Positions 1 through 61,848 of a DNA stretch of 61,848 bases are shown here, piece after piece. Origin of the DNA: an uncultured Bacteroidales bacterium (lineage in GTDB: Bacteria; Bacteroidota; Bacteroidia; Bacteroidales; UBA4417); contig CAIRMR010000211.1 of assembly GCA_903879715.1 (NCBI GenBank), positions 1 to 61,848 of the forward strand, given 5' to 3'. Numbering within the stretch: position 1 is the stretch's first letter; the number at the start of each line of letters is the position of its first letter. The notes beneath the pieces are model-generated. The model did no database searches and was not told the DNA's origin. It saw only the letters and a program-made list of their open reading frames with translations. A program made the translations under genes and the position numbers.

Positions 1-257
1 AAGCAAACAAGGTAAAAAAACGAACCCAGTTGAGATTGTTTAACGAAGATAATTCTCAACTAAAACTCAATCTATCTACATAAACAAAGGCTTTCAGAAG
101 GGTTTTCACTTAAATTTGAAAACTTCCGGACGGCTGTGAAACTGAAAAGAATATTAATGAGAAAAAACTGAAAAGAAATTCAATCCTGTTCATCCTGCTG
201 GCTGGAGGAGTGACTGTAAAACCTGATATGCGAGCATTCTGAACAAACATTGTAACA

Positions 258-521
258 TTGGGAGAAGTCTTGGTAACGGTAGCGCTTAAAGGTGGAGCAA
301 CCATAGTAGATCTTGATATCAATGACCTTCACAACCTTAGTGCTGCTGATGTTTATAACCAGGATATTTTGTCTGTTCTGGTCAACCTCGAAAAAGGCTC
401 CCGCAATCATTTACGTTCCTTTTACAGTCTTCTTACTGCAGAAGGAGTAGCCTCCACTCCGTATTATATTTCCACAGAGTATTTCAACCAGATTATTTCA
501 TCTGCACATGAAACAGGTTAA
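258..521 (+). pseudogene. C-terminal remnant of a DUF2202 (ferritin-like) protein
   Basis: The 87-residue frame matches the second half of DUF2202 proteins, a ferritin-like four-helix family of unknown function: a GATI.DLDI.DL segment, then GSRNHLRSF, then YYIS.E.F near the end. The first half of the domain, including the early helices with the E..H iron-type residues, is missing. The frame can open only at a weak TTG and is closed upstream by a stop at 240-242. Positions 1-257 hold no intact frame. A short EHSEQT-like stretch in another frame near 231-248 looks like the SEQTH motif of the lost half, which suggests frameshift decay. I see this as a broken gene; a sequencing error is the alternative. 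The family match comes from memory of the motif pattern. Confidence 0.6.
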
Positions 522-586
522 GTAGTTTGTCCGGATTAAGCGATTATTTTTTCTTGATTGTACTTGTCAAAAAGGCAGATGCTTTT

Positions 587-1195
587 TTATGCTCTCAAAG
601 TTGTTATAAAATTTGAAATTCCGGTAAAGATCATTTGCGCTCCTATGGTAGCAACAATCAAACCATTGATTCGGATAAGCGCGTTCATCAGGTTAAACCT
701 GTTCAGCAGCTTACCAATTCGTATCGCGATGAGCACGAGAAGCAGGTTAATTCCTATTGCAATAGTAATGGCTATAATTGTAACAAGTTTGCCATAGTGC
801 TCCGGAAAAGTCACAGCGGCAGTGATAGTCGCAGGTCCCGCTATCATTAGCATCGCAATGGGTACAGCCGAAAGATCAACTAACTTCACATTCTGGTCAA
901 GCTGAAGAAAGCTGCCTTTCTGCAACCCTGTAATTCCATTATAAAACAAAACAACCCCGCATGTGACCCTGAAAGCATATAACTCTATATGAAATACATA
1001 GGTGAAGATAAAATGTCCCATGAATAAAAATGCAATCAGTATTATCAATGCAGTAAGCGATGATTTTGTGGAGAGGTATCTTAATTCCTTATTGGAGAAT
1101 TGATCCTGTAACGAACTTATAACTAAAATTTTATGTACAGGATTTATCAATGCAATAATCGCTACAATGGCACTGACCAATAAATTAATTTCCAT
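587..1195 (-). CDS. MarC family integral membrane protein
   Basis: This 202-residue, very hydrophobic protein has about six membrane segments. It shows the MarC/UPF0056 pattern: an N-terminal ALINPVHK segment, a central R.T.GVVLFYNGI segment, an AVPIAMLMIAGPATITA loop and a C-terminal RINGLIVATIGAQM helix. The length is normal for the family. MarC proteins sit in the inner membrane. Their substrate is unknown, and the old link to antibiotic resistance in E. coli was withdrawn. It stands alone, divergent from the genes that start at 1859. The ATG at 1195 follows an AT-rich stretch and nothing suggests another start. Confidence 0.85.
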   Translation of the reverse strand: MEINLLVSAIVAIIALINPVHKILVISSLQDQFSNKELRYLSTKSSLTALIILIAFLFMGHFIFTYVFHIELYAFRVTCGVVLFYNGITGLQKGSFLQLDQNVKLVDLSAVPIAMLMIAGPATITAAVTFPEHYGKLVTIIAITIAIGINLLLVLIAIRIGKLLNRFNLMNALIRINGLIVATIGAQMIFTGISNFITTLRA

Positions 1196-1858
1196 TTCAC
1201 TGGACTATTAAACCGGTTTAAAAGCAGGAGTTCAGGTTTACTAAATTGGTACTCCTGTTTCTGCTAACTGTCTCAGGATTTCAATGTCAAAATTAGTCTT
1301 TCTTTCAGCACTAATTTGAAACTATAAAATTTCTCATCTCGGTTGAATCAATGAATATTAAGGACGATATCCATCAGTGAACCTTAATGAATCACCCCGA
1401 GGCAGAGCCTCGAGGTATCAAAATTGATTTTTTTCTTTCCGACCCAGAGGGTCGGGGAATTAAACCACTTTATTATTAAATATAATTCAAACGCTGTTAA
1501 AAAGCATAGAAGTAATATTATCCAAACGACAGAAAAGTTTTTTATCTATACCTCACAACCGATAAATTTAAAATAAAAAAAATAGGACCGCTGGTTTTTG
1601 AATAGTTATGTTTCTAAATAGTTTATGTCCATAACTTCCAGAGAATCATACTAACGGATTGTTGTTTCATTCCATTACAGCATCAAGATTAAAGTTGATC
1701 CATATTATAGTTAGTCATCAAACCTTAAAGAAAACTAAGATGAAAATACTGATTTATTAACATATCTATTTTATTGTCGTATATTAGCCAGAAATATATG
1801 TTTTGTTTAAAAATCGTCAAAATAGTATATGTATCACTTATAACCTAAAAACCAGATT
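1196..1858. other. Gene-free region with two small AGA-loop hairpins
   Basis: No frame here looks like a gene. The notable content is two adjacent short palindromes, at 1398-1412 (CGAGGC-AGA-GCCTCG) and 1439-1455 (CCGACCC-AGA-GGGTCGG). Both have the same AGA triloop. The rest is AT-rich and should hold the promoters of the divergent flanking genes, but I find no convincing TAnnTTTG box. Confidence 0.6.
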
Positions 1859-2287
1859 ATGTTTAACACAGCCCATTTACACCCGTTAATTGTACATTTC
1901 CCGATTGCATTATTGATTGTCGGTTTTGTTGCCGATACGGTCTACCTGCTTTACAAAAAAGAAGTTTGTCTTTCGAAGGTAGGTTTTTACCTGATGCTTG
2001 CAGGTACGCTCGGAGCTGTTGCCGCGGTATTGAGTGGTAATTTCTTTACCGAAGACATGTCAGGAAGTGTTGAAGTTATTCGTGAACGTCATGAAACCTT
2101 TGCAAATATTACAATGTACTTGATGATTGCCGCCAGTATCCTGAGAATTTACCTGGTTCAGAAAGGCAAAGCAGAATCAAAAGCTGCGCTGGGAGTTTAC
2201 ATCCTCTATTTGATTGGCGTTATATTGGTTGGTTATACTGGTATGCTGGGTGGAACAATGGTATTTAATTTTATGATTGGATTATAA
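1859..2287 (+). CDS. DUF2231 domain membrane protein
   Basis: A 142-residue membrane protein with four predicted helices. It carries the DUF2231 signature HLHPLIVHFPIAL at residues 6-18, a second histidine near RERHETFA, and a C-terminal GYTGMLGGTMVF segment. The conserved histidines in a small four-helix membrane protein suggest a heme- or metal-binding redox protein, but the family has no proven function. It lies 33 bp before the lipoprotein rubrerythrin and in line with the flavoprotein at 2993, so the three are probably one transcript. A role in peroxide or sulfur redox chemistry at the membrane is inferred from these neighbours only. Confidence 0.8.
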   Translation: MFNTAHLHPLIVHFPIALLIVGFVADTVYLLYKKEVCLSKVGFYLMLAGTLGAVAAVLSGNFFTEDMSGSVEVIRERHETFANITMYLMIAASILRIYLVQKGKAESKAALGVYILYLIGVILVGYTGMLGGTMVFNFMIGL

Positions 2288-2320
2288 TTAACAATATCAA
2301 TTAACTCTAAATTCAGAAAA

Positions 2321-2950
2321 ATGAAAAAAGTAATGATTTTTGCAATGCTTCTGGCAACAGTGGCATTGATGGCAGGATGTAAATCAAAGAGCGCTAAAGA
2401 AACATCTCCAAAAACGATTGATAACCTGAAAGCCGGCATCATTGGTGAAACCACCGCAAGCGCAAAATATGCTGCCTTTGCTGTAAAAGCCACTGAAGAA
2501 GGATTTATGCCTGTAGCTCAGTTATTCAAGGCTGCTTCAAAAGCCGAAAGCATTCATGCAGCTAATCACCTTAAAGTATTGGAAAAACTTGGCGAAAAAA
2601 TGGACCCTATCGATCCTAAGTTTGAAGTAAAAACTACTAAAGAAAATTTACAGGCTGCTATCGAAGGTGAAACATATGAATCTACAACCATGTATCCTGA
2701 TTTTATTAAGGCAGCCAACGATGAAAATGTTACTGATGCCGTTACTTCATTTACCTGGGCACTTGACACAGAAAAAAAGCATCAGGAGTTCTATCAAAAA
2801 GCTCTCGAAGCTATTGATAAAGAAGCTGTTGCATCACTTCCTACATCGTTTTTTGTTTGCCCAAAATGCGGCAACACATATAATGCTGGAACTGAAACTG
2901 AAAAATGTGATTTCTGCAAGACCCCAAAAGAAAAATATATCGCTATTTAG
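2321..2950 (+). CDS. Lipoprotein-type rubrerythrin
   Basis: Residues 1-20 form a lipoprotein signal ending in LMAGC, with Cys20 as the lipidation site. Residues about 34-165 are a ferritin-like di-iron domain with paired E.xxY and ExxH type motifs (GETTASAKY, AESIHAANH, GETYESTTMY, DTEKKHQEFY). The C-terminus is a rubredoxin-like knuckle with Cys180, Cys183, Cys196 and Cys199. This is the full rubrerythrin layout, a family that reduces hydrogen peroxide with electrons from rubredoxin or flavoproteins. Rubrerythrins are normally cytoplasmic. The lipobox places this one outside the cytoplasm, tethered to a membrane. It sits between a DUF2231 membrane protein and an SQR-like flavoprotein that might feed it electrons (inference). 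Confidence 0.88.
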   Translation: MKKVMIFAMLLATVALMAGCKSKSAKETSPKTIDNLKAGIIGETTASAKYAAFAVKATEEGFMPVAQLFKAASKAESIHAANHLKVLEKLGEKMDPIDPKFEVKTTKENLQAAIEGETYESTTMYPDFIKAANDENVTDAVTSFTWALDTEKKHQEFYQKALEAIDKEAVASLPTSFFVCPKCGNTYNAGTETEKCDFCKTPKEKYIAI

Positions 2951-2992
2951 TTTTCGCATTTAAAATTCTCTTCTTTTACTAAAAAGTCAGTT

Positions 2993-4450
2993 ATGGCAAA
3001 GGTAGTAGTATTGGGTGCCGGTATTGCCGGGCATACTTCCGCGCAGATACTTAAGCGGAAACTAGGACGAAATCACGAAGTTATAGTGATCAGTCCGAAT
3101 ACAAAGTATCAGTGGATTCCATCCAATATTTGGGTGGGCATTGGTCAGATGACTGCTAAGCAAATCACCTTTGAGTTGGCACCGGTTTACAAAAAGCTTG
3201 GCATTGATTATAAACAGGCCAAAGCCACCGCTCTGTTCCCGGAAGGAGATGCCGATCACATGAAACCCTTTGTTGCCATTGAATATACCTCAGCGGATAA
3301 AACCGGTCAGACTGACAAAATAGAATATGATTACCTGGTAAACGCAACAGGTCCAAAATTAAACTTTGGTGCTACCGAAGGGCTTGGTCCCGAAGGATAT
3401 AGTGAATCCGTATGCACCTATACACATGCGGGCCATGCATGGGAGAGATTACAGGAATCTCTCGACAAAATGGCGAAAGGCGAAAAGCAACGCTTCCTGA
3501 TAGGCACCGGCCACCCAACCGCCACCTGCCAGGGAGCCGCTTTTGAATATGCGTTGAATGTGGCATTTGAAATAAATAAGCGCAAACTCAATGATAAGGC
3601 TGAAATAACATGGCTCACCAACGAGTATGAAGTGGGCGATTTTGGGATGGGCGGAGCATTTATACAAAAAGGCGGATACATGACTTCGACCAAGATATTT
3701 ACTGAATCCATTCTTTCCGAGTATGGTATTAAATGGATTAAGCGCGCCGGTATTACTAAACTTGAAAAAGGGAAAGCGCACTACCAAACGCTTGATGGAG
3801 AAATACATGAGCAGGAATTCGATTTTGCCATGCTGATACCGGCTTTTGCAGGTGTTGGAATTAAAGCATTTGCTAAAGACGGCAATGATATCACTGCTGA
3901 TTTGTTTGCGCCAAGTGGATTCATGAAGGTAGATGCCAATTACCAGCCTAAAGACTTCGAAGACTGGTCAGTAGCCGATTGGCCATCGGTATATCAAAGT
4001 CCTAAATTCGATACTATTTTTGCTGCCGGAATTGCATTTGCTCCGCCTCATGCTATTTCAAAACCTATGACAAACAAAAACGGACTGGCTATTTTCCCTA
4101 CACCGCCTCGTACAGGCATGCCATCAGGAGTTATGGGTAAGGTTGTTGCACTGAACATTGCTGAAAGTATACTAAGCGGTCGAATGACGCTTAGTCACAA
4201 AGCATCCATGGGCAAAATGGGTGCCGCGTGTATTATTTCATCCGGCTATGGCCTGCGTGACGGCATGGCTGCTTCCATGACCGTATACCCTATCGTACCA
4301 GATTATGAAAAGTATCCTCAATGGGGTCGCGATAGTTCTTATACCATGGGTGAACCCGGTCTTGCCGGCCATTGGATTAAACTCGTCTTGCATTTTTTGT
4401 TTATTTATAAGGCTAAAGCCAAACCGTTTTGGTGGCTTATCCCCGAATAA
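2993..4450 (+). CDS. Sulfide:quinone oxidoreductase-like flavoprotein
   Basis: A 485-residue FAD/NAD(P)-fold protein with an N-terminal dinucleotide motif (GAGIAGH, residues 8-14) and a second Rossmann region near 166-186. Three cysteines, Cys141, Cys179 and Cys413, fall where SQR has its catalytic trio (128, 160 and 356 in the Acidithiobacillus enzyme). The C-terminal 30 residues are amphipathic and aromatic, as in the membrane-dipping end of SQR. SQR oxidises sulfide to polysulfide and passes electrons to quinone. The length, near 485, is longer than classic SQR (about 430), so it may be a distinct SQR subgroup or a related polysulfide enzyme. A 53-residue reading frame follows 53 bp downstream. 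Confidence 0.75.
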   Translation: MAKVVVLGAGIAGHTSAQILKRKLGRNHEVIVISPNTKYQWIPSNIWVGIGQMTAKQITFELAPVYKKLGIDYKQAKATALFPEGDADHMKPFVAIEYTSADKTGQTDKIEYDYLVNATGPKLNFGATEGLGPEGYSESVCTYTHAGHAWERLQESLDKMAKGEKQRFLIGTGHPTATCQGAAFEYALNVAFEINKRKLNDKAEITWLTNEYEVGDFGMGGAFIQKGGYMTSTKIFTESILSEYGIKWIKRAGITKLEKGKAHYQTLDGEIHEQEFDFAMLIPAFAGVGIKAFAKDGNDITADLFAPSGFMKVDANYQPKDFEDWSVADWPSVYQSPKFDTIFAAGIAFAPPHAISKPMTNKNGLAIFPTPPRTGMPSGVMGKVVALNIAESILSGRMTLSHKASMGKMGAACIISSGYGLRDGMAASMTVYPIVPDYEKYPQWGRDSSYTMGEPGLAGHWIKLVLHFLFIYKAKAKPFWWLIPE

Positions 4451-4503
4451 CCTCATTTTGCAGGGATCAATCCCTAATCCCAAACCGCTAAAACCTTATT
4501 AAG

Positions 4504-4665
4504 ATGATTAAGAAAAATATAGTAAAAGGATATAAAGACGAAGCCTATCCACCAATGCCAACCGGGAATACCCGTTTCTGGCGTAAATTTTTCCCATGGC
4601 AGATTGTACGGTTCTTTGTGCTGAATCTCAAAATTATGCGAATAATTATCGGGGGTCACTCCTAA
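4504..4665 (+). CDS. Small basic aromatic-rich protein after the SQR-like gene
   Basis: A 53-residue frame starts at ATG 4504 and ends at TAA 4663-4665. The product is basic, begins MIKKNIVKGYKDEAYPPMP and has an amphipathic second half rich in Phe, Trp, Ile and Arg (WRKFFPWQIVRFFVLNLK). It starts 53 bp after the SQR-like stop on the same strand. I do not recognise a family. The pattern (polar PPMPTGNTRFW lead, then a membrane-surface helix) suggests a peripheral membrane partner of the flavoprotein, but that is inference. It is short enough to be missed by usual gene calls. Confidence 0.6.
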   Translation: MIKKNIVKGYKDEAYPPMPTGNTRFWRKFFPWQIVRFFVLNLKIMRIIIGGHS

Positions 4666-4728
4666 TCCATTTTTTTCGTTTACAATCTATCGTATTTAAG
4701 ATCTGTCTATTGGTTAGACTGTATTTTT

Positions 4729-5317
4729 ATGAAAATAAAAGCGTTACTTCCCAGCCTTTTTCTCTGCGCCACATCGTTTTTGGGTCAGGTAATTACAAGT
4801 AAAAATGATGCTCTAATCTCAACGGCAGACTCTTTGTTCCAGGTAAAAGATTTTACGAAATCTGCCTTTGCATTTTCTGATGCTTTTAAAGCTACTGCTG
4901 CTAAGATAACCGTAAACTATCGCTACAATGCCGCTTGTTCATGGACTTTGGCAAACTCCGGCGGCAGCGCATTCTTTAGTTTAAATTATATTTCAACAGG
5001 AACAAATTAAACCAATTACGTACTAGAAACGCCTTACCCGACATCCCTGTTAATTTATTATAGCCGGCGGATATTATCTGAATCCTGAACAATCGGCTTC
5101 ATTGTATGATCGGAAGAAAGTGTTCAGAATAAACAATGGTATAAAAATGAAAAGGTGAATTGAGTTAATTCAGCCTCTCAGATATGGGAAATTCTTCTAC
5201 TGTTCAAACTCCGGCTATATGATCCCAAAAGATGATCCTGATATCCTAATTTCAAGTATAAAACTGGCATGGAAAGATTATGACCGAATCCTGACCGAAA
5301 AAACAAAAATCCATTAA
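4729..5317 (+). pseudogene. Decayed secreted protein with TPR end-of-group-like segment
   Basis: The intact part (4729-5010, 93 residues) has a signal peptide (about residues 1-19) and a TPR-like stretch with YNAACSWTLAN...AFF.LN, which resembles the end-of-group TPR found in secreted hydrolases of Bacteroidota. A stop at 5008-5010 cuts it just where the repeat should continue (TGTN-stop-TNY). Beyond that, reading continues only in fragments. One at 5142-5317 (GKFFYCSNSGYMIP.DDPD) ends cleanly at TAA 5315 and looks like the C-terminal end of an alpha/beta hydrolase around the catalytic His position, here Tyr. I read the whole stretch as one broken gene; a short functional secreted peptide is less likely. 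Confidence 0.45.
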
Positions 5318-5419
5318 TACTCAGTATTGTAAAATTTGTTTGTCGATATTCAAGAAATAAAGTCCCCTGTATTAATATCTTCAAACATTTTAAATTACAC
5401 CCAGATAAACAATCTTTAT

Positions 5420-6052
5420 ATGGATAACCGGCAGAACAAAGAGCGGCGATTTTGGGATAAGTTCGCGAAAATTTATGATTCTTTCATAAGTGTAATTTTT
5501 AGCAGTACTTACAAGACCATTCTTGATAACCTGGATTCAGAACTTAACACATCTCTGAATGTTCTTGATATAGGCACAGGAACGGGTATTATTCCATTTT
5601 CCATCTGCTCAAAAGTATCTTCTGTTATTGCTACAGATATTTCGCCCGAAATGATTCAGATTGCTAAGCAAAAACAAGAAAATTCCAACATTAAAAATAT
5701 TGATTTCCAGGTTCAGGATTCATATAACCTGACTTTCCCGGATAATTCGTTTGATGTAGTGATCGCATCCAATTTATTACACTTGCTTTATGAACCGGAG
5801 AAGCCAATAGCCGAAGTGAAAAGAGTATTGAAAGATAATGGAATTTTTATTGCTCCAACGCTTTGTGCATGTGAAAATACCAGAAGCAAAATTATAGCGA
5901 CAGTAATTGGTTCATTGAGTGGATTTAAGGTTGTGAACAAATGGAGCTTTCAGGATTTTAAAAGCATGTTGACGAAAAATGGATTTGTCATTCAAAAAGC
6001 GTTAAGAATTGAGGGTAAATTACTAACAGCCTATATTGTAATGAAAAAATAA
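5420..6052 (+). CDS. Class I SAM-dependent methyltransferase
   Basis: A 210-residue protein with the class I methyltransferase core: motif I VLDIGTGTG near residues 48-56, an acidic ATDISPEMI strand end, QVQDSYNLTFPDNSFD before VVIASNLLHL (motif II), and a post-core EVKRVLKDNGIF. The N-terminal KERRFWDKFAKIYDSF is typical of UbiE/MenG-like and methyltransferase type 11 enzymes. The substrate cannot be told from sequence. I chose ATG 5420, because the frame further upstream (TTG at 5336) adds 28 residues with no family resemblance and runs into the decayed gene. It has no operon partner: the next gene starts 149 bp downstream. Confidence 0.8.
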   Translation: MDNRQNKERRFWDKFAKIYDSFISVIFSSTYKTILDNLDSELNTSLNVLDIGTGTGIIPFSICSKVSSVIATDISPEMIQIAKQKQENSNIKNIDFQVQDSYNLTFPDNSFDVVIASNLLHLLYEPEKPIAEVKRVLKDNGIFIAPTLCACENTRSKIIATVIGSLSGFKVVNKWSFQDFKSMLTKNGFVIQKALRIEGKLLTAYIVMKK

Positions 6053-6200
6053 CAATGTACTTTATCTAACACTATACTACCCGAAATTCAGGTTTTGCTG
6101 CTGAACATCAGCGGATCTTTTCAGGACAAGAAGAAGTTAGGGTTCAGATAACGAGAAAACAGAAAACAACTATCAATTAATCTTATGAAAATGAAAACTC

Positions 6201-7421
6201 ATGAAAATTTTTAAATTACTGGCAATACTTTTATGCTTAACCGAAATGACTTACTCTCAGAATTCAGATGATTTAGTCATTGCAAAAAGAATTAAAATAA
6301 AATCCGCGGTATTGGGAGAAGAGCGTACAATTTATGTCTCTACTCCTGCGGGTTATTATGATTCAAAGGATTCGTACCAGGTTTTGTATGTTATAGATGG
6401 AGTGTCAGAAGTTATAGGACTTGTAAATTCTTTATCAGGTTATGGTGTTTGTCCACAATTAATAATTGTTTCTATCGAAGAAGTTAACCCCGCAAGAGAT
6501 ATGTTTCCTTCTAAGCCCCAATATGGCAGAGGTACTCAGCCAACAAAACCATGGTATACTAAAAAAGAAAATGCTGAATTAAGAGTGTCCCGACCTGGCG
6601 AAAAAATTGGCGAGGCAGATAAATATCTTTCATTTATTGAAACGGAGCTTTTCCCTTTTATCGAAAAGAACTACCGTACAGCCCCTTATCGAATTTGCTG
6701 TGGGCATTCAAAGGGTGGTCTTTGCGTAACCCATGCTTTCGTTTCACACGCAACTATGTTTAATGCGTACATTGCGCTGAATCCTTCTCTTTACTGGGAT
6801 GATGGTTTGGTTATGAAAACGGCAGAGGAAAAACTTGCAAGCCTGGAACTTAAACACAAGCTGTTTTATTTTGATATAGGGGAAAATGAGGTGCCATCCA
6901 CTATTGGAGATGCATTTGATTTTGCCCAAATTATAAGGAAGAATGCATCCGCAAACCTGAGGTGGAAATTCGATTATCTGGAAAATGAAAGCCATAGTAG
7001 CGGAACAGCCTTGGGTATCATTAATTCGCTGAAATTTATATACGAAGACTGGGATTTTGATACAGAAAAAATAAGGACGAATGGAATAAGTGCTATCGAC
7101 AGTTTTTATAAGAATCTTTCAGATAGGTTTGGATACGGGATTTCTTACGATGTAAGCCTTTTAAATAAGTATGGATGGGGATATCTGCGTAACGCCCAGT
7201 ATGAAGAAGCTATAAAAATATTCAAAGAAAATACGGTAAGGTTCCCTGCTTCACCTGATGCTTACAACTATTTAGGAGAGGGATATCTGGCAGCTAAAAA
7301 TACTGATATGGCGATCACTAGTTACGAAAAGGCTATAGAACTGGCAACAGAATTAAAGGATGAAAAAAAAGTGGCATTTTTAAAGAGCAGGATTGAAATC
7401 ATTAAAGCAGGTAAAAGGTAG
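6201..7421 (+). CDS. Secreted esterase-family hydrolase with C-terminal TPRs
   Basis: A signal peptide (residues 1-19, ending YSQ) precedes an alpha/beta hydrolase of the Esterase D / enterochelin esterase (Fes) type. Residues about 28-280 contain the VLYVIDG strand, the nucleophile elbow GHSKGG with Ser170, and a likely catalytic His265 in ENESHSSG. Residues about 305-400 hold two TPRs (LLNKYGWGYLRNAQYEEAIKIF and the following unit). Periplasmic proteins of this layout are common in Bacteroidota and usually annotated as putative esterases. The substrate is unknown; siderophore or acyl ester hydrolysis is possible. Lys at the position after Ser in the elbow (GHSKGG rather than GHSMGG) is a common variant. 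It has no clear operon partner. Confidence 0.8.
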   Translation: MKIFKLLAILLCLTEMTYSQNSDDLVIAKRIKIKSAVLGEERTIYVSTPAGYYDSKDSYQVLYVIDGVSEVIGLVNSLSGYGVCPQLIIVSIEEVNPARDMFPSKPQYGRGTQPTKPWYTKKENAELRVSRPGEKIGEADKYLSFIETELFPFIEKNYRTAPYRICCGHSKGGLCVTHAFVSHATMFNAYIALNPSLYWDDGLVMKTAEEKLASLELKHKLFYFDIGENEVPSTIGDAFDFAQIIRKNASANLRWKFDYLENESHSSGTALGIINSLKFIYEDWDFDTEKIRTNGISAIDSFYKNLSDRFGYGISYDVSLLNKYGWGYLRNAQYEEAIKIFKENTVRFPASPDAYNYLGEGYLAAKNTDMAITSYEKAIELATELKDEKKVAFLKSRIEIIKAGKR

Positions 7422-7491
7422 AACTTATCTTTTAATATAGCATAAAATAAAAGATTTAAGTACAAATATAAGCATCAGGAACCTGGATTAA

Positions 7492-7828
7492 TTAACTTGC
7501 GGTAAGTCTGAAATTAATTTGCTGAACTTTATTCAAAGTATCAAAAGCCGCGTAAAATACAGGGCACCCCATACTGAATTGGCGACTCATATCCCCTCGG
7601 AAGGGAGTAATTGAAAAAACCGCGTTCGGAGTTAGAGGAAAATATATACCCGCCATCACTGTCGGTTTCTACAACCGAAATACCATCGGTTACCATAACC
7701 GATGGTATGCCATTTTCATCGCAAATAACTTTACCATTTATCTGTTTCGCATGTAGATTTGCAATAGCTGAAAGTGCAAGTGTGAAACTCAATAATACAT
7801 TGAGCAGAACATTGACCCTAATTTTCAT
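7492..7828 (-). pseudogene. Frameshifted N-terminal fragment of a calcineurin-like phosphoesterase
   Basis: The first 86 residues hold a signal peptide and the N-terminal immunoglobulin-like domain seen before secreted calcineurin-like phosphoesterases: G.V..DENGIPSVMVTDG..VV.TDSDG.Y.F and YSLPRGYE. After QYGVP the frame runs to an early stop at 7541. Skipping a single T there restores the family sequence VFYAAFDTLNKVQQINFRLTAS in the next frame, up to a stop at 7492-7494. The catalytic metallophosphatase domain is absent downstream. The fragment therefore has one frameshift plus loss of the catalytic part. A sequencing error could explain the shift but not the missing domain. Confidence 0.7.
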
Positions 7829-8238
7829 TATACTAATAACATTTTTTGAAATTACTTTTTCAATCAGTCATTACCAGTGAGCTTCCCTGGCAAGATGCAT
7901 ACATTCAGTGCCAGAACGCCGCTGAGAAACTCAATTTATGACAAAGATATTCTATTAACCCAATTGCTTGCAAAGCTAAATACATGTACAAACAAACACA
8001 GATATAATACTTACTTTTGCATTGTGAAAGGGGTGAAGCCTGAAGATGGAAATCGGGAGTATTTGAACAGAAGTTCAGAAACAGGAAGCTATCGTAAATT
8101 CATTTTGAATTTCAAAATTTCCTGTAAAAATCAAATAGGTATGAGGAAAAGCAAAATCATGCATTCTTCCGCCTTCGGTCCACCGGCAACAAATTTTTTA
8201 GGCTTTATTTTAATAAAAACCATACTGCTATAATTACC
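7829..8238. other. Gene-poor leader region of the Crp/Fnr gene
   Basis: A 118-codon frame at 7877-8233 lies here, but it has no start context or recognisable composition and I do not call it. A TAnnTTTG box (TACTTTTG) at 8012-8019 could drive the regulator at 8239 with a 5' untranslated region of roughly 210 nt. No good TTTG lies at the expected upstream distance, so the promoter is tentative. Confidence 0.4.
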
Positions 8239-8934
8239 ATGAAAACATATACTGTTATCGATGATTGTGTACTTGGCGGGCTTAGTGCTCCGTGTTTTGC
8301 TAAACTGCTGCCGGAAGAAATAGAATTAGTTCAGGAAAGTAAAATTCAGGTATCGTTTCTAAAAGGTGAGACTCTGACCAAGCAAGGTGCATTTGCTTCG
8401 AGCGTATTGTATGTTGTAGCCGGACTAGTCAGGCAGTATGTAATTGGCGATGCAAACCGCAATTTTAACCTGCGTATAATTCGTAGCGGAGAATTTATTG
8501 GTCTTTCGGCTGCCTTCAGCAAGCACACCTATGATTATTCGACTATTGCATTGCAGGATACATTGGTCTGCCTTATCGAGAAAGATGCGATATCAGGGCT
8601 TATAAAAAGCAATGGGAGTTTTGGCTACGGACTCATTAACAGGGTGTTTGAAAATGACAGCTCGATGTACGACACCATCCGCAGTGTGATGTATAAACAG
8701 ATGCATGGAAGACTTGCCGATGTTTTACTTTACCTTGATACGATACATTATAACGATGAGAGTATTTTTGGATTACTATCGCGGACTGAAATCGCGGACT
8801 TTGCAGGACTATCCATGGAAAGCACGGTAAAACTGCTTAAGGAATACGAGAGAGATGGCCTGATAAAGCTTATTAATAAGGACATCAAAATACTGCAGCG
8901 CGACGCATTAATTGAGATTAGTAAGAGAGGGTAG
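8239..8934 (+). CDS. Crp/Fnr family transcriptional regulator
   Basis: 231 residues. Residues about 20-140 form a cyclic-nucleotide-binding-like beta barrel (KGETLTKQGAFASSVLYVVAGLVRQY, then NLRIIRSGEFIGLSA). A long dimer helix follows, then a C-terminal winged helix-turn-helix (LLSRTEIADFAGLSMESTVKLLKEYERDGLI, residues about 178-208). No CxxC cluster is present at the N-terminus, so it is not a classical 4Fe-4S FNR. The Arg and Glu needed for cAMP binding are not evident, so the ligand is unknown. It is monocistronic. Its target is not evident from this window, although redox genes flank it at a distance. Confidence 0.85.
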   Translation: MKTYTVIDDCVLGGLSAPCFAKLLPEEIELVQESKIQVSFLKGETLTKQGAFASSVLYVVAGLVRQYVIGDANRNFNLRIIRSGEFIGLSAAFSKHTYDYSTIALQDTLVCLIEKDAISGLIKSNGSFGYGLINRVFENDSSMYDTIRSVMYKQMHGRLADVLLYLDTIHYNDESIFGLLSRTEIADFAGLSMESTVKLLKEYERDGLIKLINKDIKILQRDALIEISKRG

Positions 8935-9450
8935 TTTGAGAAAAGAGATGGGAGATTGGGCTATGAGAGACGAGGAACATGTTTTCCTGGCTTGTTTGTT
9001 TTTATTGTTTTAATGAGACTTTTTTTGCCCGTAACCAAGGCGCTAATTCCTTTTTTCTGGCCCCGGCCCCTACCATTGTTTTTGCTGCCAAACAATTCTG
9101 AATAAATTTTTCGAAAGTTTTTGAGCTGTCTCAGGAGTATATTTTAGAAAAAACCGATAAATTGTTTTATGCTTGCTTTTTGTAGTTCTTTCTTTTCAGT
9201 TACCAGATCATCAGCGATTTTTCCTGCCAGAATAATACCATTTTAGTTAAGAAAGTTCCTTCGGCACAACTGCTTTCTTTTCTTTAATAGCGGCTATTAT
9301 TGGTTTGCTTGAAGACATTGAAGGGTACCCACAGAAGATATTTCCTGGTGGCGTAGAAATGCTGAAAACAACAAGGGAGAAGGGACAATAAAAAAAAACC
9401 GCTAACTACTTGATAATTAGCGATGATTGTAAATATTGGTAAAAATGTGG
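8935..9450. other. Gene-free region after the Crp/Fnr gene
   Basis: I see no intact gene. On the minus strand, short broken stretches (for example around 9040-9290) are rich in Lys and Ala codons with many stops, and may be the remains of a lost gene I cannot identify. No hairpin strong enough to call a terminator was found. Confidence 0.4.
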
Positions 9451-9523
9451 TGACCCCGATAGGATTCGAACCTATGACCCGCAGCTTAGAAGGCTGCTGC
9501 TCTATCCACTGAGCTACGATGCC
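9451..9523 (-). tRNA. tRNA-Arg (TCT anticodon)
   Basis: A cloverleaf folds on the minus strand: D arm GCTC...GAGC, anticodon stem GCAGC/GCTGC around loop CTTCTAA (anticodon TCT, reading AGA), and T arm ATAGG TTCGAAT CCTAT. The acceptor stem is GGCATCG against CGGGGTC, with an A-G mismatch at pair 4 and two G-T wobbles, and A as discriminator. The 3' CCA is not encoded. Confidence 0.93.
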
Positions 9524-9535
9524 GGGAAACGGCTG

Positions 9536-9543
9536 CAAAGATA
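9536..9543 (-). promoter_or_regulatory. Promoter -7 box for tRNA-Arg
   Basis: Minus-strand TATCTTTG fits the Bacteroidota -7 consensus TAnnTTTG. It lies 13 bp upstream of the mature tRNA 5' end, so transcription would begin within a few bases of it. No clear upstream TTTG is seen. Confidence 0.5.
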
Positions 9544-9746
9544 TAAAAACATTTCTGATTTCTTCCCTTAATGAATCGCTTCGGATAAAACCCTGTTCAG
9601 GTTAATTATTTGATCAAAGTACGGATCTGTTAAAATACTGAATATTAGAGTTATAACTAATTTTTTATAAATTATTTTTATAAGGCTTATTACTTTTCTC
9701 TCTAAGAGTAATAAACTACTAAACAATTCTGATTTTACTCGACTTT

Positions 9747-12077
9747 TTGCCTGATCTACTTATACTCCAATGCGCTTGTCTCACTCATTTAACTCGTCAT
9801 ACTTTGAAAACTTCAAGTAAATATCTGAGCTCTGGAACACTTATCCTAATTATAGTTATAATCATAGCACTGGTTATTAACGATTTTTCCGGAACTTTAC
9901 TTCTCCCGCTTTCATGGTTTGTTTATTACAGGCTTACAATAGCTTCTGAGATGCCTTTGCTTGTTCAAATGGTATTCATATCGGGGGTTTTCCTTTTGAT
10001 AGCCAGTTTATTCAAATTTTCCATCACCGGCAAATTCAGTTTACCCGGATTTCATTTTAACCAGCTCCAGTCTAACGAAGGAAGTAATATTGTATACTTT
10101 GCCTCTCACGCGTTTGATATTTTGAATGGTAATTCGAAAAAGAATTCTTCTGTTATTACTAATGATTCTGATAAGAAACCAAGTGGTGAACAAGGTATTA
10201 TTATGATAACATCAGGTAGTATCATGTTTGCCAATAAGGCCTTTTTTAAAATGACAGGATATCAGCCATTAGATGTTTTCGGAAAAGATTTCGCCTCACT
10301 CATCCGCCCTGATTCGCTCATTAATTTTACCATGCTGAGCCGCTTATCTATCAAAGAAATTCAGCAAACCCGTGGAATAAGTTTAATTTCAAAAAACAAT
10401 AACAATATTGTTGCCTATACTGCTGCCACTGCCGAAAATGGTTTTAACGCTGATGGCATCAATATATTTTATGTCAAACAGGAGAATGCCGCTGAAAATA
10501 CTGAATCAATCCTTGATTCATTATTTTTTGATTCCATTGAAAATGTAGAAACTTTGCATTGGATTTGGGACGAGAAAGGAATAATCTATTTAAATAACAG
10601 CTGCCGCAACAATCTACCTTTTACCTTAGGTAAAGTTATAGGAAAGCCTGGTTTAATGCTGAAAGCAGTACGAAAAGAAGATCGTGATGCCGTCAGGTTG
10701 GCGCTGATGGAATATTCTAAATCAGGAAAATTCAATGAAGAAATATGTTGCCTGCAGGAAGATGGTGAAGAACGGTATTTTAAAGTAAATATCTCTGTTC
10801 AGTATGATAATGGGAGTTTCCCTATACGGAATCACGCGATAGCGTATGATATTACAAAAGAAAAACGATCGCTTTATCATGCTGAATCAGCAGCCCTACA
10901 GGCAGTAACGGCTAACATTAATAAAACTGCATTCCTGGCAAATATGTCGCACGAAATCCGTTCGCCTCTCAACGGAATCATCGGATTTTCAGAATTGCTT
11001 GCCGATAAACACCTTACCGATGATGAGCGCGAAAGATATCTGAATATCATTCAGAATAACGGCAATGCATTGATTTCATTACTTAGTGACCTGATTGACA
11101 TCTCGAAACTCGAAACAGGTAAACTTGAAATTACTAATCGAAAGTTTATTCCAACCAGTTTAATGGAAGAACTCAAGCACCAATTCGAAAGTGCATCCTA
11201 TAGAAAGTCGGAAAATGTTAAAATCATTTTTAATACTAATTCAAGCTGTAAAGAACAGGAAATTGATTCAGATCCGAACAGGTTGCGACAGATACTTGTG
11301 AACCTGATAACCAATGCCATAAAATTTACAACCGTAGGCAGAATTGAAGTCGGCGCCGATTTTGCCGGGGAAGAAATGCTCTTCTGGGTAAAAGATTCGG
11401 GAATAGGTATACCTCATGAAAACCAGCAGGCTATTTTTGAGAGATATCGCCAGGTTGATACAAATGATGCCAGGCCGATTATAGGCTTTGGGCTGGGACT
11501 CGCAATTTCAAAGGCAATAGTCGAATTACTCGGCGGTCATTTATGGGTAGAATCAACTCCGGGACAAGGTTCACTTTTCGCATTCACTATTAAAACTAAC
11601 ATTGTAATCAATACTACTATGGAAACAACTCAAGTAAACAACAGCTCTTATCCATTTGATTTTAAAGAGCACACAATCCTTATAGCTGAGGATATTGATT
11701 TCAGCTTTCTTTACATAGAGGCAGTACTTCGCCGTACCGGGGTTAAAATTCTATGGGCTCAGAATGGTAAAGAAGCTATTGAGCATATAAAATCTAATCT
11801 GGACATTGATCTTGTGCTAATGGACATGCATATGCCGATTATAAATGGGTATGAAGCTACCAGCATAATTACAGCGCTCAGACCAGGTTTGCCGATTATT
11901 GCTCAAACCGCATTTGTACTTCCTGATGATGTCAAGAAATGTTATGCAGTCGGATGCTCCGGATATCTTGCAAAACCTATCCGTAAAGATCAATTGCTGA
12001 ATACATTGTCGGAGTATTTTGATAAAATGGAGCAACACGCAGAAACGGCTCCTGCGTACAGGGCGAATGTTGGATAA
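9747..12077 (+). CDS. Hybrid sensor histidine kinase/response regulator
   Basis: Two N-terminal membrane helices (about residues 25-50 and 70-92) are followed by two PAS-like domains (about 130-245 and 255-375). Next comes a HisKA domain with the H-box FLANMSHEIRSPLNG (His402), a HATPase domain with N box (NLITNAIKFT), G1 (DSGIGIP) and G2 (GFGLGLAISK), and a C-terminal receiver domain with phospho-acceptor Asp693 (VLMDMHMP) and a Lys in YLAKPI. It autophosphorylates and passes phosphate to its own receiver. The signal is unknown. The longest frame opens at TTG 9747; a TTG at 9804 nearer the first helix is also possible, so the start is unsure. No output regulator lies beside it. Confidence 0.88.
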   Translation: MPDLLILQCACLTHLTRHTLKTSSKYLSSGTLILIIVIIIALVINDFSGTLLLPLSWFVYYRLTIASEMPLLVQMVFISGVFLLIASLFKFSITGKFSLPGFHFNQLQSNEGSNIVYFASHAFDILNGNSKKNSSVITNDSDKKPSGEQGIIMITSGSIMFANKAFFKMTGYQPLDVFGKDFASLIRPDSLINFTMLSRLSIKEIQQTRGISLISKNNNNIVAYTAATAENGFNADGINIFYVKQENAAENTESILDSLFFDSIENVETLHWIWDEKGIIYLNNSCRNNLPFTLGKVIGKPGLMLKAVRKEDRDAVRLALMEYSKSGKFNEEICCLQEDGEERYFKVNISVQYDNGSFPIRNHAIAYDITKEKRSLYHAESAALQAVTANINKTAFLANMSHEIRSPLNGIIGFSELLADKHLTDDERERYLNIIQNNGNALISLLSDLIDISKLETGKLEITNRKFIPTSLMEELKHQFESASYRKSENVKIIFNTNSSCKEQEIDSDPNRLRQILVNLITNAIKFTTVGRIEVGADFAGEEMLFWVKDSGIGIPHENQQAIFERYRQVDTNDARPIIGFGLGLAISKAIVELLGGHLWVESTPGQGSLFAFTIKTNIVINTTMETTQVNNSSYPFDFKEHTILIAEDIDFSFLYIEAVLRRTGVKILWAQNGKEAIEHIKSNLDIDLVLMDMHMPIINGYEATSIITALRPGLPIIAQTAFVLPDDVKKCYAVGCSGYLAKPIRKDQLLNTLSEYFDKMEQHAETAPAYRANVG

Positions 12078-12222
12078 TTTTTTTTAAGCTGGTTATTTTC
12101 AAAATAGTGCATATTCTGTATTTGCCAGGTTGATGCTTTTGCTGCTAAATCTAAAAGCAGATAAGCCTAATTTTAAAAAAAAATATTCACTTCTTACTGC
12201 AATTCTACATTTAATTATAAGA

Positions 12223-12252
12223 ACAAAAACCCTGCAAATGCAGGGTTTTTGT
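12223..12252. terminator. Bidirectional intrinsic terminator
   Basis: ACAAAAACCCTGCA and its exact reverse complement are separated by two bases. The arms carry A-runs on the left and T-runs on the right, so it can stop the histidine kinase transcript and also transcription from the other side. Confidence 0.8.
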
Positions 12253-12674
12253 ATTTGTGCAGAAATGTACATGACAGGTAAGGTTCAATGGTTAAAAGGT
12301 TAAAAAGTTTAGAGGCTCAAGGTTTGAAAGTTCAAAAATTCAATTATTTTAAGAGTCAATTACTAAAAAGAACAAGCCGGATACTAATGTTCACATATAC
12401 AGCATCTTGAATAATCTCAAAATCTTTTGAAGTATTATATAAGCTGGATAAGTCATTTTCTGAAAGGAATGAAAAGCATATAACATTTAGCACAAAAAGA
12501 AAAAGTAAGCAAAATGGGATTTTGAAACAGTCCGCCAGATTGGAGAAAAGTACTTAATCATTTTTTATTATGTGTTTTGTGTTAATCATTCAAAAAACCA
12601 TTTGAACTTTTAAACGCCACAAACGTTTGAGCATTTAAACGCCGCAAGAAATTTGAACCTTGAACCAAGTGAAA
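12253..12674. other. Gene-free region with phrase-like low-complexity repeats
   Basis: No gene is visible. The sequence contains many near-repeats of short phrases such as GGTTAAAAGG, TTTGAAAGTTC, TTTGAAC and TTTAAACGCC, like the low-complexity spacers at 37321-37455 and 42566-42775. Confidence 0.5.
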
Positions 12675-14345
12675 TTATTTGAAAAGCGGAGGTCGCTGCT
12701 TGTTAAAATCAGTAGCATCCTGATAGACTTTGGCAAATGATAACAAGGTGGCTTCGTCATATAAATTACCTATAAAACTGATACTGGTCGGATGGTTTTT
12801 AGTATCAAAACCGTTAGGCACAACTACACACGGATTTCCTGTAAGATTTGTAAGCAATGATTGGTTTCCGCTTGAGCTGGGCGAAATAATTACATCATAC
12901 TCTTTCATAACCGCGTACATTTCCTGGATAAGTTTATAGCGCAGCCGGTTTGCCTGTATGTATTGAACGGCAGGAATAAACTGCGCCGAACGAAAAATAT
13001 TTGGCCATGCATTTTTATCCTGCAGGTTCAGCTGATCATCTTTATTGCTTCGGGTAAGGTCGTCAAAGGCAGCGGCAGCTTCGGCAACAAGCACTATAGC
13101 CAGTGATTTAACCGGAATGGTTACTGAATCGGGCAATACAACAGGTGTTAGGGTAATGCCCATATTCCGGAATACATTTAACGCCAGGCTGTCATTTACC
13201 CGATTATCATTCAGGTCAAAAAGCGATTTCAGGTAGCCGACTTTCAGTTTTTTTATATCAATTGCTGATGTATAGTTAAACGGATAATCTGTGACTGACT
13301 GATCAATGCCATCTGAGCCTAATAAGGATTTAAATACCAAAGCGCAATCGAAGGCGCTGCGGCAAATCGGGCCAACTTTATCCATGCTCCAGCTTAACGC
13401 CATGGCACCTGAGCGGCTTACGCGGCCATAGGTTGGGCGCAACCCGGTTACACCACATCGAGTGCTTGGCGAAACAATTGAGCCCCAGGTTTCAGTTCCT
13501 ATCGCAAACGGAACAAGTCCGGCCGCAGTTGCCGATGCCGATCCGGCCGAAGAGCCGCTTGAACCCTGGTATAAATCCCATGGATTACGCGTAAGTCCTC
13601 CAAACCAGACATCATCCATAGCCAATGAACCCAGTGAGAATTTTGCCAGCAGAATTGCGCCGGCTTCATCAAGCTTTTTAACAACAGTGGCGTTTTCGTT
13701 GCGAACCTGGTCTTTATATGGCGCAGCTCCCCAGGTGGTTTTGTATCCTTCGACAGCAAATAAGTCTTTTATTCCGTATGGTATTCCGTGAAGAGGACTC
13801 CGATAAATACCCTGCGCTATTTCATCATCCGCTTTCTGAGCCTGTTTCATTGCACGCTCTTCGGTGAGCGTAATAACACAATGTAACGTATCGCTATATT
13901 TTTTCAGCCTGTCAATGAAAAACCGGGTTAACTCAACAGAACTTATTTTGCGTGACCGGATCAGCACCGAAAGATCAGCAACTGAATACCAGGCGAGTTC
14001 TTTTATATCCGCAAGCATAGCAACACTTGCCGCAAGTTTCCAGTCAATTGGTTTCTGGATTTCATTGTAAATCACTCCGGATGGAACAGGGTTGAACCAT
14101 AGAGCCGGAGGCACGGAATTATCAATTGCCTGACTGTGAATAATTGTATAATCACTAAGCTGGCTTTCGAGCATCGAAATCATTGAATCCCGCTCGGAAC
14201 CTGTCATTGATAAATCGAAAAGCTTTTCGGTAGCTGAAACCAGGTTTGGATTGACAGGTTTCTCTGAAGGTTGATTTTTACAGCCGGACAGGGAAATAAT
14301 TCCTAATACAAAGCCGATGCTTACAATGAATAAACGACTCTTCAT
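12675..14345 (-). CDS. Amidase signature family lipoprotein
   Basis: A lipoprotein signal ends at Cys22 (ISLSGC). Residues about 115-550 form an amidase signature domain. The catalytic Lys193 lies in GIPYGIKDL, the Gly/Ser-rich loop with the cis-Ser at about 261-268 (GSSGSSAG), and the likely nucleophile Ser289 in ETWGSIVSP. These form the Ser-cisSer-Lys triad of enzymes that hydrolyse amides. Most family members are cytoplasmic, for example GatA. This one is exported and membrane-anchored, so it probably acts on external amides or peptides. It is not GatA: no GatB or GatC lies nearby, and the roughly 100-residue N-terminal extension differs. It is transcribed alone. Confidence 0.87.
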   Translation of the reverse strand: MKSRLFIVSIGFVLGIISLSGCKNQPSEKPVNPNLVSATEKLFDLSMTGSERDSMISMLESQLSDYTIIHSQAIDNSVPPALWFNPVPSGVIYNEIQKPIDWKLAASVAMLADIKELAWYSVADLSVLIRSRKISSVELTRFFIDRLKKYSDTLHCVITLTEERAMKQAQKADDEIAQGIYRSPLHGIPYGIKDLFAVEGYKTTWGAAPYKDQVRNENATVVKKLDEAGAILLAKFSLGSLAMDDVWFGGLTRNPWDLYQGSSGSSAGSASATAAGLVPFAIGTETWGSIVSPSTRCGVTGLRPTYGRVSRSGAMALSWSMDKVGPICRSAFDCALVFKSLLGSDGIDQSVTDYPFNYTSAIDIKKLKVGYLKSLFDLNDNRVNDSLALNVFRNMGITLTPVVLPDSVTIPVKSLAIVLVAEAAAAFDDLTRSNKDDQLNLQDKNAWPNIFRSAQFIPAVQYIQANRLRYKLIQEMYAVMKEYDVIISPSSSGNQSLLTNLTGNPCVVVPNGFDTKNHPTSISFIGNLYDEATLLSFAKVYQDATDFNKQRPPLFK

Positions 14346-14492
14346 CTCAAATAATTTTAGATTAAATTAAACGGACCTGACAATAATGTAAAGGCTTTTA
14401 AAATTCAAATGTAAAAATTAAAATGGTTGACAGGAAGGAATTTGAACTTCTGAATAATAATGAATCAGCAATATTTTCCACAATAAATAAAA

Positions 14493-14521
14493 AAGCCTGT
14501 AAATCAATGATTTACAGGCTT
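14493..14521 (-). terminator. Terminator of the tRNA-Ser / four-helix / tRNA-Pro unit
   Basis: AAGCCTGTAAATCA and its exact reverse complement flank one base. On the minus strand the hairpin is followed by a T-rich tract. It begins 6 bp after the 3' end of tRNA-Pro. Confidence 0.8.
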
Positions 14522-14526
14522 GAAAG

Positions 14527-14601
14527 TCGGGGTAGTAGGATTCGAACCTACGACCCCCTGGTCCCAAACCAGGTGCGCTAACCGGACTGCGCTATACCCC
14601 G
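14527..14601 (-). tRNA. tRNA-Pro (TGG anticodon)
   Basis: On the minus strand the acceptor stem CGGGGTA pairs with TACCCCG. The anticodon stem CCTGG/CCAGG holds loop TTTGGGA (anticodon TGG), the T arm is GTAGG TTCGAAT CCTAC, and the discriminator is A. It lies 6 bp after the four-helix protein gene and just before a terminator. Confidence 0.96.
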
Positions 14602-14607
14602 AACTAT

Positions 14608-14967
14608 TTAATCAATTTTACCGTTAAAACTCTTATACATTCCCAGCAGCATTTTCGAAATCCGCTCGTAGTTGTCATACAACTCCTGGTAAGTAACGGA
14701 AGTTATTCCGTTGGTGGATTTCACCAGGTCAAGCAGAGATGAACATTCAAAAATGTATCCCCTGGATACGGTAATCAAATCTTTTTTCTCCAAACTATTA
14801 ACTCTTGCTGAAGCCTGAACCAGGTTCATCACCGCGAGTAACATTGAGTTTTTCCAATGATCATGAACCTGACGGTCCATCTGAGCATCTTGCCTTAGCA
14901 TCAACATCACTTTGTTGTGCTGTTCTTTCATCAGTTGATATACTTCTAACTTTTCGAAATCAAACAT
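14608..14967 (-). CDS. Four-helix bundle protein (S23/IVP family)
   Basis: About 119 residues, opening MFDFEKLEVYQLM, the hallmark of the four-helix bundle family first found inside 23S rRNA intervening sequences and later as free-standing genes across Bacteroidota. A central RVNSLEKKDLITVSRGYIFECSSLLDLV helix pair supports the call. I chose the ATG at 14967 over an upstream one at 15000, because the family begins with this F.xLxVYQ motif. No function is proven. Here it sits between tRNA-Ser and tRNA-Pro on the same strand with short gaps, so it is probably transcribed with them and released by tRNA processing. Confidence 0.82.
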   Translation of the reverse strand: MFDFEKLEVYQLMKEQHNKVMLMLRQDAQMDRQVHDHWKNSMLLAVMNLVQASARVNSLEKKDLITVSRGYIFECSSLLDLVKSTNGITSVTYQELYDNYERISKMLLGMYKSFNGKID

Positions 14968-15009
14968 TTCAGGCAAAAAAACTACAATTTTAATCTTCAA
15001 AAGAACTGG

Positions 15010-15097
15010 CGGAGAAAGGGGGATTCGAACCCCCGGTACCCTAATCGAGTACGACAGTTTAGCAAACTGTTGGTTTCAGCCACTCACCCATCTCTCC
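15010..15097 (-). tRNA. tRNA-Ser (GCT anticodon)
   Basis: Class II cloverleaf on the minus strand: acceptor GGAGAGA/TTTCTCC, anticodon stem ACAGT/ACTGT with loop TTGCTAA (anticodon GCT), a long variable arm (GTACTCG...GGGTAC), T arm CGGGGG TTCGAAT CCCCC, and discriminator G as expected for serine tRNAs. Confidence 0.96.
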
Positions 15098-15141
15098 AAT
15101 GGTTTATGAAAAAACGTTTAAGTTCCTTCAATAAGGGAGTG

Positions 15142-15172
15142 CAAAAGTACACATAATAATGACAAGAGCAAA
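15142..15172 (-). promoter_or_regulatory. Promoter of the tRNA-Ser transcription unit
   Basis: On the minus strand, TTTG (from 15172) and TACTTTTG (from 15149) are spaced by 19 bp, an exact fit to the Bacteroidota -33/-7 consensus. The likely start point is near 15136, about 40 bp ahead of the tRNA. Confidence 0.7.
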
Positions 15173-15581
15173 TTTATTTTCAGTTTCTAAATAAATAGTT
15201 TAATTCTTTCTTTTCACGCTCCAAAATATACTAAACATAATTTGTGACTTGGATCAGCTTTATACAGTACTGATCATTAATAATCATTATTTTCAATTGG
15301 ATTTTAGAAATACAATTGATAACATCATTAATAATTTTAATTTCGCGATAGCTGCATTGCAATCGGCAATGACCGTGAAATGATATAGGTTCCGGTATTA
15401 AATTGTTACTCTTTTAACTCAAAATTTCATTGAAATAATAGTTGCCTGAGTTTTTTTTAACGCGGATTAAAAATTCCTTTTTTTATAACAACTTTTTTCG
15501 AAATTTACGGCTTTAAACTTCAATGGATTTATTTGTCATAATATTTGATAACATAAAGATAAACAGTTAATTATACACGTT
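15173..15581. other. Gene-free region before the aconitase-family gene
   Basis: AT-rich and without a gene-like frame. I looked for an amino-acid-rich leader peptide or attenuator before the gene at 15582 and found none. No convincing TAnnTTTG box lies close to the start. Confidence 0.45.
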
Positions 15582-17357
15582 ATGGGAAAAACTTTTGCTG
15601 AAAAAATTCTGGGAGCCGAAGCTGGTGCCATTGTATTTCGCAGGCCCGATATCATTTTAACTCATGATAATACGGCCAGCATCGCCAATACTTTTAAAAA
15701 AATGGGTGGCGAAAAGGTAAAAGATGCTGATCAGTTGCTGATCGTACTCGATCACAACGCTCCTCCGACCAGTGCCGAACTGGCCAATGATTACCAGAAA
15801 ATTCGTGATATTGTAAAAGAACAGAGCATTAAGAAATTTCATGATGTGGGCAAAGGAATCTGCCACCAGATTATGGGTGATTATGCCAAACCTAACATGA
15901 TAATTGTTGGAAGCGACAGCCATACCTGCACTGCCGGAGCTTTTAATGCTTTTGCAGCTGGAATAGACCGAACGGAAACTGCCGGTCTTTGGCGACAGGG
16001 AGAAACCTGGTTCAGGGTGCCGGAATCCATAAAAATTACATTAAATGGAAAGCTGCCACAAGGCGTTTACGGCAAGGACCTTTCGATCTGGATCATTGGC
16101 ATGATAGGTTCAAGCGGAGCTGATTATATGTCAATTGAATATCATGGTGAAGGTGTTAAATCCTTATCAATATCAGATAGGATGACGATTGCCAACCTGG
16201 CTTCGGAAATGGGTGCCAAGAACGCGGTTTTTCCAGCTGATGATATTTTAAAAAAACACCTCGGTTCAGATAATGATGGAACATGGGCCGATGAAGATGC
16301 AGTTTACGCAAAGGAAATTGTAATTAACCTGGATGAATTGTTTCCCGTTGTTTCCGCGCCTCATAATGTTGACAATGTAAAAGCATTGGCTGAAGTTAAA
16401 GGCACCAGGATACAACAAGCCATGATTGGCACATGTACTAACGGCCGCATAGAAGACCTGCGTGAGGCCGCTCTGATTCTGAAAGGCAATAAAGTGCCGG
16501 ATGGATTCCAGTTGCTCATCATACCTGCATCACAGCAGATCTATCTTCAGGCCATGGACGAAGGTTTGATCCGAATCTTTATGGAAGCTAACGCCAGTGT
16601 TCTCGCTCCTTCATGTGGACCTTGCCTTGGAACCGGACAGGGAATTCCTGCCGATAATATGACCATTATTTCCACTGCCAACCGCAATTTTAAAGGCCGG
16701 ATGGGAAATAAGACAACCTTTATTTACCTGGCTTCACCTGCTGTTGTTGCGTATTCCGCGCTTAAAGGAGAAATTTCGGATCCGCGCGGAATCGAAGCAA
16801 ACGATAAATATCCTTTCAGTATTGCGCAAAGCAAAACCGTGGATATCAGCGCTGATGATGACCGGTATACGAATGGAACCTGGAATTATGCTGATGTCGA
16901 CAACCTGAATACTGACCAGATGTTTGCAGGAAATCTTACGTATAATGTAAAAAGTTCGGAGGCTGAAAAAATTATGCCACACCTTTTCAAAGGATTCGAT
17001 GATAGTTTTGCCGAAAGGGTTAAAGAAGATGATATTTTAATTGCCGGCGCAAATTTTGGCTGTGGCAGTTCACGGGAACATCCTTCGGTAGGATTAGCAT
17101 TTGCAGGTATCAAAGCGGTAATTTGTAAAAGCGTTAACCGGATATTTTATCGTTCATCAGTAAACCAGGGATTACCTATTATTTTACTTCCCGATGCCGT
17201 TGATGCCTATAAGCAGGGCGACCAGGTTGATATAGACTTTGAATTGGGAAAGGTCACAATAGCCGGGGAAGTTTATGGCTTTTCGCCACTTCCGGATAAA
17301 CTGGTGGGTATATTTAAAGCCAAGGGACTTGTAAATTATGTAAAAGCAAGCTCATAA
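15582..17357 (+). CDS. Fused aconitase-family dehydratase (LeuC-LeuD-like, one chain)
   Basis: 591 residues joining the large and small subunits of the 3-isopropylmalate dehydratase/homoaconitase family. Residues 1-about 420 are the catalytic part, with 4Fe-4S ligands Cys285 (GTCTNG), Cys345 and Cys348 (SCGPCLG) and the substrate loop GSDSHTCTAGAF. Residues about 455-590 are the swivel domain with GANFGCGSSREHP. These enzymes isomerise a hydroxy-tricarboxylate by dehydration and rehydration. Candidates are 3-isopropylmalate, citramalate, homocitrate or dimethylmalate derivatives; the sequence alone does not decide. At 591 residues it is shorter than aconitase A (about 890) and B. No leuA, leuB or other leucine gene is adjacent, which weakens a leucine-pathway call. 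A terminator follows. Confidence 0.82.
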   Translation: MGKTFAEKILGAEAGAIVFRRPDIILTHDNTASIANTFKKMGGEKVKDADQLLIVLDHNAPPTSAELANDYQKIRDIVKEQSIKKFHDVGKGICHQIMGDYAKPNMIIVGSDSHTCTAGAFNAFAAGIDRTETAGLWRQGETWFRVPESIKITLNGKLPQGVYGKDLSIWIIGMIGSSGADYMSIEYHGEGVKSLSISDRMTIANLASEMGAKNAVFPADDILKKHLGSDNDGTWADEDAVYAKEIVINLDELFPVVSAPHNVDNVKALAEVKGTRIQQAMIGTCTNGRIEDLREAALILKGNKVPDGFQLLIIPASQQIYLQAMDEGLIRIFMEANASVLAPSCGPCLGTGQGIPADNMTIISTANRNFKGRMGNKTTFIYLASPAVVAYSALKGEISDPRGIEANDKYPFSIAQSKTVDISADDDRYTNGTWNYADVDNLNTDQMFAGNLTYNVKSSEAEKIMPHLFKGFDDSFAERVKEDDILIAGANFGCGSSREHPSVGLAFAGIKAVICKSVNRIFYRSSVNQGLPIILLPDAVDAYKQGDQVDIDFELGKVTIAGEVYGFSPLPDKLVGIFKAKGLVNYVKASS

Positions 17358-17377
17358 GCTATTTATATTCAGGAGTT

Positions 17378-17411
17378 AAAGAAAGCTGTTGATAGAATAA
17401 CAGCTTTCTTT
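17378..17411 (+). terminator. Intrinsic terminator after the aconitase-family gene
   Basis: AAAGAAAGCTGTT pairs perfectly with AACAGCTTTCTTT across an 8-base loop. The distal arm ends in T-rich sequence. Confidence 0.75.
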
Positions 17412-17446
17412 AATTTAAGTGAAATGTTAATTTATTTTCATAAATT

Positions 17447-17454
17447 TACGTTTG
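17447..17454 (+). promoter_or_regulatory. Promoter -7 box of the phosphoesterase gene
   Basis: TACGTTTG matches TAnnTTTG and lies 13 bp before the ATG at 17467, so the message would have almost no untranslated leader. No good upstream TTTG is present. Confidence 0.45.
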
Positions 17455-17466
17455 TTTTAAAAGCAA

Positions 17467-18798
17467 ATGAGAGTTTTAACACCCAGGTATGTTTTGCAGA
17501 TGGTAGCAGTTTTTGCTATTATTCTTTTAGCCGGTGGTTATGAGTTGCCCAGATATGCTAGTCGCTTCACTATTCTGGCAATACTCGCTGTTATTGACAT
17601 GCGATACTGGTATTCAGTAAGGAAGCATTTTACAAAGCCTTTTAAAAGAATGCTGACAATAGCTTACTGGCTACCTTTATACATGCTTTTATTGTTTCTG
17701 ATAAGCGGCATTTTAACGCCCTTTATTGATTGGAATTCGTATATCAGAATCTATTTTCCTGGTATTTTACTAATTCTGCTTATTGGTAAAGGCATATTTC
17801 TTACGTTGATTGTTTTTGGGGATATTTTCATTATTCCTTTAAATGTAATCAGAAGGATAAATCCGGAGAATATAGAACGTTTAGGCAAATGGTACCGACC
17901 GCGAAGTTTCCTGCTTACTTCTGCAGGAATAGCAACATTTGTGATGTTGATTTATGTTTCGGGAATGTTTTTCTGGGTTAAAGATTTTAAACTCACAAAG
18001 ATTGAATTACCTGTTAAAAGTTTACCGCAAGCGTTTGATGGATATAAGATTATACAGATCAGCGATTTTCATCTGGGAGGTTTTCTTAATGATAAACCGA
18101 TGAAAGAGATTGTGCGGATCGCGAATGAACAACATCCTGACATGATTTTGTTTACGGGGGACATGGTTAGTTTTACAACCGACGAAGTTTATCCTTTTGA
18201 ACAGGAAATGAAGCGCTTTTCAGCAAAAGACGGAATATTCGCGATATTAGGCAACCACGATTATGGTGAATATTCCCGATGGGATTCACAGGAAGAAAAA
18301 GATTTGAATGATAAAGAATTGTATAACTTTTATGACCGTATAGGCTGGCAACTCCTACGAAATCAGAATAAAATTTTTAGCAGAGATTCGGCTTCCATTG
18401 CCGTTATTGGTGTTGAAAACTGGAGCGAATCAAAACGCTTCGAAAAAAAGGGAGATCTCAGAAAAGCTATTAAAGGAACTGAGGCGGCACAATTCAGGAT
18501 TCTTATGTCGCACGATCCTTCCCACTGGGGTGGTGAAGTTAATACTTCGTATCCTGAGATTGGTTTGACTTTATCAGGACATACTCATGCTTTTCAGTTT
18601 GCCATTGAGAGCGGCTCTATAAAATGGAGTCCGGCTGCATTTCTTTTCAAGGAATGGGCCGGGTTATACGAGAAAGTGCACGAAAACGGCGAAAAGCAAT
18701 ATTTGTATGTAAACAGAGGTGCCGGGACATTGGGTTATCCCGGTCGTATTGATACAAGGCCTGAAATTACACTTATTGTATTGCGGAAAACAGGTTAG
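17467..18798 (+). CDS. Membrane-anchored metallophosphoesterase
   Basis: The N-terminal 170 residues contain about five hydrophobic segments. The rest is a calcineurin-like phosphoesterase of the YaeI/YkuE type, with the metal-site motifs in order: DFHLGG (Asp200), TGDMV, GNHDYGE, MSHDPSHW and GHTHAFQF. Known relatives hydrolyse phosphodiesters or phospholipid headgroups, for example UDP-diacylglucosamine in lipid A synthesis. The multi-helix N-terminus suggests that the active site faces outward near the membrane. The substrate is unknown. It is flanked by a terminator on the left and by a convergent gene on the right, so it is monocistronic. Confidence 0.88.
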   Translation: MRVLTPRYVLQMVAVFAIILLAGGYELPRYASRFTILAILAVIDMRYWYSVRKHFTKPFKRMLTIAYWLPLYMLLLFLISGILTPFIDWNSYIRIYFPGILLILLIGKGIFLTLIVFGDIFIIPLNVIRRINPENIERLGKWYRPRSFLLTSAGIATFVMLIYVSGMFFWVKDFKLTKIELPVKSLPQAFDGYKIIQISDFHLGGFLNDKPMKEIVRIANEQHPDMILFTGDMVSFTTDEVYPFEQEMKRFSAKDGIFAILGNHDYGEYSRWDSQEEKDLNDKELYNFYDRIGWQLLRNQNKIFSRDSASIAVIGVENWSESKRFEKKGDLRKAIKGTEAAQFRILMSHDPSHWGGEVNTSYPEIGLTLSGHTHAFQFAIESGSIKWSPAAFLFKEWAGLYEKVHENGEKQYLYVNRGAGTLGYPGRIDTRPEITLIVLRKTG

Positions 18799-18903
18799 TC
18801 ATTGACAGTCCGTAAGATTCAGCCAAATCCTAATCCGTTATTAATCCTTATTTGTTGACTGGAACTAACAGATGCCGGAATTTTCCTGCACTACGGCCAG
18901 ATA

Positions 18904-20379
18904 CTAATCTTCAAGTATAAACCAGCTATTTACAATTTCATCTTTCTTATGTAGTTCATCCTTGTGGGTAAACTCATTGGTATGTTTATTGTATAAATAG
19001 TCTTTCTGCCATTCCAGGTGATGGACTGAAATCTGTTTAATGGCATCTACAATAAAATAAAGCTCCTTATTGGTCATGGTAGGGTGAAGTGACAGCCTGA
19101 TCCAGCCTGGTTTCTGCGACAGGTCACCATGAGTGATCAGATCAGTGATTTCGCGGGATTTCTCGTGGCTTACATCCAGTAAAAAATGGCCATAAGTTCC
19201 TGCACATGCGCATCCCCCGCGGGTCTGTATTCCATAACGGTCACTAAGCAATTTTACAACCATATTAAAGTGAAGACCCGTGATAAAAAACGAGATGATT
19301 CCCAGTCGTTTTTTTTGCGTATCAGCCAGGATATGAATACCGGGAATGCAGCATAGTTCTTTAAACGCGATTGCGACCAGTTCTTCTTCGCGCTGCCTGA
19401 TCTTGCTGGTGCCCATTTTGTTTTTCAGGTCAATACACAAGGCTGTTTTCATTGCTTGCAGGAATCCGGGTGTACCACCGTCCTCACGTACTTCAATATT
19501 ATCGATGAATTTATATTCGCCCCAGGGATTTGTCCAATCCACGGTACCACCACCCGGTGCATCGGGAACCCTGCAGTGGTAAAGCGAAGAATCGAAAACT
19601 AAAACGCCAGAAGTTCCCGGACCACCCAGGAATTTATGCGGAGAAAAGAAAACCGCATCCAGCTTTTCCATAGGATCGCCGGGGTGCATATTCATATCAA
19701 CGTAAGGTGCTGAAGCTGCATAATCGGCAAAACAATAACCTCCGGCTTCGTGCATTGCACGAGCCAGTTCATAGATGGGAGTTTCAATGCCGGTAACATT
19801 GGAACAGGCAGTAAAAGAACCTAATTTCAGAGGTCTGTCCTCAAATTGTTTAAGCAATTCTCTGAGGTTATCCGGATCAACAAGCAGATCTTTCCCAGGT
19901 GGAATAACTTCAACATCGGCTATAGTATGATACCAGGAAGTATGGTTCGAATGGTGTTCCATGTGTGTGATAAACACAACTGGTTTTTTTCCTGTATACA
20001 TAAACTCACCGGCGATATTTTTTTCGGGAACTTTCAGGTTAAGCATACGCTGGAATTTTACCAGCACATTTGTCATTCCGAATCCTGACGTAATAAGCAC
20101 ATCGCCGGGGCCCGCATTTACATGTTCTTTTATAATGTGCTGTGCCTTGTGGTATGCCTTGGTCATCAGTTCCCCACTTTCACAGGTTTCGGTATGCGTA
20201 TTTGCAACCCAGGGGCCGATAACTTTCGAAATCCGTTCTTCTATCGGGCCATATAACCTGCCGCTGGCTACCCAGTCAGCATAAATCATTTTCTGAATTC
20301 CAAAATGTGTGTTGTATTCCAGGTCATTTCCTACGATTTCCTTGCGGAATTTGCTGAAGTGCTCTGTCAGGTCTGCCAT
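18904..20379 (-). CDS. Class V aminotransferase-fold PLP enzyme (cysteine desulfurase-like)
   Basis: About 491 residues with the class V fold. The likely PLP lysine lies in FFSPHKFLGGPGT, a conserved HMEHHSN.T.W motif precedes it, and a late RGGCACAG motif holds cysteines where SufS/CsdA enzymes have the catalytic Cys. It is longer than SufS (about 405), with about 60 extra C-terminal residues. Members of this subgroup are usually annotated only as aminotransferase class V. Sulfur transfer is plausible but not proven, since no SufE, SufU or other Suf gene lies nearby. I chose ATG 20379 (MADLTEHF), because the 16 residues above it show no conservation pattern. Confidence 0.8.
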   Translation of the reverse strand: MADLTEHFSKFRKEIVGNDLEYNTHFGIQKMIYADWVASGRLYGPIEERISKVIGPWVANTHTETCESGELMTKAYHKAQHIIKEHVNAGPGDVLITSGFGMTNVLVKFQRMLNLKVPEKNIAGEFMYTGKKPVVFITHMEHHSNHTSWYHTIADVEVIPPGKDLLVDPDNLRELLKQFEDRPLKLGSFTACSNVTGIETPIYELARAMHEAGGYCFADYAASAPYVDMNMHPGDPMEKLDAVFFSPHKFLGGPGTSGVLVFDSSLYHCRVPDAPGGGTVDWTNPWGEYKFIDNIEVREDGGTPGFLQAMKTALCIDLKNKMGTSKIRQREEELVAIAFKELCCIPGIHILADTQKKRLGIISFFITGLHFNMVVKLLSDRYGIQTRGGCACAGTYGHFLLDVSHEKSREITDLITHGDLSQKPGWIRLSLHPTMTNKELYFIVDAIKQISVHHLEWQKDYLYNKHTNEFTHKDELHKKDEIVNSWFILED

Positions 20380-20471
20380 TTGAATGTTTGTATTAAGGTG
20401 CGGCAAATATCTGAAAATATTAATCAACTCAAAGAATTGTTTTGATTACATTTCAGGTATTAAAGAATTAT

Positions 20472-20507
20472 ACCACGGAGGCACTGAGGACACGGAGGGT
20501 CACAAAG
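20472..20507. repeat. Copy of the ACCACRGAGRCAC dispersed repeat
   Basis: ACCACGGAGGCACTGAGGA and the following GGAGGGTCAC phrase belong to the same degenerate intergenic family as 34399-34562 and 56640-56820. Confidence 0.6.
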
Positions 20508-20594
20508 AATCGGTAAAGTAATCAGAGAAATTTAACAACAAGTTTGTACATCAAATATCTTCTCATTGTTTCACATTCCTACATTCTCACATTC

Positions 20595-23006
20595 TTACTC
20601 CCCGGCTGCAATCTGTACTTTAGTGATTTCAATACCTCCGGTTTCAACAGCTATGCTTATCCAGTTATTGTCCTCCCGGAACCATTTATCCTGGATACTG
20701 ATGCTGATCAGGAAATCCCTGAGAGTAGTTTTATCCATATCTCTAAGTACGATACCGCCATTTTTTGTATCATCTTTTCCATAATTCAGGTAAACTTTTG
20801 GCGCGGTTTTACTTGTTGAACGAGCTTTGAGAAGGATATAGTTATTTTTGCGCAAGCTTGGATCTATAGCCGAAAAACTGAATTTCTTTTCATTGCCGGT
20901 ATTGATAATCAGGGCTTGTGAATTCAGATCCAGAATAGCGTGATCGGACATGTATTTCCTGATTTTGCCGATTTGAATTTCAGGATAGGTATCGCCCGGA
21001 TTGATTTTTGCCGCAGCTTCATACGCATCAATAGCCTGATCGAAAACCTTTTTATTATATAGTTTGTCGGCAACTTCAAGCGCGTTATTATATTCCGAAG
21101 AGCGTGCCTTTGCAGTTTCCTCAATAATTTTATCTATTGCAGTGATGCGTTGTCTGGGATAGGTTTCAGCCGGTTTTAATCCAGCTGCTTTCACGAAAGC
21201 TGATTTAGCTTCCGCATAATCTTTTATTGCGAAAAACCTGTCACCTTCAGTAATGGATAAATTATAGTTGGCATCAGATGATTGCAAATCCGCAAGAATT
21301 ATTTTGATTTTAGCGATCTGATCCTGGGGGTATTTTTCATTCTTTTTTAAATCAGAAGCTTCGGAGTATGCTATCAGTGCCTTGTTGTAATCCTTGCCGG
21401 CAAATAGCTGATCGCCTGTATTTATAGTGGTTGTATATTTTTGCTCCTTCTTTTGCTGGTTTGCCTGTAATACCATTATCGCATTTATCTGTTCCTGCGG
21501 ATATTGTTCTGAAGGTTTTATTTTCCGGGCATCCTGGAATGAAGTTAAAGCAAGGGTATAATCGCCTGCTGCCTGCGCTTTTTCGCCCGTTCGCAAAGCC
21601 TGGGCATAATTTTCGGAATCAGATTTCTGTTTTTCAAGTATCAAAGTGATCCCGGATATTTTTGAAACAGGGTAAGTCTCATTTGGTTTAATTGCAAGGG
21701 CCTGTTTATATGAACTTAATGCTTCGTTATACTTTAATTCGGATAAAAGACGGTCGCCACCAGTAATTGCGGAAGCATAGTTTTCGTCCATGTTTTTTAG
21801 CGATGCCAGCTTAGCCTCAATTTCAGATATTTTTACAAGAGGATATGATTCTGCGGGTTTAATGGCTGATGCCGATTTAAATTTTTTCAAGGCAGCTTCA
21901 TAATCAGTTGATTTTAACAGGTTTTCAGCACTTGCGAGGATTGCGTCATATTTCTGCTGGTCTTTTTGCATCTGCGATTCTTCATGCTCAATGGATGCAG
22001 AGTTCTTATCCCGGGTTTTTATTGAAGTGGCAGTATTGTCTGACTCCTTTACATCGCCTTTAACATTTAAATTATCAGTAGTAATAACCAGTTTATTTTG
22101 ATTTTCAGCAAGAGCTTGCCCTGGTTTCTCGGATTGAATTGGATTATTTGCCGAAGCAGTATTAATTGCAGGCTGCCCGGTTTGCGCCTTATGATCAGCC
22201 TGTTGTTTTTTAATATCAGATATTTTTTTAGTTACAAATTTTGAGTTGGGATGCAATTCGAGAGCCGCATCATAGAAAAAAAGTGCCTTGTCAAAGTCAG
22301 ATAAGGCAAGTTCCTTGTCACCATTTGCAATAGCAAGATTAAAATTTGCCATATCATCGGGATCAATAAAACTGGCCTTGATATGCTCCAGCCTTTCTTT
22401 CGGCAATTGGGCAGTTGGTTCTAATAATAAAGCCTTCTGATATTCTGGTTTTGCCAGCTGGTAGTTTTTTAGAGCATATAAACTATCCGCTTTTCGGATT
22501 TTTGTTTTAAATATTTGGGATTTGGTATCAGGAGCGGCATTCAGCAAAGAAGTTATTTTGTCGATTCTTTCGGTAGTGTAATTATAGTCTGGTCTGGTTT
22601 GATAGGCTTTTTCATAAAGGAGCCAGGCATCTGCGTACTCTTTCGCATCGAATGCATAGTCAGCTTGCGCTATGAGAGTTTTATAGCTGGAGATACTTTT
22701 CTTTCTTAGGGCAGATTGAGCTATAGAATCAGAACCTGAATCAAGTATTTTTGTGATTTCCTCAATTTTATTGGTGGCATAATTATAATCAGGTTTGGCC
22801 TGATGCGCTTTTTCGTACAAGAGTATAGCCCCTTTGTAATCCTGCGCGGCAAAAGCTTTGTCGCCTTGTTTTATTAATGTTTTATACGTTTCAGCCGTTT
22901 TTTTATCCTGGGCTAAGCAAGGATTAATAAAGGAGAGTAAAAAAATGATTCCAATAAAAAAAAGAAGATCCTTCGTTGCTAACCGTTTCCGTAAATGTTG
23001 ATTCAT
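20595..23006 (-). CDS. Secreted TPR-like repeat protein, 10 units
   Basis: 803 residues: a signal peptide (about 1-32, ending LAQ), then about ten units of roughly 57 residues. Each unit has a TPR-like helix pair (G/AD..F..KdY..Al..Y..A..lKP) and a third helix opened by YP..kI.eI. A Gln/Asn/Lys-rich linker of about 75 residues breaks the series after unit 4. The last 115 residues form a separate domain (NEKKFSFSAIDPSLRKNNY, KVYLNYGKDD, ISVAVETGG.EITKVQ) with a beta-rich look. The same C-terminal domain closes the protein encoded by 23239-28794, so the two are paralogs. Protein scaffolding in the periplasm is inferred. I know of no characterised relative. Confidence 0.8.
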   Translation of the reverse strand: MNQHLRKRLATKDLLFFIGIIFLLSFINPCLAQDKKTAETYKTLIKQGDKAFAAQDYKGAILLYEKAHQAKPDYNYATNKIEEITKILDSGSDSIAQSALRKKSISSYKTLIAQADYAFDAKEYADAWLLYEKAYQTRPDYNYTTERIDKITSLLNAAPDTKSQIFKTKIRKADSLYALKNYQLAKPEYQKALLLEPTAQLPKERLEHIKASFIDPDDMANFNLAIANGDKELALSDFDKALFFYDAALELHPNSKFVTKKISDIKKQQADHKAQTGQPAINTASANNPIQSEKPGQALAENQNKLVITTDNLNVKGDVKESDNTATSIKTRDKNSASIEHEESQMQKDQQKYDAILASAENLLKSTDYEAALKKFKSASAIKPAESYPLVKISEIEAKLASLKNMDENYASAITGGDRLLSELKYNEALSSYKQALAIKPNETYPVSKISGITLILEKQKSDSENYAQALRTGEKAQAAGDYTLALTSFQDARKIKPSEQYPQEQINAIMVLQANQQKKEQKYTTTINTGDQLFAGKDYNKALIAYSEASDLKKNEKYPQDQIAKIKIILADLQSSDANYNLSITEGDRFFAIKDYAEAKSAFVKAAGLKPAETYPRQRITAIDKIIEETAKARSSEYNNALEVADKLYNKKVFDQAIDAYEAAAKINPGDTYPEIQIGKIRKYMSDHAILDLNSQALIINTGNEKKFSFSAIDPSLRKNNYILLKARSTSKTAPKVYLNYGKDDTKNGGIVLRDMDKTTLRDFLISISIQDKWFREDNNWISIAVETGGIEITKVQIAAGE

Positions 23007-23238
23007 AATAGAGTTTGTAGATTTGAATAATTGTTTTTAAAAATAATGTGACAATTTCTCGTTATACAAGCTCAATAAGTAGGTGTAGATAAATTGGGAA
23101 CAAGTTAGAAACTTTTTTCCAACCTATTAAAAATAATTTTACGCAGGCGAATCCGTCCAGGATTTTGAGCGTTAGTATATGGCACTGTCACTCCCCGCCA
23201 GATATTTCTTCAAATTTAAATCTTCGCAATCTCTGTTC

Positions 23239-26200
23239 TTACTCCCCGGCAGCAATCTGAACTTTTGTAATCTCAATATCACCAGTTTCAACAGATAGGC
23301 TGATCCAGTTATTATCCTCGCGATACCACTTATCCTGAACGCTGATGCGGATAAGATAATCGCTGATAGTAGCTTTATCAATGCTTCGCAGTACTATTCC
23401 ACCGTTTTTCTGGCCATCTCTGCCATAGTTAAGATAAACTTTGGGAGCTGTTTTGCCGGTTGAACGTGCTTTCAGAAGGATATAATTGTTTTTGCGCAGG
23501 CGTGGCTCAATGGCTGAAAAAGTGAATTTCTTTTCGTTGCCTTCGCTGATGACAAGTGTTTGCAAATAAAGATCCTGAATGGCGTGCTCCGACATATATT
23601 TCCTGATTTTGCCAATCTGCAGACCTGGGTATGAATCACCCGGATTGATCATAGCGGCAACTTCGTAGGCATCGATAGCAAGGTCGAAAACTTTGGTATT
23701 ATATAACTTGTCGGCTTCTCCGAGCGCCTTGTTATATTCTGCTTTTCGCGCGAGTTCTATTTCTTCAACAATTTTGGTGATCTCAATAATACGTTGTTTT
23801 GGATAGGACTCATCCGGTTTTATTCCTGCAGCTTTAGCGAAAGATGAATTAGCACCAGCGTAATCTTTAGCTCCGAATAACCTGTCGCCTTCAGCTACAT
23901 ACGATGAATACATTTTCTCCAGTTCTTCTTTCTGTAATAGCAGTGCTGAATTAATCCCGGCTATTTTTGTTTTCGGATATTCTTCATCAGGCTTAATTTC
24001 CGCCGCGTTCTGATATGCATTTAAAGCTTCCGTAAGGTTTTTAGCCGCCAGTTTGCTATCACCCAACGAAACAGCTTTCAGATAATTCTCATCAATAGCT
24101 GTGATTTCGGATTTAATGGCGGTGATACGCTCCTGCGGATACTTTTCGGTTGGTTTGAAAAACAAGGCCTCTTCGTATGATTTTATAGCTCCCTGCAGAT
24201 TTTTTGCCGTGTAAAATTCAGCCGCGGCATTGATTGCTTTCGTATAATTTTCGTCCTTCAGTTTTATGCCTGCAAGTATTCCGTCGATTTCAGCGATCTT
24301 TTCCTTTGGGAGTTTTTCCGCAGGTTTCATTGTACCGGCATTTGTATAAGTAATCCGGGCTTCATCGTATTTAGCTGCTTTAAGAAGTACTTCAGCATCG
24401 GTCAGAAGTTTCCGGTAATCTTCATCGAGTTTCTTTTGTTCGGCAAGAATAGCATTGATTCGGATGATTTGTTCCTGCGGATATTTCTCACCTGTTTTAA
24501 TCGTACTTGCACGCTGGTATGGCTCAAGTGCTTCACGGTATTTCTGATCCGAAAAAAACTTATCGGCAAGTGCCAAAGCCTGCTGGTAACTTGCAGTCTC
24601 TGCCTTCTGCTTATCTATAATCAGTTGAATTTCAGATATTTTCTGAACAGGGTAGCTTTCAGTTGGTTTTGATGTATTAGCAGTTTTAAAGCTGATCAGC
24701 GCATTTTCATAATCCTTCGAAGCCAGTTTTATATCACCATCGGCAAGAGCTTTTTCATACACTTCCTGGAGGGCTTTTAAATCAGCAATATTTTTCTCTG
24801 CCTCAGCGATTTTATCCGATGGATATTTTTCGGTTGGTTTCAGAGCCAAAGCTTTACGAAAATCAACAATAGCTTCAGTATATTTTTTTGCATCAAAAAA
24901 CTGATCAGCTGATGTGACTAAGGTTAAAAAATTATCATCCAGTTTTTGTTGTTCTGCCAGAAGATTATTGATCTTTTCGGCCTGTATTTTCGGATAGGTT
25001 TCAGTTGGTTTTATTCCTGATGCAGCAGCATAAAATGTTAAAGCTTCCTGGTATCTTTTGGCTGCCAGCGAAGCGTCACCATCACTGATCGCCTTTGAAT
25101 AATTCTGTTCCATTTTCTGAATACCTGAAAGTATTCCGTCTATTTCGGCAATCTTATCTTTTGGAAGCTTTTCCAAAGGTTTCAATGCACCGGCGCTGGA
25201 ATATAAATTCCGGGCTTCATCATATTTCCCAGCTTTCAGTTTAAGATCGGCATCAGTTATTGCTTTCTGATAGTCATCTGAAAGTTTTTTCTCAGCGGCA
25301 ACCTGCCTGTTAATTTCTGCTATCTGATCCTGCGGATATTTCTCGGCAGGTTTTATTTTGGATGCCCGCTGATAAGGTTCGAGTGCTTCGGTTAATTTTT
25401 TATCGTTAAAAAGTTTATCTGCTTGTGCAATAGCTTCCTGGTAACGCTGACTTTCGGCTTTGTCTTTATCCAGAATGGTCTGGATCTCAGCTATCTTCTG
25501 GTTAGGATATGCTTCGCCCGGTTTAACCGAATTTGCGTTTTTAAATGAAGCCAGAGAATTCGTATAATCCTTTTCGGTAAATAATTTGTTGCCATCAGCA
25601 ATTGCTTTATTGTAGGATTCCTGAATTGCTCTTATGTCAACAATTAGCTTTTCAGCTTCTGCAATTTTATCCGAAGGGTATTTTTCGGATGGTTTTAATA
25701 CCAGGGATTTCCGATAATCGGCAATAGCATCTTCATACTTTTTAGCCGTAAAAAGTTTATCGGCGGAATTGATAAGGGCCGTATAGTCTGCATCCAGCTT
25801 GGTTTGAGCCGAAACTAATCCATTGATTTTTTCAAGCTGTGATTTCGGATATGCTTCTGAAGGTTTTAGTATTAATGCAGCATTATAGGATACAATTGCT
25901 TGCGGGTATTTTTTTTCTGCAAATGCCGCGTCTGCATCACTGATTGACTTTGAATAGTTTTGCCCTTTTAACTGAATGGCAGCAAGTATTCCATCTATTT
26001 CGGCAATTTTATCTTTTGGCAGTTTTTCCAAAGGTTTCAACGTAGCTGCGCTGGAAAATAAATTCCGGGCTTCTTCATATTTTCCTGCTTTTAAGAAAGT
26101 TTCTGCATCAGTAATTAATTTTTGATAGTCATCACCAAGTTTTTTCTCAGCGTCAATCTGGTTGTTGATTTCGGCTATCTGATCCTGTGGATATTTCTCA

Positions 26201-28794
26201 GCGGGCTTAATTTTTAAAGCTCGCTGATAAGGTTCGATTGCTTCAGTTAATTTTTTGTCGTTAAAAAGTTTATCCGCTTGCGCAACCGCTTCCTGGTACC
26301 GCTGACCTTCGGCTTTATCTTTATCCAGAATGGTCTGGATCTCAGCTATCTTTTGGTTAGGATATGCTTCGCCCGGTTTAACCAAATTTGCATTTTTAAA
26401 TGAAGCCAAAGAATTCACATATTCCTTTTCGGTAAAGAACTTGTCGCCATCAGCAATAGCTTTATTGTAGGATTCCTGAATTGTTTTTAGGTCAATAATT
26501 TGCTTTTCGGCTTCAGCAATTTTATCCGAAGGGTATTTTTCGGAAGGGTTTAAAACCTGTGCTTTCAGGAAATCAACAATGGCATCTTCATATTTTTTTG
26601 CAGCAAAAAGTTTATCGGCTGATGTGACGTAAGCTAAATAGTCTGAATCTAACTTTGTTTGCACTGCAAGCAATCCGGTGATTTTTTCAATCTGAGTTTT
26701 CGGATAAGTTTCGGCAGGTTTAATTCCGGATGCTTTTTTATATGCTGCAATAGCTTCGTTCAGTTTTTGACTATTGTAGTTATTATCGCCATCTGCAACG
26801 GCTTGAGAATAGTTTTCATCCAATGACTGCAGATCACCCATTATTTTATTGATTTTAGCGATCTGGTCCTGGGGGTATTTTTCATTCTTTTTTACTTCCG
26901 AAGCTTCGGTGTAGGCGGCCAGGGCACGGCTATATTCTTTGACTGTGAACAGCTGATCGCCGGCTTTTACGGCAGTCGTGTATTTTTCATCTGATTGTAG
27001 CTGGGCTGCAACTGTAGCTTTTATTTCCGTGATTTTATCCTGGGTAGCCTGGTCTGTTGGTTTAATGATCAGAGCATCCTGAAATGATTTGATAGCGAGG
27101 TCATAATTCCCTAACGAAAGCGCTTTATTCGCTTTTTCAAGTGCCTTGGAGTATTTAGTATATAAAAAATTGATCTCTGCTATTTTACCAATCGGGTATT
27201 CACTGAATGAATTTATAGAACGGGCAAGTTCATAGGCTTCCAATGCCTCGTTGTACTTGTATTCGGAAAATAGTCGGTCTCCGTTGGCGATTGCCGCAGC
27301 ATAACCTTCTTTCTTGTTTTTTGAAGCCGCTAACTTGGCTTGAGCTTCTGTAATTTTTTGCTGAGGATAAGCTTCCCCCGGTTTGAATTCAAGTGATTTG
27401 TTATATATTGAAATAGCATCTTCAAATTTTTCCTGCTTAAACAAATTGTCGGCTTCGGCAATGGATTTATTATAATTTTCGTCAGTTTCTTTTTGCTTTC
27501 CGGTGATTGCCGTGATTTCATCTATTTTCTGAGCAGGATATTTTTCGTTTGGCAGCAGTGTAAGTGCATTACGAAAGTAACCCAATGCGGCATCATATTT
27601 TTTCTCACTTAGCGACTGATCACCATTTTTAATGGCCACATCGAATGCATCATTACGTGAAGCATTGTCGGCAATCAGCTTTTCTACCTCCGCAATTTTG
27701 GTTTTCGGGTAAGTTTCAGCCGGTTTAATGGCCAAGGCCGATTTAAAACCAATAATTGCTGCCGGGTAATCAATCGATTTTAAAAGGCTTTCGGCACTTG
27801 CCAGAGCCGCGTCATACTTCTGCTGATCCGATTGCAGTTGAGATTCACCCGATTTGGTTTTTTCGAGCATTTCTTTCGGGTATCGTGCTCCCGGTTTAGC
27901 GTTGAGCGCTTCCTGGTATTTTATGCGGGCACTGGCAAAGTCGCGGTTAATATAGAACTGATCAGCCAGTTCAATGGATTTATCATAGGCATCTTGAAAA
28001 GCCTTCTGATTGCTGGTGTAATTATCAATCTCCTGGATTTTCTGTTTGGCATACTGGTTACCAGGTGTTAAATCTAACGCTTTCTGATATTCTGCGCGGG
28101 CTTCGGGGCGTTTCCCGGCTTGCAATAAGATATCCGCGGAAGCGATGCTTTTTGCCGACTGCTCTGTCCGTATTTTTAAATCAGCTTGCTGTTTTTTTGA
28201 AGAGGCAATTTTGTCCTTCACCAATTTTGTATTTGGCTGTAACGCGAGTGCCGTTTCGTAAAACGTGATAGCTTTATCAAAATCTGAAATTGCCAGTGAT
28301 TTATCACCATTAGCGACAGCTTCTTTAAAATTAGCCACATCGGCAGGATCTTTGTACAAGGCACTTATTTCTTCCAGCCTATCCTTTGGAAATTGTGCCG
28401 AAGGATCGATCAAAACAGCTTTCTGGAATTCTGCCTTTGCTTGAGGGTAGTCCTTTTGCTTAAATAAATTTTCGGCTTTTATAATTGTATTTTCGAATAA
28501 TTGGGCTTTGGTGTCGGGGCTTGCATCGAGCAACTTATTAATTTCCCCGATTTTATCAGTGGCATAATTATACTCAGGCTTGGCTTGCCTGGCTTTTTCG
28601 TACAGGAGTAATGCTCCTTCATAATCTTTTGAAGCTAAAGCCTGGTCAGCCTGCTGAATCAGGGTTTTATAATTTGCATCAGCAGGCTTGCCCTGCGCGG
28701 AGCAGGTATTAGGATATGACGATAAAAAAGTGATTCCAATAAAAACAAGCAGAATGTATATTTTAACAGGATTCCCGGAAATGCTATTCTTCAT
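23239..28794 (-). CDS. Giant secreted TPR-like repeat protein, 30 units
   Basis: 1851 residues. After a signal peptide (about 1-34, ending CSAQ) come 30 units of about 57 residues, each a TPR-like helix pair plus a third helix introduced by YP.dkIaEi. The last roughly 115 residues are the same beta-rich domain as in the paralog at 20595-23006. Units 12-16, 17-21 and 22-26 form three copies of a five-unit block, with very similar DNA between the first two copies. TPR-type solenoids bind proteins or carry large complexes. With export and a distinct C-terminal domain this may be a cell-envelope scaffold (inference). No transport or secretion gene is adjacent except the LolD-like ATPase at 28931, in the same direction upstream. 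Confidence 0.85.
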   Translation of the reverse strand: MKNSISGNPVKIYILLVFIGITFLSSYPNTCSAQGKPADANYKTLIQQADQALASKDYEGALLLYEKARQAKPEYNYATDKIGEINKLLDASPDTKAQLFENTIIKAENLFKQKDYPQAKAEFQKAVLIDPSAQFPKDRLEEISALYKDPADVANFKEAVANGDKSLAISDFDKAITFYETALALQPNTKLVKDKIASSKKQQADLKIRTEQSAKSIASADILLQAGKRPEARAEYQKALDLTPGNQYAKQKIQEIDNYTSNQKAFQDAYDKSIELADQFYINRDFASARIKYQEALNAKPGARYPKEMLEKTKSGESQLQSDQQKYDAALASAESLLKSIDYPAAIIGFKSALAIKPAETYPKTKIAEVEKLIADNASRNDAFDVAIKNGDQSLSEKKYDAALGYFRNALTLLPNEKYPAQKIDEITAITGKQKETDENYNKSIAEADNLFKQEKFEDAISIYNKSLEFKPGEAYPQQKITEAQAKLAASKNKKEGYAAAIANGDRLFSEYKYNEALEAYELARSINSFSEYPIGKIAEINFLYTKYSKALEKANKALSLGNYDLAIKSFQDALIIKPTDQATQDKITEIKATVAAQLQSDEKYTTAVKAGDQLFTVKEYSRALAAYTEASEVKKNEKYPQDQIAKINKIMGDLQSLDENYSQAVADGDNNYNSQKLNEAIAAYKKASGIKPAETYPKTQIEKITGLLAVQTKLDSDYLAYVTSADKLFAAKKYEDAIVDFLKAQVLNPSEKYPSDKIAEAEKQIIDLKTIQESYNKAIADGDKFFTEKEYVNSLASFKNANLVKPGEAYPNQKIAEIQTILDKDKAEGQRYQEAVAQADKLFNDKKLTEAIEPYQRALKIKPAEKYPQDQIAEINNQIDAEKKLGDDYQKLITDAETFLKAGKYEEARNLFSSAATLKPLEKLPKDKIAEIDGILAAIQLKGQNYSKSISDADAAFAEKKYPQAIVSYNAALILKPSEAYPKSQLEKINGLVSAQTKLDADYTALINSADKLFTAKKYEDAIADYRKSLVLKPSEKYPSDKIAEAEKLIVDIRAIQESYNKAIADGNKLFTEKDYTNSLASFKNANSVKPGEAYPNQKIAEIQTILDKDKAESQRYQEAIAQADKLFNDKKLTEALEPYQRASKIKPAEKYPQDQIAEINRQVAAEKKLSDDYQKAITDADLKLKAGKYDEARNLYSSAGALKPLEKLPKDKIAEIDGILSGIQKMEQNYSKAISDGDASLAAKRYQEALTFYAAASGIKPTETYPKIQAEKINNLLAEQQKLDDNFLTLVTSADQFFDAKKYTEAIVDFRKALALKPTEKYPSDKIAEAEKNIADLKALQEVYEKALADGDIKLASKDYENALISFKTANTSKPTESYPVQKISEIQLIIDKQKAETASYQQALALADKFFSDQKYREALEPYQRASTIKTGEKYPQEQIIRINAILAEQKKLDEDYRKLLTDAEVLLKAAKYDEARITYTNAGTMKPAEKLPKEKIAEIDGILAGIKLKDENYTKAINAAAEFYTAKNLQGAIKSYEEALFFKPTEKYPQERITAIKSEITAIDENYLKAVSLGDSKLAAKNLTEALNAYQNAAEIKPDEEYPKTKIAGINSALLLQKEELEKMYSSYVAEGDRLFGAKDYAGANSSFAKAAGIKPDESYPKQRIIEITKIVEEIELARKAEYNKALGEADKLYNTKVFDLAIDAYEVAAMINPGDSYPGLQIGKIRKYMSEHAIQDLYLQTLVISEGNEKKFTFSAIEPRLRKNNYILLKARSTGKTAPKVYLNYGRDGQKNGGIVLRSIDKATISDYLIRISVQDKWYREDNNWISLSVETGDIEITKVQIAAGE
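24240..26815 (-). repeat. Triplicated ~855-bp higher-order repeat inside the giant TPR gene
   Basis: Three consecutive blocks of five units (about 285 residues each) correspond unit by unit. For example, the second units open SYNKAIADGDKFFTEKEY, SYNKAIADGNKLFTEKDY and VYEKALADGDIKLASKDY. Blocks one and two are nearly identical over long DNA stretches (such as 25480-25520 against 26320-26360), so that duplication is the more recent. Confidence 0.8.
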
Positions 28795-28930
28795 TGACTA
28801 AACAGGTTTGATTTCATATCTGAAAATTAATAACGGTCGTTTCCCGAAATTATTGGCTTGACAGAATTGTAAAACGAGATTTTATTTGTTTGAGGATGTA
28901 ATAGTTACAGGAAGTATTCCCGTGAATTTA

Positions 28931-29581
28931 TTACACTATCCTTCCATCGAGCATCATGAGTTTACGGTCACTCATTTCAGCAAGTTCCTGGTTATGAGTA
29001 ACGATCACAAATGTTTGGTTAAATTCCTTACGAAGTGTGAAAAACAATGCGTGCAGTTCTTTCGCATTAGCTGAATCAAGGTTGCCTGAAGGTTCGTCGG
29101 CCAATATTACCGAAGGATGATTCATAAGGGCACGGGCAACGGCAACCCGCTGTTGTTCTCCACCCGAAAGCGCGGAAGGTTTATGCTCAGCCCTATCGCT
29201 GAGGTGCAAAAATTCAAGTAATTCCAATGCCCGGAGCTTCGCCTCTTTTTGCGAAACACCCGCGATAAAAGCAGGAATACAAAGATTTTCAAGCGCTGTA
29301 AATTCAGGCAACAGGTGGTGAAACTGGAAAACAAACCCGATATTCATATTACGAAAAGAAGCCAGGCGTTTCTCGCTGAACGATGCAACATCCTGCTTGT
29401 CGAATTGAATTGAACCTGAAGTTGGTTTGTCGAGCGTGCCGATAATTTGAAGAAGTGTGGTTTTGCCTGCACCCGAAGCGCCAACTATCGATACAATTTC
29501 TCCTTTGGTTATTTCCAGGTCAATGCCTTTCAATACTTCGAGCGATCCATACGACTTGTGAATATTTTTTCCGGATATCAT
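28931..29581 (-). CDS. lolD: LolD-like ABC transporter ATP-binding protein
   Basis: 216 residues with Walker [11 protein letters not shown]-loop [17 protein letters not shown], signature [15 protein letters not shown], Walker [13 protein letters not shown] and a switch His (IVTHNQEL). The [11 protein letters not shown] stretch and the DEPSGNLD pattern are typical of the LolD/MacB/FtsE group. The closest resemblance is LolD, which powers release of lipoproteins from the inner membrane. The LolCE permease is not adjacent. That is common in Bacteroidota, where the genes are scattered. The window encodes several lipoproteins that could be its clients. Downstream on the same strand is the giant TPR gene, about 140 bp away. 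Confidence 0.8.
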
Positions 29582-29981
29582 ATTTCAGTTTGTAATCGCA
29601 AAGGTACAATTTATATAAATAAACCATCAGAGGATGTTATTGCCCATTCTGGTGTTTATTTTTTTCTAATTTCGCAAGGTTAATTATTATTCCTGCATTA
29701 TTTCTGCTGAACTTTGAGGAGAGAAGTAATCTGTTTTTAAAATGATTTGACATTAATTGAAAGATATACACCGACACGTATGGCTTTATAGTAATAAAAG
29801 ATTTATTTTAGCCGTGTATTCCCGATTCGAAATACAGCTTCTGTTGTTTAGAGAATTTAGTTCATAAAATCAACAAATTCAAAGTTTTATGATTATTTGA
29901 TACTTGATATTGAATAAAAATAAAACTCTTTTCCAGTATGCAAAACCTAAAATAATGTCATTTTAATAAAAACAAATCACA
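29582..29981. other. Gene-free divergent promoter region of lolD and sucC
   Basis: About 400 bp of AT-rich sequence between divergent genes. I find no good TAnnTTTG box and no stable hairpin. Confidence 0.4.
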
Positions 29982-31175
29982 ATGAATCTTCACGAATACC
30001 AGGCAAAGCAGATTTTAAGCAGTTACGGAGTTCCTGTGCCCAGGGGCATTATGGCCGAAACTCTAGAACAGGCAGTTGTTGCAGCTAAAGAAATTCAGAA
30101 ATTAAGCGGATCGCAATTTTGTGTTGTGAAAGCCCAGATACATGCCGGAGGCCGTGGTAAAGGCGGTGGTGTTAAATTGGCAAAATCACTCGACGATGCC
30201 CGCGAAAAAGCCACCAACATATTAGGGATGCATCTTATAACTCCACAGACAGGTGCGGAAGGTAAACTTGTCCGCAAGGTTTTAATACAGGAAGATGTTT
30301 ATTATCCGGGAGTTTCAGAAACCAAAGAGTTTTACCTTAGCATGCTCCTGAATCGCCAGGAAGGAAAAGCCATGATCATGTACTCAACCGAAGGCGGTAT
30401 GGATATTGAGCATGTGGCCGAACACACCCCGGAGCTCATTTTTGTTGAAATTATCGACCGTAAAGTCGGGCTTCAACCGTTTCAATGCCGTAATGTAGCT
30501 TTTAATCTTGGATTATCCGGCGAAGCACATAAGAATATGGTAAAATTTGTGAAAGGCATTTACGATGCTTACATGGGTGCCGATTGTACCATGCTTGAAA
30601 TCAACCCGGTTCTCAAAACCAGCGATAACAAAATACTGGCTGTCGATTGCAAGATGCGCCTCGATGATAATGCGCTTTACCGTCATCCTGATTATGCCGC
30701 CATGCGCGATATCCATGAAGAAGATCCTTCGGAAGTGGAAGCAGGAAAGTATAATCTCAATTATGTAAAACTCAACGGTAACGTAGGTTGTATGGTAAAT
30801 GGCGCAGGCCTGGCCATGGCTACCATGGATATTATTAAACAAAGCGGTGGAGATCCTGCCAACTTCCTCGATGTAGGCGGTACAGCCAATGCCGAAAGGG
30901 TAGAACGTGCGTTCCGGATTATCCTAAAAGATCCGGCTGTAAAAGCTATCCTTGTGAATATATTCGGCGGTATTGTACGCTGCGACCGCGTAGCTCAGGG
31001 AATTGTTGATGCATATAAAAACATTGGAAATATTCCTATCCCTATCATCGTAAGGTTGCAGGGAACCAATGCCGAAGAAGCAAAGGAACTTATTAATAAC
31101 TCGGGATTAGCTGTATTTTCAGCTACTACATTGCAGGAAGCTGCGGATTTGGTGAATAAGGTTTTGCAGGATTAA
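29982..31175 (+). CDS. sucC: Succinyl-CoA synthetase beta subunit
   Basis: 397 residues, normal length. It opens MNLHEYQAKQILSSYGVPVP, the diagnostic start of SucC, then has the ATP-grasp phosphate loop GGRGKGGGVKL, the EINPVL segment with its metal ligand and the CoA-ligase half ending in NIFGGIVRCD and RLQGTNAEEAKEL. It joins succinyl-CoA and ADP (or GDP) to make succinate and ATP in the TCA cycle. The alpha subunit gene sucD normally follows, but here sucC is alone and is closed by a bidirectional terminator. SucD must therefore be encoded elsewhere. Confidence 0.95.
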   Translation: MNLHEYQAKQILSSYGVPVPRGIMAETLEQAVVAAKEIQKLSGSQFCVVKAQIHAGGRGKGGGVKLAKSLDDAREKATNILGMHLITPQTGAEGKLVRKVLIQEDVYYPGVSETKEFYLSMLLNRQEGKAMIMYSTEGGMDIEHVAEHTPELIFVEIIDRKVGLQPFQCRNVAFNLGLSGEAHKNMVKFVKGIYDAYMGADCTMLEINPVLKTSDNKILAVDCKMRLDDNALYRHPDYAAMRDIHEEDPSEVEAGKYNLNYVKLNGNVGCMVNGAGLAMATMDIIKQSGGDPANFLDVGGTANAERVERAFRIILKDPAVKAILVNIFGGIVRCDRVAQGIVDAYKNIGNIPIPIIVRLQGTNAEEAKELINNSGLAVFSATTLQEAADLVNKVLQD

Positions 31176-31230
31176 ATTCTGATATACTGGATTGCCAAAT
31201 ATTGGATTGCAAATCCAATACTCTATGGGT

Positions 31231-31295
31231 GCGGATCGCAGATCCGCACCGGCAAGCCGCACCGGCAAGCCGCACCAGCAGGCCGCACCAGCATT
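31231..31295. repeat. GC-rich hairpin plus four 13-bp tandem repeats
   Basis: GCGGATC-GCA-GATCCGC (31231-31247) is a perfect hairpin. Four tandem 13-bp units follow at 31244-31295, each starting CCGCACC. The stretch is far richer in G+C than its surroundings and lies in the gap between sucC and the convergent trpB. Confidence 0.75.
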
Positions 31296-31312
31296 CCGCC
31301 CTAAAAATAAAA

Positions 31313-31345
31313 AAAACGCACCTTGTCATTTACAAGGTGCGTTTT
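31313..31345. terminator. Bidirectional terminator between sucC and trpB
   Basis: AAAACGCACCTTGT pairs exactly with ACAAGGTGCGTTTT over a 5-base loop, with A and T runs on the two sides. It serves both convergent genes. Confidence 0.85.
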
Positions 31346-31416
31346 AAAATTCTATCATTCAATTTGCGAACCCTTCAAGTGATCAGAACCATTAAAGAGT
31401 AAAGGGGTTTTAAAAT

Positions 31417-32793
31417 TTATTTAAACGCCAATTCAATCGGATGAGTCTGCCCTTCAATATTGCACAACATGGCATCATCGAAAATAAAATTGGTAAGTTT
31501 ATTATCAAGATATTGCTGATAGGAATTCATATCGAAATAGCCATGGCCACTCAGGTTGAAGAGAATGGTTTTGGGTGAGTTTTCGGCTTTTGCTTTTAAT
31601 GCTTCCCTGATGGTATATGCAATAGCATGTGAGGATTCCGGTGCCGGAAGAATTCCTTCGGCCTGGGCAAATTTTAAGCCGGCCTCGAAGCATTCCAGCT
31701 GATCAATGGCAACTGCCTCAACAATTCCTTCGTTCGCCAGCGCGCTTACCAGTGGAGCAGCACCATGATAACGCAGCCCTCCTGCATGAATTCCCGGTGG
31801 AATAAAGTCATGGCCAAGTGTATGCATAGGTAAAAGCGGAGTCATACCTGCCACATCTCCAAAATCATAACGAAAAACTCCTTTAGTAAGTTTGGGACAA
31901 GATGAAGGTTCAACCGCTACGAATCTTGTTTTCGTTTTACCATCCAGGTTATGCCTGATAAAAGGGAAAGATATTCCTGCAAAATTCGATCCTCCACCTA
32001 AGCAACCGATAACCACGTCAGGATAATCACCTGCTTTTTCGAATTGCTTTTCAGCTTCGAGGCCAATAATAGTCTGGTGAAGCAGTACATGGTTCAGGAC
32101 ACTTCCAAGCGCATATTTTGTTCCCGGATCGGCAACCGCCAATTCCATTGCTTCGCTGATAGCAATACCAAGGCTGCCAGGACTGTCGGGAAACTTTGCC
32201 AGGATATCACGTCCGGCTTTTGTAAATATGCTTGGTGAAGCTTCTACTTTTCCATTCCACATATTCATCAGCATTTTACGGTATGGTTTCTGGTCGAAAC
32301 TAACTTTTACCATAAAAATCTGCAAATCAATTCCAAAGTAATTACATGCAAAACTCAATGCGCTTCCCCATTGCCCGGCACCGGTTTCAGTAGTTATTTT
32401 CTTTATGCCTTCCATCTTATTATAGTAAGCCTGCGGAATGGCTGTATTTGTTTTGTGTGAACCTGCCGGGCTAACTCCTTCGTATTTGTAATATATTTTT
32501 GCCGGAGTTCCGAGCATTTTCTCCAGGTTGATTGCCCTGTATAATGGCGAAGGCCTGAACATACTGTATAATTCGCGTACTTTATCGGGAATGCTGATAA
32601 AACGTTCGCTCGACATTTCCTGTTGTATCAATGCTTCAGGGAAAATTGCGCTCATCGAAGCGCCATCAATTGGTTTCAGTGTTCCGGGATGTAATGGAGG
32701 CAACATTTTTCCGCCAAGGTCGGCAGCAATATTATACCATTTATCAGGCATTTCTTCGGGTAAGAGAACAATGTTTCGTTTGTTGCTGTGCAT
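31417..32793 (-). CDS. trpB: Tryptophan synthase beta chain, TrpB2 type
   Basis: About 458 residues, longer than TrpB1 (about 400). The PLP lysine lies in SPAGSHKTNTA, the phosphate cup in GCLGGGSNFAG and the K.TTETGAGQWG segment is present. The N-terminal PLHPGTLKPI extension and the IPDKVRELY..FRPSPLYRA region mark the TrpB2 subgroup, which can work without TrpA and makes tryptophan from indole (or indole and serine) in salvage. No trpA or other trp gene is adjacent. I chose ATG 32793. Upstream lies a leader peptide with three Trp codons and a terminator hairpin, so expression is probably set by tryptophan supply through attenuation. Confidence 0.92.
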   Translation of the reverse strand: MHSNKRNIVLLPEEMPDKWYNIAADLGGKMLPPLHPGTLKPIDGASMSAIFPEALIQQEMSSERFISIPDKVRELYSMFRPSPLYRAINLEKMLGTPAKIYYKYEGVSPAGSHKTNTAIPQAYYNKMEGIKKITTETGAGQWGSALSFACNYFGIDLQIFMVKVSFDQKPYRKMLMNMWNGKVEASPSIFTKAGRDILAKFPDSPGSLGIAISEAMELAVADPGTKYALGSVLNHVLLHQTIIGLEAEKQFEKAGDYPDVVIGCLGGGSNFAGISFPFIRHNLDGKTKTRFVAVEPSSCPKLTKGVFRYDFGDVAGMTPLLPMHTLGHDFIPPGIHAGGLRYHGAAPLVSALANEGIVEAVAIDQLECFEAGLKFAQAEGILPAPESSHAIAYTIREALKAKAENSPKTILFNLSGHGYFDMNSYQQYLDNKLTNFIFDDAMLCNIEGQTHPIELAFK

Positions 32794-32835
32794 AAAAATT
32801 AAGTATTGGGTTAGAATATGGATGGATTGAAAACG

Positions 32836-32861
32836 AAAAAGGCACATCGTAACGATGTGCC
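32836..32861 (-). terminator. Attenuator terminator of trpB
   Basis: On the minus strand GGCACATCGT and ACGATGTGCC form a 10-bp stem around one base and are followed directly by five T, 43 bp before the trpB start codon. A near copy of the 5' arm (GCACATCGTAGCG, 32915-32903) lies within the end of the leader peptide gene and could pair with the 3' arm instead. Confidence 0.8.
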
Positions 32862-32899
32862 CTTAAGTTGAGTATCTTATATTTTTTACATACCCGGGA

Positions 32900-32968
32900 T
32901 TACGCTACGATGTGCATTAGCCATCGGCGCCACCAATTATAGGAAAGAGTATGTTTGAAATTGGTCAT
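32900..32968 (-). CDS. Tryptophan-rich leader peptide (trpL-like)
   Basis: A 22-codon frame on the minus strand begins with ATG at 32968 and ends with TAA at 32902-32900. It reads MTNFKHTLSYNWWRRWLMH and three more residues. The Trp codons are at 32935-32933, 32932-32930 and 32923-32921, the last two-thirds of the way along, as in classical trp leaders. The frame starts about 18 nt after the predicted transcription start and is followed by a terminator hairpin ahead of trpB. Three Trp codons in 22 is far above chance for this composition. The likely mechanism is ribosome stalling at Trp codons when charged tRNA-Trp is scarce, which frees the 13-base copy of the terminator arm. That switch is my inference and needs folding. 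Confidence 0.8.
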   Translation of the reverse strand: MTNFKHTLSYNWWRRWLMHIVA

Positions 32969-32991
32969 TGGGTGTGTTTGTGTTTGTTGTG

Positions 32992-33025
32992 CAAAGATAG
33001 CGATTTACATTTTACGTTCAGCAAA
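32992..33025 (-). promoter_or_regulatory. Promoter of the trp leader
   Basis: TTTG (from 33025) and TATCTTTG (32999-32992) on the minus strand are spaced by 22 bp, close to the 19-21 bp consensus. The start of transcription would be near 32986. Confidence 0.65.
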
Positions 33026-33155
33026 GTGTTGCTTTTTTTTTAAAATTTAATGTCAGAATCAGAATTTACAGAATATTAAAATTTACAAAATTATTTCAAA
33101 GAAGAATAGTAGAAAAGACTGGAAGCCTTAAATTAGCAGTAAGAAAATTAGCAAT

Positions 33156-33563
33156 ATGGAAAAAGATGAACTAACTTACAAAATTATTGGTTGTGCCATG
33201 AAGGTACATAATACAATGGGCCCTGGTTTTCAGGAAGTTATTTATCAAAGATGTCTAGCCATTGAATTAGCCAGAACGGATTTGGCCTTTCATAGAGAAA
33301 AGGAACAAACTGTATTCTATGAAGAAATAGAAGTTGGTACGCGAAGAGTTGATTTTGTTGTTGAAGAGAAGGTGATTGTTGAACTGAAAGCTCTTGTAAA
33401 CCTTGAAGATGTGCATATTGCCCAAGCTAAAAATTATACAGTGGCGTATGATTTTCCGTTAGGCTTATTGATCAATTTTGGCAATCAAAGCCTTCAATAT
33501 AAATTATTGTTCAATCCTAAATACTACCCCAAACCTAATTCTGGGAATCCTAAAATTCAATAA
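33156..33563 (+). CDS. GxxExxY family protein
   Basis: 135 residues carrying the namesake motif as GFQEVIY near residues 24-30 (preceded by VHNTMGPG), then a PD-(D/E)XK-like core RVDFVVEEKVIVELKAL and a C-terminal QAKNYTVAYDFPLGLLINFG. The family is predicted to have a restriction-endonuclease-like fold. It is very common and often repeated in Bacteroidota and Planctomycetes genomes, and no function has been shown. It lies between the trp leader and a methyltransferase, with no clear operon partner. Confidence 0.9.
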   Translation: MEKDELTYKIIGCAMKVHNTMGPGFQEVIYQRCLAIELARTDLAFHREKEQTVFYEEIEVGTRRVDFVVEEKVIVELKALVNLEDVHIAQAKNYTVAYDFPLGLLINFGNQSLQYKLLFNPKYYPKPNSGNPKIQ

Positions 33564-33593
33564 ATTCTGATTCAGACATTGTTTCAATTCCAT

Positions 33594-33601
33594 TACCTTT
33601 G
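33594..33601 (+). promoter_or_regulatory. Promoter -7 box of the methyltransferase gene
   Basis: TACCTTTG matches TAnnTTTG exactly and lies 28 bp before the ATG at 33629. Because the box overlaps the longer TTG-started reading frame at 33599, it supports the shorter start. Confidence 0.55.
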
Positions 33602-33628
33602 CACCCTCAATTTCATAATTTCTATCTT

Positions 33629-34384
33629 ATGCAAACAGCCGAACGCAGCTCCGGGCACGATCCATCAGAACAGGTAATTTATAACCGATGCCTTTATGCT
33701 TACAAGGCTGCTTCCGAATTTGTGAAGGGAGATATAATCGAACTAGGCAGTGGCGAAGGTTACGGTATTCAGATGCTGGCCCCGCTTGCTCAACGTTACC
33801 TGGCTGTTGATAAATTTGATACCAATATTTCGGGCCATGCCAATGTGGAATTCAGAAAACAATTGCTTCCATCCCTGGCTGGAATAGCTGATAATACATT
33901 TGATTTTGCTGTTACTTTCCAGGTTATTGAGCATATTCAGGACGATAAAACGTTTATAAGTGAAATACACCGGGTACTCAAACCAGGTGGTATGTTATTT
34001 CTCACTACGCCTAACCGCCTGATGTCAATTACACGCAATCCATGGCATATACGTGAATATACCGGTGCTGAATTGGCTACACATGTGGGCAAAAGTTTTG
34101 GCAAAGTTGAAGTTAAAGGCGTATTCGGCAGCCCGCTTGTGATGGAATACCACGAACGTAACAACGCCTCTGTAAAACGAATAACAAGATTTGATGTTTT
34201 GAACCTGCAATACACACTTCCGCGCCAGCTATTGCAGATACCTTATGATATTATGAACCGGCTTAACCGTCGCAAATTACTTGAAGGCAATACTGAAATT
34301 GTGAACAAGGTTTCACTTGCCGATTTCTTCCTGAAAGCTACTACGGAAGATTGCTTTGATCTTTTTGTTATCGCGACAAAATAA
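33629..34384 (+). CDS. Class I SAM-dependent methyltransferase
   Basis: About 251 residues: motif I IELGSGEGYG, an acidic AVDKFD, DFAVTFQVIEHIQDD and EIHRVLKPGGMLFLTTPN, a standard methyltransferase type 11 core. The N-terminal RSSGHDPSEQVIYNRCLYAYK and C-terminal RKLLEGNTEIV are less common. Such proteins in Bacteroidota methylate lipids, quinones or sugars; the substrate is not evident. I chose ATG 33629 rather than the TTG at 33599 because the probable promoter box lies at 33594-33601. The gene precedes an inverted pair of dispersed repeats. Confidence 0.8.
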   Translation: MQTAERSSGHDPSEQVIYNRCLYAYKAASEFVKGDIIELGSGEGYGIQMLAPLAQRYLAVDKFDTNISGHANVEFRKQLLPSLAGIADNTFDFAVTFQVIEHIQDDKTFISEIHRVLKPGGMLFLTTPNRLMSITRNPWHIREYTGAELATHVGKSFGKVEVKGVFGSPLVMEYHERNNASVKRITRFDVLNLQYTLPRQLLQIPYDIMNRLNRRKLLEGNTEIVNKVSLADFFLKATTEDCFDLFVIATK

Positions 34385-34398
34385 AAAATCCGAAAATA

Positions 34399-34562
34399 AC
34401 CACATAGGCACGGAGAACACAGAGGTTCACAGAGTTTTTTTTTTAAAAGTTGCCTGGAAAAAAGTTTAGGTTATTATTTCTCCACTAAAAAACAAATGAA
34501 GTATAGTTTACGTAGAGGATTCATTCCTCTGTGTTACTTTGTGTTCTCCGTGTCTCTGTGGT
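34399..34562. repeat. Inverted pair of ACCACRGAGRCAC dispersed repeats
   Basis: The left copy (34399-34434) and the right copy (34526-34562) are imperfect reverse complements of about 36 bp, sharing for instance GGCACGGAGAACACAGAGG-like text. They could form a long hairpin around a 90-bp AT-rich centre. The gap holds no frame. Confidence 0.75.
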
Positions 34563-34657
34563 ATAATAATTATTTTCTGAAAACAGCTGAGGTTATAATT
34601 AATGATGCATTAAAAAAATGAAATAGCCAGATTTTTTCAATATATATCAACTTTTTT

Positions 34658-34688
34658 ATTGATTTAAGAATAATGTTTCCTAAATTTG
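34658..34688 (+). promoter_or_regulatory. Promoter of the pyrophosphatase gene
   Basis: ATTG at 34658-34661 and TAAATTTG at 34681-34688 are spaced by 19 bp, an excellent match to the Bacteroidota consensus. The start point is near 34694, downstream of the first possible ATG at 34673. Confidence 0.7.
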
Positions 34689-34732
34689 GTGCATATCAAA
34701 TCAAATACGAAACCAATTTATCCCATATGTAT

Positions 34733-37183
34733 ATGAAGAGAATTATCGCACTGCTGGCCTTCGCTTTGGCAGCAATTCCTGTGTTTGCCAGTGAGGCCGA
34801 CCTTAAAATTCCTCAGCTCAGCTCTGACCAGAATAACCTTCTGCTGCTCGGTTTCCTGGTTTGCTTTGCCGGACTAGGCTTTGGACTGTACCAGTTTTTT
34901 AAAGTTAAGAATTTACGTGCTCACAAGAGTATGTTGGATGTTTCGGCGGTTATCTTCGAAACCTGTAAAACGTACCTGATTCAGCAGGGAAAATTCCTGA
35001 TGATACTTTTTGCATTTATTGCCGCTTGTGTTGCTTTTTACTATGGAGTTTTACAGGATGCCGGAATCGGCGGTGTACTACTTATCCTCCTTTGGGCAGT
35101 TATCGGTATTCTGGGTTCTTATGGAGTTGCCTGGTTTGGTATCCGGATGAACACATTTGCAAACAGCCGTATGGCATTTGCTTCGCTCGAACGCAAACCA
35201 CTTAAACTGCTCAAAATACCACTCGATTCAGGTATGAGCATCGGTGTGGTTCTTGTTTGCGTTGAGCTGATTATGATGTTGATTATCCTGCTTTATATTC
35301 CTCGTCATTTGGCAGGTGCATGTTTCATCGGGTTCGCAATTGGTGAATCACTTGGCGCTGCTGCTTTGCGTATTGCCGGTGGTATTTTTACAAAAATCGC
35401 AGATATCGGTTCCGACCTGATGAAGGTAGTTTTCAAAATTGGAGAAGACGACCCGCGTAACCCTGGCGTTATTGCTGACTGTACCGGCGACAATGCAGGC
35501 GACAGTGTTGGCCCGACTGCCGACGGTTTTGAAACTTATGGTGTAACAGGTGTTGCTCTCATCTCTTTTATTGTTTTAGCAGTAGGTACTGTTGCTGATG
35601 GTACTTTTATAGCAAATCCTGAATGGCAGGCAGCTTTCCTTACCTGGATTTTTGCCATGCGTATTTTAATGATCATAACCTCAATCGGATCATTCTATAT
35701 TAATGATCTTATCAGTAAGTCTTTATATAGCAAAACAGATGATCTTGATTTTGAAAGACCACTTACTAATCTTGTCTGGATTACTTCGATCATGTCGATC
35801 CTGGTAACTTTTATAGCAAGTTATTTCATGGTTGGACCATCAACCATGATAGGCGCACTGGATTCAAACTTATGGATTGTTTTATCCGTTATCATCAGTT
35901 GTGGAACTATCGGCGGGGCTGTTATTCCTGAATTCACTAAAATATTTACTTCACCAAAATCGGCCCATGTTCAGGAAATTGTAAACTCAGGAAAAGAGGG
36001 TGGAGCTTCACTTACTATACTTTCGGGTTTTGTAGGTGGTAACTTCAGCGCATTCTGGATGGGAATGGTATTCGTGGTGCTCATGTTTATTGCTTATATC
36101 GCAAGTACATTTGGTCTCGAACATTTTATGATTTACTCATCGATCTTTGCTTTTGGTTTGGTTGCTTTCGGATTATTGGGAATGGGACCTGTTACTATTG
36201 CTGTTGACAGTTACGGTCCTGTAACCGACAATGCTCAATCGGTTTACGAACTTTCACTGATTGAAGATGAACCAAATATTGCTGCAGAAATTGAAAAAAA
36301 ATTTGGTTTCAAACCCGATTTCGAAAAGTCGAAACACTACCTGGAAGCAAATGATGGTGCAGGAAATACCTTTAAAGCAACTGCCAAACCTGTATTAATA
36401 GGTACTGCTGTTGTGGGTGCAACCACCATGATTTTCTCTCTCATATTGGTTATCAAGAATGTGTTGCATGTTGAACCCGAAACCATTTTAAATATCTTAA
36501 ACCCATGGACAATTCTGGGTTTCCTTTGTGGTGGCTCTGTGATCTATTGGTTTACCGGAGCTTCTACCCAGGCTGTTACTGTTGGCGCTTATCGTGCGGT
36601 TGAGTTCATTAAAAAGAATATCAATTTAGATCCCAATGCTCCTAAAAAGGCAGATGTTGAAAAATCGAAAGAGGTGGTGAAAATTTGTACTCAGTATGCT
36701 CAAAAAGGGATGTTAAACATCTTTATTGGTATATTCTCTTTTGCTTTGGCTTTTGCATTTATTTCGGGTTATGAAGCTACCGGCGGGGCTACAAACGCAA
36801 TTCGATTTGCAGCTGCATCTTTCTTTGTTTCATACCTGATTTCTATAGCAATTTTCGGCTTGTTCCAGGCAATCTTTATGGCCAACGCCGGCGGAGGTTG
36901 GGATAATGCAAAGAAAGTGGTTGAAGTTGATCTGAAAATGAAAGGTACTCCGCTTCATGATGCTACCATCGTTGGCGATACAGTAGGAGATCCGTTTAAA
37001 GATACATCTTCAGTAGCTATGAACCCTGTTATCAAATTCTCAACCTTATTTGGATTACTGGCTATGGAAATTGCCATCTCGGAATCTTTCCGTCCTATTG
37101 CTCCATATGTTGGTGTAGCATTCTTACTTGTTGCTCTTGTATTTGTATGGCGCTCTTTCTACAAAATGCGTATTGAAAAATAA
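34733..37183 (+). CDS. hppA: Membrane-bound ion-translocating pyrophosphatase
   Basis: About 816 residues with some 16 membrane segments. It carries the M-PPase catalytic signatures GEDDPRNPGVIADCTGDNAGD and DSYGPVTDNAQSVYE, and the late GGGWDNAKK and DTVGDPFKDTSS loops. The enzyme splits pyrophosphate and pumps H+ or Na+ across the inner membrane. Lys follows GNTF in the GNTxxA region, where K+-dependent forms usually have Ala, so it is probably K+-independent; the pumped ion cannot be settled by eye. I chose ATG 34733 (MKRIIALLAF), because the promoter box lies beyond the ATG at 34673 and the signal-like N-terminus begins there (34727 is an alternative). A terminator follows. Confidence 0.93.
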   Translation: MKRIIALLAFALAAIPVFASEADLKIPQLSSDQNNLLLLGFLVCFAGLGFGLYQFFKVKNLRAHKSMLDVSAVIFETCKTYLIQQGKFLMILFAFIAACVAFYYGVLQDAGIGGVLLILLWAVIGILGSYGVAWFGIRMNTFANSRMAFASLERKPLKLLKIPLDSGMSIGVVLVCVELIMMLIILLYIPRHLAGACFIGFAIGESLGAAALRIAGGIFTKIADIGSDLMKVVFKIGEDDPRNPGVIADCTGDNAGDSVGPTADGFETYGVTGVALISFIVLAVGTVADGTFIANPEWQAAFLTWIFAMRILMIITSIGSFYINDLISKSLYSKTDDLDFERPLTNLVWITSIMSILVTFIASYFMVGPSTMIGALDSNLWIVLSVIISCGTIGGAVIPEFTKIFTSPKSAHVQEIVNSGKEGGASLTILSGFVGGNFSAFWMGMVFVVLMFIAYIASTFGLEHFMIYSSIFAFGLVAFGLLGMGPVTIAVDSYGPVTDNAQSVYELSLIEDEPNIAAEIEKKFGFKPDFEKSKHYLEANDGAGNTFKATAKPVLIGTAVVGATTMIFSLILVIKNVLHVEPETILNILNPWTILGFLCGGSVIYWFTGASTQAVTVGAYRAVEFIKKNINLDPNAPKKADVEKSKEVVKICTQYAQKGMLNIFIGIFSFALAFAFISGYEATGGATNAIRFAAASFFVSYLISIAIFGLFQAIFMANAGGGWDNAKKVVEVDLKMKGTPLHDATIVGDTVGDPFKDTSSVAMNPVIKFSTLFGLLAMEIAISESFRPIAPYVGVAFLLVALVFVWRSFYKMRIEK

Positions 37184-37205
37184 AACCAATTAACCTCTGA
37201 ATATG

Positions 37206-37243
37206 AAGCCCCGTTTAACTTTATGAGTTGCGGGGCTTTTTTT
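37206..37243 (+). terminator. Intrinsic terminator of hppA
   Basis: AAGCCCCG pairs with CGGGGCTT around a 17-base loop, and seven T follow. Confidence 0.85.
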
Positions 37244-37480
37244 ATTCCAATATTCGGGATAAATGAAAACTACATAATAAGTTTTATAATTGGCGGAATC
37301 GGAGTATTTTTGCCGCCTCGATAAACAGAAAATAGTTAATAGTTAATAGAAAATAGTTAATGGTAAATGGTAAATAGTCCCTTTGAACTCTTGAACCCTT
37401 GAACCCTTGAACCAAACGAATAACGAATAACGTATAACGAATAACGAATAATAAGCAATAATCAATTTATAAAAGACACA
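37244..37480. other. Spacer with low-complexity repeats and yebC promoter candidate
   Basis: TATTTTTG at 37305-37312 fits the -7 box and would give a leader of about 160 nt before the gene at 37481. The leader is filled with near-repeats of TAGTTAATAG, TTGAACCC and AATAACGAATAAC, also found at 42566-42775. I see no gene in it. Confidence 0.5.
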
Positions 37481-38197
37481 ATGGGAAGAGCATTTGAATT
37501 TCGCAAAGCACGTAAAATGAAGCGGTGGGGCAATATGGCCAGGGTTTTTACCCGCCTTGGTAAGGATATAGAAATTTCAGTTAAATCCGGTGGACCTGAT
37601 CCTGCCAGTAACTCAAGATTACGCTTGCTTATTCAGACAGCGAAAAGCGAAAATATGCCGAAAGATAATATCGACCGTGCAATAAAACGTGCTGTTTCAA
37701 AGGATTCTTCTGATTACAAGGAAGTGGTTTACGAAGGATATGCTCCTCATGGCGTGGCGGTTGTTGTTGAAACGGCTACCGATAATCCGACCCGCACCGT
37801 AGCTAATGTGAGGATGTATTTTAATAAATATGGCGGAAGTTTTGGTACAACCGGAATGTGCGACTTCCTGTTCGACCGTAAATGTACTTTCAAAGTTGCT
37901 ATGAAAGAAGGTATTGATATTGAAGAACTTGAACTCGAAATGATTGATTTTGGATTAGATGAAATTTTCGTTGATGAAGGTGAAATTGTACTTTATGCCG
38001 ATTTTCATAACTTCGGTTCTATTCAGAAATACCTGGAAGACAATAAATTTGAAATTAAAACCTTTGCTTTCGAGCGCATCCCTAACGATACCAAGGATTT
38101 AAATGAGGAACAGAAGGCTGATGTTGAGAAACTGATTGAGAAAATGGAGGAGGATGATGATGTGATTAATGTGTTTCATAATATGCGGCAGGAGTAG
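37481..38197 (+). CDS. YebC/PmpR family protein
   Basis: 238 residues, normal length. It opens MGRAFEFRKARKMKRWGNMA (family usual: MAGHSKWANIKHRK-like basic start), and contains LRLLIQTAKSENMPKDNIDRAIKR and the YEGYAPHGVAVVVE strand, which define YebC/TACO1. YebC was long called a transcriptional regulator. Recent work describes the family as a translation factor that helps ribosomes pass polyproline stretches. The protein is cytoplasmic. It has no operon partner here and sits between the pyrophosphatase terminator and a convergent SemiSWEET gene. Confidence 0.93.
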   Translation: MGRAFEFRKARKMKRWGNMARVFTRLGKDIEISVKSGGPDPASNSRLRLLIQTAKSENMPKDNIDRAIKRAVSKDSSDYKEVVYEGYAPHGVAVVVETATDNPTRTVANVRMYFNKYGGSFGTTGMCDFLFDRKCTFKVAMKEGIDIEELELEMIDFGLDEIFVDEGEIVLYADFHNFGSIQKYLEDNKFEIKTFAFERIPNDTKDLNEEQKADVEKLIEKMEEDDDVINVFHNMRQE

Positions 38198-38337
38198 AAC
38201 GCTGATGAGGCGTAAAGAAATGGAGAAGAGCGATAGGGCGAGGGGCGAAAAGGCGATCCTGAGTTTTGATAACCTGTAAAGCCAAAATAAAATGGATACT
38301 TAATAAGTCCGTGAAAATCAGAAAATATAATTCTCCG

Positions 38338-38607
38338 CTATCCGCGTTCTGTTTTCTCCCTATTCCTGAAAATCAGGAACAGCATGGTTATAGAAAAAAA
38401 TAATACCACAATATTAGTTGCAATAATCGAAAAGCTGTCGATCATAATGCCATAAATCAGCCAAAGCGTTGTTCCTAACGTGGCGATCAGAAACATGGTT
38501 AGTGAAACATCTTTTGTGGATTTCGATTTCCAGGTTTTAATTACCTGGGGCAGGAAAGTGGTACAAGAAAATGCACCTGCTATAATTCCTATGACTTCAC
38601 TGTTCAT
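38338..38607 (-). CDS. SemiSWEET sugar transporter
   Basis: 89 residues with three membrane helices and a TTFLPQVIKTWKSKSTKDVS loop, the PQ-loop signature of SemiSWEETs. These small proteins dimerise to make a sugar uniporter in the inner membrane. The expected GTTLWLIYGI third-helix lead is also present. It runs on the minus strand opposite to the gene at 37481, and a hairpin-rich gap separates it from the cysteate-synthase-like gene. Confidence 0.92.
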   Translation of the reverse strand: MNSEVIGIIAGAFSCTTFLPQVIKTWKSKSTKDVSLTMFLIATLGTTLWLIYGIMIDSFSIIATNIVVLFFSITMLFLIFRNREKTERG

Positions 38608-38642
38608 ATATTTGGTTTAGATGAAAGTTTAAAAGTAAAAGT

Positions 38643-38690
38643 GTCAGACACCCTTCGGGTGTGCAGACACTTTTAAGGTGTGCAGGCACT
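38643..38690. repeat. Hairpin cluster between SemiSWEET and cysteate-synthase-like gene
   Basis: ACACCC-TTC-GGGTGT (38648-38662) is a perfect hairpin. It is followed by two more GACAC/GTGT-type phrases that repeat its arms. It lies at the 3' end of the gene at 38690-39979 on the minus strand and may act as its terminator, although no long T-run follows. Confidence 0.5.
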
Positions 38691-39979
38691 TATTTCCCAA
38701 AGATTTTATTCAATGCGACCTGAACATCCTTCAACGAAGGATTAATATCGAAAACTTCAACAGGCGTAAGATAATGAAGCGTTTTTCCTTCCTTGATTCT
38801 TTCCTCACCACCTCCGGTTATATTCAGCATAACAATAGCTTCCGGTTCAATTTTACCATCATTCACAGCCTGTATCAGCGAGGCGACAGCAACTGAAGCA
38901 GCCGGGTGAATATCATTGCCTTCGAGTTCCAGGAAGAGATCAGCTGCCTTACTAGCTTCTTCATTGGTGGAAGAGAGCACTTCCCCCTTTGATTCAGTAA
39001 GCGCGTCGAAAAGGCCACCTATAGGAGGGTAAGGTGGCTTACGATTCGAAAGCACCTTGGCATCAATAATTTCAACTTCTTTGCGGGCAGTTTCATCATT
39101 AAAAGGAAGCATATCGCGTGAATTGGCGTTCCAGGCATTCATTATAGGAACGAAAGGATGGTTCTGTGAAACCATTAGTTTCATTAATTTATTACCGAAG
39201 CGTCCGTCAGCATTCAGGCGAATATTGGCCTCCCAGGCCGCAATGGCACCGGTTCCGCTTCCGATAGCCTGAAAATAGTAATCCGGGATTTCTCCAATAT
39301 AAGTGGTAGCTGAAAGCATAGTAGTCCCCATACCATCGCGGCGCGCAACGTTTTTGGCTCCGCCTTCAGCAATAAATCCTGCGCACTGGCAAGCCAGGTT
39401 CGAAAGGTGAATGGCATCAAAATAATCGCTTCCGGTTTGTGAGGCAATCAGTTTCACACACGAGTTGAGTGGTTTTTCGAACCACAAAGCATCAAGGTTA
39501 TCTTCAGGGACACAAAGGAGTAAAGGAATATTGTTATCGGAACACACCTTGGCAAATGCCCTGGCTGTATTTCCTGCCGAAGCAACTACAAGCACTTTTT
39601 TCTCTGTTGCATCCATCCGGCCACAAACTGAATATGCTTCAGTTTCCTTAAACGAGCAAGTCGACATTTCCACTCCTTTTTCGGGCCAGTAGCCACTGAA
39701 AGTGATATAGAGGTTTTTGAGCCCGAGGTATGAAGCTAACCCGGTACTTTTATATGTAACCGGAGCAGATGACCCATGCAATATACGGCTTACAGGAAGC
39801 CAGTCGGCAAAGCGGTATATGCCGTAGGATGTATCCTTAGGATTCATCTGTTTGTGCTTGTAGATGGCCCTTATCAAACCTGGTTTTTCCTGGTCGGGCG
39901 CATCAAGCAACCAGCCGGTATCTCTGAAAAGTTTGCCTGTAACCAATGATTGCAATGTGTATTCGGTAGCTTCGAAATC
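38690..39979 (-). CDS. Cysteate synthase-like PLP enzyme (ThrC family)
   Basis: About 429 residues in the threonine-synthase fold. The segments LYITFSGYWPEKGVEMSTCS, FKETEAY (PLP Lys112) and EGGAKNVARRDGMGTTML match my memory of cysteate synthase from methanogens more than ThrC. PPYPPIGGLFDALTESKG also fits. Cysteate synthase makes L-cysteate from phosphoserine and sulfite. In methanogens it starts coenzyme M synthesis; in Bacteroidota cysteate is the precursor of sulfonolipids such as capnine. That pathway link is inference here, because no cysteate-fatty-acyltransferase lies nearby. I chose ATG 39979 (MDFEATEYT); the longest frame starts 57 bp earlier. Plain threonine synthase is the alternative. 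Confidence 0.72.
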   Translation of the reverse strand, partial: DFEATEYTLQSLVTGKLFRDTGWLLDAPDQEKPGLIRAIYKHKQMNPKDTSYGIYRFADWLPVSRILHGSSAPVTYKSTGLASYLGLKNLYITFSGYWPEKGVEMSTCSFKETEAYSVCGRMDATEKKVLVVASAGNTARAFAKVCSDNNIPLLLCVPEDNLDALWFEKPLNSCVKLIASQTGSDYFDAIHLSNLACQCAGFIAEGGAKNVARRDGMGTTMLSATTYIGEIPDYYFQAIGSGTGAIAAWEANIRLNADGRFGNKLMKLMVSQNHPFVPIMNAWNANSRDMLPFNDETARKEVEIIDAKVLSNRKPPYPPIGGLFDALTESKGEVLSSTNEEASKAADLFLELEGNDIHPAASVAVASLIQAVNDGKIEPEAIVMLNITGGGEERIKEGKTLHYLTPVEVFDINPSLKDVQVALNKIFGK

Positions 39980-39990
39980 CATAAAAATTA

Positions 39991-40569
39991 TTATAATGCC
40001 GGTTTGAAAGATGCAAAGATAAAAAAAGGAGACCAATAGTAAGGTCTCTTGTTTTTAATCCTTTTTCCCAGTGTGTATATATTACCTGAATACGGAATTA
40101 CGCTTGTGTTGTTACTAGATATGGTATGCGAGGCACTTCCTTCGAAACCTACTGATAATGAATGATTAAAGGTATCCTTTTCTCCTTTAACCGTAGCATC
40201 AACCTGGTAGTTTTTCTTTCCTCTTGTAACAGTGAATTCTTCGGGTTTCACGCTGAATTTCAATCCGTCATCAGTTCCGTACCCAACACCGCTGTAGGCT
40301 CTTCCGTAAAAAGGCATATAGCTGTCAATAAGTTCCGGTGGAAATTTTACAAAGTTGGTGGTTGATGTAAGGTTAATAGATTTGTACCCCGTAAGCATTG
40401 CCATCCTGGCTACAAATTCAAAGGTTTTAGCGTTCACCATATCCTCAACTTGCTTTTGCTTTTCAAGTTTTTTCTCTTCTTATAATTCTTTTTTGCTCTT
40501 TTCCTGTGCAAATCCTGTTGCAATACTGAGCATCAGAATAAATGCTATTACAAAACTACTCGCTTTCAT
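39991..40569 (-). pseudogene. DUF4251 family gene interrupted by an in-frame stop
   Basis: Reading from ATG 40569 gives a signal peptide of about 22 residues (ending GFAQ), then a Lys/Glu-rich start cut by TAA at 40482-40480 (codon 30). The same frame continues unbroken for 162 codons to 39991. It encodes a DUF4251 domain: FVARMAMLTGYKSINLTST, DSYMPFYGRAYSG and a late HTISSNNTSVIPYSGNI. DUF4251 is a Bacteroidota family of secreted proteins of unknown function. The single stop is a nonsense mutation, a sequencing error, or a real short leader with restart at an internal ATG (40440), which would lack the signal peptide. It ends 12 bp before the start of the cysteate-synthase-like gene. Confidence 0.7.
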
Positions 40570-40663
40570 AAATTAAGTTTTTAGATTATAGAAAATTAAG
40601 AATATCATTTGACTTACAAAGATAATATCACTTATTGCTTTTGCTCTGGATTTTTCACAAAAG

Positions 40664-41203
40664 CTACTTCCTGAGAGTTATAACCGCATTTCCAACATCC
40701 TCCGTTATTGCAATGCCCGAAATAGTCGCCCCGCTGATGGCATCAATATCTTTGCCATACCGAAGCTGTTTACTGCCATCAAAGCCTCTAAACTGTTTGA
40801 GCCAGGCTTTGCTGCAGATTTCCTGTCCATGAGTTGCAGCATAGTTATACACTTTAATTTCTAAAATACTGTATTGGCTATTCAGCAGGGCGAAATAATC
40901 AAAGTATTCATGCGAAACACTGCTTTCTGCAGATGAGAGCGGACCATTGCAACCACCGTTTCGACAACTTAACACCCGGCGCGTATAAGCAAATCCAATC
41001 AAATTATTGTTCAGGACTATTTTATACAGGATTGTGTTATTTTCTGCTTCAGCTTGCCTGGAAACCAACACAATGTTACTACCTGGCCATTTTTTTTCGA
41101 TTGTGGCTGATAATTCCGGTGGTATGCTGTTTTTTACCGGCATGGACGCAGTAAATAACAGAATTACAAAAGACGATAGTAGAATGATTTTAAAAAATTT
41201 CAT
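40664..41203 (-). CDS. FMN-binding domain protein (exported)
   Basis: 179 residues: a signal peptide (about 1-20) and a C-terminal FMN-binding domain ending DAISGATISG, which is the ApbE flavinylation motif D-x-x-S-G-A-T (Asp154 to Thr160). ApbE would attach FMN to Thr160 outside the cytoplasm. Proteins of this type (RnfG, NqrC, NosR) carry electrons in extracytoplasmic redox chains. A CRNGGCNG stretch near residues 80-87 could bind metal or form a disulfide. It follows the porin gene at 41259 on the same strand, 55 bp downstream, so the two are probably co-transcribed. No Rnf or Nqr complex lies nearby. Confidence 0.82.
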   Translation of the reverse strand: MKFFKIILLSSFVILLFTASMPVKNSIPPELSATIEKKWPGSNIVLVSRQAEAENNTILYKIVLNNNLIGFAYTRRVLSCRNGGCNGPLSSAESSVSHEYFDYFALLNSQYSILEIKVYNYAATHGQEICSKAWLKQFRGFDGSKQLRYGKDIDAISGATISGIAITEDVGNAVITLRK

Positions 41204-41258
41204 GGTTGCAGGATTTAGAAAAAGATCGGGGAGATGTTAATGTTATATCGTCATAATG

Positions 41259-42452
41259 CTAAAACCAGACGCCTATCCCCACATTAAGCGATTTTGCATA
41301 TTTATCCGAAGCAGCATTTTTTAAAAACTCTACATCTGCTTTTACTATCGCTCCCCGGTTAATTTTCCAGCCCAAACCGGTAACAATAAGCGTATTATTG
41401 TAGAGATCATTCCTGATGGTTACTCCATCGGTTTTTTGCTGGGTGTTATATTTTTCGTACCGGATAAATGGGATAAGCTCGCTTTCAGCTATTTTAGTTT
41501 GTCGAAAAACATTGTATCCCAATTCGATATAATATCCCAGCATCGCGCTACCAATGCCTTTATTGGTATTGGCATTTTTTGCGAAAGTATTGTACGCTTC
41601 GGTGTTGTTTAATGCCGCGTAAACAAGCTGTCCTTTAAGCTGTAAGCCATGATGTGTGTATTTTGCATCAAGAGCTGTCATAGTCATTTTCAGAACTGAA
41701 CTGTCAGCTCTGGAGATAAGAGCCTCGTCGGAGCGCGAGATGCCGTTAAATAATGTTGATTGCGTATTTCCGGCATAAAGAGATCCTCCGATATTCAAGC
41801 TTCTGATTCCGTAATAATCAACTTTTGCTGTTAAATTTGGTGAGCTGATGTATGATTTGATACCTTTCTGACGGGCTTTACGGAATGCATCGTTTCCATT
41901 TATCTGTGCTGTTCCGTTATATCCGTTAAATCCATTCACCATGTAAGCCTGGTATTTTAATGATATTTCGTTGAATGATCCGGTAAATCCGGCTCCCAGT
42001 TCGCGCCATGTTGTAGGGATAATTTTGGTGTCGACCAAAGTGCGGTTAACGCCGTTAAAAGTGGTTGGTTCATGGTATTCATTTGTAATTCCCATCGGAA
42101 TAGGCATGAGTCCTCCGCGGAAGTTAAGCCATTTGTTGATTTTGTAATTGAGAAAAGCCTGTTCCACATAAGCTTCATTCACATGTTCAAATTCAATTTC
42201 GGTGACAAAATTGGTGCGGTCATTAAATTTATATCCGAACAGTAAAACCATCCGGTGAACATCCATTATTCCGTTTCTATAAACGTCTTTTTCAAGGGGC
42301 TGATTATAATCAAGCTGGCCATAGCCGCCGATGCTGAGTTTTTTATCCGAGTCCAACATCTTACCGGCCGTATTGGCGGGCGCATTTTCATTTTGAGCAT
42401 TCAGAACTGTTGCAACAAACAGGGCAATAAAAAGGAGAGTAATTTTTGACAT
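41259..42452 (-). CDS. Outer-membrane porin-like beta-barrel protein
   Basis: 397 residues: a signal peptide (1-19, ending LNAQ), then alternating beta strands through to a C-terminal aromatic residue (VGIGVWF), the usual mark of outer-membrane beta-barrels. Segments such as RMVLLFGYKFNDRTNFVTEIEFEH, INKWLNFRGGLMPIPMGITNEY and ADVEFLKNA resemble phosphate-selective porin O/P-like proteins of Bacteroidota. The substrate is unknown. It pairs with an exported FMN-binding protein downstream. Phosphate-selectivity should not be assumed from family name. Confidence 0.8.
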   Translation of the reverse strand: MSKITLLFIALFVATVLNAQNENAPANTAGKMLDSDKKLSIGGYGQLDYNQPLEKDVYRNGIMDVHRMVLLFGYKFNDRTNFVTEIEFEHVNEAYVEQAFLNYKINKWLNFRGGLMPIPMGITNEYHEPTTFNGVNRTLVDTKIIPTTWRELGAGFTGSFNEISLKYQAYMVNGFNGYNGTAQINGNDAFRKARQKGIKSYISSPNLTAKVDYYGIRSLNIGGSLYAGNTQSTLFNGISRSDEALISRADSSVLKMTMTALDAKYTHHGLQLKGQLVYAALNNTEAYNTFAKNANTNKGIGSAMLGYYIELGYNVFRQTKIAESELIPFIRYEKYNTQQKTDGVTIRNDLYNNTLIVTGLGWKINRGAIVKADVEFLKNAASDKYAKSLNVGIGVWF

Positions 42453-42779
42453 TGTAATTTCGTTAAAGTTTACCCTGCAAAAGTAGATAGCCTGCGGGAG
42501 CGCTGAAATACATAGATGTTGGGATTCTTCGGTGAGGCGGAATCACAAGTATTAGGGATAAGAAAGGAGATGGGAAATAGTTAATAGTTAATAGAAAATC
42601 GTTAATTATCCAAAGTGTAACCAGACAACTTCCTATAATCGATTAACTATAAACGATTAACTATAAACGATTAACCAATAACTTCTTTTGTCACGCTGAG
42701 CGGAGTCGAAGCGAACCAATAACGAACAACGAATAACTTATAACGAATAACTTATAACGAATAACCAATAACCAAACCC
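42453..42779. other. Spacer with low-complexity repeats and a GAGCGGAGTCGAAGC motif
   Basis: No gene is seen. Most of it is AT-rich near-repeats (TTAATAGTTAATAG, ATAAACGATTAAC, TAACGAATAACTTATAACG). At 42690-42715 a GC-rich phrase CACGCTGAGCGGAGTCGAAG with arms CGCT/AGCG interrupts them. That phrase is familiar as a dispersed motif in Bacteroidota spacers. Confidence 0.5.
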
Positions 42780-43376
42780 CTAAATCAAATCATCAATACT
42801 CAACTCATCCGTATCAATAATCTTATTTAGAATGGCATAAACTGTGAGGCCGGAAATAGATTTAATGCCAAGTTTTTCGGTAATATTTTTCCGATGTGTA
42901 ATTACTGTATGCGTGCTGATATTGAGTTTATCAGCAATTTCCTTGCTGGCGTTGCCAAGTGAAACCAGTTTCAGTACTTCAGTTTCTCTTTCGGTAAGTG
43001 AACTGATGGCATTGTTTTTTTCGGGGTTGAAGGAGTTGATCGTATTGCGAACTTTCTCAATAACCTGATTTTGTGTGTCGTTAAGATATATAGCTTCAAA
43101 GCAGGAATTGTCACGCTCAATTGCGGTTTCGGAAATGCATTCAATAAACCTGTAATTGGCTTCAGCGAAATTGATAAGGTGCAAATTGTACAAATTTTGG
43201 AATAATGCCGGAGTAGTTATAAAAATGTAATTTGATCCGTTATGAATAGTAATATCCGCAGGATCGGCGAACATACGTAAATGATCGTGAAGCTGCAGCG
43301 AGGAATTTTGCAGCAAACGCTGTAATCCTTCGGCTATAATAGCACTTTGGTGAATGATCAGTATCCGGATGTTCAT
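42780..43376 (-). CDS. LuxR-type regulator with pseudo-receiver domain
   Basis: 198 residues. The C-terminal 65 hold a GerE/LuxR helix-turn-helix (SSLTERETEVLKLVSLGNASKEIADKLNISTHTVITHRKNI). The N-terminal 120 have receiver-like secondary structure (RILIIHQSAIIAEGLQRLL) but lack the acidic pair and the phospho-acceptor Asp (YIFITTPALF where D would be), so it is not a normal response regulator. It overlaps the hemerythrin gene by 4 bp (start at 43376, hemerythrin stop at 43373), so the two are translationally coupled. The likely role is transcription control in response to a signal sensed by the hemerythrin partner, for example oxygen or nitric oxide (inference). Confidence 0.82.
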   Translation of the reverse strand: MNIRILIIHQSAIIAEGLQRLLQNSSLQLHDHLRMFADPADITIHNGSNYIFITTPALFQNLYNLHLINFAEANYRFIECISETAIERDNSCFEAIYLNDTQNQVIEKVRNTINSFNPEKNNAISSLTERETEVLKLVSLGNASKEIADKLNISTHTVITHRKNITEKLGIKSISGLTVYAILNKIIDTDELSIDDLI

Positions 43377-44089
43377 GATGGAAATAACAGTTTTTCGATT
43401 TGTAAAACCTTAGGAACCATTATTTTATCCTCAATCCTGGAGTGATCGCGCAAATCGTCTTCGAAATTATAGAGCGTGGTGAGCAGTATGTTGCATTTAT
43501 TGTCGTTGTAATCAGCCTGCAGGTATTTGATTATTATGTTTTTCAGATCCAGCAGTTTGCTGTCAACATCACTATGCGTTTCCTCAAATTCAATAATGCT
43601 TTTTGCGGGTAACAATTCCGGGTTAGTTATCGGACCTCCAAGTTCATATAGTTTTTGCAGATTCAAAACATAAGGAAAAGTGAACTGGTCCTCATAATGC
43701 AGATGTTCATGAAGTTCCTGTTTAAATTTCAGGTAAAACCGGGTGAGCAACGACAGAATATTTTCTCCGGGAGCGGAAGCAATCAATTCATTAAGCTGCT
43801 TTTCGATTTCGGGAATGTAAAAAGCATAATAGTATTGATGTGTTTTCTTCAGGTAATCCACGATCAATGGCAATGGAAAGTCGAGAAAGCGGTCGCGGGG
43901 AAAATAATCCGGATCGTGGTATGTGTTAAGTATTTCAATAAAAAACTCTGCATTGATCGAATGAGTTTTACACGCTTCGCCTACGCTCTGGTCGCCAAAA
44001 CCGAGGCGTATTCCAAACCGGTTCAGGATTGGCAGCAGCTGGTGGTCATGATGAATTATATCGGCGAGTTTCTGTGATAAATTGTACAT
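43373..44089 (-). CDS. Hemerythrin-domain protein (RIC/YtfE-like)
   Basis: 238 residues, rich in His and Asp/Glu. It opens LADIIHHDHQLLPILNRFGI, similar to the RIC/ScdA lead DUF542 region but without a clear Cys pair. It then has HxxxE-type iron ligands: KKTHQYYYAFYIPEIEKQL, ELHEHLHYEDQFTFPYV, FEETHSDVDSKL and LRDHSRIEDKIMVPKV. The set fits a di-iron hemerythrin/DUF438-like four-helix domain. Such proteins repair Fe-S clusters or sense O2/NO. It overlaps the downstream LuxR-type regulator by 4 bp, and a sensor role is therefore plausible. Confidence 0.82.
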   Translation of the reverse strand: MYNLSQKLADIIHHDHQLLPILNRFGIRLGFGDQSVGEACKTHSINAEFFIEILNTYHDPDYFPRDRFLDFPLPLIVDYLKKTHQYYYAFYIPEIEKQLNELIASAPGENILSLLTRFYLKFKQELHEHLHYEDQFTFPYVLNLQKLYELGGPITNPELLPAKSIIEFEETHSDVDSKLLDLKNIIIKYLQADYNDNKCNILLTTLYNFEDDLRDHSRIEDKIMVPKVLQIEKLLFPS

Positions 44090-44174
44090 AAAATAAATTG
44101 AAAATAGTATAACAACAAGAATACCATTAGGTTTGAACTTCGGGATATTTATCTTCGAATCACAATTAAAAGCA

Positions 44175-44217
44175 AAATCCGGGTTATTATCTTAATAGAA
44201 GGTAACAACCCGGATTT
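44175..44217 (-). terminator. Terminator of the metal-efflux operon
   Basis: AAATCCGGGTT pairs exactly with AACCCGGATTT over a 21-base loop. On the minus strand a T-rich tract follows. It lies about 45 bp after the adaptor gene. Confidence 0.65.
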
Positions 44218-44261
44218 ATTGAAAAATTATTTTAATATTTATTTTGGATTTAACGCCTTCG

Positions 44262-45443
44262 TTAACAGCTCATTTCCCCCGCGTTTTTCTTTGCCGAAAG
44301 CAAGTTGTACGCACCTTTTACTACCACTTTTGCCGTTTTAATATCAAAACCATCGGGCAGACTGATTTCTGTGAAATCTCCATCCATGACGCCTTTATGC
44401 ACTTCAATCATCCGGTATTCGGTAAATGGTTTACCTCCTTCTTCTTTGATTTTATCAAAAACGAAAATGTAATCCTTGTCTTCAAAACTAACAATAGCTT
44501 CGGACGGAATTGCCGTAACCTGCAAGCCTTTGGCTTCAATCATTGCATTTACATACATTCCGGGAATTACGTTTTTACAAATTTCATTCACTCTTGCATA
44601 CACTTTATATGTTCGGTCAGCGTTCACAGTTCTGCCGGTCTGGTAAATTATGGCTTCGTGCTGTTCGGTTTCGTTATTGATAAAAAACCTGATTTTCTGC
44701 CCGATGGAAACTTTGTCGGCATCTTTCTCGAACAGGGTGAGTTCCAGTAAAAGCTTATCGCTGTTCACAATCTCAAACAAAACATCTGTCGGCGCTACAA
44801 ATTTTCCGATATTGGTATTTACAGATTTTATGAATCCTGTTATTGGAGATGTAACAGCAACGGAACGGGAAATGTTGTCTTCAGTAAGATTTGCGGGGTT
44901 TATTCCGATGAGAGCAAGTTTTTGTTCAAGCGCCCTGGTTTGCGCTTTCAGGTTTTTATAGTCGGCTGTAACCTGCTGGAGGTTTTTCTGCGAATACACA
45001 TCATCTTTATAAAGATCAGTATGCCTTTTATATTCTGCTCCAGCGTATTCCAGTTTATTTTTTGCTTCAAGATAATTTTGTTGAATATCAACAAAGTCCT
45101 GGTTTTCGAGCATTGCCAGAGTTTGGCCTTTACTTACGGAATTGCCCGGTATTAGCGAAATGCTTTTTACAAATCCACCCATTGGCATACAAACAGTTGC
45201 CATATTTTGCGGCGCGACTGTTACAAGTCCACTTACTTTAAGGGTTCCGTTCAGCGATCGAAGTTCAATGATTCCGGTTTCTATCTTGGCAAGTTTAACC
45301 TGGTCGTCGCGTAATTCTACGATATCTTCCGGCAAAACTTCTGCTTCCTTCTCAGCAACAGTACTTTTACTCTTGTTACATGCGAGAATTGAAAGTGAAA
45401 GGATCAAAAGAAAAAGAAATGATTTGAAATTATATTTTTTCAT
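44262..45443 (-). CDS. czcB: RND efflux periplasmic adaptor (CzcB/CusB family)
   Basis: 393 residues. The lipoprotein signal ends at Cys22 (SILAC). It has a lipoyl-like half (LNGTLKVSGLVTVAPQNMATV and the later RSVAVTSPITGFIKSVN), a coiled-coil hairpin about 125-185, a beta-barrel with DADKVSIGQKIRFFIN and a membrane-proximal C-terminus. The protein bridges the inner-membrane pump and the outer-membrane channel. It is encoded directly after the fused pump-channel gene (12 bp). The CusB Met motifs are not evident, so the metal may be Zn, Co or Cd rather than Cu or Ag. The metal is not decided by the sequence. Confidence 0.88.
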   Translation of the reverse strand: MKKYNFKSFLFLLILSLSILACNKSKSTVAEKEAEVLPEDIVELRDDQVKLAKIETGIIELRSLNGTLKVSGLVTVAPQNMATVCMPMGGFVKSISLIPGNSVSKGQTLAMLENQDFVDIQQNYLEAKNKLEYAGAEYKRHTDLYKDDVYSQKNLQQVTADYKNLKAQTRALEQKLALIGINPANLTEDNISRSVAVTSPITGFIKSVNTNIGKFVAPTDVLFEIVNSDKLLLELTLFEKDADKVSIGQKIRFFINNETEQHEAIIYQTGRTVNADRTYKVYARVNEICKNVIPGMYVNAMIEAKGLQVTAIPSEAIVSFEDKDYIFVFDKIKEEGGKPFTEYRMIEVHKGVMDGDFTEISLPDGFDIKTAKVVVKGAYNLLSAKKNAGEMSC

Positions 45444-45455
45444 AATGAGTAAGAT

Positions 45456-48400
45456 TTACAGTGTTTTTCCTGAAATGTATTCTATATTGATAATGGTCTG
45501 CATGTAACTGCTGAGTGCATCAAGGTAATTTTGCCTGATACTGAGCGCCCGGTTTAAGCTCAGGATATAGTCGAGGTAATCCATAGCACCAGCTTTATAA
45601 CTACGTCCCGATTGCTCGATGATATAATCTGCCTCGGGAATCGCCTGTTTTTCATAAAAGTCAACACTCTTGCTGAATTTGGTATACACATCAAGCATGG
45701 AAGTATACTCTGAAGACAGAGTTTTTGAATAACTTTCGGCATTCGTTCGGGCAGCCTCCTGCTTTATTCCGGCAGCTTTAGCTTTCGCGGTATAGGGTTT
45801 GTACCACAAGGGTAGCGTAATGCCTGCCTGTATTCCTGCAAAGCGATCGCCAGTGCCAAAGGTCTTTGGAACTGAATTAACTTCCTGAGTTCCCTGCATG
45901 GTCTGGCTGAAATACCCGATTGTAAGATCAGGCAAAGCCCGACTACGTTCCAGTTTTTGCTCTGCTCCCGCAACTTCAACCTGTTGTTTTACAAAGCCAA
46001 GGAAAGGGTTTCGGGTTACGGCGATAGAATCGGGCAACAGCAATATAAGTTGGTGCTTTGTAAGTACATCGGCAGGAAGAAATGGTTCATAAGAGTTCAG
46101 AATATTCTGAAGTTTACGGGAAGTTATTCCGATGTCTGTCGAAACTTGCTGTAGTTGATTCTTTATCTCCATGCTTTGTGAACGGGCAGTTATCATTTCA
46201 AGGCGGTTTGTTTCACCCGATTTTGCCCGCAATTCAGCAGCACGCAGAAATCCCGAAAACAAACTATCCTGGTATGTCAATAGCTTCTCTTTCTCTACCA
46301 TGTATGCCAGCTGCCAGTATACCTGTTTAACCTGGGTAGCAATTTCGAGTTGTGTAACCTTCAATTCCCATTCGCTGCTTTTTATTCCGGCTGCTGCCAG
46401 TTTCCCCTGCTTGCTGTATACAGTCGGAAACGCCATAGATTGTGATATGGTGAAGCTGTTATCTTTGTTGTAAGAGTTGAACCTGCCAAATTGAGCGTCT
46501 AACCCGGTTTTAGGAATATCCCAGGATGAACCTTTTAAAGCTTTCTGAGCTTCAAGCGTATACCCCGATGAGCGGATTGAAAGATTGCTGTCCAGAGCTA
46601 ATTGAATTGCCTGGTTCAACTTAATTGTTTTGAGTTTCTGAGCGTAGGAAGTATTCAGAAATGATGTGCCCAGGAAAACGATCAACAGAATTGAAATCTG
46701 GTTTGCCGGTTTCTTTTTGAATGATAACCTGAATTTTCGGGACGAAAAGAGGATGTAAAAAACCGGTAAAATTATCAGCGTGAGAAGTGTTGCCGTAATA
46801 AGTCCTCCGATTACAACAGTTGCTAAAGGTTTTTGAACCTCAGCACCCGCGGAATTGGATAATGCCATTGGGAGAAAACCCATTGAAGCTACTGCTGCGG
46901 TCATTATTACAGGGCGTAACCGTGTATGAAGACCTTTTCGCACCCTTTCGGTGATATCAGTAATCCCCTCTTTCTCAAGACGGTTAAATTCGGCAATAAG
47001 TACAATTCCGTTTAGCACAGCCACACCAAACAAAGCAATAAAGCCAACTCCAGCCGAAATTGAAAAATTCATACCGCGCATCCAGAGCGCAAATACTCCG
47101 CCAATGGCTGCTAAGGGTACTGCAGAGTAAATAAGCAGCGACTGTTTTACTGAATGGAAAGTAAAGTAAAGCAAAACGAAAATCAGCAACAGTGCTACGG
47201 GTACTGCAATGGCCAGCCTGTTTTTTGCGGCCCGCAGATTTTGAAATTGTCCGCCATAGGACAAGTAGTAACCCGTTGGAAGATTAACCTGCTTGTCAAT
47301 TTTGGAAGTAACTTCTTCAATCACACTTTCAATATCACGATTCCGTACATTAAAACCGACTGTAATACGTCGTTTGGTATTCTCTCTCGAAACCTGCGCC
47401 GGGCCTGATTTAATTGCGATATCAGCAATTTGTTCAAAAGTGATCTGCGAACCATTTGGTAAAGCTACCGAGAGGTTTTTAACGTCATCAAGACTTTTCC
47501 TGTAATCTTTATCAAGGCGGACTACAAGCCCGAATCGCTTTTCGTCGTCGAACACAACGCCGGCTTCGCTTCCTGCAAAAGCTGCGCGAAGTACCTGGTT
47601 TGCGTCATCTACCGAAATGCCATACTGAGCCAGCCGGTCACGGTTAAACTCCACCTGTACCTGCGCCAGCCCTGTCACTTTTTCGACATTCAGGTCCTCG
47701 ACTCCATCAATTCCCTGGATAATCTTTTCTGCATCCGAAGCTATATCAGATAAAGTGTTCAGGTCATCGCCAAAAATTTTTAATGCGATATCCTGTCTTG
47801 ATCCGGATAGAAGTTCGTTGAAACGCATTTGAATAGGCTGCTGGAACTCAAATTTCACACCAGCCAGAACAACAAGTTTTTCCTCCATTTTCGCGACCAG
47901 TTCTTCACGGGTTTTGGCTGATGTCCATTCACTTTTATCTTTCAGTGTGATAATATAATCGCCTGTCTCCATAGGTGTTGGATCGGTAGGGATTTCGCCT
48001 GCCCCGATTTTGCATACTGTATGCTTAATTTCAGGAAAATTTTCAAGCAGGATTTTATTTGCTTTTTCAACAGTCTCAACCGTATTACTCAACGAACTGC
48101 CTTGCAGTGTTATAACTCCGGCGGCAAGATCGCCTTCTTCCAGCTGGGGAATAAACTCACCGCCCAGGTTGTTAAAAATAAACAGGCTACACAGGAATAA
48201 TAATATAGCTGAAACAGAAACCAGCAATTTATGTCCAAGCGCGAAATTGATTACCGGGTTAAACCCTTTGTGAAACCAGTCCATCAGCTTATCCGAAAAA
48301 TTGCGCCTGTGGACAGTGCTTTTACTCAGGAACATTGCTGATGCCAGCGGAACATAGGTTAGCGATAAAATAGCAGCTCCAATCAGCGCGAAAGCAACTA

Positions 48401-49847
48401 CCTGCGCCATAGGTTGAAACATCTTACCTTCGATGCCAACCAGCGCCATGATTGGAATATAAACGATAAGGATTATTATTTGACCGAAAGTAGCTGAACT
48501 CATCATACGTTTGGCTGAATCAAACACACTCTCATCCATTTGTTGCTGTGAAAGCCTGTGGACTCCCGGATGATGGTGTTTGCTCAGGGTTATCCTGTGC
48601 ACAACGCTTTCAACAATAATTACTGCACCATCCACTATTAGCCCGAAGTCAATTGCTCCAAGGCTCATCAGGTTACCGGAAACGCCAAATAAATTCATCA
48701 GCGAAATGGCAAAAAGCATTGACAGTGGAATTACAGAAGCTACAATTAATCCGGCCCGAACATTTCCGAGTAATATAACCAGTATGAATAATACAATCAG
48801 GGCTCCTTCCACCAGGTTTCGTGAAACAGTGCCAATTGCACGACTAACCAATTCGGAACGATTCAGGTAGGGTTCTATAGTAATTCCAGCAGGCAGCGAT
48901 TTTTGAATGGATTCGATCCTTGTTTTTACATTGTCAATAACTTCGTGTGCGTTGGCACCTTTCAGCATCATAACGACACCTCCAACCGCTTCAGATGTAT
49001 CTACCACAAGCGCACCATAACGAATAGCATTTCCATACTGAACGGTTGCCACATCGCGTATCAAAACAGGAATGCCTGACGAATTGGTTTTCACCAGTAT
49101 TTTTTCAATATCGCCCAAAGTTTTAACCAGTCCAATGCCTCTGATAAAATACGATGTCGGTTTCTTATCGATATAAGCGCTGCCGGTGTTCTCGTTGTTT
49201 TTTTCGAGTGCCTGGAAAATATCAGTAAGGGTGAGGTTCATTCCTCGGAGCCTTTCGGGATTGACAGCAATTTCGTACTGCTTAACGAATCCACCATAAG
49301 AATTGATATCCGCTACGCCTTGTGTGCCAAGCATCTCGCGACGAATAACCCAGTCTTGTATGGTTCGCAACTCCATCAATGAATATTTTTTCTCATAGCC
49401 TTTCTCAAGAGCCAGCCGGTACTGGTAAATTTCTCCAAGACCGGTGGAAATAGGGGCAAGTTCAATTTTTGCAAGTCCGGGAGGAATAACTTCTTCGGCT
49501 TCTTTTAACCTCTCGCTCAGCTGTTGCCTGGCCCAATATACATCAACGTTATCCTTAAACACTACCGTTACCACTGATAATCCAAGTCGTGAGATCGACC
49601 GGAGTTCAATAATATCAGGGATATTGGCAACAGCAACTTCAATGGGGGCTGTTATAAAACTTTCAACTTCCTGCACTGCCAGCGATGGCGCAAGTGAAAT
49701 AACCTGGACCTGGTTGTTGGTAATATCAGGTATGGCATCAATAGGAAGCCGGGTAATGGAATAGGTTCCCCAGCCAATGAGAGTCACAACAAAAAGACCG
49801 ACAATAAATTTATTTTTGATTGAAAAATAGATGATTCGCTCTATCAT
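45456..49847 (-). CDS. czcA: CzcA/CusA metal-efflux pump fused to a TolC-like channel
   Basis: 1463 residues. Residues 1 to about 1040 are a heavy-metal RND pump (12 helices, RLPIDAIPDITNNQVQV opening, DFGLIVDGAVIIVESV with the proton-relay Asp). A hydrophobic SILLIVFLGTSFLNTSYAQ segment near 1050-1068 looks like a signal peptide, and residues about 1068-1463 are an outer-membrane efflux protein with two coiled-coil halves. One gene thus supplies two of the three parts of the efflux complex, and the adaptor follows 12 bp later. The fusion is known in Bacteroidota. The internal signal peptide implies cleavage to release the channel. The DUF6660 gene precedes it. Confidence 0.9.
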   Translation of the reverse strand: MIERIIYFSIKNKFIVGLFVVTLIGWGTYSITRLPIDAIPDITNNQVQVISLAPSLAVQEVESFITAPIEVAVANIPDIIELRSISRLGLSVVTVVFKDNVDVYWARQQLSERLKEAEEVIPPGLAKIELAPISTGLGEIYQYRLALEKGYEKKYSLMELRTIQDWVIRREMLGTQGVADINSYGGFVKQYEIAVNPERLRGMNLTLTDIFQALEKNNENTGSAYIDKKPTSYFIRGIGLVKTLGDIEKILVKTNSSGIPVLIRDVATVQYGNAIRYGALVVDTSEAVGGVVMMLKGANAHEVIDNVKTRIESIQKSLPAGITIEPYLNRSELVSRAIGTVSRNLVEGALIVLFILVILLGNVRAGLIVASVIPLSMLFAISLMNLFGVSGNLMSLGAIDFGLIVDGAVIIVESVVHRITLSKHHHPGVHRLSQQQMDESVFDSAKRMMSSATFGQIIILIVYIPIMALVGIEGKMFQPMAQVVAFALIGAAILSLTYVPLASAMFLSKSTVHRRNFSDKLMDWFHKGFNPVINFALGHKLLVSVSAILLFLCSLFIFNNLGGEFIPQLEEGDLAAGVITLQGSSLSNTVETVEKANKILLENFPEIKHTVCKIGAGEIPTDPTPMETGDYIITLKDKSEWTSAKTREELVAKMEEKLVVLAGVKFEFQQPIQMRFNELLSGSRQDIALKIFGDDLNTLSDIASDAEKIIQGIDGVEDLNVEKVTGLAQVQVEFNRDRLAQYGISVDDANQVLRAAFAGSEAGVVFDDEKRFGLVVRLDKDYRKSLDDVKNLSVALPNGSQITFEQIADIAIKSGPAQVSRENTKRRITVGFNVRNRDIESVIEEVTSKIDKQVNLPTGYYLSYGGQFQNLRAAKNRLAIAVPVALLLIFVLLYFTFHSVKQSLLIYSAVPLAAIGGVFALWMRGMNFSISAGVGFIALFGVAVLNGIVLIAEFNRLEKEGITDITERVRKGLHTRLRPVIMTAAVASMGFLPMALSNSAGAEVQKPLATVVIGGLITATLLTLIILPVFYILFSSRKFRLSFKKKPANQISILLIVFLGTSFLNTSYAQKLKTIKLNQAIQLALDSNLSIRSSGYTLEAQKALKGSSWDIPKTGLDAQFGRFNSYNKDNSFTISQSMAFPTVYSKQGKLAAAGIKSSEWELKVTQLEIATQVKQVYWQLAYMVEKEKLLTYQDSLFSGFLRAAELRAKSGETNRLEMITARSQSMEIKNQLQQVSTDIGITSRKLQNILNSYEPFLPADVLTKHQLILLLPDSIAVTRNPFLGFVKQQVEVAGAEQKLERSRALPDLTIGYFSQTMQGTQEVNSVPKTFGTGDRFAGIQAGITLPLWYKPYTAKAKAAGIKQEAARTNAESYSKTLSSEYTSMLDVYTKFSKSVDFYEKQAIPEADYIIEQSGRSYKAGAMDYLDYILSLNRALSIRQNYLDALSSYMQTIINIEYISGKTL

Positions 49848-49921
49848 ACATACTTACTTTAAAAAGTTAATACTACACATGACTGATTTCACTGCATAAT
49901 TAATTAATGCAGGAATCAGCA

Positions 49922-49937
49922 TATACCATTAGGTATA
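49922..49937. promoter_or_regulatory. Perfect inverted repeat before the pump gene
   Basis: TATACC-ATTA-GGTATA lies in the 94-bp gap between the DUF6660 gene and czcA. A second AT-rich near-palindrome, TGCATAATTAATTAATGCA, is at 49893-49911. Either may bind a regulator or fold in the RNA. Confidence 0.4.
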
Positions 49938-49941
49938 AGTA

Positions 49942-50256
49942 TTAAGCTATTTTGGGAGGTTGCCAGATAGAGGCTAAGGTATCAGAAATAAAAGCAGAAG
50001 AAACCGGGAAATATTGCTTTTCATAAAAAGGAAAACAATTGAGCTGAACCTCATACGCCTGGAAAACTACCGATGTAGCGCAGCAATTGCAGGTGCAGAA
50101 AGGGGTACAATTATCAGAATCGCTATGATGATGGTTATCCTGTTTTTCTTGAGAGAGTTCCGTATTTTGCATCTTATTATCTGCCTTGGCATCAATGCAT
50201 GGGATCGCAGTGAGCAACAGTAAGTAAAAAGATAATATGATGGCTAAGAATTTCAT
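49942..50256 (-). CDS. DUF6660 family small exported Cys/His-rich protein
   Basis: About 104 residues: a signal peptide (about 1-20, ending CIDA), a His/Asp-rich stretch NHHHSDSDN, a Cys knot CTPFCTCNCC near 51-60, and a C-terminal SIWQPPKIA. The end motif and the CxxxCxCxCC cluster match the DUF6660 family, which occurs beside metal-efflux genes in Bacteroidota. The cluster looks able to bind a soft metal in the periplasm, so a metal chaperone or sensor is plausible (inference). I chose ATG 50256 over 50262, since the promoter box at 50273-50280 leaves room for it. It heads the efflux operon. Confidence 0.82.
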   Translation of the reverse strand: MKFLAIILSFYLLLLTAIPCIDAKADNKMQNTELSQEKQDNHHHSDSDNCTPFCTCNCCATSVVFQAYEVQLNCFPFYEKQYFPVSSAFISDTLASIWQPPKIA

Positions 50257-50272
50257 TTGCATTAGTATGGCG

Positions 50273-50302
50273 CAAATGTATATAAAAATCAGGTAACCTG
50301 AT
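50273..50302 (-). promoter_or_regulatory. Promoter with operator palindrome of the efflux operon
   Basis: Minus-strand TACATTTG (50280-50273) matches the -7 box and lies 16 bp before the start codon at 50256. Immediately upstream, ATCAGGT-A-ACCTGAT (50288-50302) is a perfect 15-bp palindrome covering the -33 region, where no TTTG is found. Repressor or activator binding there is inferred. Confidence 0.65.
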
Positions 50303-51733
50303 AAGATAAAGCCTATTTGGGCAGGATACTTTACCTTCTTTATTTAAAAACCGCACTTTTTTTGTTTCTTTTCAATCTAATCTTACCTAATTTAAACTAA
50401 GGTGTGTTCTTATCAATCTGGCTCACTCTTTTATTAAATGTGACTAATCATTGAATGATTTGCCACTAAGCATTAAACTTGTTTTTATCTTTTGGCCAAT
50501 CTTCAATGATATTCTAAATGAATAGTAGGATACTGTGTTGGAGCAGCAAATTATTAACAGAAATTGGCTTTCGTAGGACTGTCAGTTTTTTTTAAATTTC
50601 TACGTAAGATAATATTACAGGCATTGAATCAGGAGTTAAAATTTAGAACTGTTAAGAGTATTGTTTTTATGTCAGCGTCGTTAATTTATCGGAGATTTTC
50701 TGTTACAGAAGTTGGAAGATAAATAAGAAAGCAATTCTTTATATTACTCATAGTAAGGATATACGATGAAATAATAACAACATCTAAAACATAGCTTAAT
50801 AAGGCAAATACGGTTTTTCAAAGCCATGTTTTGTTCTATTAAATTGAATCGGCGAATTGATTGGATAGCAGAGTGAAGGATCTAAAAATAATCTGGAGAC
50901 CATAAAAAATAATTACATTTTAAATTATTCAAAATGAATCACATAAGATAAGAGGGATTTATAAAGGTAAATTTATTTTTCATATAATGTAAAATATTTG
51001 TATTTTCGCCTATTACTTTTTCACTCTTTGGTTATTATTAAGTATAAATGTAACGATTGCAGGTTGAATTGAATAGCATACTCTTCCACTTTCTCACACA
51101 CCCACTCTCACACCTATTCAAACACCAACTTTTACTCTATGAATGCTTGAATTCCTGTCATTACTTAACTTCAATACAGCGGAAAAATCGGATTTTACCA
51201 CATTTATAATACTAATTACAGCTCGTATTACTTCCCTTTGCCACTACACAGCCGACTGCCGGAGAAATCCGGCAGTCTTTTTTTTAGATTTTTAAATCAT
51301 AATTGTTATTTTTTTTTGATAAGAAAGTTGAAGTGGCTCGCGATCCATGGTATTGCGAAGGCTGCTCAAGATGGCACTAATTAAAATTGCGGCAGAGGTG
51401 GCGGGGGCTGCATTTCCTGGTTCCTAGGGGTATTTGCCTGCTTGCTGCAGCCAGGCTTCTTTTCTAAATGCCTCCCTCATTTCTTATTGTACACATAACA
51501 GCAATAAGCACAGAGCTTTGCTGTACTGACTGCATGGATAATTGTAATATTTAAGTGCATATTGTTCTGCTTACAGTGCCTGAAAATTCTATTTCATCCT
51601 TACAGAAACAGGAACTACATTAAGTGAAAAGTTGTGCAATCTCAAGGAACTACTTGTTGAGGTATAACTTTGAATTCATTTTTATAATAAAAGTCAGCCT
51701 AATTTTGCAGCGTAATCAAAAAGAACATTTAAA
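50303..51733. other. 1.4-kb gene desert
   Basis: No intact protein gene is seen. The left part is AT-rich. An orphan terminator lies at 51254-51285. The stretch 51340-51480 has higher G+C and broken minus-strand coding-like text. A TAnnTTTG box (TAATTTTG) at 51700-51707 may serve the gene at 51734. Confidence 0.5.
51254..51285 (+). terminator. Strong orphan terminator with GAAA tetraloop
   Basis: GACTGCCGGA-GAAA-TCCGGCAGTC has a perfect 10-bp stem, followed by eight T. No gene ends before it on the plus strand, so it may end an unseen small RNA. Confidence 0.85.
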
Positions 51734-52147
51734 ATGAAACATACAGTAGATACAGCCTGGCAGGGAAATATGAAATTTGATGCTGTCGTAAGCGGCCATC
51801 ACATAATAATGGATGCATTGCCTGTTGTAGGCGGAAGCGATGAAGGTGCCCGCCCAAAAGAACTAATGCTTGCCTCGCTGGCAGGTTGTACCGGAATGGA
51901 TGTTATTTCCATCCTCAAAAAAATGCGCGTTGAGCCTACCTATTTTAATGTTAGGGTTGAAGCCGAAATGACAGAAGAACACCCTAAACACTACACCGCC
52001 ATGCACATTATTTATGAGTTTAAAGGTGAAAATCTTGAAATTGAGAAACTTCAGAAAGCCGTAAAACTTTCGCAGGATCAGTATTGTGGCGTTTCAACAG
52101 CTTACAGAAAAGCGATGGAGCTTACCTATGAAATCGTAATCCTGTGA
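51734..52147 (+). CDS. OsmC family protein
   Basis: 137 residues with the OsmC/Ohr fold: PKELMLASLAGCTGMD holding Cys52, and a second Cys118 in DQYCGVS. These fit the peroxidatic and resolving pair of OsmC thiol peroxidases that remove organic hydroperoxides. It is the short form typical of anaerobes (YhfA/OsmC-like subgroup). It is the first gene of the one-strand redox island and has a TAnnTTTG box at 51700-51707. Electrons could come from the thioredoxins encoded downstream. Confidence 0.9.
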   Translation: MKHTVDTAWQGNMKFDAVVSGHHIIMDALPVVGGSDEGARPKELMLASLAGCTGMDVISILKKMRVEPTYFNVRVEAEMTEEHPKHYTAMHIIYEFKGENLEIEKLQKAVKLSQDQYCGVSTAYRKAMELTYEIVIL

Positions 52148-52286
52148 TAATTTTCGAATGTCGAATGACGATTTACGAATGACGATTTACAATTTTCCAT
52201 TAACCATCTTCCCCAATCGTACCTCGTACCTCATCAATCGCAACTAATTCTAAACCCGTATCCCCAACCCCTAAATCCTTAACAAA

Positions 52287-52637
52287 ATGCTTTACACAAA
52301 TCTAAAACACATTGAGTCTGCTGATGCTCATCAAAAATTTATCAGCGAAAACGAAAACGTAATGATATGCTGCGGCCGTATGGGCCCTATGTGTATCCCT
52401 GTTTACGGAATCATGGAAGAACTCGAGGGTGAATACTCCAACGTAAAATTTGCAGATATGGAATTTGACAGTCCTGAGTCACACGTGATACGCAGTGTTC
52501 CGGAAGTAAAAAGTTTCATGGGCATACCTTTTACCATGTATTATAAAAACGGGAAACTAGTAAAAGCAACTTCCAGCATCCAATCCATGACCCAGGTTCG
52601 TACCATTCTCGATTCCGAATTTAAAACAGCCAAATAA
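52287..52637 (+). CDS. Atypical thioredoxin-fold protein, CGRMGPMC
   Basis: 116 residues with a thioredoxin-like order of strands, ending in FTMYYKNGKLVKATSSIQSM, where the cis-Pro region reads GIPFTMYY. The usual WCGPC is replaced by ICCGRMGPMCIP with Cys28, Cys29 and Cys36. A classical CxxC is absent; a CX6C pair remains. It lies 5 bp before a thioredoxin reductase gene and so is probably its substrate or partner. I recall similar proteins beside TrxB in anaerobes but know of no characterised one. Role: a thiol transferase with unusual specificity (inference). Confidence 0.75.
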   Translation: MLYTNLKHIESADAHQKFISENENVMICCGRMGPMCIPVYGIMEELEGEYSNVKFADMEFDSPESHVIRSVPEVKSFMGIPFTMYYKNGKLVKATSSIQSMTQVRTILDSEFKTAK

Positions 52638-52642
52638 GCAGT

Positions 52643-53602
52643 ATGGATTCCAATAAGCATTTTGACGCAATTGTGATAGGCGCAGGGCCAGCCGGACTTA
52701 CGGCTGGCATCTACCTCTCGCGCGCCAGGGTGAAAACACTGGTTTTAAACGAAGGCACCGTTGGTGGCCAGATGGTTTTAACGCACGAAATAGCCAATTA
52801 TCCCGGCGTTGAAAGTATTAGCGGATACCAGCTTTCGATGATCATGCGCAACCAGGCGAAAAAATTTGGCTGTGATATTAAAAGTAATATCACTCTTGAA
52901 TCGCTGAACACAGATGGAGAGATTAAAGAAGTTATTCTTTCAGACGGAACCGTTTTTACAGCCGATGCAGTTATTCTTACTCCCGGCGGTCGTTCGCGTA
53001 CACTTGGGGTTGAAGGTGAAAACGAGCTGAAAGGCAAAGGCATTTCGTATTGCGCAACCTGCGACGGCGATTTTTTTACCGATAAGGAAATTATGGTTGT
53101 TGGTGGTGGAAATTCAGCGCTCGAAGAAGCCGTTTCGCTTACCAAATATGCCAGTAAAGTTACCATTGTTCATCAGTTCGATCATTTCCAGGCATTTGAA
53201 TTTGCTATTGAGGAAGCCCGAAACCATCCGAAAATCAGTTTCATGATGGAATCAAAAATAACCGCTTTTCATGGCAATGAAAAACTCGAAGGAATTGAGA
53301 TCACAGATTTAAAAAGTGGTCTGAAACAAAATCAACCTATCGACGGTGTTTTTATCTTTATCGGTTATGTGCCCAATACTGAGTTTCTGGCAGGCAAACT
53401 GGAGCTTAACCAATGGAAAGAAATCGTTGTTGATACCGATATGCAAACCAGCGTAAAAGGTGTATTTGCGGCAGGCGATTCGATAGTTAAAAAATACAGG
53501 CAGGTAACAACGGCAGTTGCCGATGGAACCATAGCTGCACTTGCAGCCTCAAAATATATACACGAACTTCATCAGATTAAAAAACTTCAACACATCTTAT
53601 AA
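52643..53602 (+). CDS. trxB: Thioredoxin reductase
   Basis: 319 residues, standard length. An N-terminal FAD motif GAGPAGLTAGIY is followed by the active site CATC with Cys137 and Cys140, the NADPH motif GGGNSALEEA and the late FAD region GVFAAGDSIVKKYRQ. It reduces thioredoxin with NADPH. The stop of the preceding CGRMGPMC gene is 5 bp before its start, and it overlaps the anchored thioredoxin gene by 1 bp, so the three form a tight unit. Substrate choice between them needs testing. The VHQFDHFQAFEF part, where NADPH-specific enzymes have arginines (HRRDxFRA), suggests that NADH or another donor (ferredoxin/F420-like) is possible. Confidence 0.93.
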   Translation: MDSNKHFDAIVIGAGPAGLTAGIYLSRARVKTLVLNEGTVGGQMVLTHEIANYPGVESISGYQLSMIMRNQAKKFGCDIKSNITLESLNTDGEIKEVILSDGTVFTADAVILTPGGRSRTLGVEGENELKGKGISYCATCDGDFFTDKEIMVVGGGNSALEEAVSLTKYASKVTIVHQFDHFQAFEFAIEEARNHPKISFMMESKITAFHGNEKLEGIEITDLKSGLKQNQPIDGVFIFIGYVPNTEFLAGKLELNQWKEIVVDTDMQTSVKGVFAAGDSIVKKYRQVTTAVADGTIAALAASKYIHELHQIKKLQHIL

Positions 53603-54021
53603 TGACAATAACCGTAATATTTACTTTCCTGCTTTTTACCGGATTTATCACTTACATGTACTTCACCTATAAGAAGATAAAAAATACTCCTGAAGAAGAA
53701 ACTCATTCAGCCATTCAGCAACTCAGTGATGCTAATTTTCAGGCACAGATAAAAAACGGAATCACACTGGTGGATTTCTGGGCTGCATGGTGTATGCCTT
53801 GCAAAATGATGGCTCCGGTTTTAAACGAAACTGCTGATGCACTGGGAAATACAGCCCAAATAGGCAAACTGGATGTTGATTCGAACCGTGAATCTTCAGC
53901 CAAATACGGAGTGAGGAGTATTCCTACTTTGATTTTATTTAAAAACGGGAAAGAAGTGAATCGTTTTGTTGGTGTTAAAACCAAAGATTTTCTTCTGAAG
54001 GAAATCAGTAAAGTTGTTTAA
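53602..54021 (+). CDS. Membrane-anchored thioredoxin
   Basis: 139 residues. Residues 1-22 are a membrane helix; the rest is a full thioredoxin domain with WCMPCKM (Cys64, Cys67) instead of WCGPC and a cis-Pro in SIPTL. The short basic stretch TYKKIKNT after the helix suggests N-out, domain-in topology, so the thioredoxin faces the cytoplasm (positive-inside rule), although a cleaved export cannot be excluded. It overlaps trxB by 1 bp and is likely coupled to it. Confidence 0.85.
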   Translation: MTITVIFTFLLFTGFITYMYFTYKKIKNTPEEETHSAIQQLSDANFQAQIKNGITLVDFWAAWCMPCKMMAPVLNETADALGNTAQIGKLDVDSNRESSAKYGVRSIPTLILFKNGKEVNRFVGVKTKDFLLKEISKVV

Positions 54022-54080
54022 TTCTCCTTTATTAAGCACCTATTTAAAGCATTAAAAGCCAAAAACTAAAGAATTATAAA

Positions 54081-54320
54081 ATGAAAGAAACCTGCGAGAA
54101 TGATACCCGGCCTAAGAATTTTAATGAATTGATACGTTCAGCCTATTTCTGGAAACCTGTAGCCGGAATAATAATCGGAGGAATCGGAGGTTTTTTGTAT
54201 TACCACTTTGTAGGCTGTGCATCTGGTTCGTGCGGTATTACAAGTAATCCATTTTCGAGTGCGCTTTTTGGAGCCGCAATGGGATTTTTTGTTGTTAACC
54301 GTCCTTGTGAAACATGCTGA
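54081..54320 (+). CDS. DUF6132 family small membrane protein
   Basis: 79 residues with two hydrophobic segments: FWKPVAGIIIGGIGGFLYYHFVG, then a CASGSCGITSNPF loop and a second glycine-rich helix, ending in a CETC tail. Four Cys (two in the loop, two at the end) plus one near the start are striking for the size. It matches DUF6132 proteins by memory. They are found in redox and sulfur contexts, but no function is known. It sits between an anchored thioredoxin and the ArsM-like methyltransferase, and thiol chemistry at the membrane is a fair guess. Confidence 0.75.
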   Translation: MKETCENDTRPKNFNELIRSAYFWKPVAGIIIGGIGGFLYYHFVGCASGSCGITSNPFSSALFGAAMGFFVVNRPCETC

Positions 54321-54353
54321 TTTTTTGCATACCTTTACAATAATCACAATTCT

Positions 54354-54983
54354 ATGGAAATCAAAGAAATAAATAACAGATATAGCGAACTGGCAGAATC
54401 AGATTGCTGCCTTTCGTGCGGAGGAGCAATAAATTATGCGGAGCCAACTACAGGCGAAGTATGTGTTGATTTGGGAAGTGGTCGTGGAACGGATGTTTTA
54501 CGTATGGCCGAATCAGTTGGTGAAACCGGTTTCGTATATGGTATTGATATTTCGGATGGAATGCTAGAAAAAGCACGCCGTAATGCCGAAAAGTTTGAAG
54601 TTAAAAACGTTAGTTTTGTCCGCAGCGAACTCGAAAAACTGGAGCTTCCTGATAAAGTGGCTGACCTTGTGATTTCAAATTGCACACTTAACCATGCATC
54701 TGATAAACAGGCAGTATGGGACGAAATTTTCCGTATCCTGAAAAAAGGTGGCCGCTTTGTGATAAGCGATATCTATTCCACGGCTCCTATTGCTGATGAA
54801 TACCGCAACGATCCGGCTGCTGTTGCCGAGTGCTGGGCTGGGTCCGTTACACGTCCCGAATATATGCAGCACCTCGAAAAAGCAGGTTTCGCTTCTGTTG
54901 AAATCCTCGAAGAATCAGCGCCTTACGCAAAAGGAAATGCCGAAGTCTGTAGTTTTACCATAGCCGGAAATAAAGCTGCATAA
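54354..54983 (+). CDS. ArsM-like SAM-dependent methyltransferase
   Basis: 209 residues with the class I core CVDLGSGRGTD (motif I), GIDISDGMLEKA and DLVISNCTLNH. Cys110 in ISNC and Cys160 in VAECWAGS stand where arsenite methyltransferases (ArsM/AS3MT) have their As-binding cysteines. A CCLSCGG run (Cys18, Cys19, Cys22) opens the protein. The C-terminal extension of long ArsM proteins is missing. It may methylate arsenite or a related thiol-bound group. Because it lies 105 bp before a Cys-rich peptide and its radical SAM maturase, methylation of that peptide, or of a metal it binds, is an alternative. No arsR or ars transporter gene is nearby. Confidence 0.75.
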   Translation: MEIKEINNRYSELAESDCCLSCGGAINYAEPTTGEVCVDLGSGRGTDVLRMAESVGETGFVYGIDISDGMLEKARRNAEKFEVKNVSFVRSELEKLELPDKVADLVISNCTLNHASDKQAVWDEIFRILKKGGRFVISDIYSTAPIADEYRNDPAAVAECWAGSVTRPEYMQHLEKAGFASVEILEESAPYAKGNAEVCSFTIAGNKAA

Positions 54984-55087
54984 TGTGCCAGTATTCTGAA
55001 TAAATATCACTGAATACTGATAATCAGAAATATAGAATTTAATACTGAGTAATTAAAATCATTTATACATACTTAAAATCAAAAATC

Positions 55088-55195
55088 ATGAAAAGTCTTA
55101 TCAAGAAAAAAGTTGAAGTTCAAAAAGTTAATACAAAAAAAGTAGCGCAATGCTGCGCCAAAACATCAAAAACCGTTGTTGGTTGTCACGATTAA
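55088..55195 (+). CDS. Candidate modified-peptide precursor, Cys-rich, 35 residues
   Basis: ATG 55088 to TAA 55193-55195. The peptide begins with a Lys/Val-rich leader (MKSLIKKKVEVQKVN) and ends with a core CCAKTSKTVVGCHD that holds three Cys (22, 23 and 33), several Thr/Ser and a terminal His-Asp. It starts 105 bp after the ArsM-like gene and ends 85 bp before a radical SAM/SPASM gene on the same strand. A small leader-plus-core peptide with Cys in the core beside a SPASM enzyme is the usual layout of radical-SAM modified peptides (RiPPs). I cannot place it in a named precursor family. Chance occurrence is unlikely given the bias and the context, but expression is unproven. Confidence 0.65.
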   Translation: MKSLIKKKVEVQKVNTKKVAQCCAKTSKTVVGCHD

Positions 55196-55280
55196 TAGAT
55201 TTTGTTTAAAACAAGAAAAATTGGGTTGTGTAAAACAGCACAATCATTTTGACAGTAACCTACAATAAGCCTGGTATTTA

Positions 55281-56606
55281 ATGATTTATTCCAAACACAA
55301 TATTTTCTCAAAGATCAAAGAGTCGGATAACTATTTTATTGTTAACCTGCTCAACGGCAGTGCGGATATTTTAAACCCCGCCGAAGGCAGTATGGTTCAG
55401 GATTTTCTGAATGGGAAGACTATTCCTGCTGAGTTCCACGAAAATTTAACCGTTCAGGGATATCTTGTTGACCCAAAGGAGGAAGAACGACTGTATCGCA
55501 CAAAATACCTTGATTTTATTGATACACGGGATGAGGATGAGATACAGCTGTTTTTTGTTCCCAATTACAGTTGCAATTTTGCCTGCACGTATTGCTACCA
55601 GGACGAATACACAACTGCCAAACAAGGACTTACTAATGAAGTAATAGACGCTTTTTTTAACTATGTTAAAACTGAATTTGCCGGTCGCAAAAAGTATCTT
55701 ACTGTTTTTGGCGGCGAGCCTTTGCTTAATTCGCCGAAGCAAAAGGAAATGATAGCTTATCTTCTGAAACTGGCAAATGATTCCAGCCTGGAAGTGTGCT
55801 TCGTAACCAACGGTTATTCATTGGTTGATTATGTTGAAATACTGAAAACTGCCAGCATCCGCGAAATTCAGGTTACCCTGGATGGAATAGGAAGCGTGCA
55901 CGATAAGCGCCGGTTTCTTAAGGGTGGAGGTGCTACTTTTGACAAGATTGTGGAAGGAATAGATGCTTGCCTGAGTAACGAATTGCCCGTTAACCTCCGT
56001 ATGGTTGTTGACAAAGAGAACATAACAGGTTTACCCGAAATGGCCCAGTTTGCAATCGAAAGAGGCTGGACTAAAAGTGAATTCTTTAAAACACAGCTTG
56101 GTCGGAACTACGAGTTGCACCATTGCCAGGCTACTTCGGAGAAATTGTTCAGCCGCATTTCACTGTACGAAACCATTTATGAACAGGTAAAGCAACATCC
56201 GTACATTCTCGAATTTTATAAGCCCGCGTATTCCATTTCAAAATTCCTGTCCGAAAACGGTGAACTTCCTGATCCACTGTATGATGCTTGCCCTGCCTGT
56301 AAAACGGAATGGGCATTTGATTACACCGGGCACATATTTTCGTGTACAGCCACAGTAGGCAAGGAAGATGAATCGCTGGGAACTTTCTATCCGGAGGTTT
56401 CGCGCAAAGAAGAATTGATCAATGCATGGGAAAACCGTGATGTTACTTCTATCCCAGAATGCAGCACCTGCAGTATGCAACTTGCATGTGGCGGAGGTTG
56501 CGGCTCAGTGGCTAAAAACAGAACCGGTACTGTGTGCTCAACCGATTGCCGCCCGGTGAAAGAATTGCTTGAACTTGGATTCTCTGCTTTCTTCGAAAAA
56601 AATTAA
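55281..56606 (+). CDS. Radical SAM/SPASM peptide maturase
   Basis: 441 residues. The first 80 form a PqqD/RRE-like leader-binding region (NYFIVNLLNGSADILNP). The radical SAM core has CNFACTYC (Cys98, Cys102, Cys105), FGGEPLLN and TLDG. A C-terminal SPASM domain with many Cys ligands (CPACKTEW from Cys337, FSCTATVG, CSTCSMQLACGGGCG and VCSTDC) binds two extra 4Fe-4S clusters. SPASM enzymes of this size cross-link or modify precursor peptides, for example making thioether or carbon-carbon bonds with cysteines. The 35-residue Cys-rich peptide 85 bp upstream is the probable substrate (inference). No transporter or protease gene for export is visible. Confidence 0.9.
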   Translation: MIYSKHNIFSKIKESDNYFIVNLLNGSADILNPAEGSMVQDFLNGKTIPAEFHENLTVQGYLVDPKEEERLYRTKYLDFIDTRDEDEIQLFFVPNYSCNFACTYCYQDEYTTAKQGLTNEVIDAFFNYVKTEFAGRKKYLTVFGGEPLLNSPKQKEMIAYLLKLANDSSLEVCFVTNGYSLVDYVEILKTASIREIQVTLDGIGSVHDKRRFLKGGGATFDKIVEGIDACLSNELPVNLRMVVDKENITGLPEMAQFAIERGWTKSEFFKTQLGRNYELHHCQATSEKLFSRISLYETIYEQVKQHPYILEFYKPAYSISKFLSENGELPDPLYDACPACKTEWAFDYTGHIFSCTATVGKEDESLGTFYPEVSRKEELINAWENRDVTSIPECSTCSMQLACGGGCGSVAKNRTGTVCSTDCRPVKELLELGFSAFFEKN

Positions 56607-56639
56607 CAGCTTTATGAATCAATGAACTCAAAAGAAAAT

Positions 56640-56820
56640 ATAACCACAGAGACACAGAGAGCACAGAGGATCACGGAGGAAATTATGATCTGTGTTTATC
56701 CATGTAATCCGTGTATCCGTGATAAAAGACAATGCAAACCACCGAGGCATTGAGAGCACTCAGGATCACTAAGGGAAAAGTTCCGTGTGTCTCCATGTAA
56801 TCCGTGTCTCCGTGGTTAAA
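56640..56820. repeat. Four alternating copies of the ACCACRGAGRCAC dispersed repeat
   Basis: Direct copies at about 56641-56680 and 56738-56775 alternate with inverted copies at 56692-56724 and 56785-56818 (GTGTCTCCATGTAATCCGTG type). The array fills the gap between the radical SAM gene and the fusion gene, and can fold in two hairpins. Confidence 0.65.
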
Positions 56821-56877
56821 AAACTCTGTATACTTGATTCCTGAATCATCACTAAACAACGATCAAAAAAAACAATA

Positions 56878-58146
56878 ATGAAAGAAATTACTTCATCCGA
56901 ATTCGAAACCGAAATTCTTGCCGGTGGCAAAGTTGTCCTCGATTTCTATTCAACCGAATGCCCGCCATGCGAAGCTGTTGCTCCCAAATTTGAAGGTTTG
57001 GCAAAGCTCTATGGCAACGATATCAAGTTCGTTAAAATGTTCCGCCAACAAAATAAGCCATTAGCGGAACAGTTAGGTGTTAAATCATCTCCTACCCTAC
57101 TCTTCTTCGATAAAGGCGTTCAGGTTGCAGAAACGCTTACCGGTGGCATCAAGCGTAGCGATATTATAAATCGATTGGATAGCATGTTATCGCCGGAGCG
57201 GGTAAAAGAGATTAAGAAAGACATCAAACCTACCGTTTCTGAGTTTGATGTTCTCATTCTTGGTGCCGGTCCCGGTGGACTTACAGCAGGCTTGTACCTC
57301 TGCCAGTCGAAAGTTAATACCGTGCTTATTGATATAGCGCTGCCAGGAGGTCATGTTTCCACAACGCACGAAGTATCCAACTATCCCGGGTTTATTGATC
57401 CTCAGCCGGGTTATTTGTTGTCGCATAATATGTCGGAGCAAACCAAACTCTGCGGCACAATTTATAAAGTAGCCGTTGATGTTTCAAAAATTGACCTGGA
57501 AAAGAAAGAAGTGGTTGTCGATGAATTTGAAACTATCAAGGCTAAGAAAATTATCATTGCAACCGGCACATCACCTAACCTGATGGGCGTAAAAGGTGAG
57601 CGTGAACTGAAGGGTAAAGGAATTTCCTATTGCGCGACCTGCGATGCCAAATATTACGGCGACAAGGAAGTTGTAGTTATCGGCGGAGGAAACTCAGCCG
57701 TAGAAGAAGCAGATTTTATCAGCAAGTTTGCCAGCAAGATTACAATGGTTCACCAGTTTGATACTTTTACAGCCAACAAACAGGCACAGGAGAAATTGTT
57801 CGCCAATCCTAAAATCAGCGTACTTTTTGAGCATGAGCCACGATCATTCTCCCGTGAAGGCGACAAAATGATTACCGAAGTAGAAGATCTGAAAACTAAC
57901 ACTGTAACAAAACTGGTTAGCGACGGAGTATTCGTTTTTATCGGCATGAAACCAAATATCGATTTATTCAGGGATAAACTGGAACTCGATAAATGGGGTT
58001 ACATTAAAACAGACGAGGATATGCGTACCAGTATGCCCGGAGTATATGCCGTTGGCGACGTTATCAGTAAAAAATACAGGCAGATTACTACGGCAGTGGC
58101 CGATGGAACCATTGCTGCTATTGCAATTGCAAAAGAATTTAATTAA
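56878..58146 (+). CDS. Thioredoxin-thioredoxin reductase fusion
   Basis: 422 residues. Residues 1-105 are a thioredoxin domain with STECPPCEA (Cys28, Cys31). Residues about 120-422 are a full thioredoxin reductase with GAGPGGLTAGLYL, active site CATC (Cys252, Cys255), GGGNSAVEEAD and GVYAVGDVISKKYRQ. Electron transfer from the reductase to its own thioredoxin is expected. Known fusions in mycobacteria have reductase first; here the thioredoxin is first. As in trxB above, the NADPH-binding stretch is VHQFDTFTANK without the Arg pair, so the donor may differ. It is separated from the radical SAM gene by dispersed repeats and is followed 19 bp later by a DUF302 gene. Confidence 0.9.
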   Translation: MKEITSSEFETEILAGGKVVLDFYSTECPPCEAVAPKFEGLAKLYGNDIKFVKMFRQQNKPLAEQLGVKSSPTLLFFDKGVQVAETLTGGIKRSDIINRLDSMLSPERVKEIKKDIKPTVSEFDVLILGAGPGGLTAGLYLCQSKVNTVLIDIALPGGHVSTTHEVSNYPGFIDPQPGYLLSHNMSEQTKLCGTIYKVAVDVSKIDLEKKEVVVDEFETIKAKKIIIATGTSPNLMGVKGERELKGKGISYCATCDAKYYGDKEVVVIGGGNSAVEEADFISKFASKITMVHQFDTFTANKQAQEKLFANPKISVLFEHEPRSFSREGDKMITEVEDLKTNTVTKLVSDGVFVFIGMKPNIDLFRDKLELDKWGYIKTDEDMRTSMPGVYAVGDVISKKYRQITTAVADGTIAAIAIAKEFN

Positions 58147-58165
58147 ACAGGAAAAATATCAGACC

Positions 58166-58573
58166 ATGAACGCAAACCAATTAATCATTGAGCAGGTGAG
58201 CCCTTTCGACGTGGCAGCCACAGTTGAAAAACTAATTGAAGCCGCCGCAAAAAGAGAATGGCAGAATCCTGCAGTTCACAACCTGCAACAGTCGTTGGCA
58301 AAATCCGGGAAAGAAGTACGCCCGGTTCAGGTAGTCGAAATTTGCAAATCCGATTATTCGGGTAAAATGCTCGAAAAAAACGATGAAAGGATCAGTTCAA
58401 TCCTGATGCCTTGCCGTATTTCGGTTTACGAAAAAGAAGATGGTAAAACCTACGTCGCTCTATTAAATATGGCAGGAATGACAGCCGGACTATCGCCTGT
58501 AATTGCCGAAGCAATACATGGCGCTTCCGACGAATCTTTCGAGATCGTAAAATCTGTTGTTGGACCTTTCTAG
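58166..58573 (+). CDS. DUF302 domain protein
   Basis: About 135 residues with the DUF302 pattern: a VSPFDVAATVEKLIEAA helix, PVQVVEICKSDYSGKML, a strand LMPCRISVYEKEDGKTYVALLN and GMTAGLSPVIAEA. Family structure is a small alpha/beta domain; function is unknown, but genes often neighbour sulfur and thiol redox systems. Cys64-like (EICKS) and Cys90-like (LMPCR) residues may be redox active. ATG 58166 is chosen; a longer frame from 58046 overlaps the fusion gene and has no support. It is probably co-transcribed with that gene and is followed by a hairpin at 58615-58639. Confidence 0.85.
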   Translation: MNANQLIIEQVSPFDVAATVEKLIEAAAKREWQNPAVHNLQQSLAKSGKEVRPVQVVEICKSDYSGKMLEKNDERISSILMPCRISVYEKEDGKTYVALLNMAGMTAGLSPVIAEAIHGASDESFEIVKSVVGPF

Positions 58574-58614
58574 TAACGGGCCTTTCAATATTTCTGCTTC
58601 CTTTAGTAACTTAA

Positions 58615-58639
58615 ACAGGCTGATATATTTTCAGCCTGT
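58615..58639 (+). terminator. Hairpin after the DUF302 gene
   Basis: ACAGGCTGA pairs exactly with TCAGCCTGT around a 7-base loop, 41 bp after the DUF302 stop. No T-run follows, so termination strength is uncertain. Confidence 0.5.
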
Positions 58640-58833
58640 CTAAGTCAAAAAGTTAATTTCCTGAACCCTAAATCCCTGGTCTGGATATTGATGTAATAGT
58701 TTTGTGCGTAGTGAAATCCGGATTTTCCTGATTAGATTGAACGCTGATTTTTATAAATGCCTGTATTCCTGATGTCTGTTATATCTTTCTGTATAAAAAA
58801 GTCTCATTTGCAGGAATCCCCAAATTCAATATA

Positions 58834-59289
58834 ATGAACAGTATTATAATAATCGGTACAGAACCTCCTTGTCCGAGATGCAAATTGTTGACAAAAATCC
58901 TTACCGATAAAGTTAAGGAATTAGAAATAAATGCAATAGTACATCATGCCGTATATACTGATCCGGAAGCAGGAGAATTTGCCGGACAATTGGGTTTGGT
59001 GCCCGGTACATCAAGTTCTGTTGCTAAACGGATGAATGTTGAAATTGATAATTCCCGAAAGATAATTCCAAACTTCGATTCCGAGTTTAATACTGAATAT
59101 GAGGATTATTTCTTTACAAACTGGTCGTACGAACTGGATGAACATTTGAGGATTTATGAAAATAATGCTAAAGAATTGGGAATATTAATGACACCCTCAT
59201 TAATTATCAATGGCGAACTGAAACACAGCGGAAGTGTGCCCAGATTATCGCAAATAACAGCCTGGCTGCTGGAATTAAAAGATGTATAA
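58834..59289 (+). CDS. Thioredoxin-fold protein with CPRC motif
   Basis: 151 residues. It opens IIIIGTEPPCPRCKLLTKIL (Cys13, Cys16), the short start of small redox-active thioredoxin-like proteins, and ends TPSLIINGELKHSGSVP, the cis-Pro and the glutaredoxin-like tail. An insert of about 60 residues (GEFAGQLG through YEDYFFTNW) lies between, with KIIPNF. The protein resembles an enlarged glutaredoxin/DsbA hybrid, and I cannot name the family with certainty. It lies 78 bp before a flavoprotein gene in the same direction, and a thiol-disulfide role with that protein is plausible. Confidence 0.75.
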   Translation: MNSIIIIGTEPPCPRCKLLTKILTDKVKELEINAIVHHAVYTDPEAGEFAGQLGLVPGTSSSVAKRMNVEIDNSRKIIPNFDSEFNTEYEDYFFTNWSYELDEHLRIYENNAKELGILMTPSLIINGELKHSGSVPRLSQITAWLLELKDV

Positions 59290-59366
59290 TATTTTTCAGA
59301 TACTTGTTAAGCAAGTATTTAAAGCGGTTTTTATAATCTGATGAAAGTTAAAGATAAGATAAACAG

Positions 59367-60533
59367 ATGAAGAAAGTACTCATTTTAGGTGGTGGATTTG
59401 CCGGCATTCAAACGGCTATTGAATTACAAAAGAAAGGTAGTTTTGATATTACCCTTGTTTCGGACCGTGACTATTTATATTTATACCCTATTTCTATTTG
59501 GGTGCCGGTTCACATCAAGGAATTTAATGAAGTTAAAGTTCCTTTATCAAAAATCCAGAAGAAATATCCTTTTAATCTTATAGTTGACAGAGTAACTGAA
59601 ATTCATGCTGCTGAGAATAAAGTGGTTTGCGAAAACCAAACCTTACCCTATGATTACCTGGTTGTGGCTTTTGGTGCCGAAAAGATGCAGCATAAAGGGA
59701 TTAATCATACTTTATCTATCTGTGCAAAGCCGGAAATGGCTCTTGAAATCCGGAATAAAATAGATGAACTTATTGAGAATGGCAGCGGGAAAATTGCTAT
59801 CGGTTTTGGCGGTAATCCAAAAGATAAATCGGCAGTTCGCGGCGGGCCGGCGTTTGAACTGGCATTTAATATCCACAACTATTTAAAGACAAAAAAACTC
59901 AGGGAGAATTTTGAACTGACGTTTTTCGCTCCTATGGATGAACCTGGAGCCCGCATGGGAAAAGGAGCTTTAGCCATGATGGATAAAATGTTAGCCAGCT
60001 ATAAAATCGGAAAAAGATTTGGTAAAAAGATTAAAGAGTTCGTGAGTGATGGAGTGATATTCGAAGATGATTCAAAACTGGATTCCGATTTTACCATGTT
60101 TATTGCTGCCGGCACAGGCCCGGCACTCCTGCAAAATTCTGATCTCCCACTTTCCGAAGCCGGGTTCATAAAAATCGACAATTACGGCCAGACGCAAGGA
60201 TTCTCAAATGTTTTTGCAATCGGTGACATTGCGGCTCTCGAAGGTCCGGACTGGATTGCTAAACAAGGACATATTGCCGAACTCATGGGTCGGAACGCAG
60301 CTTATAATATTGCAGAGATTGAAAAAGGAAGCAGCAAACGAAAAGGATACCAGGAGCACCTGAATATTTTATGTGTAATGGATACAGGCGACGGCGCAGC
60401 TTTCGTTTTCCGTAATGGTACAAAAGCAATTATGATTCCCATGCCTATTTTTGGGCACTGGATGAAAAAAGGTTGGGGAGTTTATGCCCGCCTGACTAAA
60501 ATCGGAAAATTTCCACGTTTACCGGGGATGTAA
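59367..60533 (+). CDS. SQR-like FAD-dependent oxidoreductase
   Basis: 388 residues of the SQR/NDH-2 superfamily: GGGFAGIQTAIEL at 8-20, IAIGFGGNP for the second nucleotide site, and GFSNVFAIGDIAALEGP. Cys119 and Cys336 lie where SQR has Cys128 and Cys356, but the position of the middle Cys160 (residues 150-162) has no Cys. The enzyme is thus unlikely to be a classical sulfide:quinone reductase. It may be a quinone reductase with another thiol donor, such as persulfides or thioredoxin. The C-terminal WMKKGWGVYARLTKIGKFPR helix could touch the membrane. It is followed by a 4Fe-4S membrane protein and a thioredoxin, which suggests an electron chain. Confidence 0.85.
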   Translation: MKKVLILGGGFAGIQTAIELQKKGSFDITLVSDRDYLYLYPISIWVPVHIKEFNEVKVPLSKIQKKYPFNLIVDRVTEIHAAENKVVCENQTLPYDYLVVAFGAEKMQHKGINHTLSICAKPEMALEIRNKIDELIENGSGKIAIGFGGNPKDKSAVRGGPAFELAFNIHNYLKTKKLRENFELTFFAPMDEPGARMGKGALAMMDKMLASYKIGKRFGKKIKEFVSDGVIFEDDSKLDSDFTMFIAAGTGPALLQNSDLPLSEAGFIKIDNYGQTQGFSNVFAIGDIAALEGPDWIAKQGHIAELMGRNAAYNIAEIEKGSSKRKGYQEHLNILCVMDTGDGAAFVFRNGTKAIMIPMPIFGHWMKKGWGVYARLTKIGKFPRLPGM

Positions 60534-60590
60534 TAAATTGGGAATTCATATAGTTTACTCCTACCATTGAACAAAACATAAATTAGAAAT

Positions 60591-61079
60591 ATGTTGAAAT
60601 TACTTGTTGATAAACGGATTCTCATCCTCGCCTTGATGGCTGCCGGGCTGTATTATGGCATCTCGGTGTACCATATCTCTCTTTGGTATGTATTGCTGGC
60701 TGGTGTTATATTAGGCGTTGTTTTTGGAAAAGTATTCTGTCGTTGGGTTTGTCCTTTAGGATTAATGATGGAATTCCTGATGGGTATGAGCCCTGATGGG
60801 AAAATCAAAGGAATGTATCAATACCATAAAGTTGGATGCCCCATTGCATGGATTTCGGGATGGCTAAACAAGTATTCATTTTTCCGGATTAAGGTCAACA
60901 ATGAAAGCTGCAAAAATTGTGGCATCTGCGACAAGGAATGCTATATTGTTGCCATGGAGCCTACAAAATATAGTTTATACAAACCTAAACTGGACAGGCC
61001 TGGCGATAGCTTTACCTGTTCCAAATGCCTGAAATGTGTAGCAACATGCCCGAATGGCAGCTTAACCTATAAAGTCTGA
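60591..61079 (+). CDS. NapH-like 4Fe-4S membrane protein
   Basis: 162 residues. Two helices in the first 55 residues are followed by FCRWVCPLGLMMEFLMG, the CxxxCP motif of NapH/NosR/CcoG-type proteins, and by a two-cluster ferredoxin domain, CKNCGICDKEC and CSKCLKCVATCP. The protein moves electrons across or along the inner membrane. It is shorter than NapH (about 290), so only the minimal helix pair remains. Between an SQR-like flavoprotein and a thioredoxin it could connect the quinone pool with thiol reduction (inference). Confidence 0.87.
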   Translation: MLKLLVDKRILILALMAAGLYYGISVYHISLWYVLLAGVILGVVFGKVFCRWVCPLGLMMEFLMGMSPDGKIKGMYQYHKVGCPIAWISGWLNKYSFFRIKVNNESCKNCGICDKECYIVAMEPTKYSLYKPKLDRPGDSFTCSKCLKCVATCPNGSLTYKV

Positions 61080-61239
61080 AGACGCAAGACCGAAGACGCA
61101 AGCAATGGAACTACTACTGATTTAGATTTTAACTTTAAAACAACAGGTAATTCCCAAAATACTTGCCTACAAAAACAGATTTTGAAAATTGTGTTGGATA
61201 CCTATTCAGAGACTTCCAACCCTAAAAAAAAACCCGAAA

Positions 61240-61539
61240 ATGAAAGGCAATTTCGAAACAATTATCAACGATACTAAACCCGTTATTGTAGATTTCCACG
61301 CCTTGTGGTGCGGACCTTGCAAGGTTCAGTCGCCCATTTTAAAAGAGCTCGTGTCTGAACTTGGCGAACGGGTGGAAATAATAAAGATTGATGTGGATCA
61401 AAATAACAACTTGTCCGGCAAGTACCAGATCCAGAGTGTTCCTACCCTTATCGTCTCAAAAAACGGCAAACTGGTCTGGCGGCATTCAGGAGTAGCTAGC
61501 AATTGCGATTTGTATAAGGTCTTGATGCAAAACATGTAG
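61240..61539 (+). CDS. trxA: Thioredoxin (classical WCGPC)
   Basis: 99 residues with the canonical WCGPC (Cys24, Cys27) and SVPTL cis-Pro. ATG 61240 gives the standard thioredoxin length; an earlier in-frame start at 61189 would add 17 residues without conservation. This is the last gene of the redox island and the only one with the standard motif. Its reductase could be either trxB at 52643 or the fusion at 56878. Confidence 0.93.
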   Translation: MKGNFETIINDTKPVIVDFHALWCGPCKVQSPILKELVSELGERVEIIKIDVDQNNNLSGKYQIQSVPTLIVSKNGKLVWRHSGVASNCDLYKVLMQNM

Positions 61540-61567
61540 TCTCTTTTCTGTTTATTCAAACTGCACT

Positions 61568-61675
61568 TCAGACGTAATAAATACAAAATCCATCGAATTC
61601 AAAAAGCGTGTTAAACGGCTCTCCCAGTTCATAGCTAACATAGCGAAGCCAAAACGGGAGATTTTCATAGGACAT
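61568..61675 (-). CDS. Small aromatic-rich frame of unknown origin
   Basis: A 35-residue frame on the minus strand (MSYENLPFWLRYVSYELGE...) lies just beyond the intron 3' end. Composition is protein-like (many Phe, Tyr and Trp) and the frame is open for about 14 more codons upstream. It may be the C-terminal piece of a broken gene or a chance frame. No family is recognised. Confidence 0.25.
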   Translation of the reverse strand: MSYENLPFWLRYVSYELGEPFNTLFEFDGFCIYYV

Positions 61676-61785
61676 GGGGTACACTTCTTTAAAAAAATAA
61701 AGCCTATCCCTGGTACATTATTTCAGAATATGTAACTAATCAGTTTAGCTAAAATAATGAATAACAGGTATATGCCACAGATCAC

Positions 61786-61848
61786 AGTAGAGTAGAGCGG
61801 GAAGGATAAAAGCACCTTCCCTGCCCCCTCGTCAAACCGTACGTGCGG
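61786..61848 (-). mobile_element. 3' end of a group II intron (domains V-VI), cut by the window edge
   Basis: The minus strand reads CCGCACGTACGGTTTGACG then AGGGGG, the 3' half of a domain V (GTACGGTTT end), followed by a domain-VI-like hairpin GGGAAGG...CCTTCCC and a CTCTACTCTACT end, the usual form of a bacterial group II intron 3' terminus. The intron body and its reverse transcriptase would lie beyond 61848, to the right. Confidence 0.75.

Follow-up and report, generated by a model that had tools for sequence, protein, structure and literature searches.

A proposed RiPP-like cassette that joins a conserved cysteine peptide to a radical SAM/SPASM enzyme and an ArsM-like methyltransferase in Bacteroidota and other phyla

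The 35-codon frame between the genes for an ArsM-like methyltransferase and a radical SAM/SPASM enzyme in an uncultured Bacteroidales bacterium (contig CAIRMR010000211.1 of assembly GCA_903879715.1, analysed as a single stretch of 61,848 nucleotides and referred to here as the window) is a gene, beyond chance, and encodes a short peptide with an almost invariant cysteine-containing tail. The best reading of the sequences is a RiPP-like cassette whose product would be a conserved thiol peptide, redox-active or metal(loid)-binding; we infer its modification, a thioether and the involvement of a metalloid. A modified thiol peptide made by a radical SAM cassette is the interpretation that we favour, with moderate confidence. 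The findings suggest an unrecognised modified-peptide system: radical SAM RiPPs are a known kind, and what is new is that ArsM-like and thioredoxin–thioredoxin reductase (Trx–TrxR) partners are present, that the tail is fixed and that the loci are spread across phyla.

The coordinates, reading frames and residues given in the initial annotation for the methyltransferase, the 35-codon frame and the radical SAM gene were borne out, with all three on the forward strand (Table 1). The same region also contains genes for another thioredoxin, a reductase-like protein and DUF6132, OsmC and DUF302 proteins. The Trx–TrxR fusion that recurs with the cassette was not part of the gene set originally described. 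Promoter-like sites number 14 compared with a shuffled mean of 11.3, and terminator-like sites 6 compared with 5.0.

Table 1. Features of the cassette and its surroundings in the window
Feature	Coordinates	Strand	Remarks
Thioredoxin	53602..54021	+	Accessory in close relatives; N-terminal hydrophobic stretch (by eye)
DUF6132 small protein	54081..54320	+	Accessory; cluster in 34/161 listed loci
ArsM-like SAM methyltransferase, 209 aa	54354..54983	+	Core component; triad C22/C110/C160; clade mark H114
Precursor-like peptide, 35 aa	55088..55195	+	C22, C23, C33; ends AQCCAKTSKTVVGCHD
Radical SAM/SPASM enzyme, 441 aa	55281..56606	+	Core component; RRE-like N-terminus in model
Thioredoxin (CPPC)–thioredoxin reductase (CATC) fusion	56878..58146	+	Usual fourth component
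DUF302 protein	58166..58573	+	Accessory; cluster in 37/161 listed loci; start set by 135-aa relatives

The peptide gene

The peptide was followed from two sides. An enzyme-first search used the radical SAM protein as the query against genomes of the genus, order and phylum and gave matches in 8/16 genus genomes (E ≤ 1e-30), 49/393 order genomes (E ≤ 1e-50) and 9/395 phylum genomes (E ≤ 1e-40), with the window's own genome counted in each. We fetched 52 enzyme-first loci, 51 of them with upstream DNA (L090 being the one without), and a frame ending in CCAK-x6-GCHD-stop lies upstream of the radical SAM gene in 51/51 of these as well as in the window, with the same CC-x9-C cysteine spacing throughout and with the His and Asp of GCHD in every peptide. 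Core and enzyme are separated by 2–429 bases in 51/52 loci (enzyme-first and window together), the remaining one being L070, where 1,078 bases containing a Bro-N frame intervene. Phylum-level enzymes with 55–60% identity are accompanied by the peptide in 5/5 cases, and it is absent beside distant SPASM enzymes with 26–28% identity (3/3) and from the 3.3 kb around a 99-residue enzyme fragment in genome G450 (L218); the enzyme fragments of G009 and G276, for which no flanks were fetched, were left out. The expectation attached to the initial annotation, that a genuine peptide gene would accompany homologous SPASM enzymes with its cysteines (C22, C23 and C33) unvarying, thus agrees with every enzyme-first locus that has upstream DNA.

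A peptide-first scan, in which a DNA motif pattern was run across a collection of 84,980 species genomes, gave at least 119 loci. Around two matches would be expected by chance in 257 billion bases (our own arithmetic, assuming even base composition). The pattern residues are fixed by construction in this set and are independently present in the 51/51 enzyme-first loci; the pattern set no stop, and a stop codon directly follows GCHD in 119/119 of the listed peptide-first loci. Removal of duplicates, defined by an exact match around the core, reduced 172 loci to 161, some enzyme-first and peptide-first members of which possibly come from the same genomes. Among the matches listed, the non-duplicate peptides have the immediate stop in 160/160 cases and are conserved at positions outside the demands of the pattern, with Ala at −2 in 160/160, Gln at −1 in 157/160 and Ser at +5 in 155/160; synonymous codons differ among the listed peptides while these flanking residues stay. 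The resulting consensus tail, AQCCAKxSxxxxGCHD-stop, is almost invariant, and the N-terminal half is basic and variable, often beginning MKSLIKK. With starts chosen by us, the frame is 30–65 residues long in 117 of the 119 listed peptide-first loci; L181 requires an internal GTG start, and in L115 (from the same bin as L066) leader and core lie in different frames. A chance frame is ruled out by the enzyme-first linkage, the universal stop and the conserved non-pattern residues.

A diverse set of 24 peptides gave no match to an NCBIfam model at E values of up to 1, and the single Pfam match to the window peptide was the BTK motif at 14.7 bits, under its cut-off of 24. No account of the peptide or the cassette was found in the literature, in a search that covered subscription journals thinly and is weak as evidence of absence.

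Linkage, neighbours and distribution

Linkage between the peptide and the SPASM enzyme, as expected of the RiPP-like layout first proposed, was seen both enzyme-first and peptide-first. Among the 53 loci of the enzyme-first set plus the window, a methyltransferase frame occurs in 48 and a Trx–TrxR frame in 45, with some of the misses falling at contig ends. For the listed peptide-first loci, whatever their flank length, the counts are 109/119 for the methyltransferase, 103/119 for the radical SAM gene and 83/119 for TrxR; for the 39 listed loci flanked by 2 kb or more upstream and 2.5 kb or more downstream they are 39/39, 38/39 and 38/39. The linkage in both directions supports the RiPP-like layout and a lasting pairing with the ArsM-like gene, which had been pointed out as unfamiliar. 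These peptide-first counts are preferred to a mixed set of 58 full-flank loci, in which TrxR is present in 52/58 and missing from 6/58 and in which the 58/58 figure is weaker for the radical SAM gene, since that gene was partly the selector.

In the listed loci the methyltransferase gene is the next-door neighbour on the same strand, within 2.5 kb upstream of the peptide, in 93/102 cases, and the radical SAM gene is the corresponding neighbour within 1.5 kb downstream in 93/103. Of the 103 listed loci with 0.8 kb of downstream DNA, 10 lack the radical SAM gene as immediate neighbour on the same strand; they are mostly from Myxococcota, where the exceptions have a differing gene order or strand. 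Neither enzyme gene was found in the DNA examined for 5/119 listed peptide-first loci, some of which stop at the edge of a contig: L119 and L127, whose DNA ends within 0.7 kb; L122, whose DNA ends within 0.3 kb upstream; L167, with 7.3 kb downstream; and L189, with flanks of 3.1 and 1.6 kb and with DUF1847 and DUF302 genes adjoining the peptide. In L143 the methyltransferase is present and no radical SAM gene occurs within 2.1 kb downstream. These exceptions, the full-flank loci without TrxR and the split frames of L066/L115 weigh against the favoured interpretation.

The redox cysteines of the fusion protein are kept in the alignment in 97/97 rows for the thioredoxin part and 101/101 for the reductase part. 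Accessory clusters, each given its Pfam name from one member, comprise DUF302 (37), DUF6132 (34) and DUF1847 (28) in the 161 listed loci. An extra CxxC frame lies between methyltransferase and peptide in 19/128 loci; visual inspection of all 19 suggests thioredoxins that have a WCxPC site and, mostly, a lipoprotein-type start. TonB-dependent receptors, in clusters of which one member each was confirmed by Pfam, stand beside 13/161 listed loci, seven in the methyltransferase–peptide gap and six downstream of the radical SAM gene. These receptors and the exported-looking extra thioredoxin argue against a purely intracellular role and for an extracytoplasmic one in some clades.

The loci carry at least ten phylum labels, and five of these labels apply to more than one locus; most carriers are metagenome bins, for which taxon labels may be wrong. 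In 119 listed loci the labels are Bacteroidota (70), Myxococcota (20), Spirochaetota (12), Ignavibacteriota (6) and Fibrobacterota (2), with one locus each from Margulisiibacteriota, Hydrogenedentota, Firestoneibacteriota, Gemmatimonadota and Pseudomonadota and four without a phylum. A tree of the radical SAM protein (84 rows) clusters imperfectly by phylum, with 16 changes compared with the least possible number of 8. Named strains among the matches listed are Anaeromyxobacter soli SG29, in which the methyltransferase, radical SAM and reductase genes are close together (L150), and A. oryzisoli SG63, with no methyltransferase or radical SAM gene within the DNA fetched for its locus.

The two enzymes and known relatives

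Proteins shorter than 80% or longer than 140% of the window protein were excluded from the alignments. In the radical SAM enzyme the CX3CX2C motif at positions 98, 102 and 105 is present in 135/135 rows, the window included; the SPASM cysteines 337, 355, 394, 397, 403 and 407 are kept in 135/135 or 134/134 rows and Cys 423 in 130/131. An AlphaFold2 model built from 36 sequences (pLDDT of 93) places three strands and then three helices at the N-terminus, which is the order of elements in an RRE. The best solved fold matches of the model are 5why/5wgg, which we take to be the sactipeptide thioether maturase CteB, and SuiB, all with around 15% identity; the best of them presumably carries an RRE (PqqD-like) domain. 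The domain is accordingly described as RRE-like, a purely structural assignment taken from the model. As to the PqqD-like N-terminus reported from the initial reading, the model reproduces the RRE order of elements, whereas Pfam finds no PqqD domain in the radical SAM protein.

The cassette thus resembles the SPASM RiPP maturases 5why/5wgg and SuiB in its radical SAM core, SPASM cysteines, predicted RRE-like N-terminus and short precursor next door, but differs from them in its low identity, its near-invariant tail and its ArsM-like and TrxR partners. The best NCBIfam models are CefB (NF038107), which matches over the full length at 148.1 bits, and TIGR04463, at 136.8 bits, both far under their cut-offs of 600 and 525 bits. 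Assignment to CefB was also rejected on the peptide, which has CC-x9-C and not a cysteine at every fifth residue (a feature taken from the family name); the TIGR04463 maturase and the PapB ranthipeptide maturase (NF047865; 119.8 bits against a cut-off of 340) were likewise rejected. A further likeness is to the thiooxazole/selenooxazole RiPP of SbtM, reportedly a radical SAM enzyme that acts on Cys/Sec of a short peptide. PADLOC labels the methyltransferase mad2 and the radical SAM protein pVip; both labels are taken as superfamily matches.

Among solved proteins, ArsM/AS3MT account for the five best sequence matches and the 13 best fold matches to the methyltransferase, which shares with them the fold, the SAM motif and three As(III)-binding cysteines. 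Cys 110 and Cys 160, described at the outset as of the As-binding type, do correspond in the alignment to As-binding cysteines of solved CmArsM, namely the second and the third, and Cys 22, which had not been named, corresponds to the first (C72, C174 and C224 in the CmArsM numbering of PMC5552862). Cys 22 is kept in 143/143 alignment rows and Cys 110 and Cys 160 in 146/146 each; in the diverse members of the tree set the counts are 35/35, 36/36 and 36/36. However, a tree that combines 36 cassette proteins with 30 canonical ArsM proteins and one paralogue sets the cassette proteins apart by a branch with 100/99 support. They have His at position 114 in 36/36 (Leu in 30/30 canonical ArsM) and Trp at position 161 in 33/36 (Val or Ile in 30/30). 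The scores against the arsenite methyltransferase model NF008823, 191.8 and 192.8 bits, are under the cut-off of 263, and the tree does not place the cassette proteins among canonical ArsM. Assignment to the arsinothricin ArsM model NF040538 (106.4 bits against a cut-off of 500) was rejected.

Elsewhere in the host genome, a canonical ArsM gene (343.8 bits) forms a run with ArsR-, ArsC- and Acr3-like genes (named by eye). A tblastn search of the 161 listed loci with the host's own proteins found Acr3 in 0/161, ArsC in 0/161 and ArsR-like sequences in 4/161, which argues against an ordinary arsenic-resistance operon at the locus. At an E value of 1e-70, canonical ArsM is present in 31/54 cassette genomes compared with 8/25 genomes without the cassette, the 25 being no random draw; in the 23/54 cassette genomes that lack it, the cassette enzyme could be an arsenic methyltransferase. 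A link to mercury methylation was rejected on the one genome searched, that of the host, which has no CdhD/HgcA-type match.

Proposed function and alternatives

In SPASM maturases the leader docks on the RRE and the enzyme modifies the core. By analogy, the cassette would make a short ribosomally encoded cysteine peptide, the basic leader of which would dock on the RRE-like domain of the SPASM enzyme; the enzyme would then modify the tail, and the three fixed cysteines make a thioether the leading guess. ArsM/AS3MT enzymes with such a cysteine triad bind their substrate through thiols, and on that model the methyltransferase would act on a thiol-bound substrate, either a peptide cysteine or a metal(loid) held by the thiols. 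Electrons supplied by Trx–TrxR may reset disulfides in the methyltransferase, the peptide or both, as thioredoxin does for the AS3MT disulfide (PMC9013690), and the intact redox cysteines of the fusion fit such a cycle. A cofactor-like thiol peptide is a more likely product than an antibiotic because the tail is near-invariant and the recurrent neighbours include no recognised exporter or protease.

The principal alternatives concern the methyltransferase step. Tentatively, the enzyme may methylate the peptide itself, giving S-methyl-Cys, N-methyl-His or a methylated carboxylate on the C-terminal Asp. This would precede or follow the radical SAM step and involve no metalloid, a possibility that overlaps the favoured interpretation. 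AS3MT is described as methylating its own cysteines (PMC9013690), the peptides end in a His and an Asp that are conserved in the enzyme-first set, and His 114 marks the cassette clade; the retention of all three As-binding cysteines would be left unexplained. That retention, together with the ArsM/AS3MT fold matches and the cassette genomes without canonical ArsM, is instead consistent with a rather doubtful alternative in which the three thiols hold As(III) (or Se, Sb or Te), the ArsM-like enzyme methylates it and the role of the radical SAM enzyme is to attach a carbon group or to shape the peptide. Such a system would be related to the ArsL/ArsM and ArsS/ArsM pathways but linked to a peptide; in those pathways an ArsM-type enzyme works alongside a radical SAM enzyme in arsinothricin (ArsQML) and arsenosugar (ArsM–ArsS) synthesis (PMC8552651), and the support that thioredoxin gives to AS3MT turnover would be in keeping with it. 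The available part of the same source mentions no peptide, however, and describes ArsL as probably having a single cluster (PMC8552651), unlike the cassette enzyme with its SPASM and RRE-like domains; the missing Acr3/ArsC relatives, the scarcity of ArsR-like ones and the separate clade with His 114 and Trp 161 also count against it. Since the triad is kept, yet Acr3 and ArsC are absent nearby and the clade is separate from ArsM, we infer rather than observe the thiol- or metalloid-binding product that the initial annotation found attractive. Peptide methylation and methylation of a bound metalloid are accounts of the methyltransferase step that overlap the favoured interpretation; the likelihoods do not sum to a whole.

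Other possibilities place the peptide outside this scheme. Left unmodified, it could, improbably, serve as a small chaperone or regulator that binds metals or thiols, with the radical SAM enzyme acting elsewhere: three cysteines and a histidine in a short fixed tail would suit such a role, and L189 and L122 have the peptide with no enzymes in the DNA examined, but its tight linkage to a SPASM enzyme that has an RRE-like domain in the model counts against this. Slightly less probable still is a secreted, modified metal-binding peptide that is taken back up as a metallophore. The TonB-dependent receptors and the exported-looking thioredoxin at some loci point in this direction, and bulbicupramide, a copper-binding RiPP with a cluster conserved across a genus, is a precedent for a metal-binding product (PMC12538549), whereas the other recurrent neighbours include no TonB receptor and no recognised exporter. 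A secreted antimicrobial of the sactipeptide or ranthipeptide type would likewise have a cysteine-containing core and a maturase of this fold, but it is very improbable, since diversification is usual in bacteriocin cores and this tail is near-invariant across phyla.

A bolder and unlikely version is a widespread peptide-borne metalloid or thiol cofactor, in which the cysteines would hold an As(III)-like element, the ArsM-derived methylation would take place on the peptide, the SPASM enzyme would form a C–S or C–metalloid bond and a dedicated Trx–TrxR cycle would serve the system; if true, this organometalloid or thiol cofactor would be of a new kind, encoded as a ribosomal peptide. The compact cassette in a named strain, A. 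soli SG29, makes these proposals directly testable. The nine fixed tail positions, in loci of so many phylum labels, point to a basic cellular function and not to an antibiotic. Should the radical SAM step prove genuine, the product would be a cofactor-like or metal-handling peptide, and if the ArsM-like enzyme uses a metalloid, the cassette would connect the chemistry of organoarsenicals with RiPP biosynthesis.

Peptide loci with unusual arrangements

In L066 and L115, which come from one shared bin, the CCAK core is out of frame with the leader MKSLIRKK, reflecting either a sequencing error or a broken gene. At a single locus (L070), a frame with a Bro-N domain separates the peptide from the radical SAM gene. 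The L189 peptide copy has DUF1847-like and DUF302-like accessory genes nearby, but neither a methyltransferase nor a radical SAM gene was found in the 3.1 kb before it or the 1.6 kb after it. L143 retains the methyltransferase and the peptide, followed by a small protein and a DUF1847-like frame, with the radical SAM gene absent from the 2.1 kb downstream; by eye, the small protein looks like a member of the NifX/NifB cofactor-binding family. Some carriers may have two peptide copies per genome, because paired peptide loci share one bin (L114 and L121 in KR4_bin-0449; L119 and L122 in isolate clean1110).

Distant SPASM loci and the host arsenic operon

Short frames, Cys-rich in L236 and Cys-containing in L234, lie by the genes of distant SPASM radical SAM enzymes (26–28% identity), downstream in L236, and perhaps represent a separate peptide family. 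The host genome also has an arsenic operon, on contig C2, in which ArsR-, ArsC-, C-GCAxxG-C-C- and Acr3-like genes (named by eye) surround a canonical ArsM.

Genes and repeats around the cassette

In the spacer 5′ of the thioredoxin–thioredoxin reductase fusion gene, CCATGTAATCCGTG occurs twice with no mismatch between the copies; the expectation is 0.01 with one mismatch tolerated. A small zinc-ribbon protein recurs upstream of the cassette in 22 of the 161 loci, its IS1595-type assignment (PF12760) resting on one tested member of this group. Two groups of loci, both from Bacteroidales, carry TonB-dependent receptor genes next to the cassette, and a secreted product that is taken up by the cell would fit with these genes.

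Positions of features at and around the cassette loci
Feature	Locus	Position	Strand
Bro-N frame	L070	10453-11292	-
DUF1847-like	L189	+100 (peptide core = 0)	
DUF302-like	L189	+687 (peptide core = 0)	
Small protein and DUF1847-like frame	L143	+281 to +1169 from peptide core	
Arsenic operon	L227	5958-9581	
Spacer with repeats	Window	56622-56870	
Zinc-ribbon protein	22 loci	~1.6 kb upstream	-
TonB-dependent receptor	L081, L082, L084, L118, L164, L176, L193	methyltransferase–peptide interval	
TonB-dependent receptor	L085-L088, L132, L170	3′ of radical SAM gene
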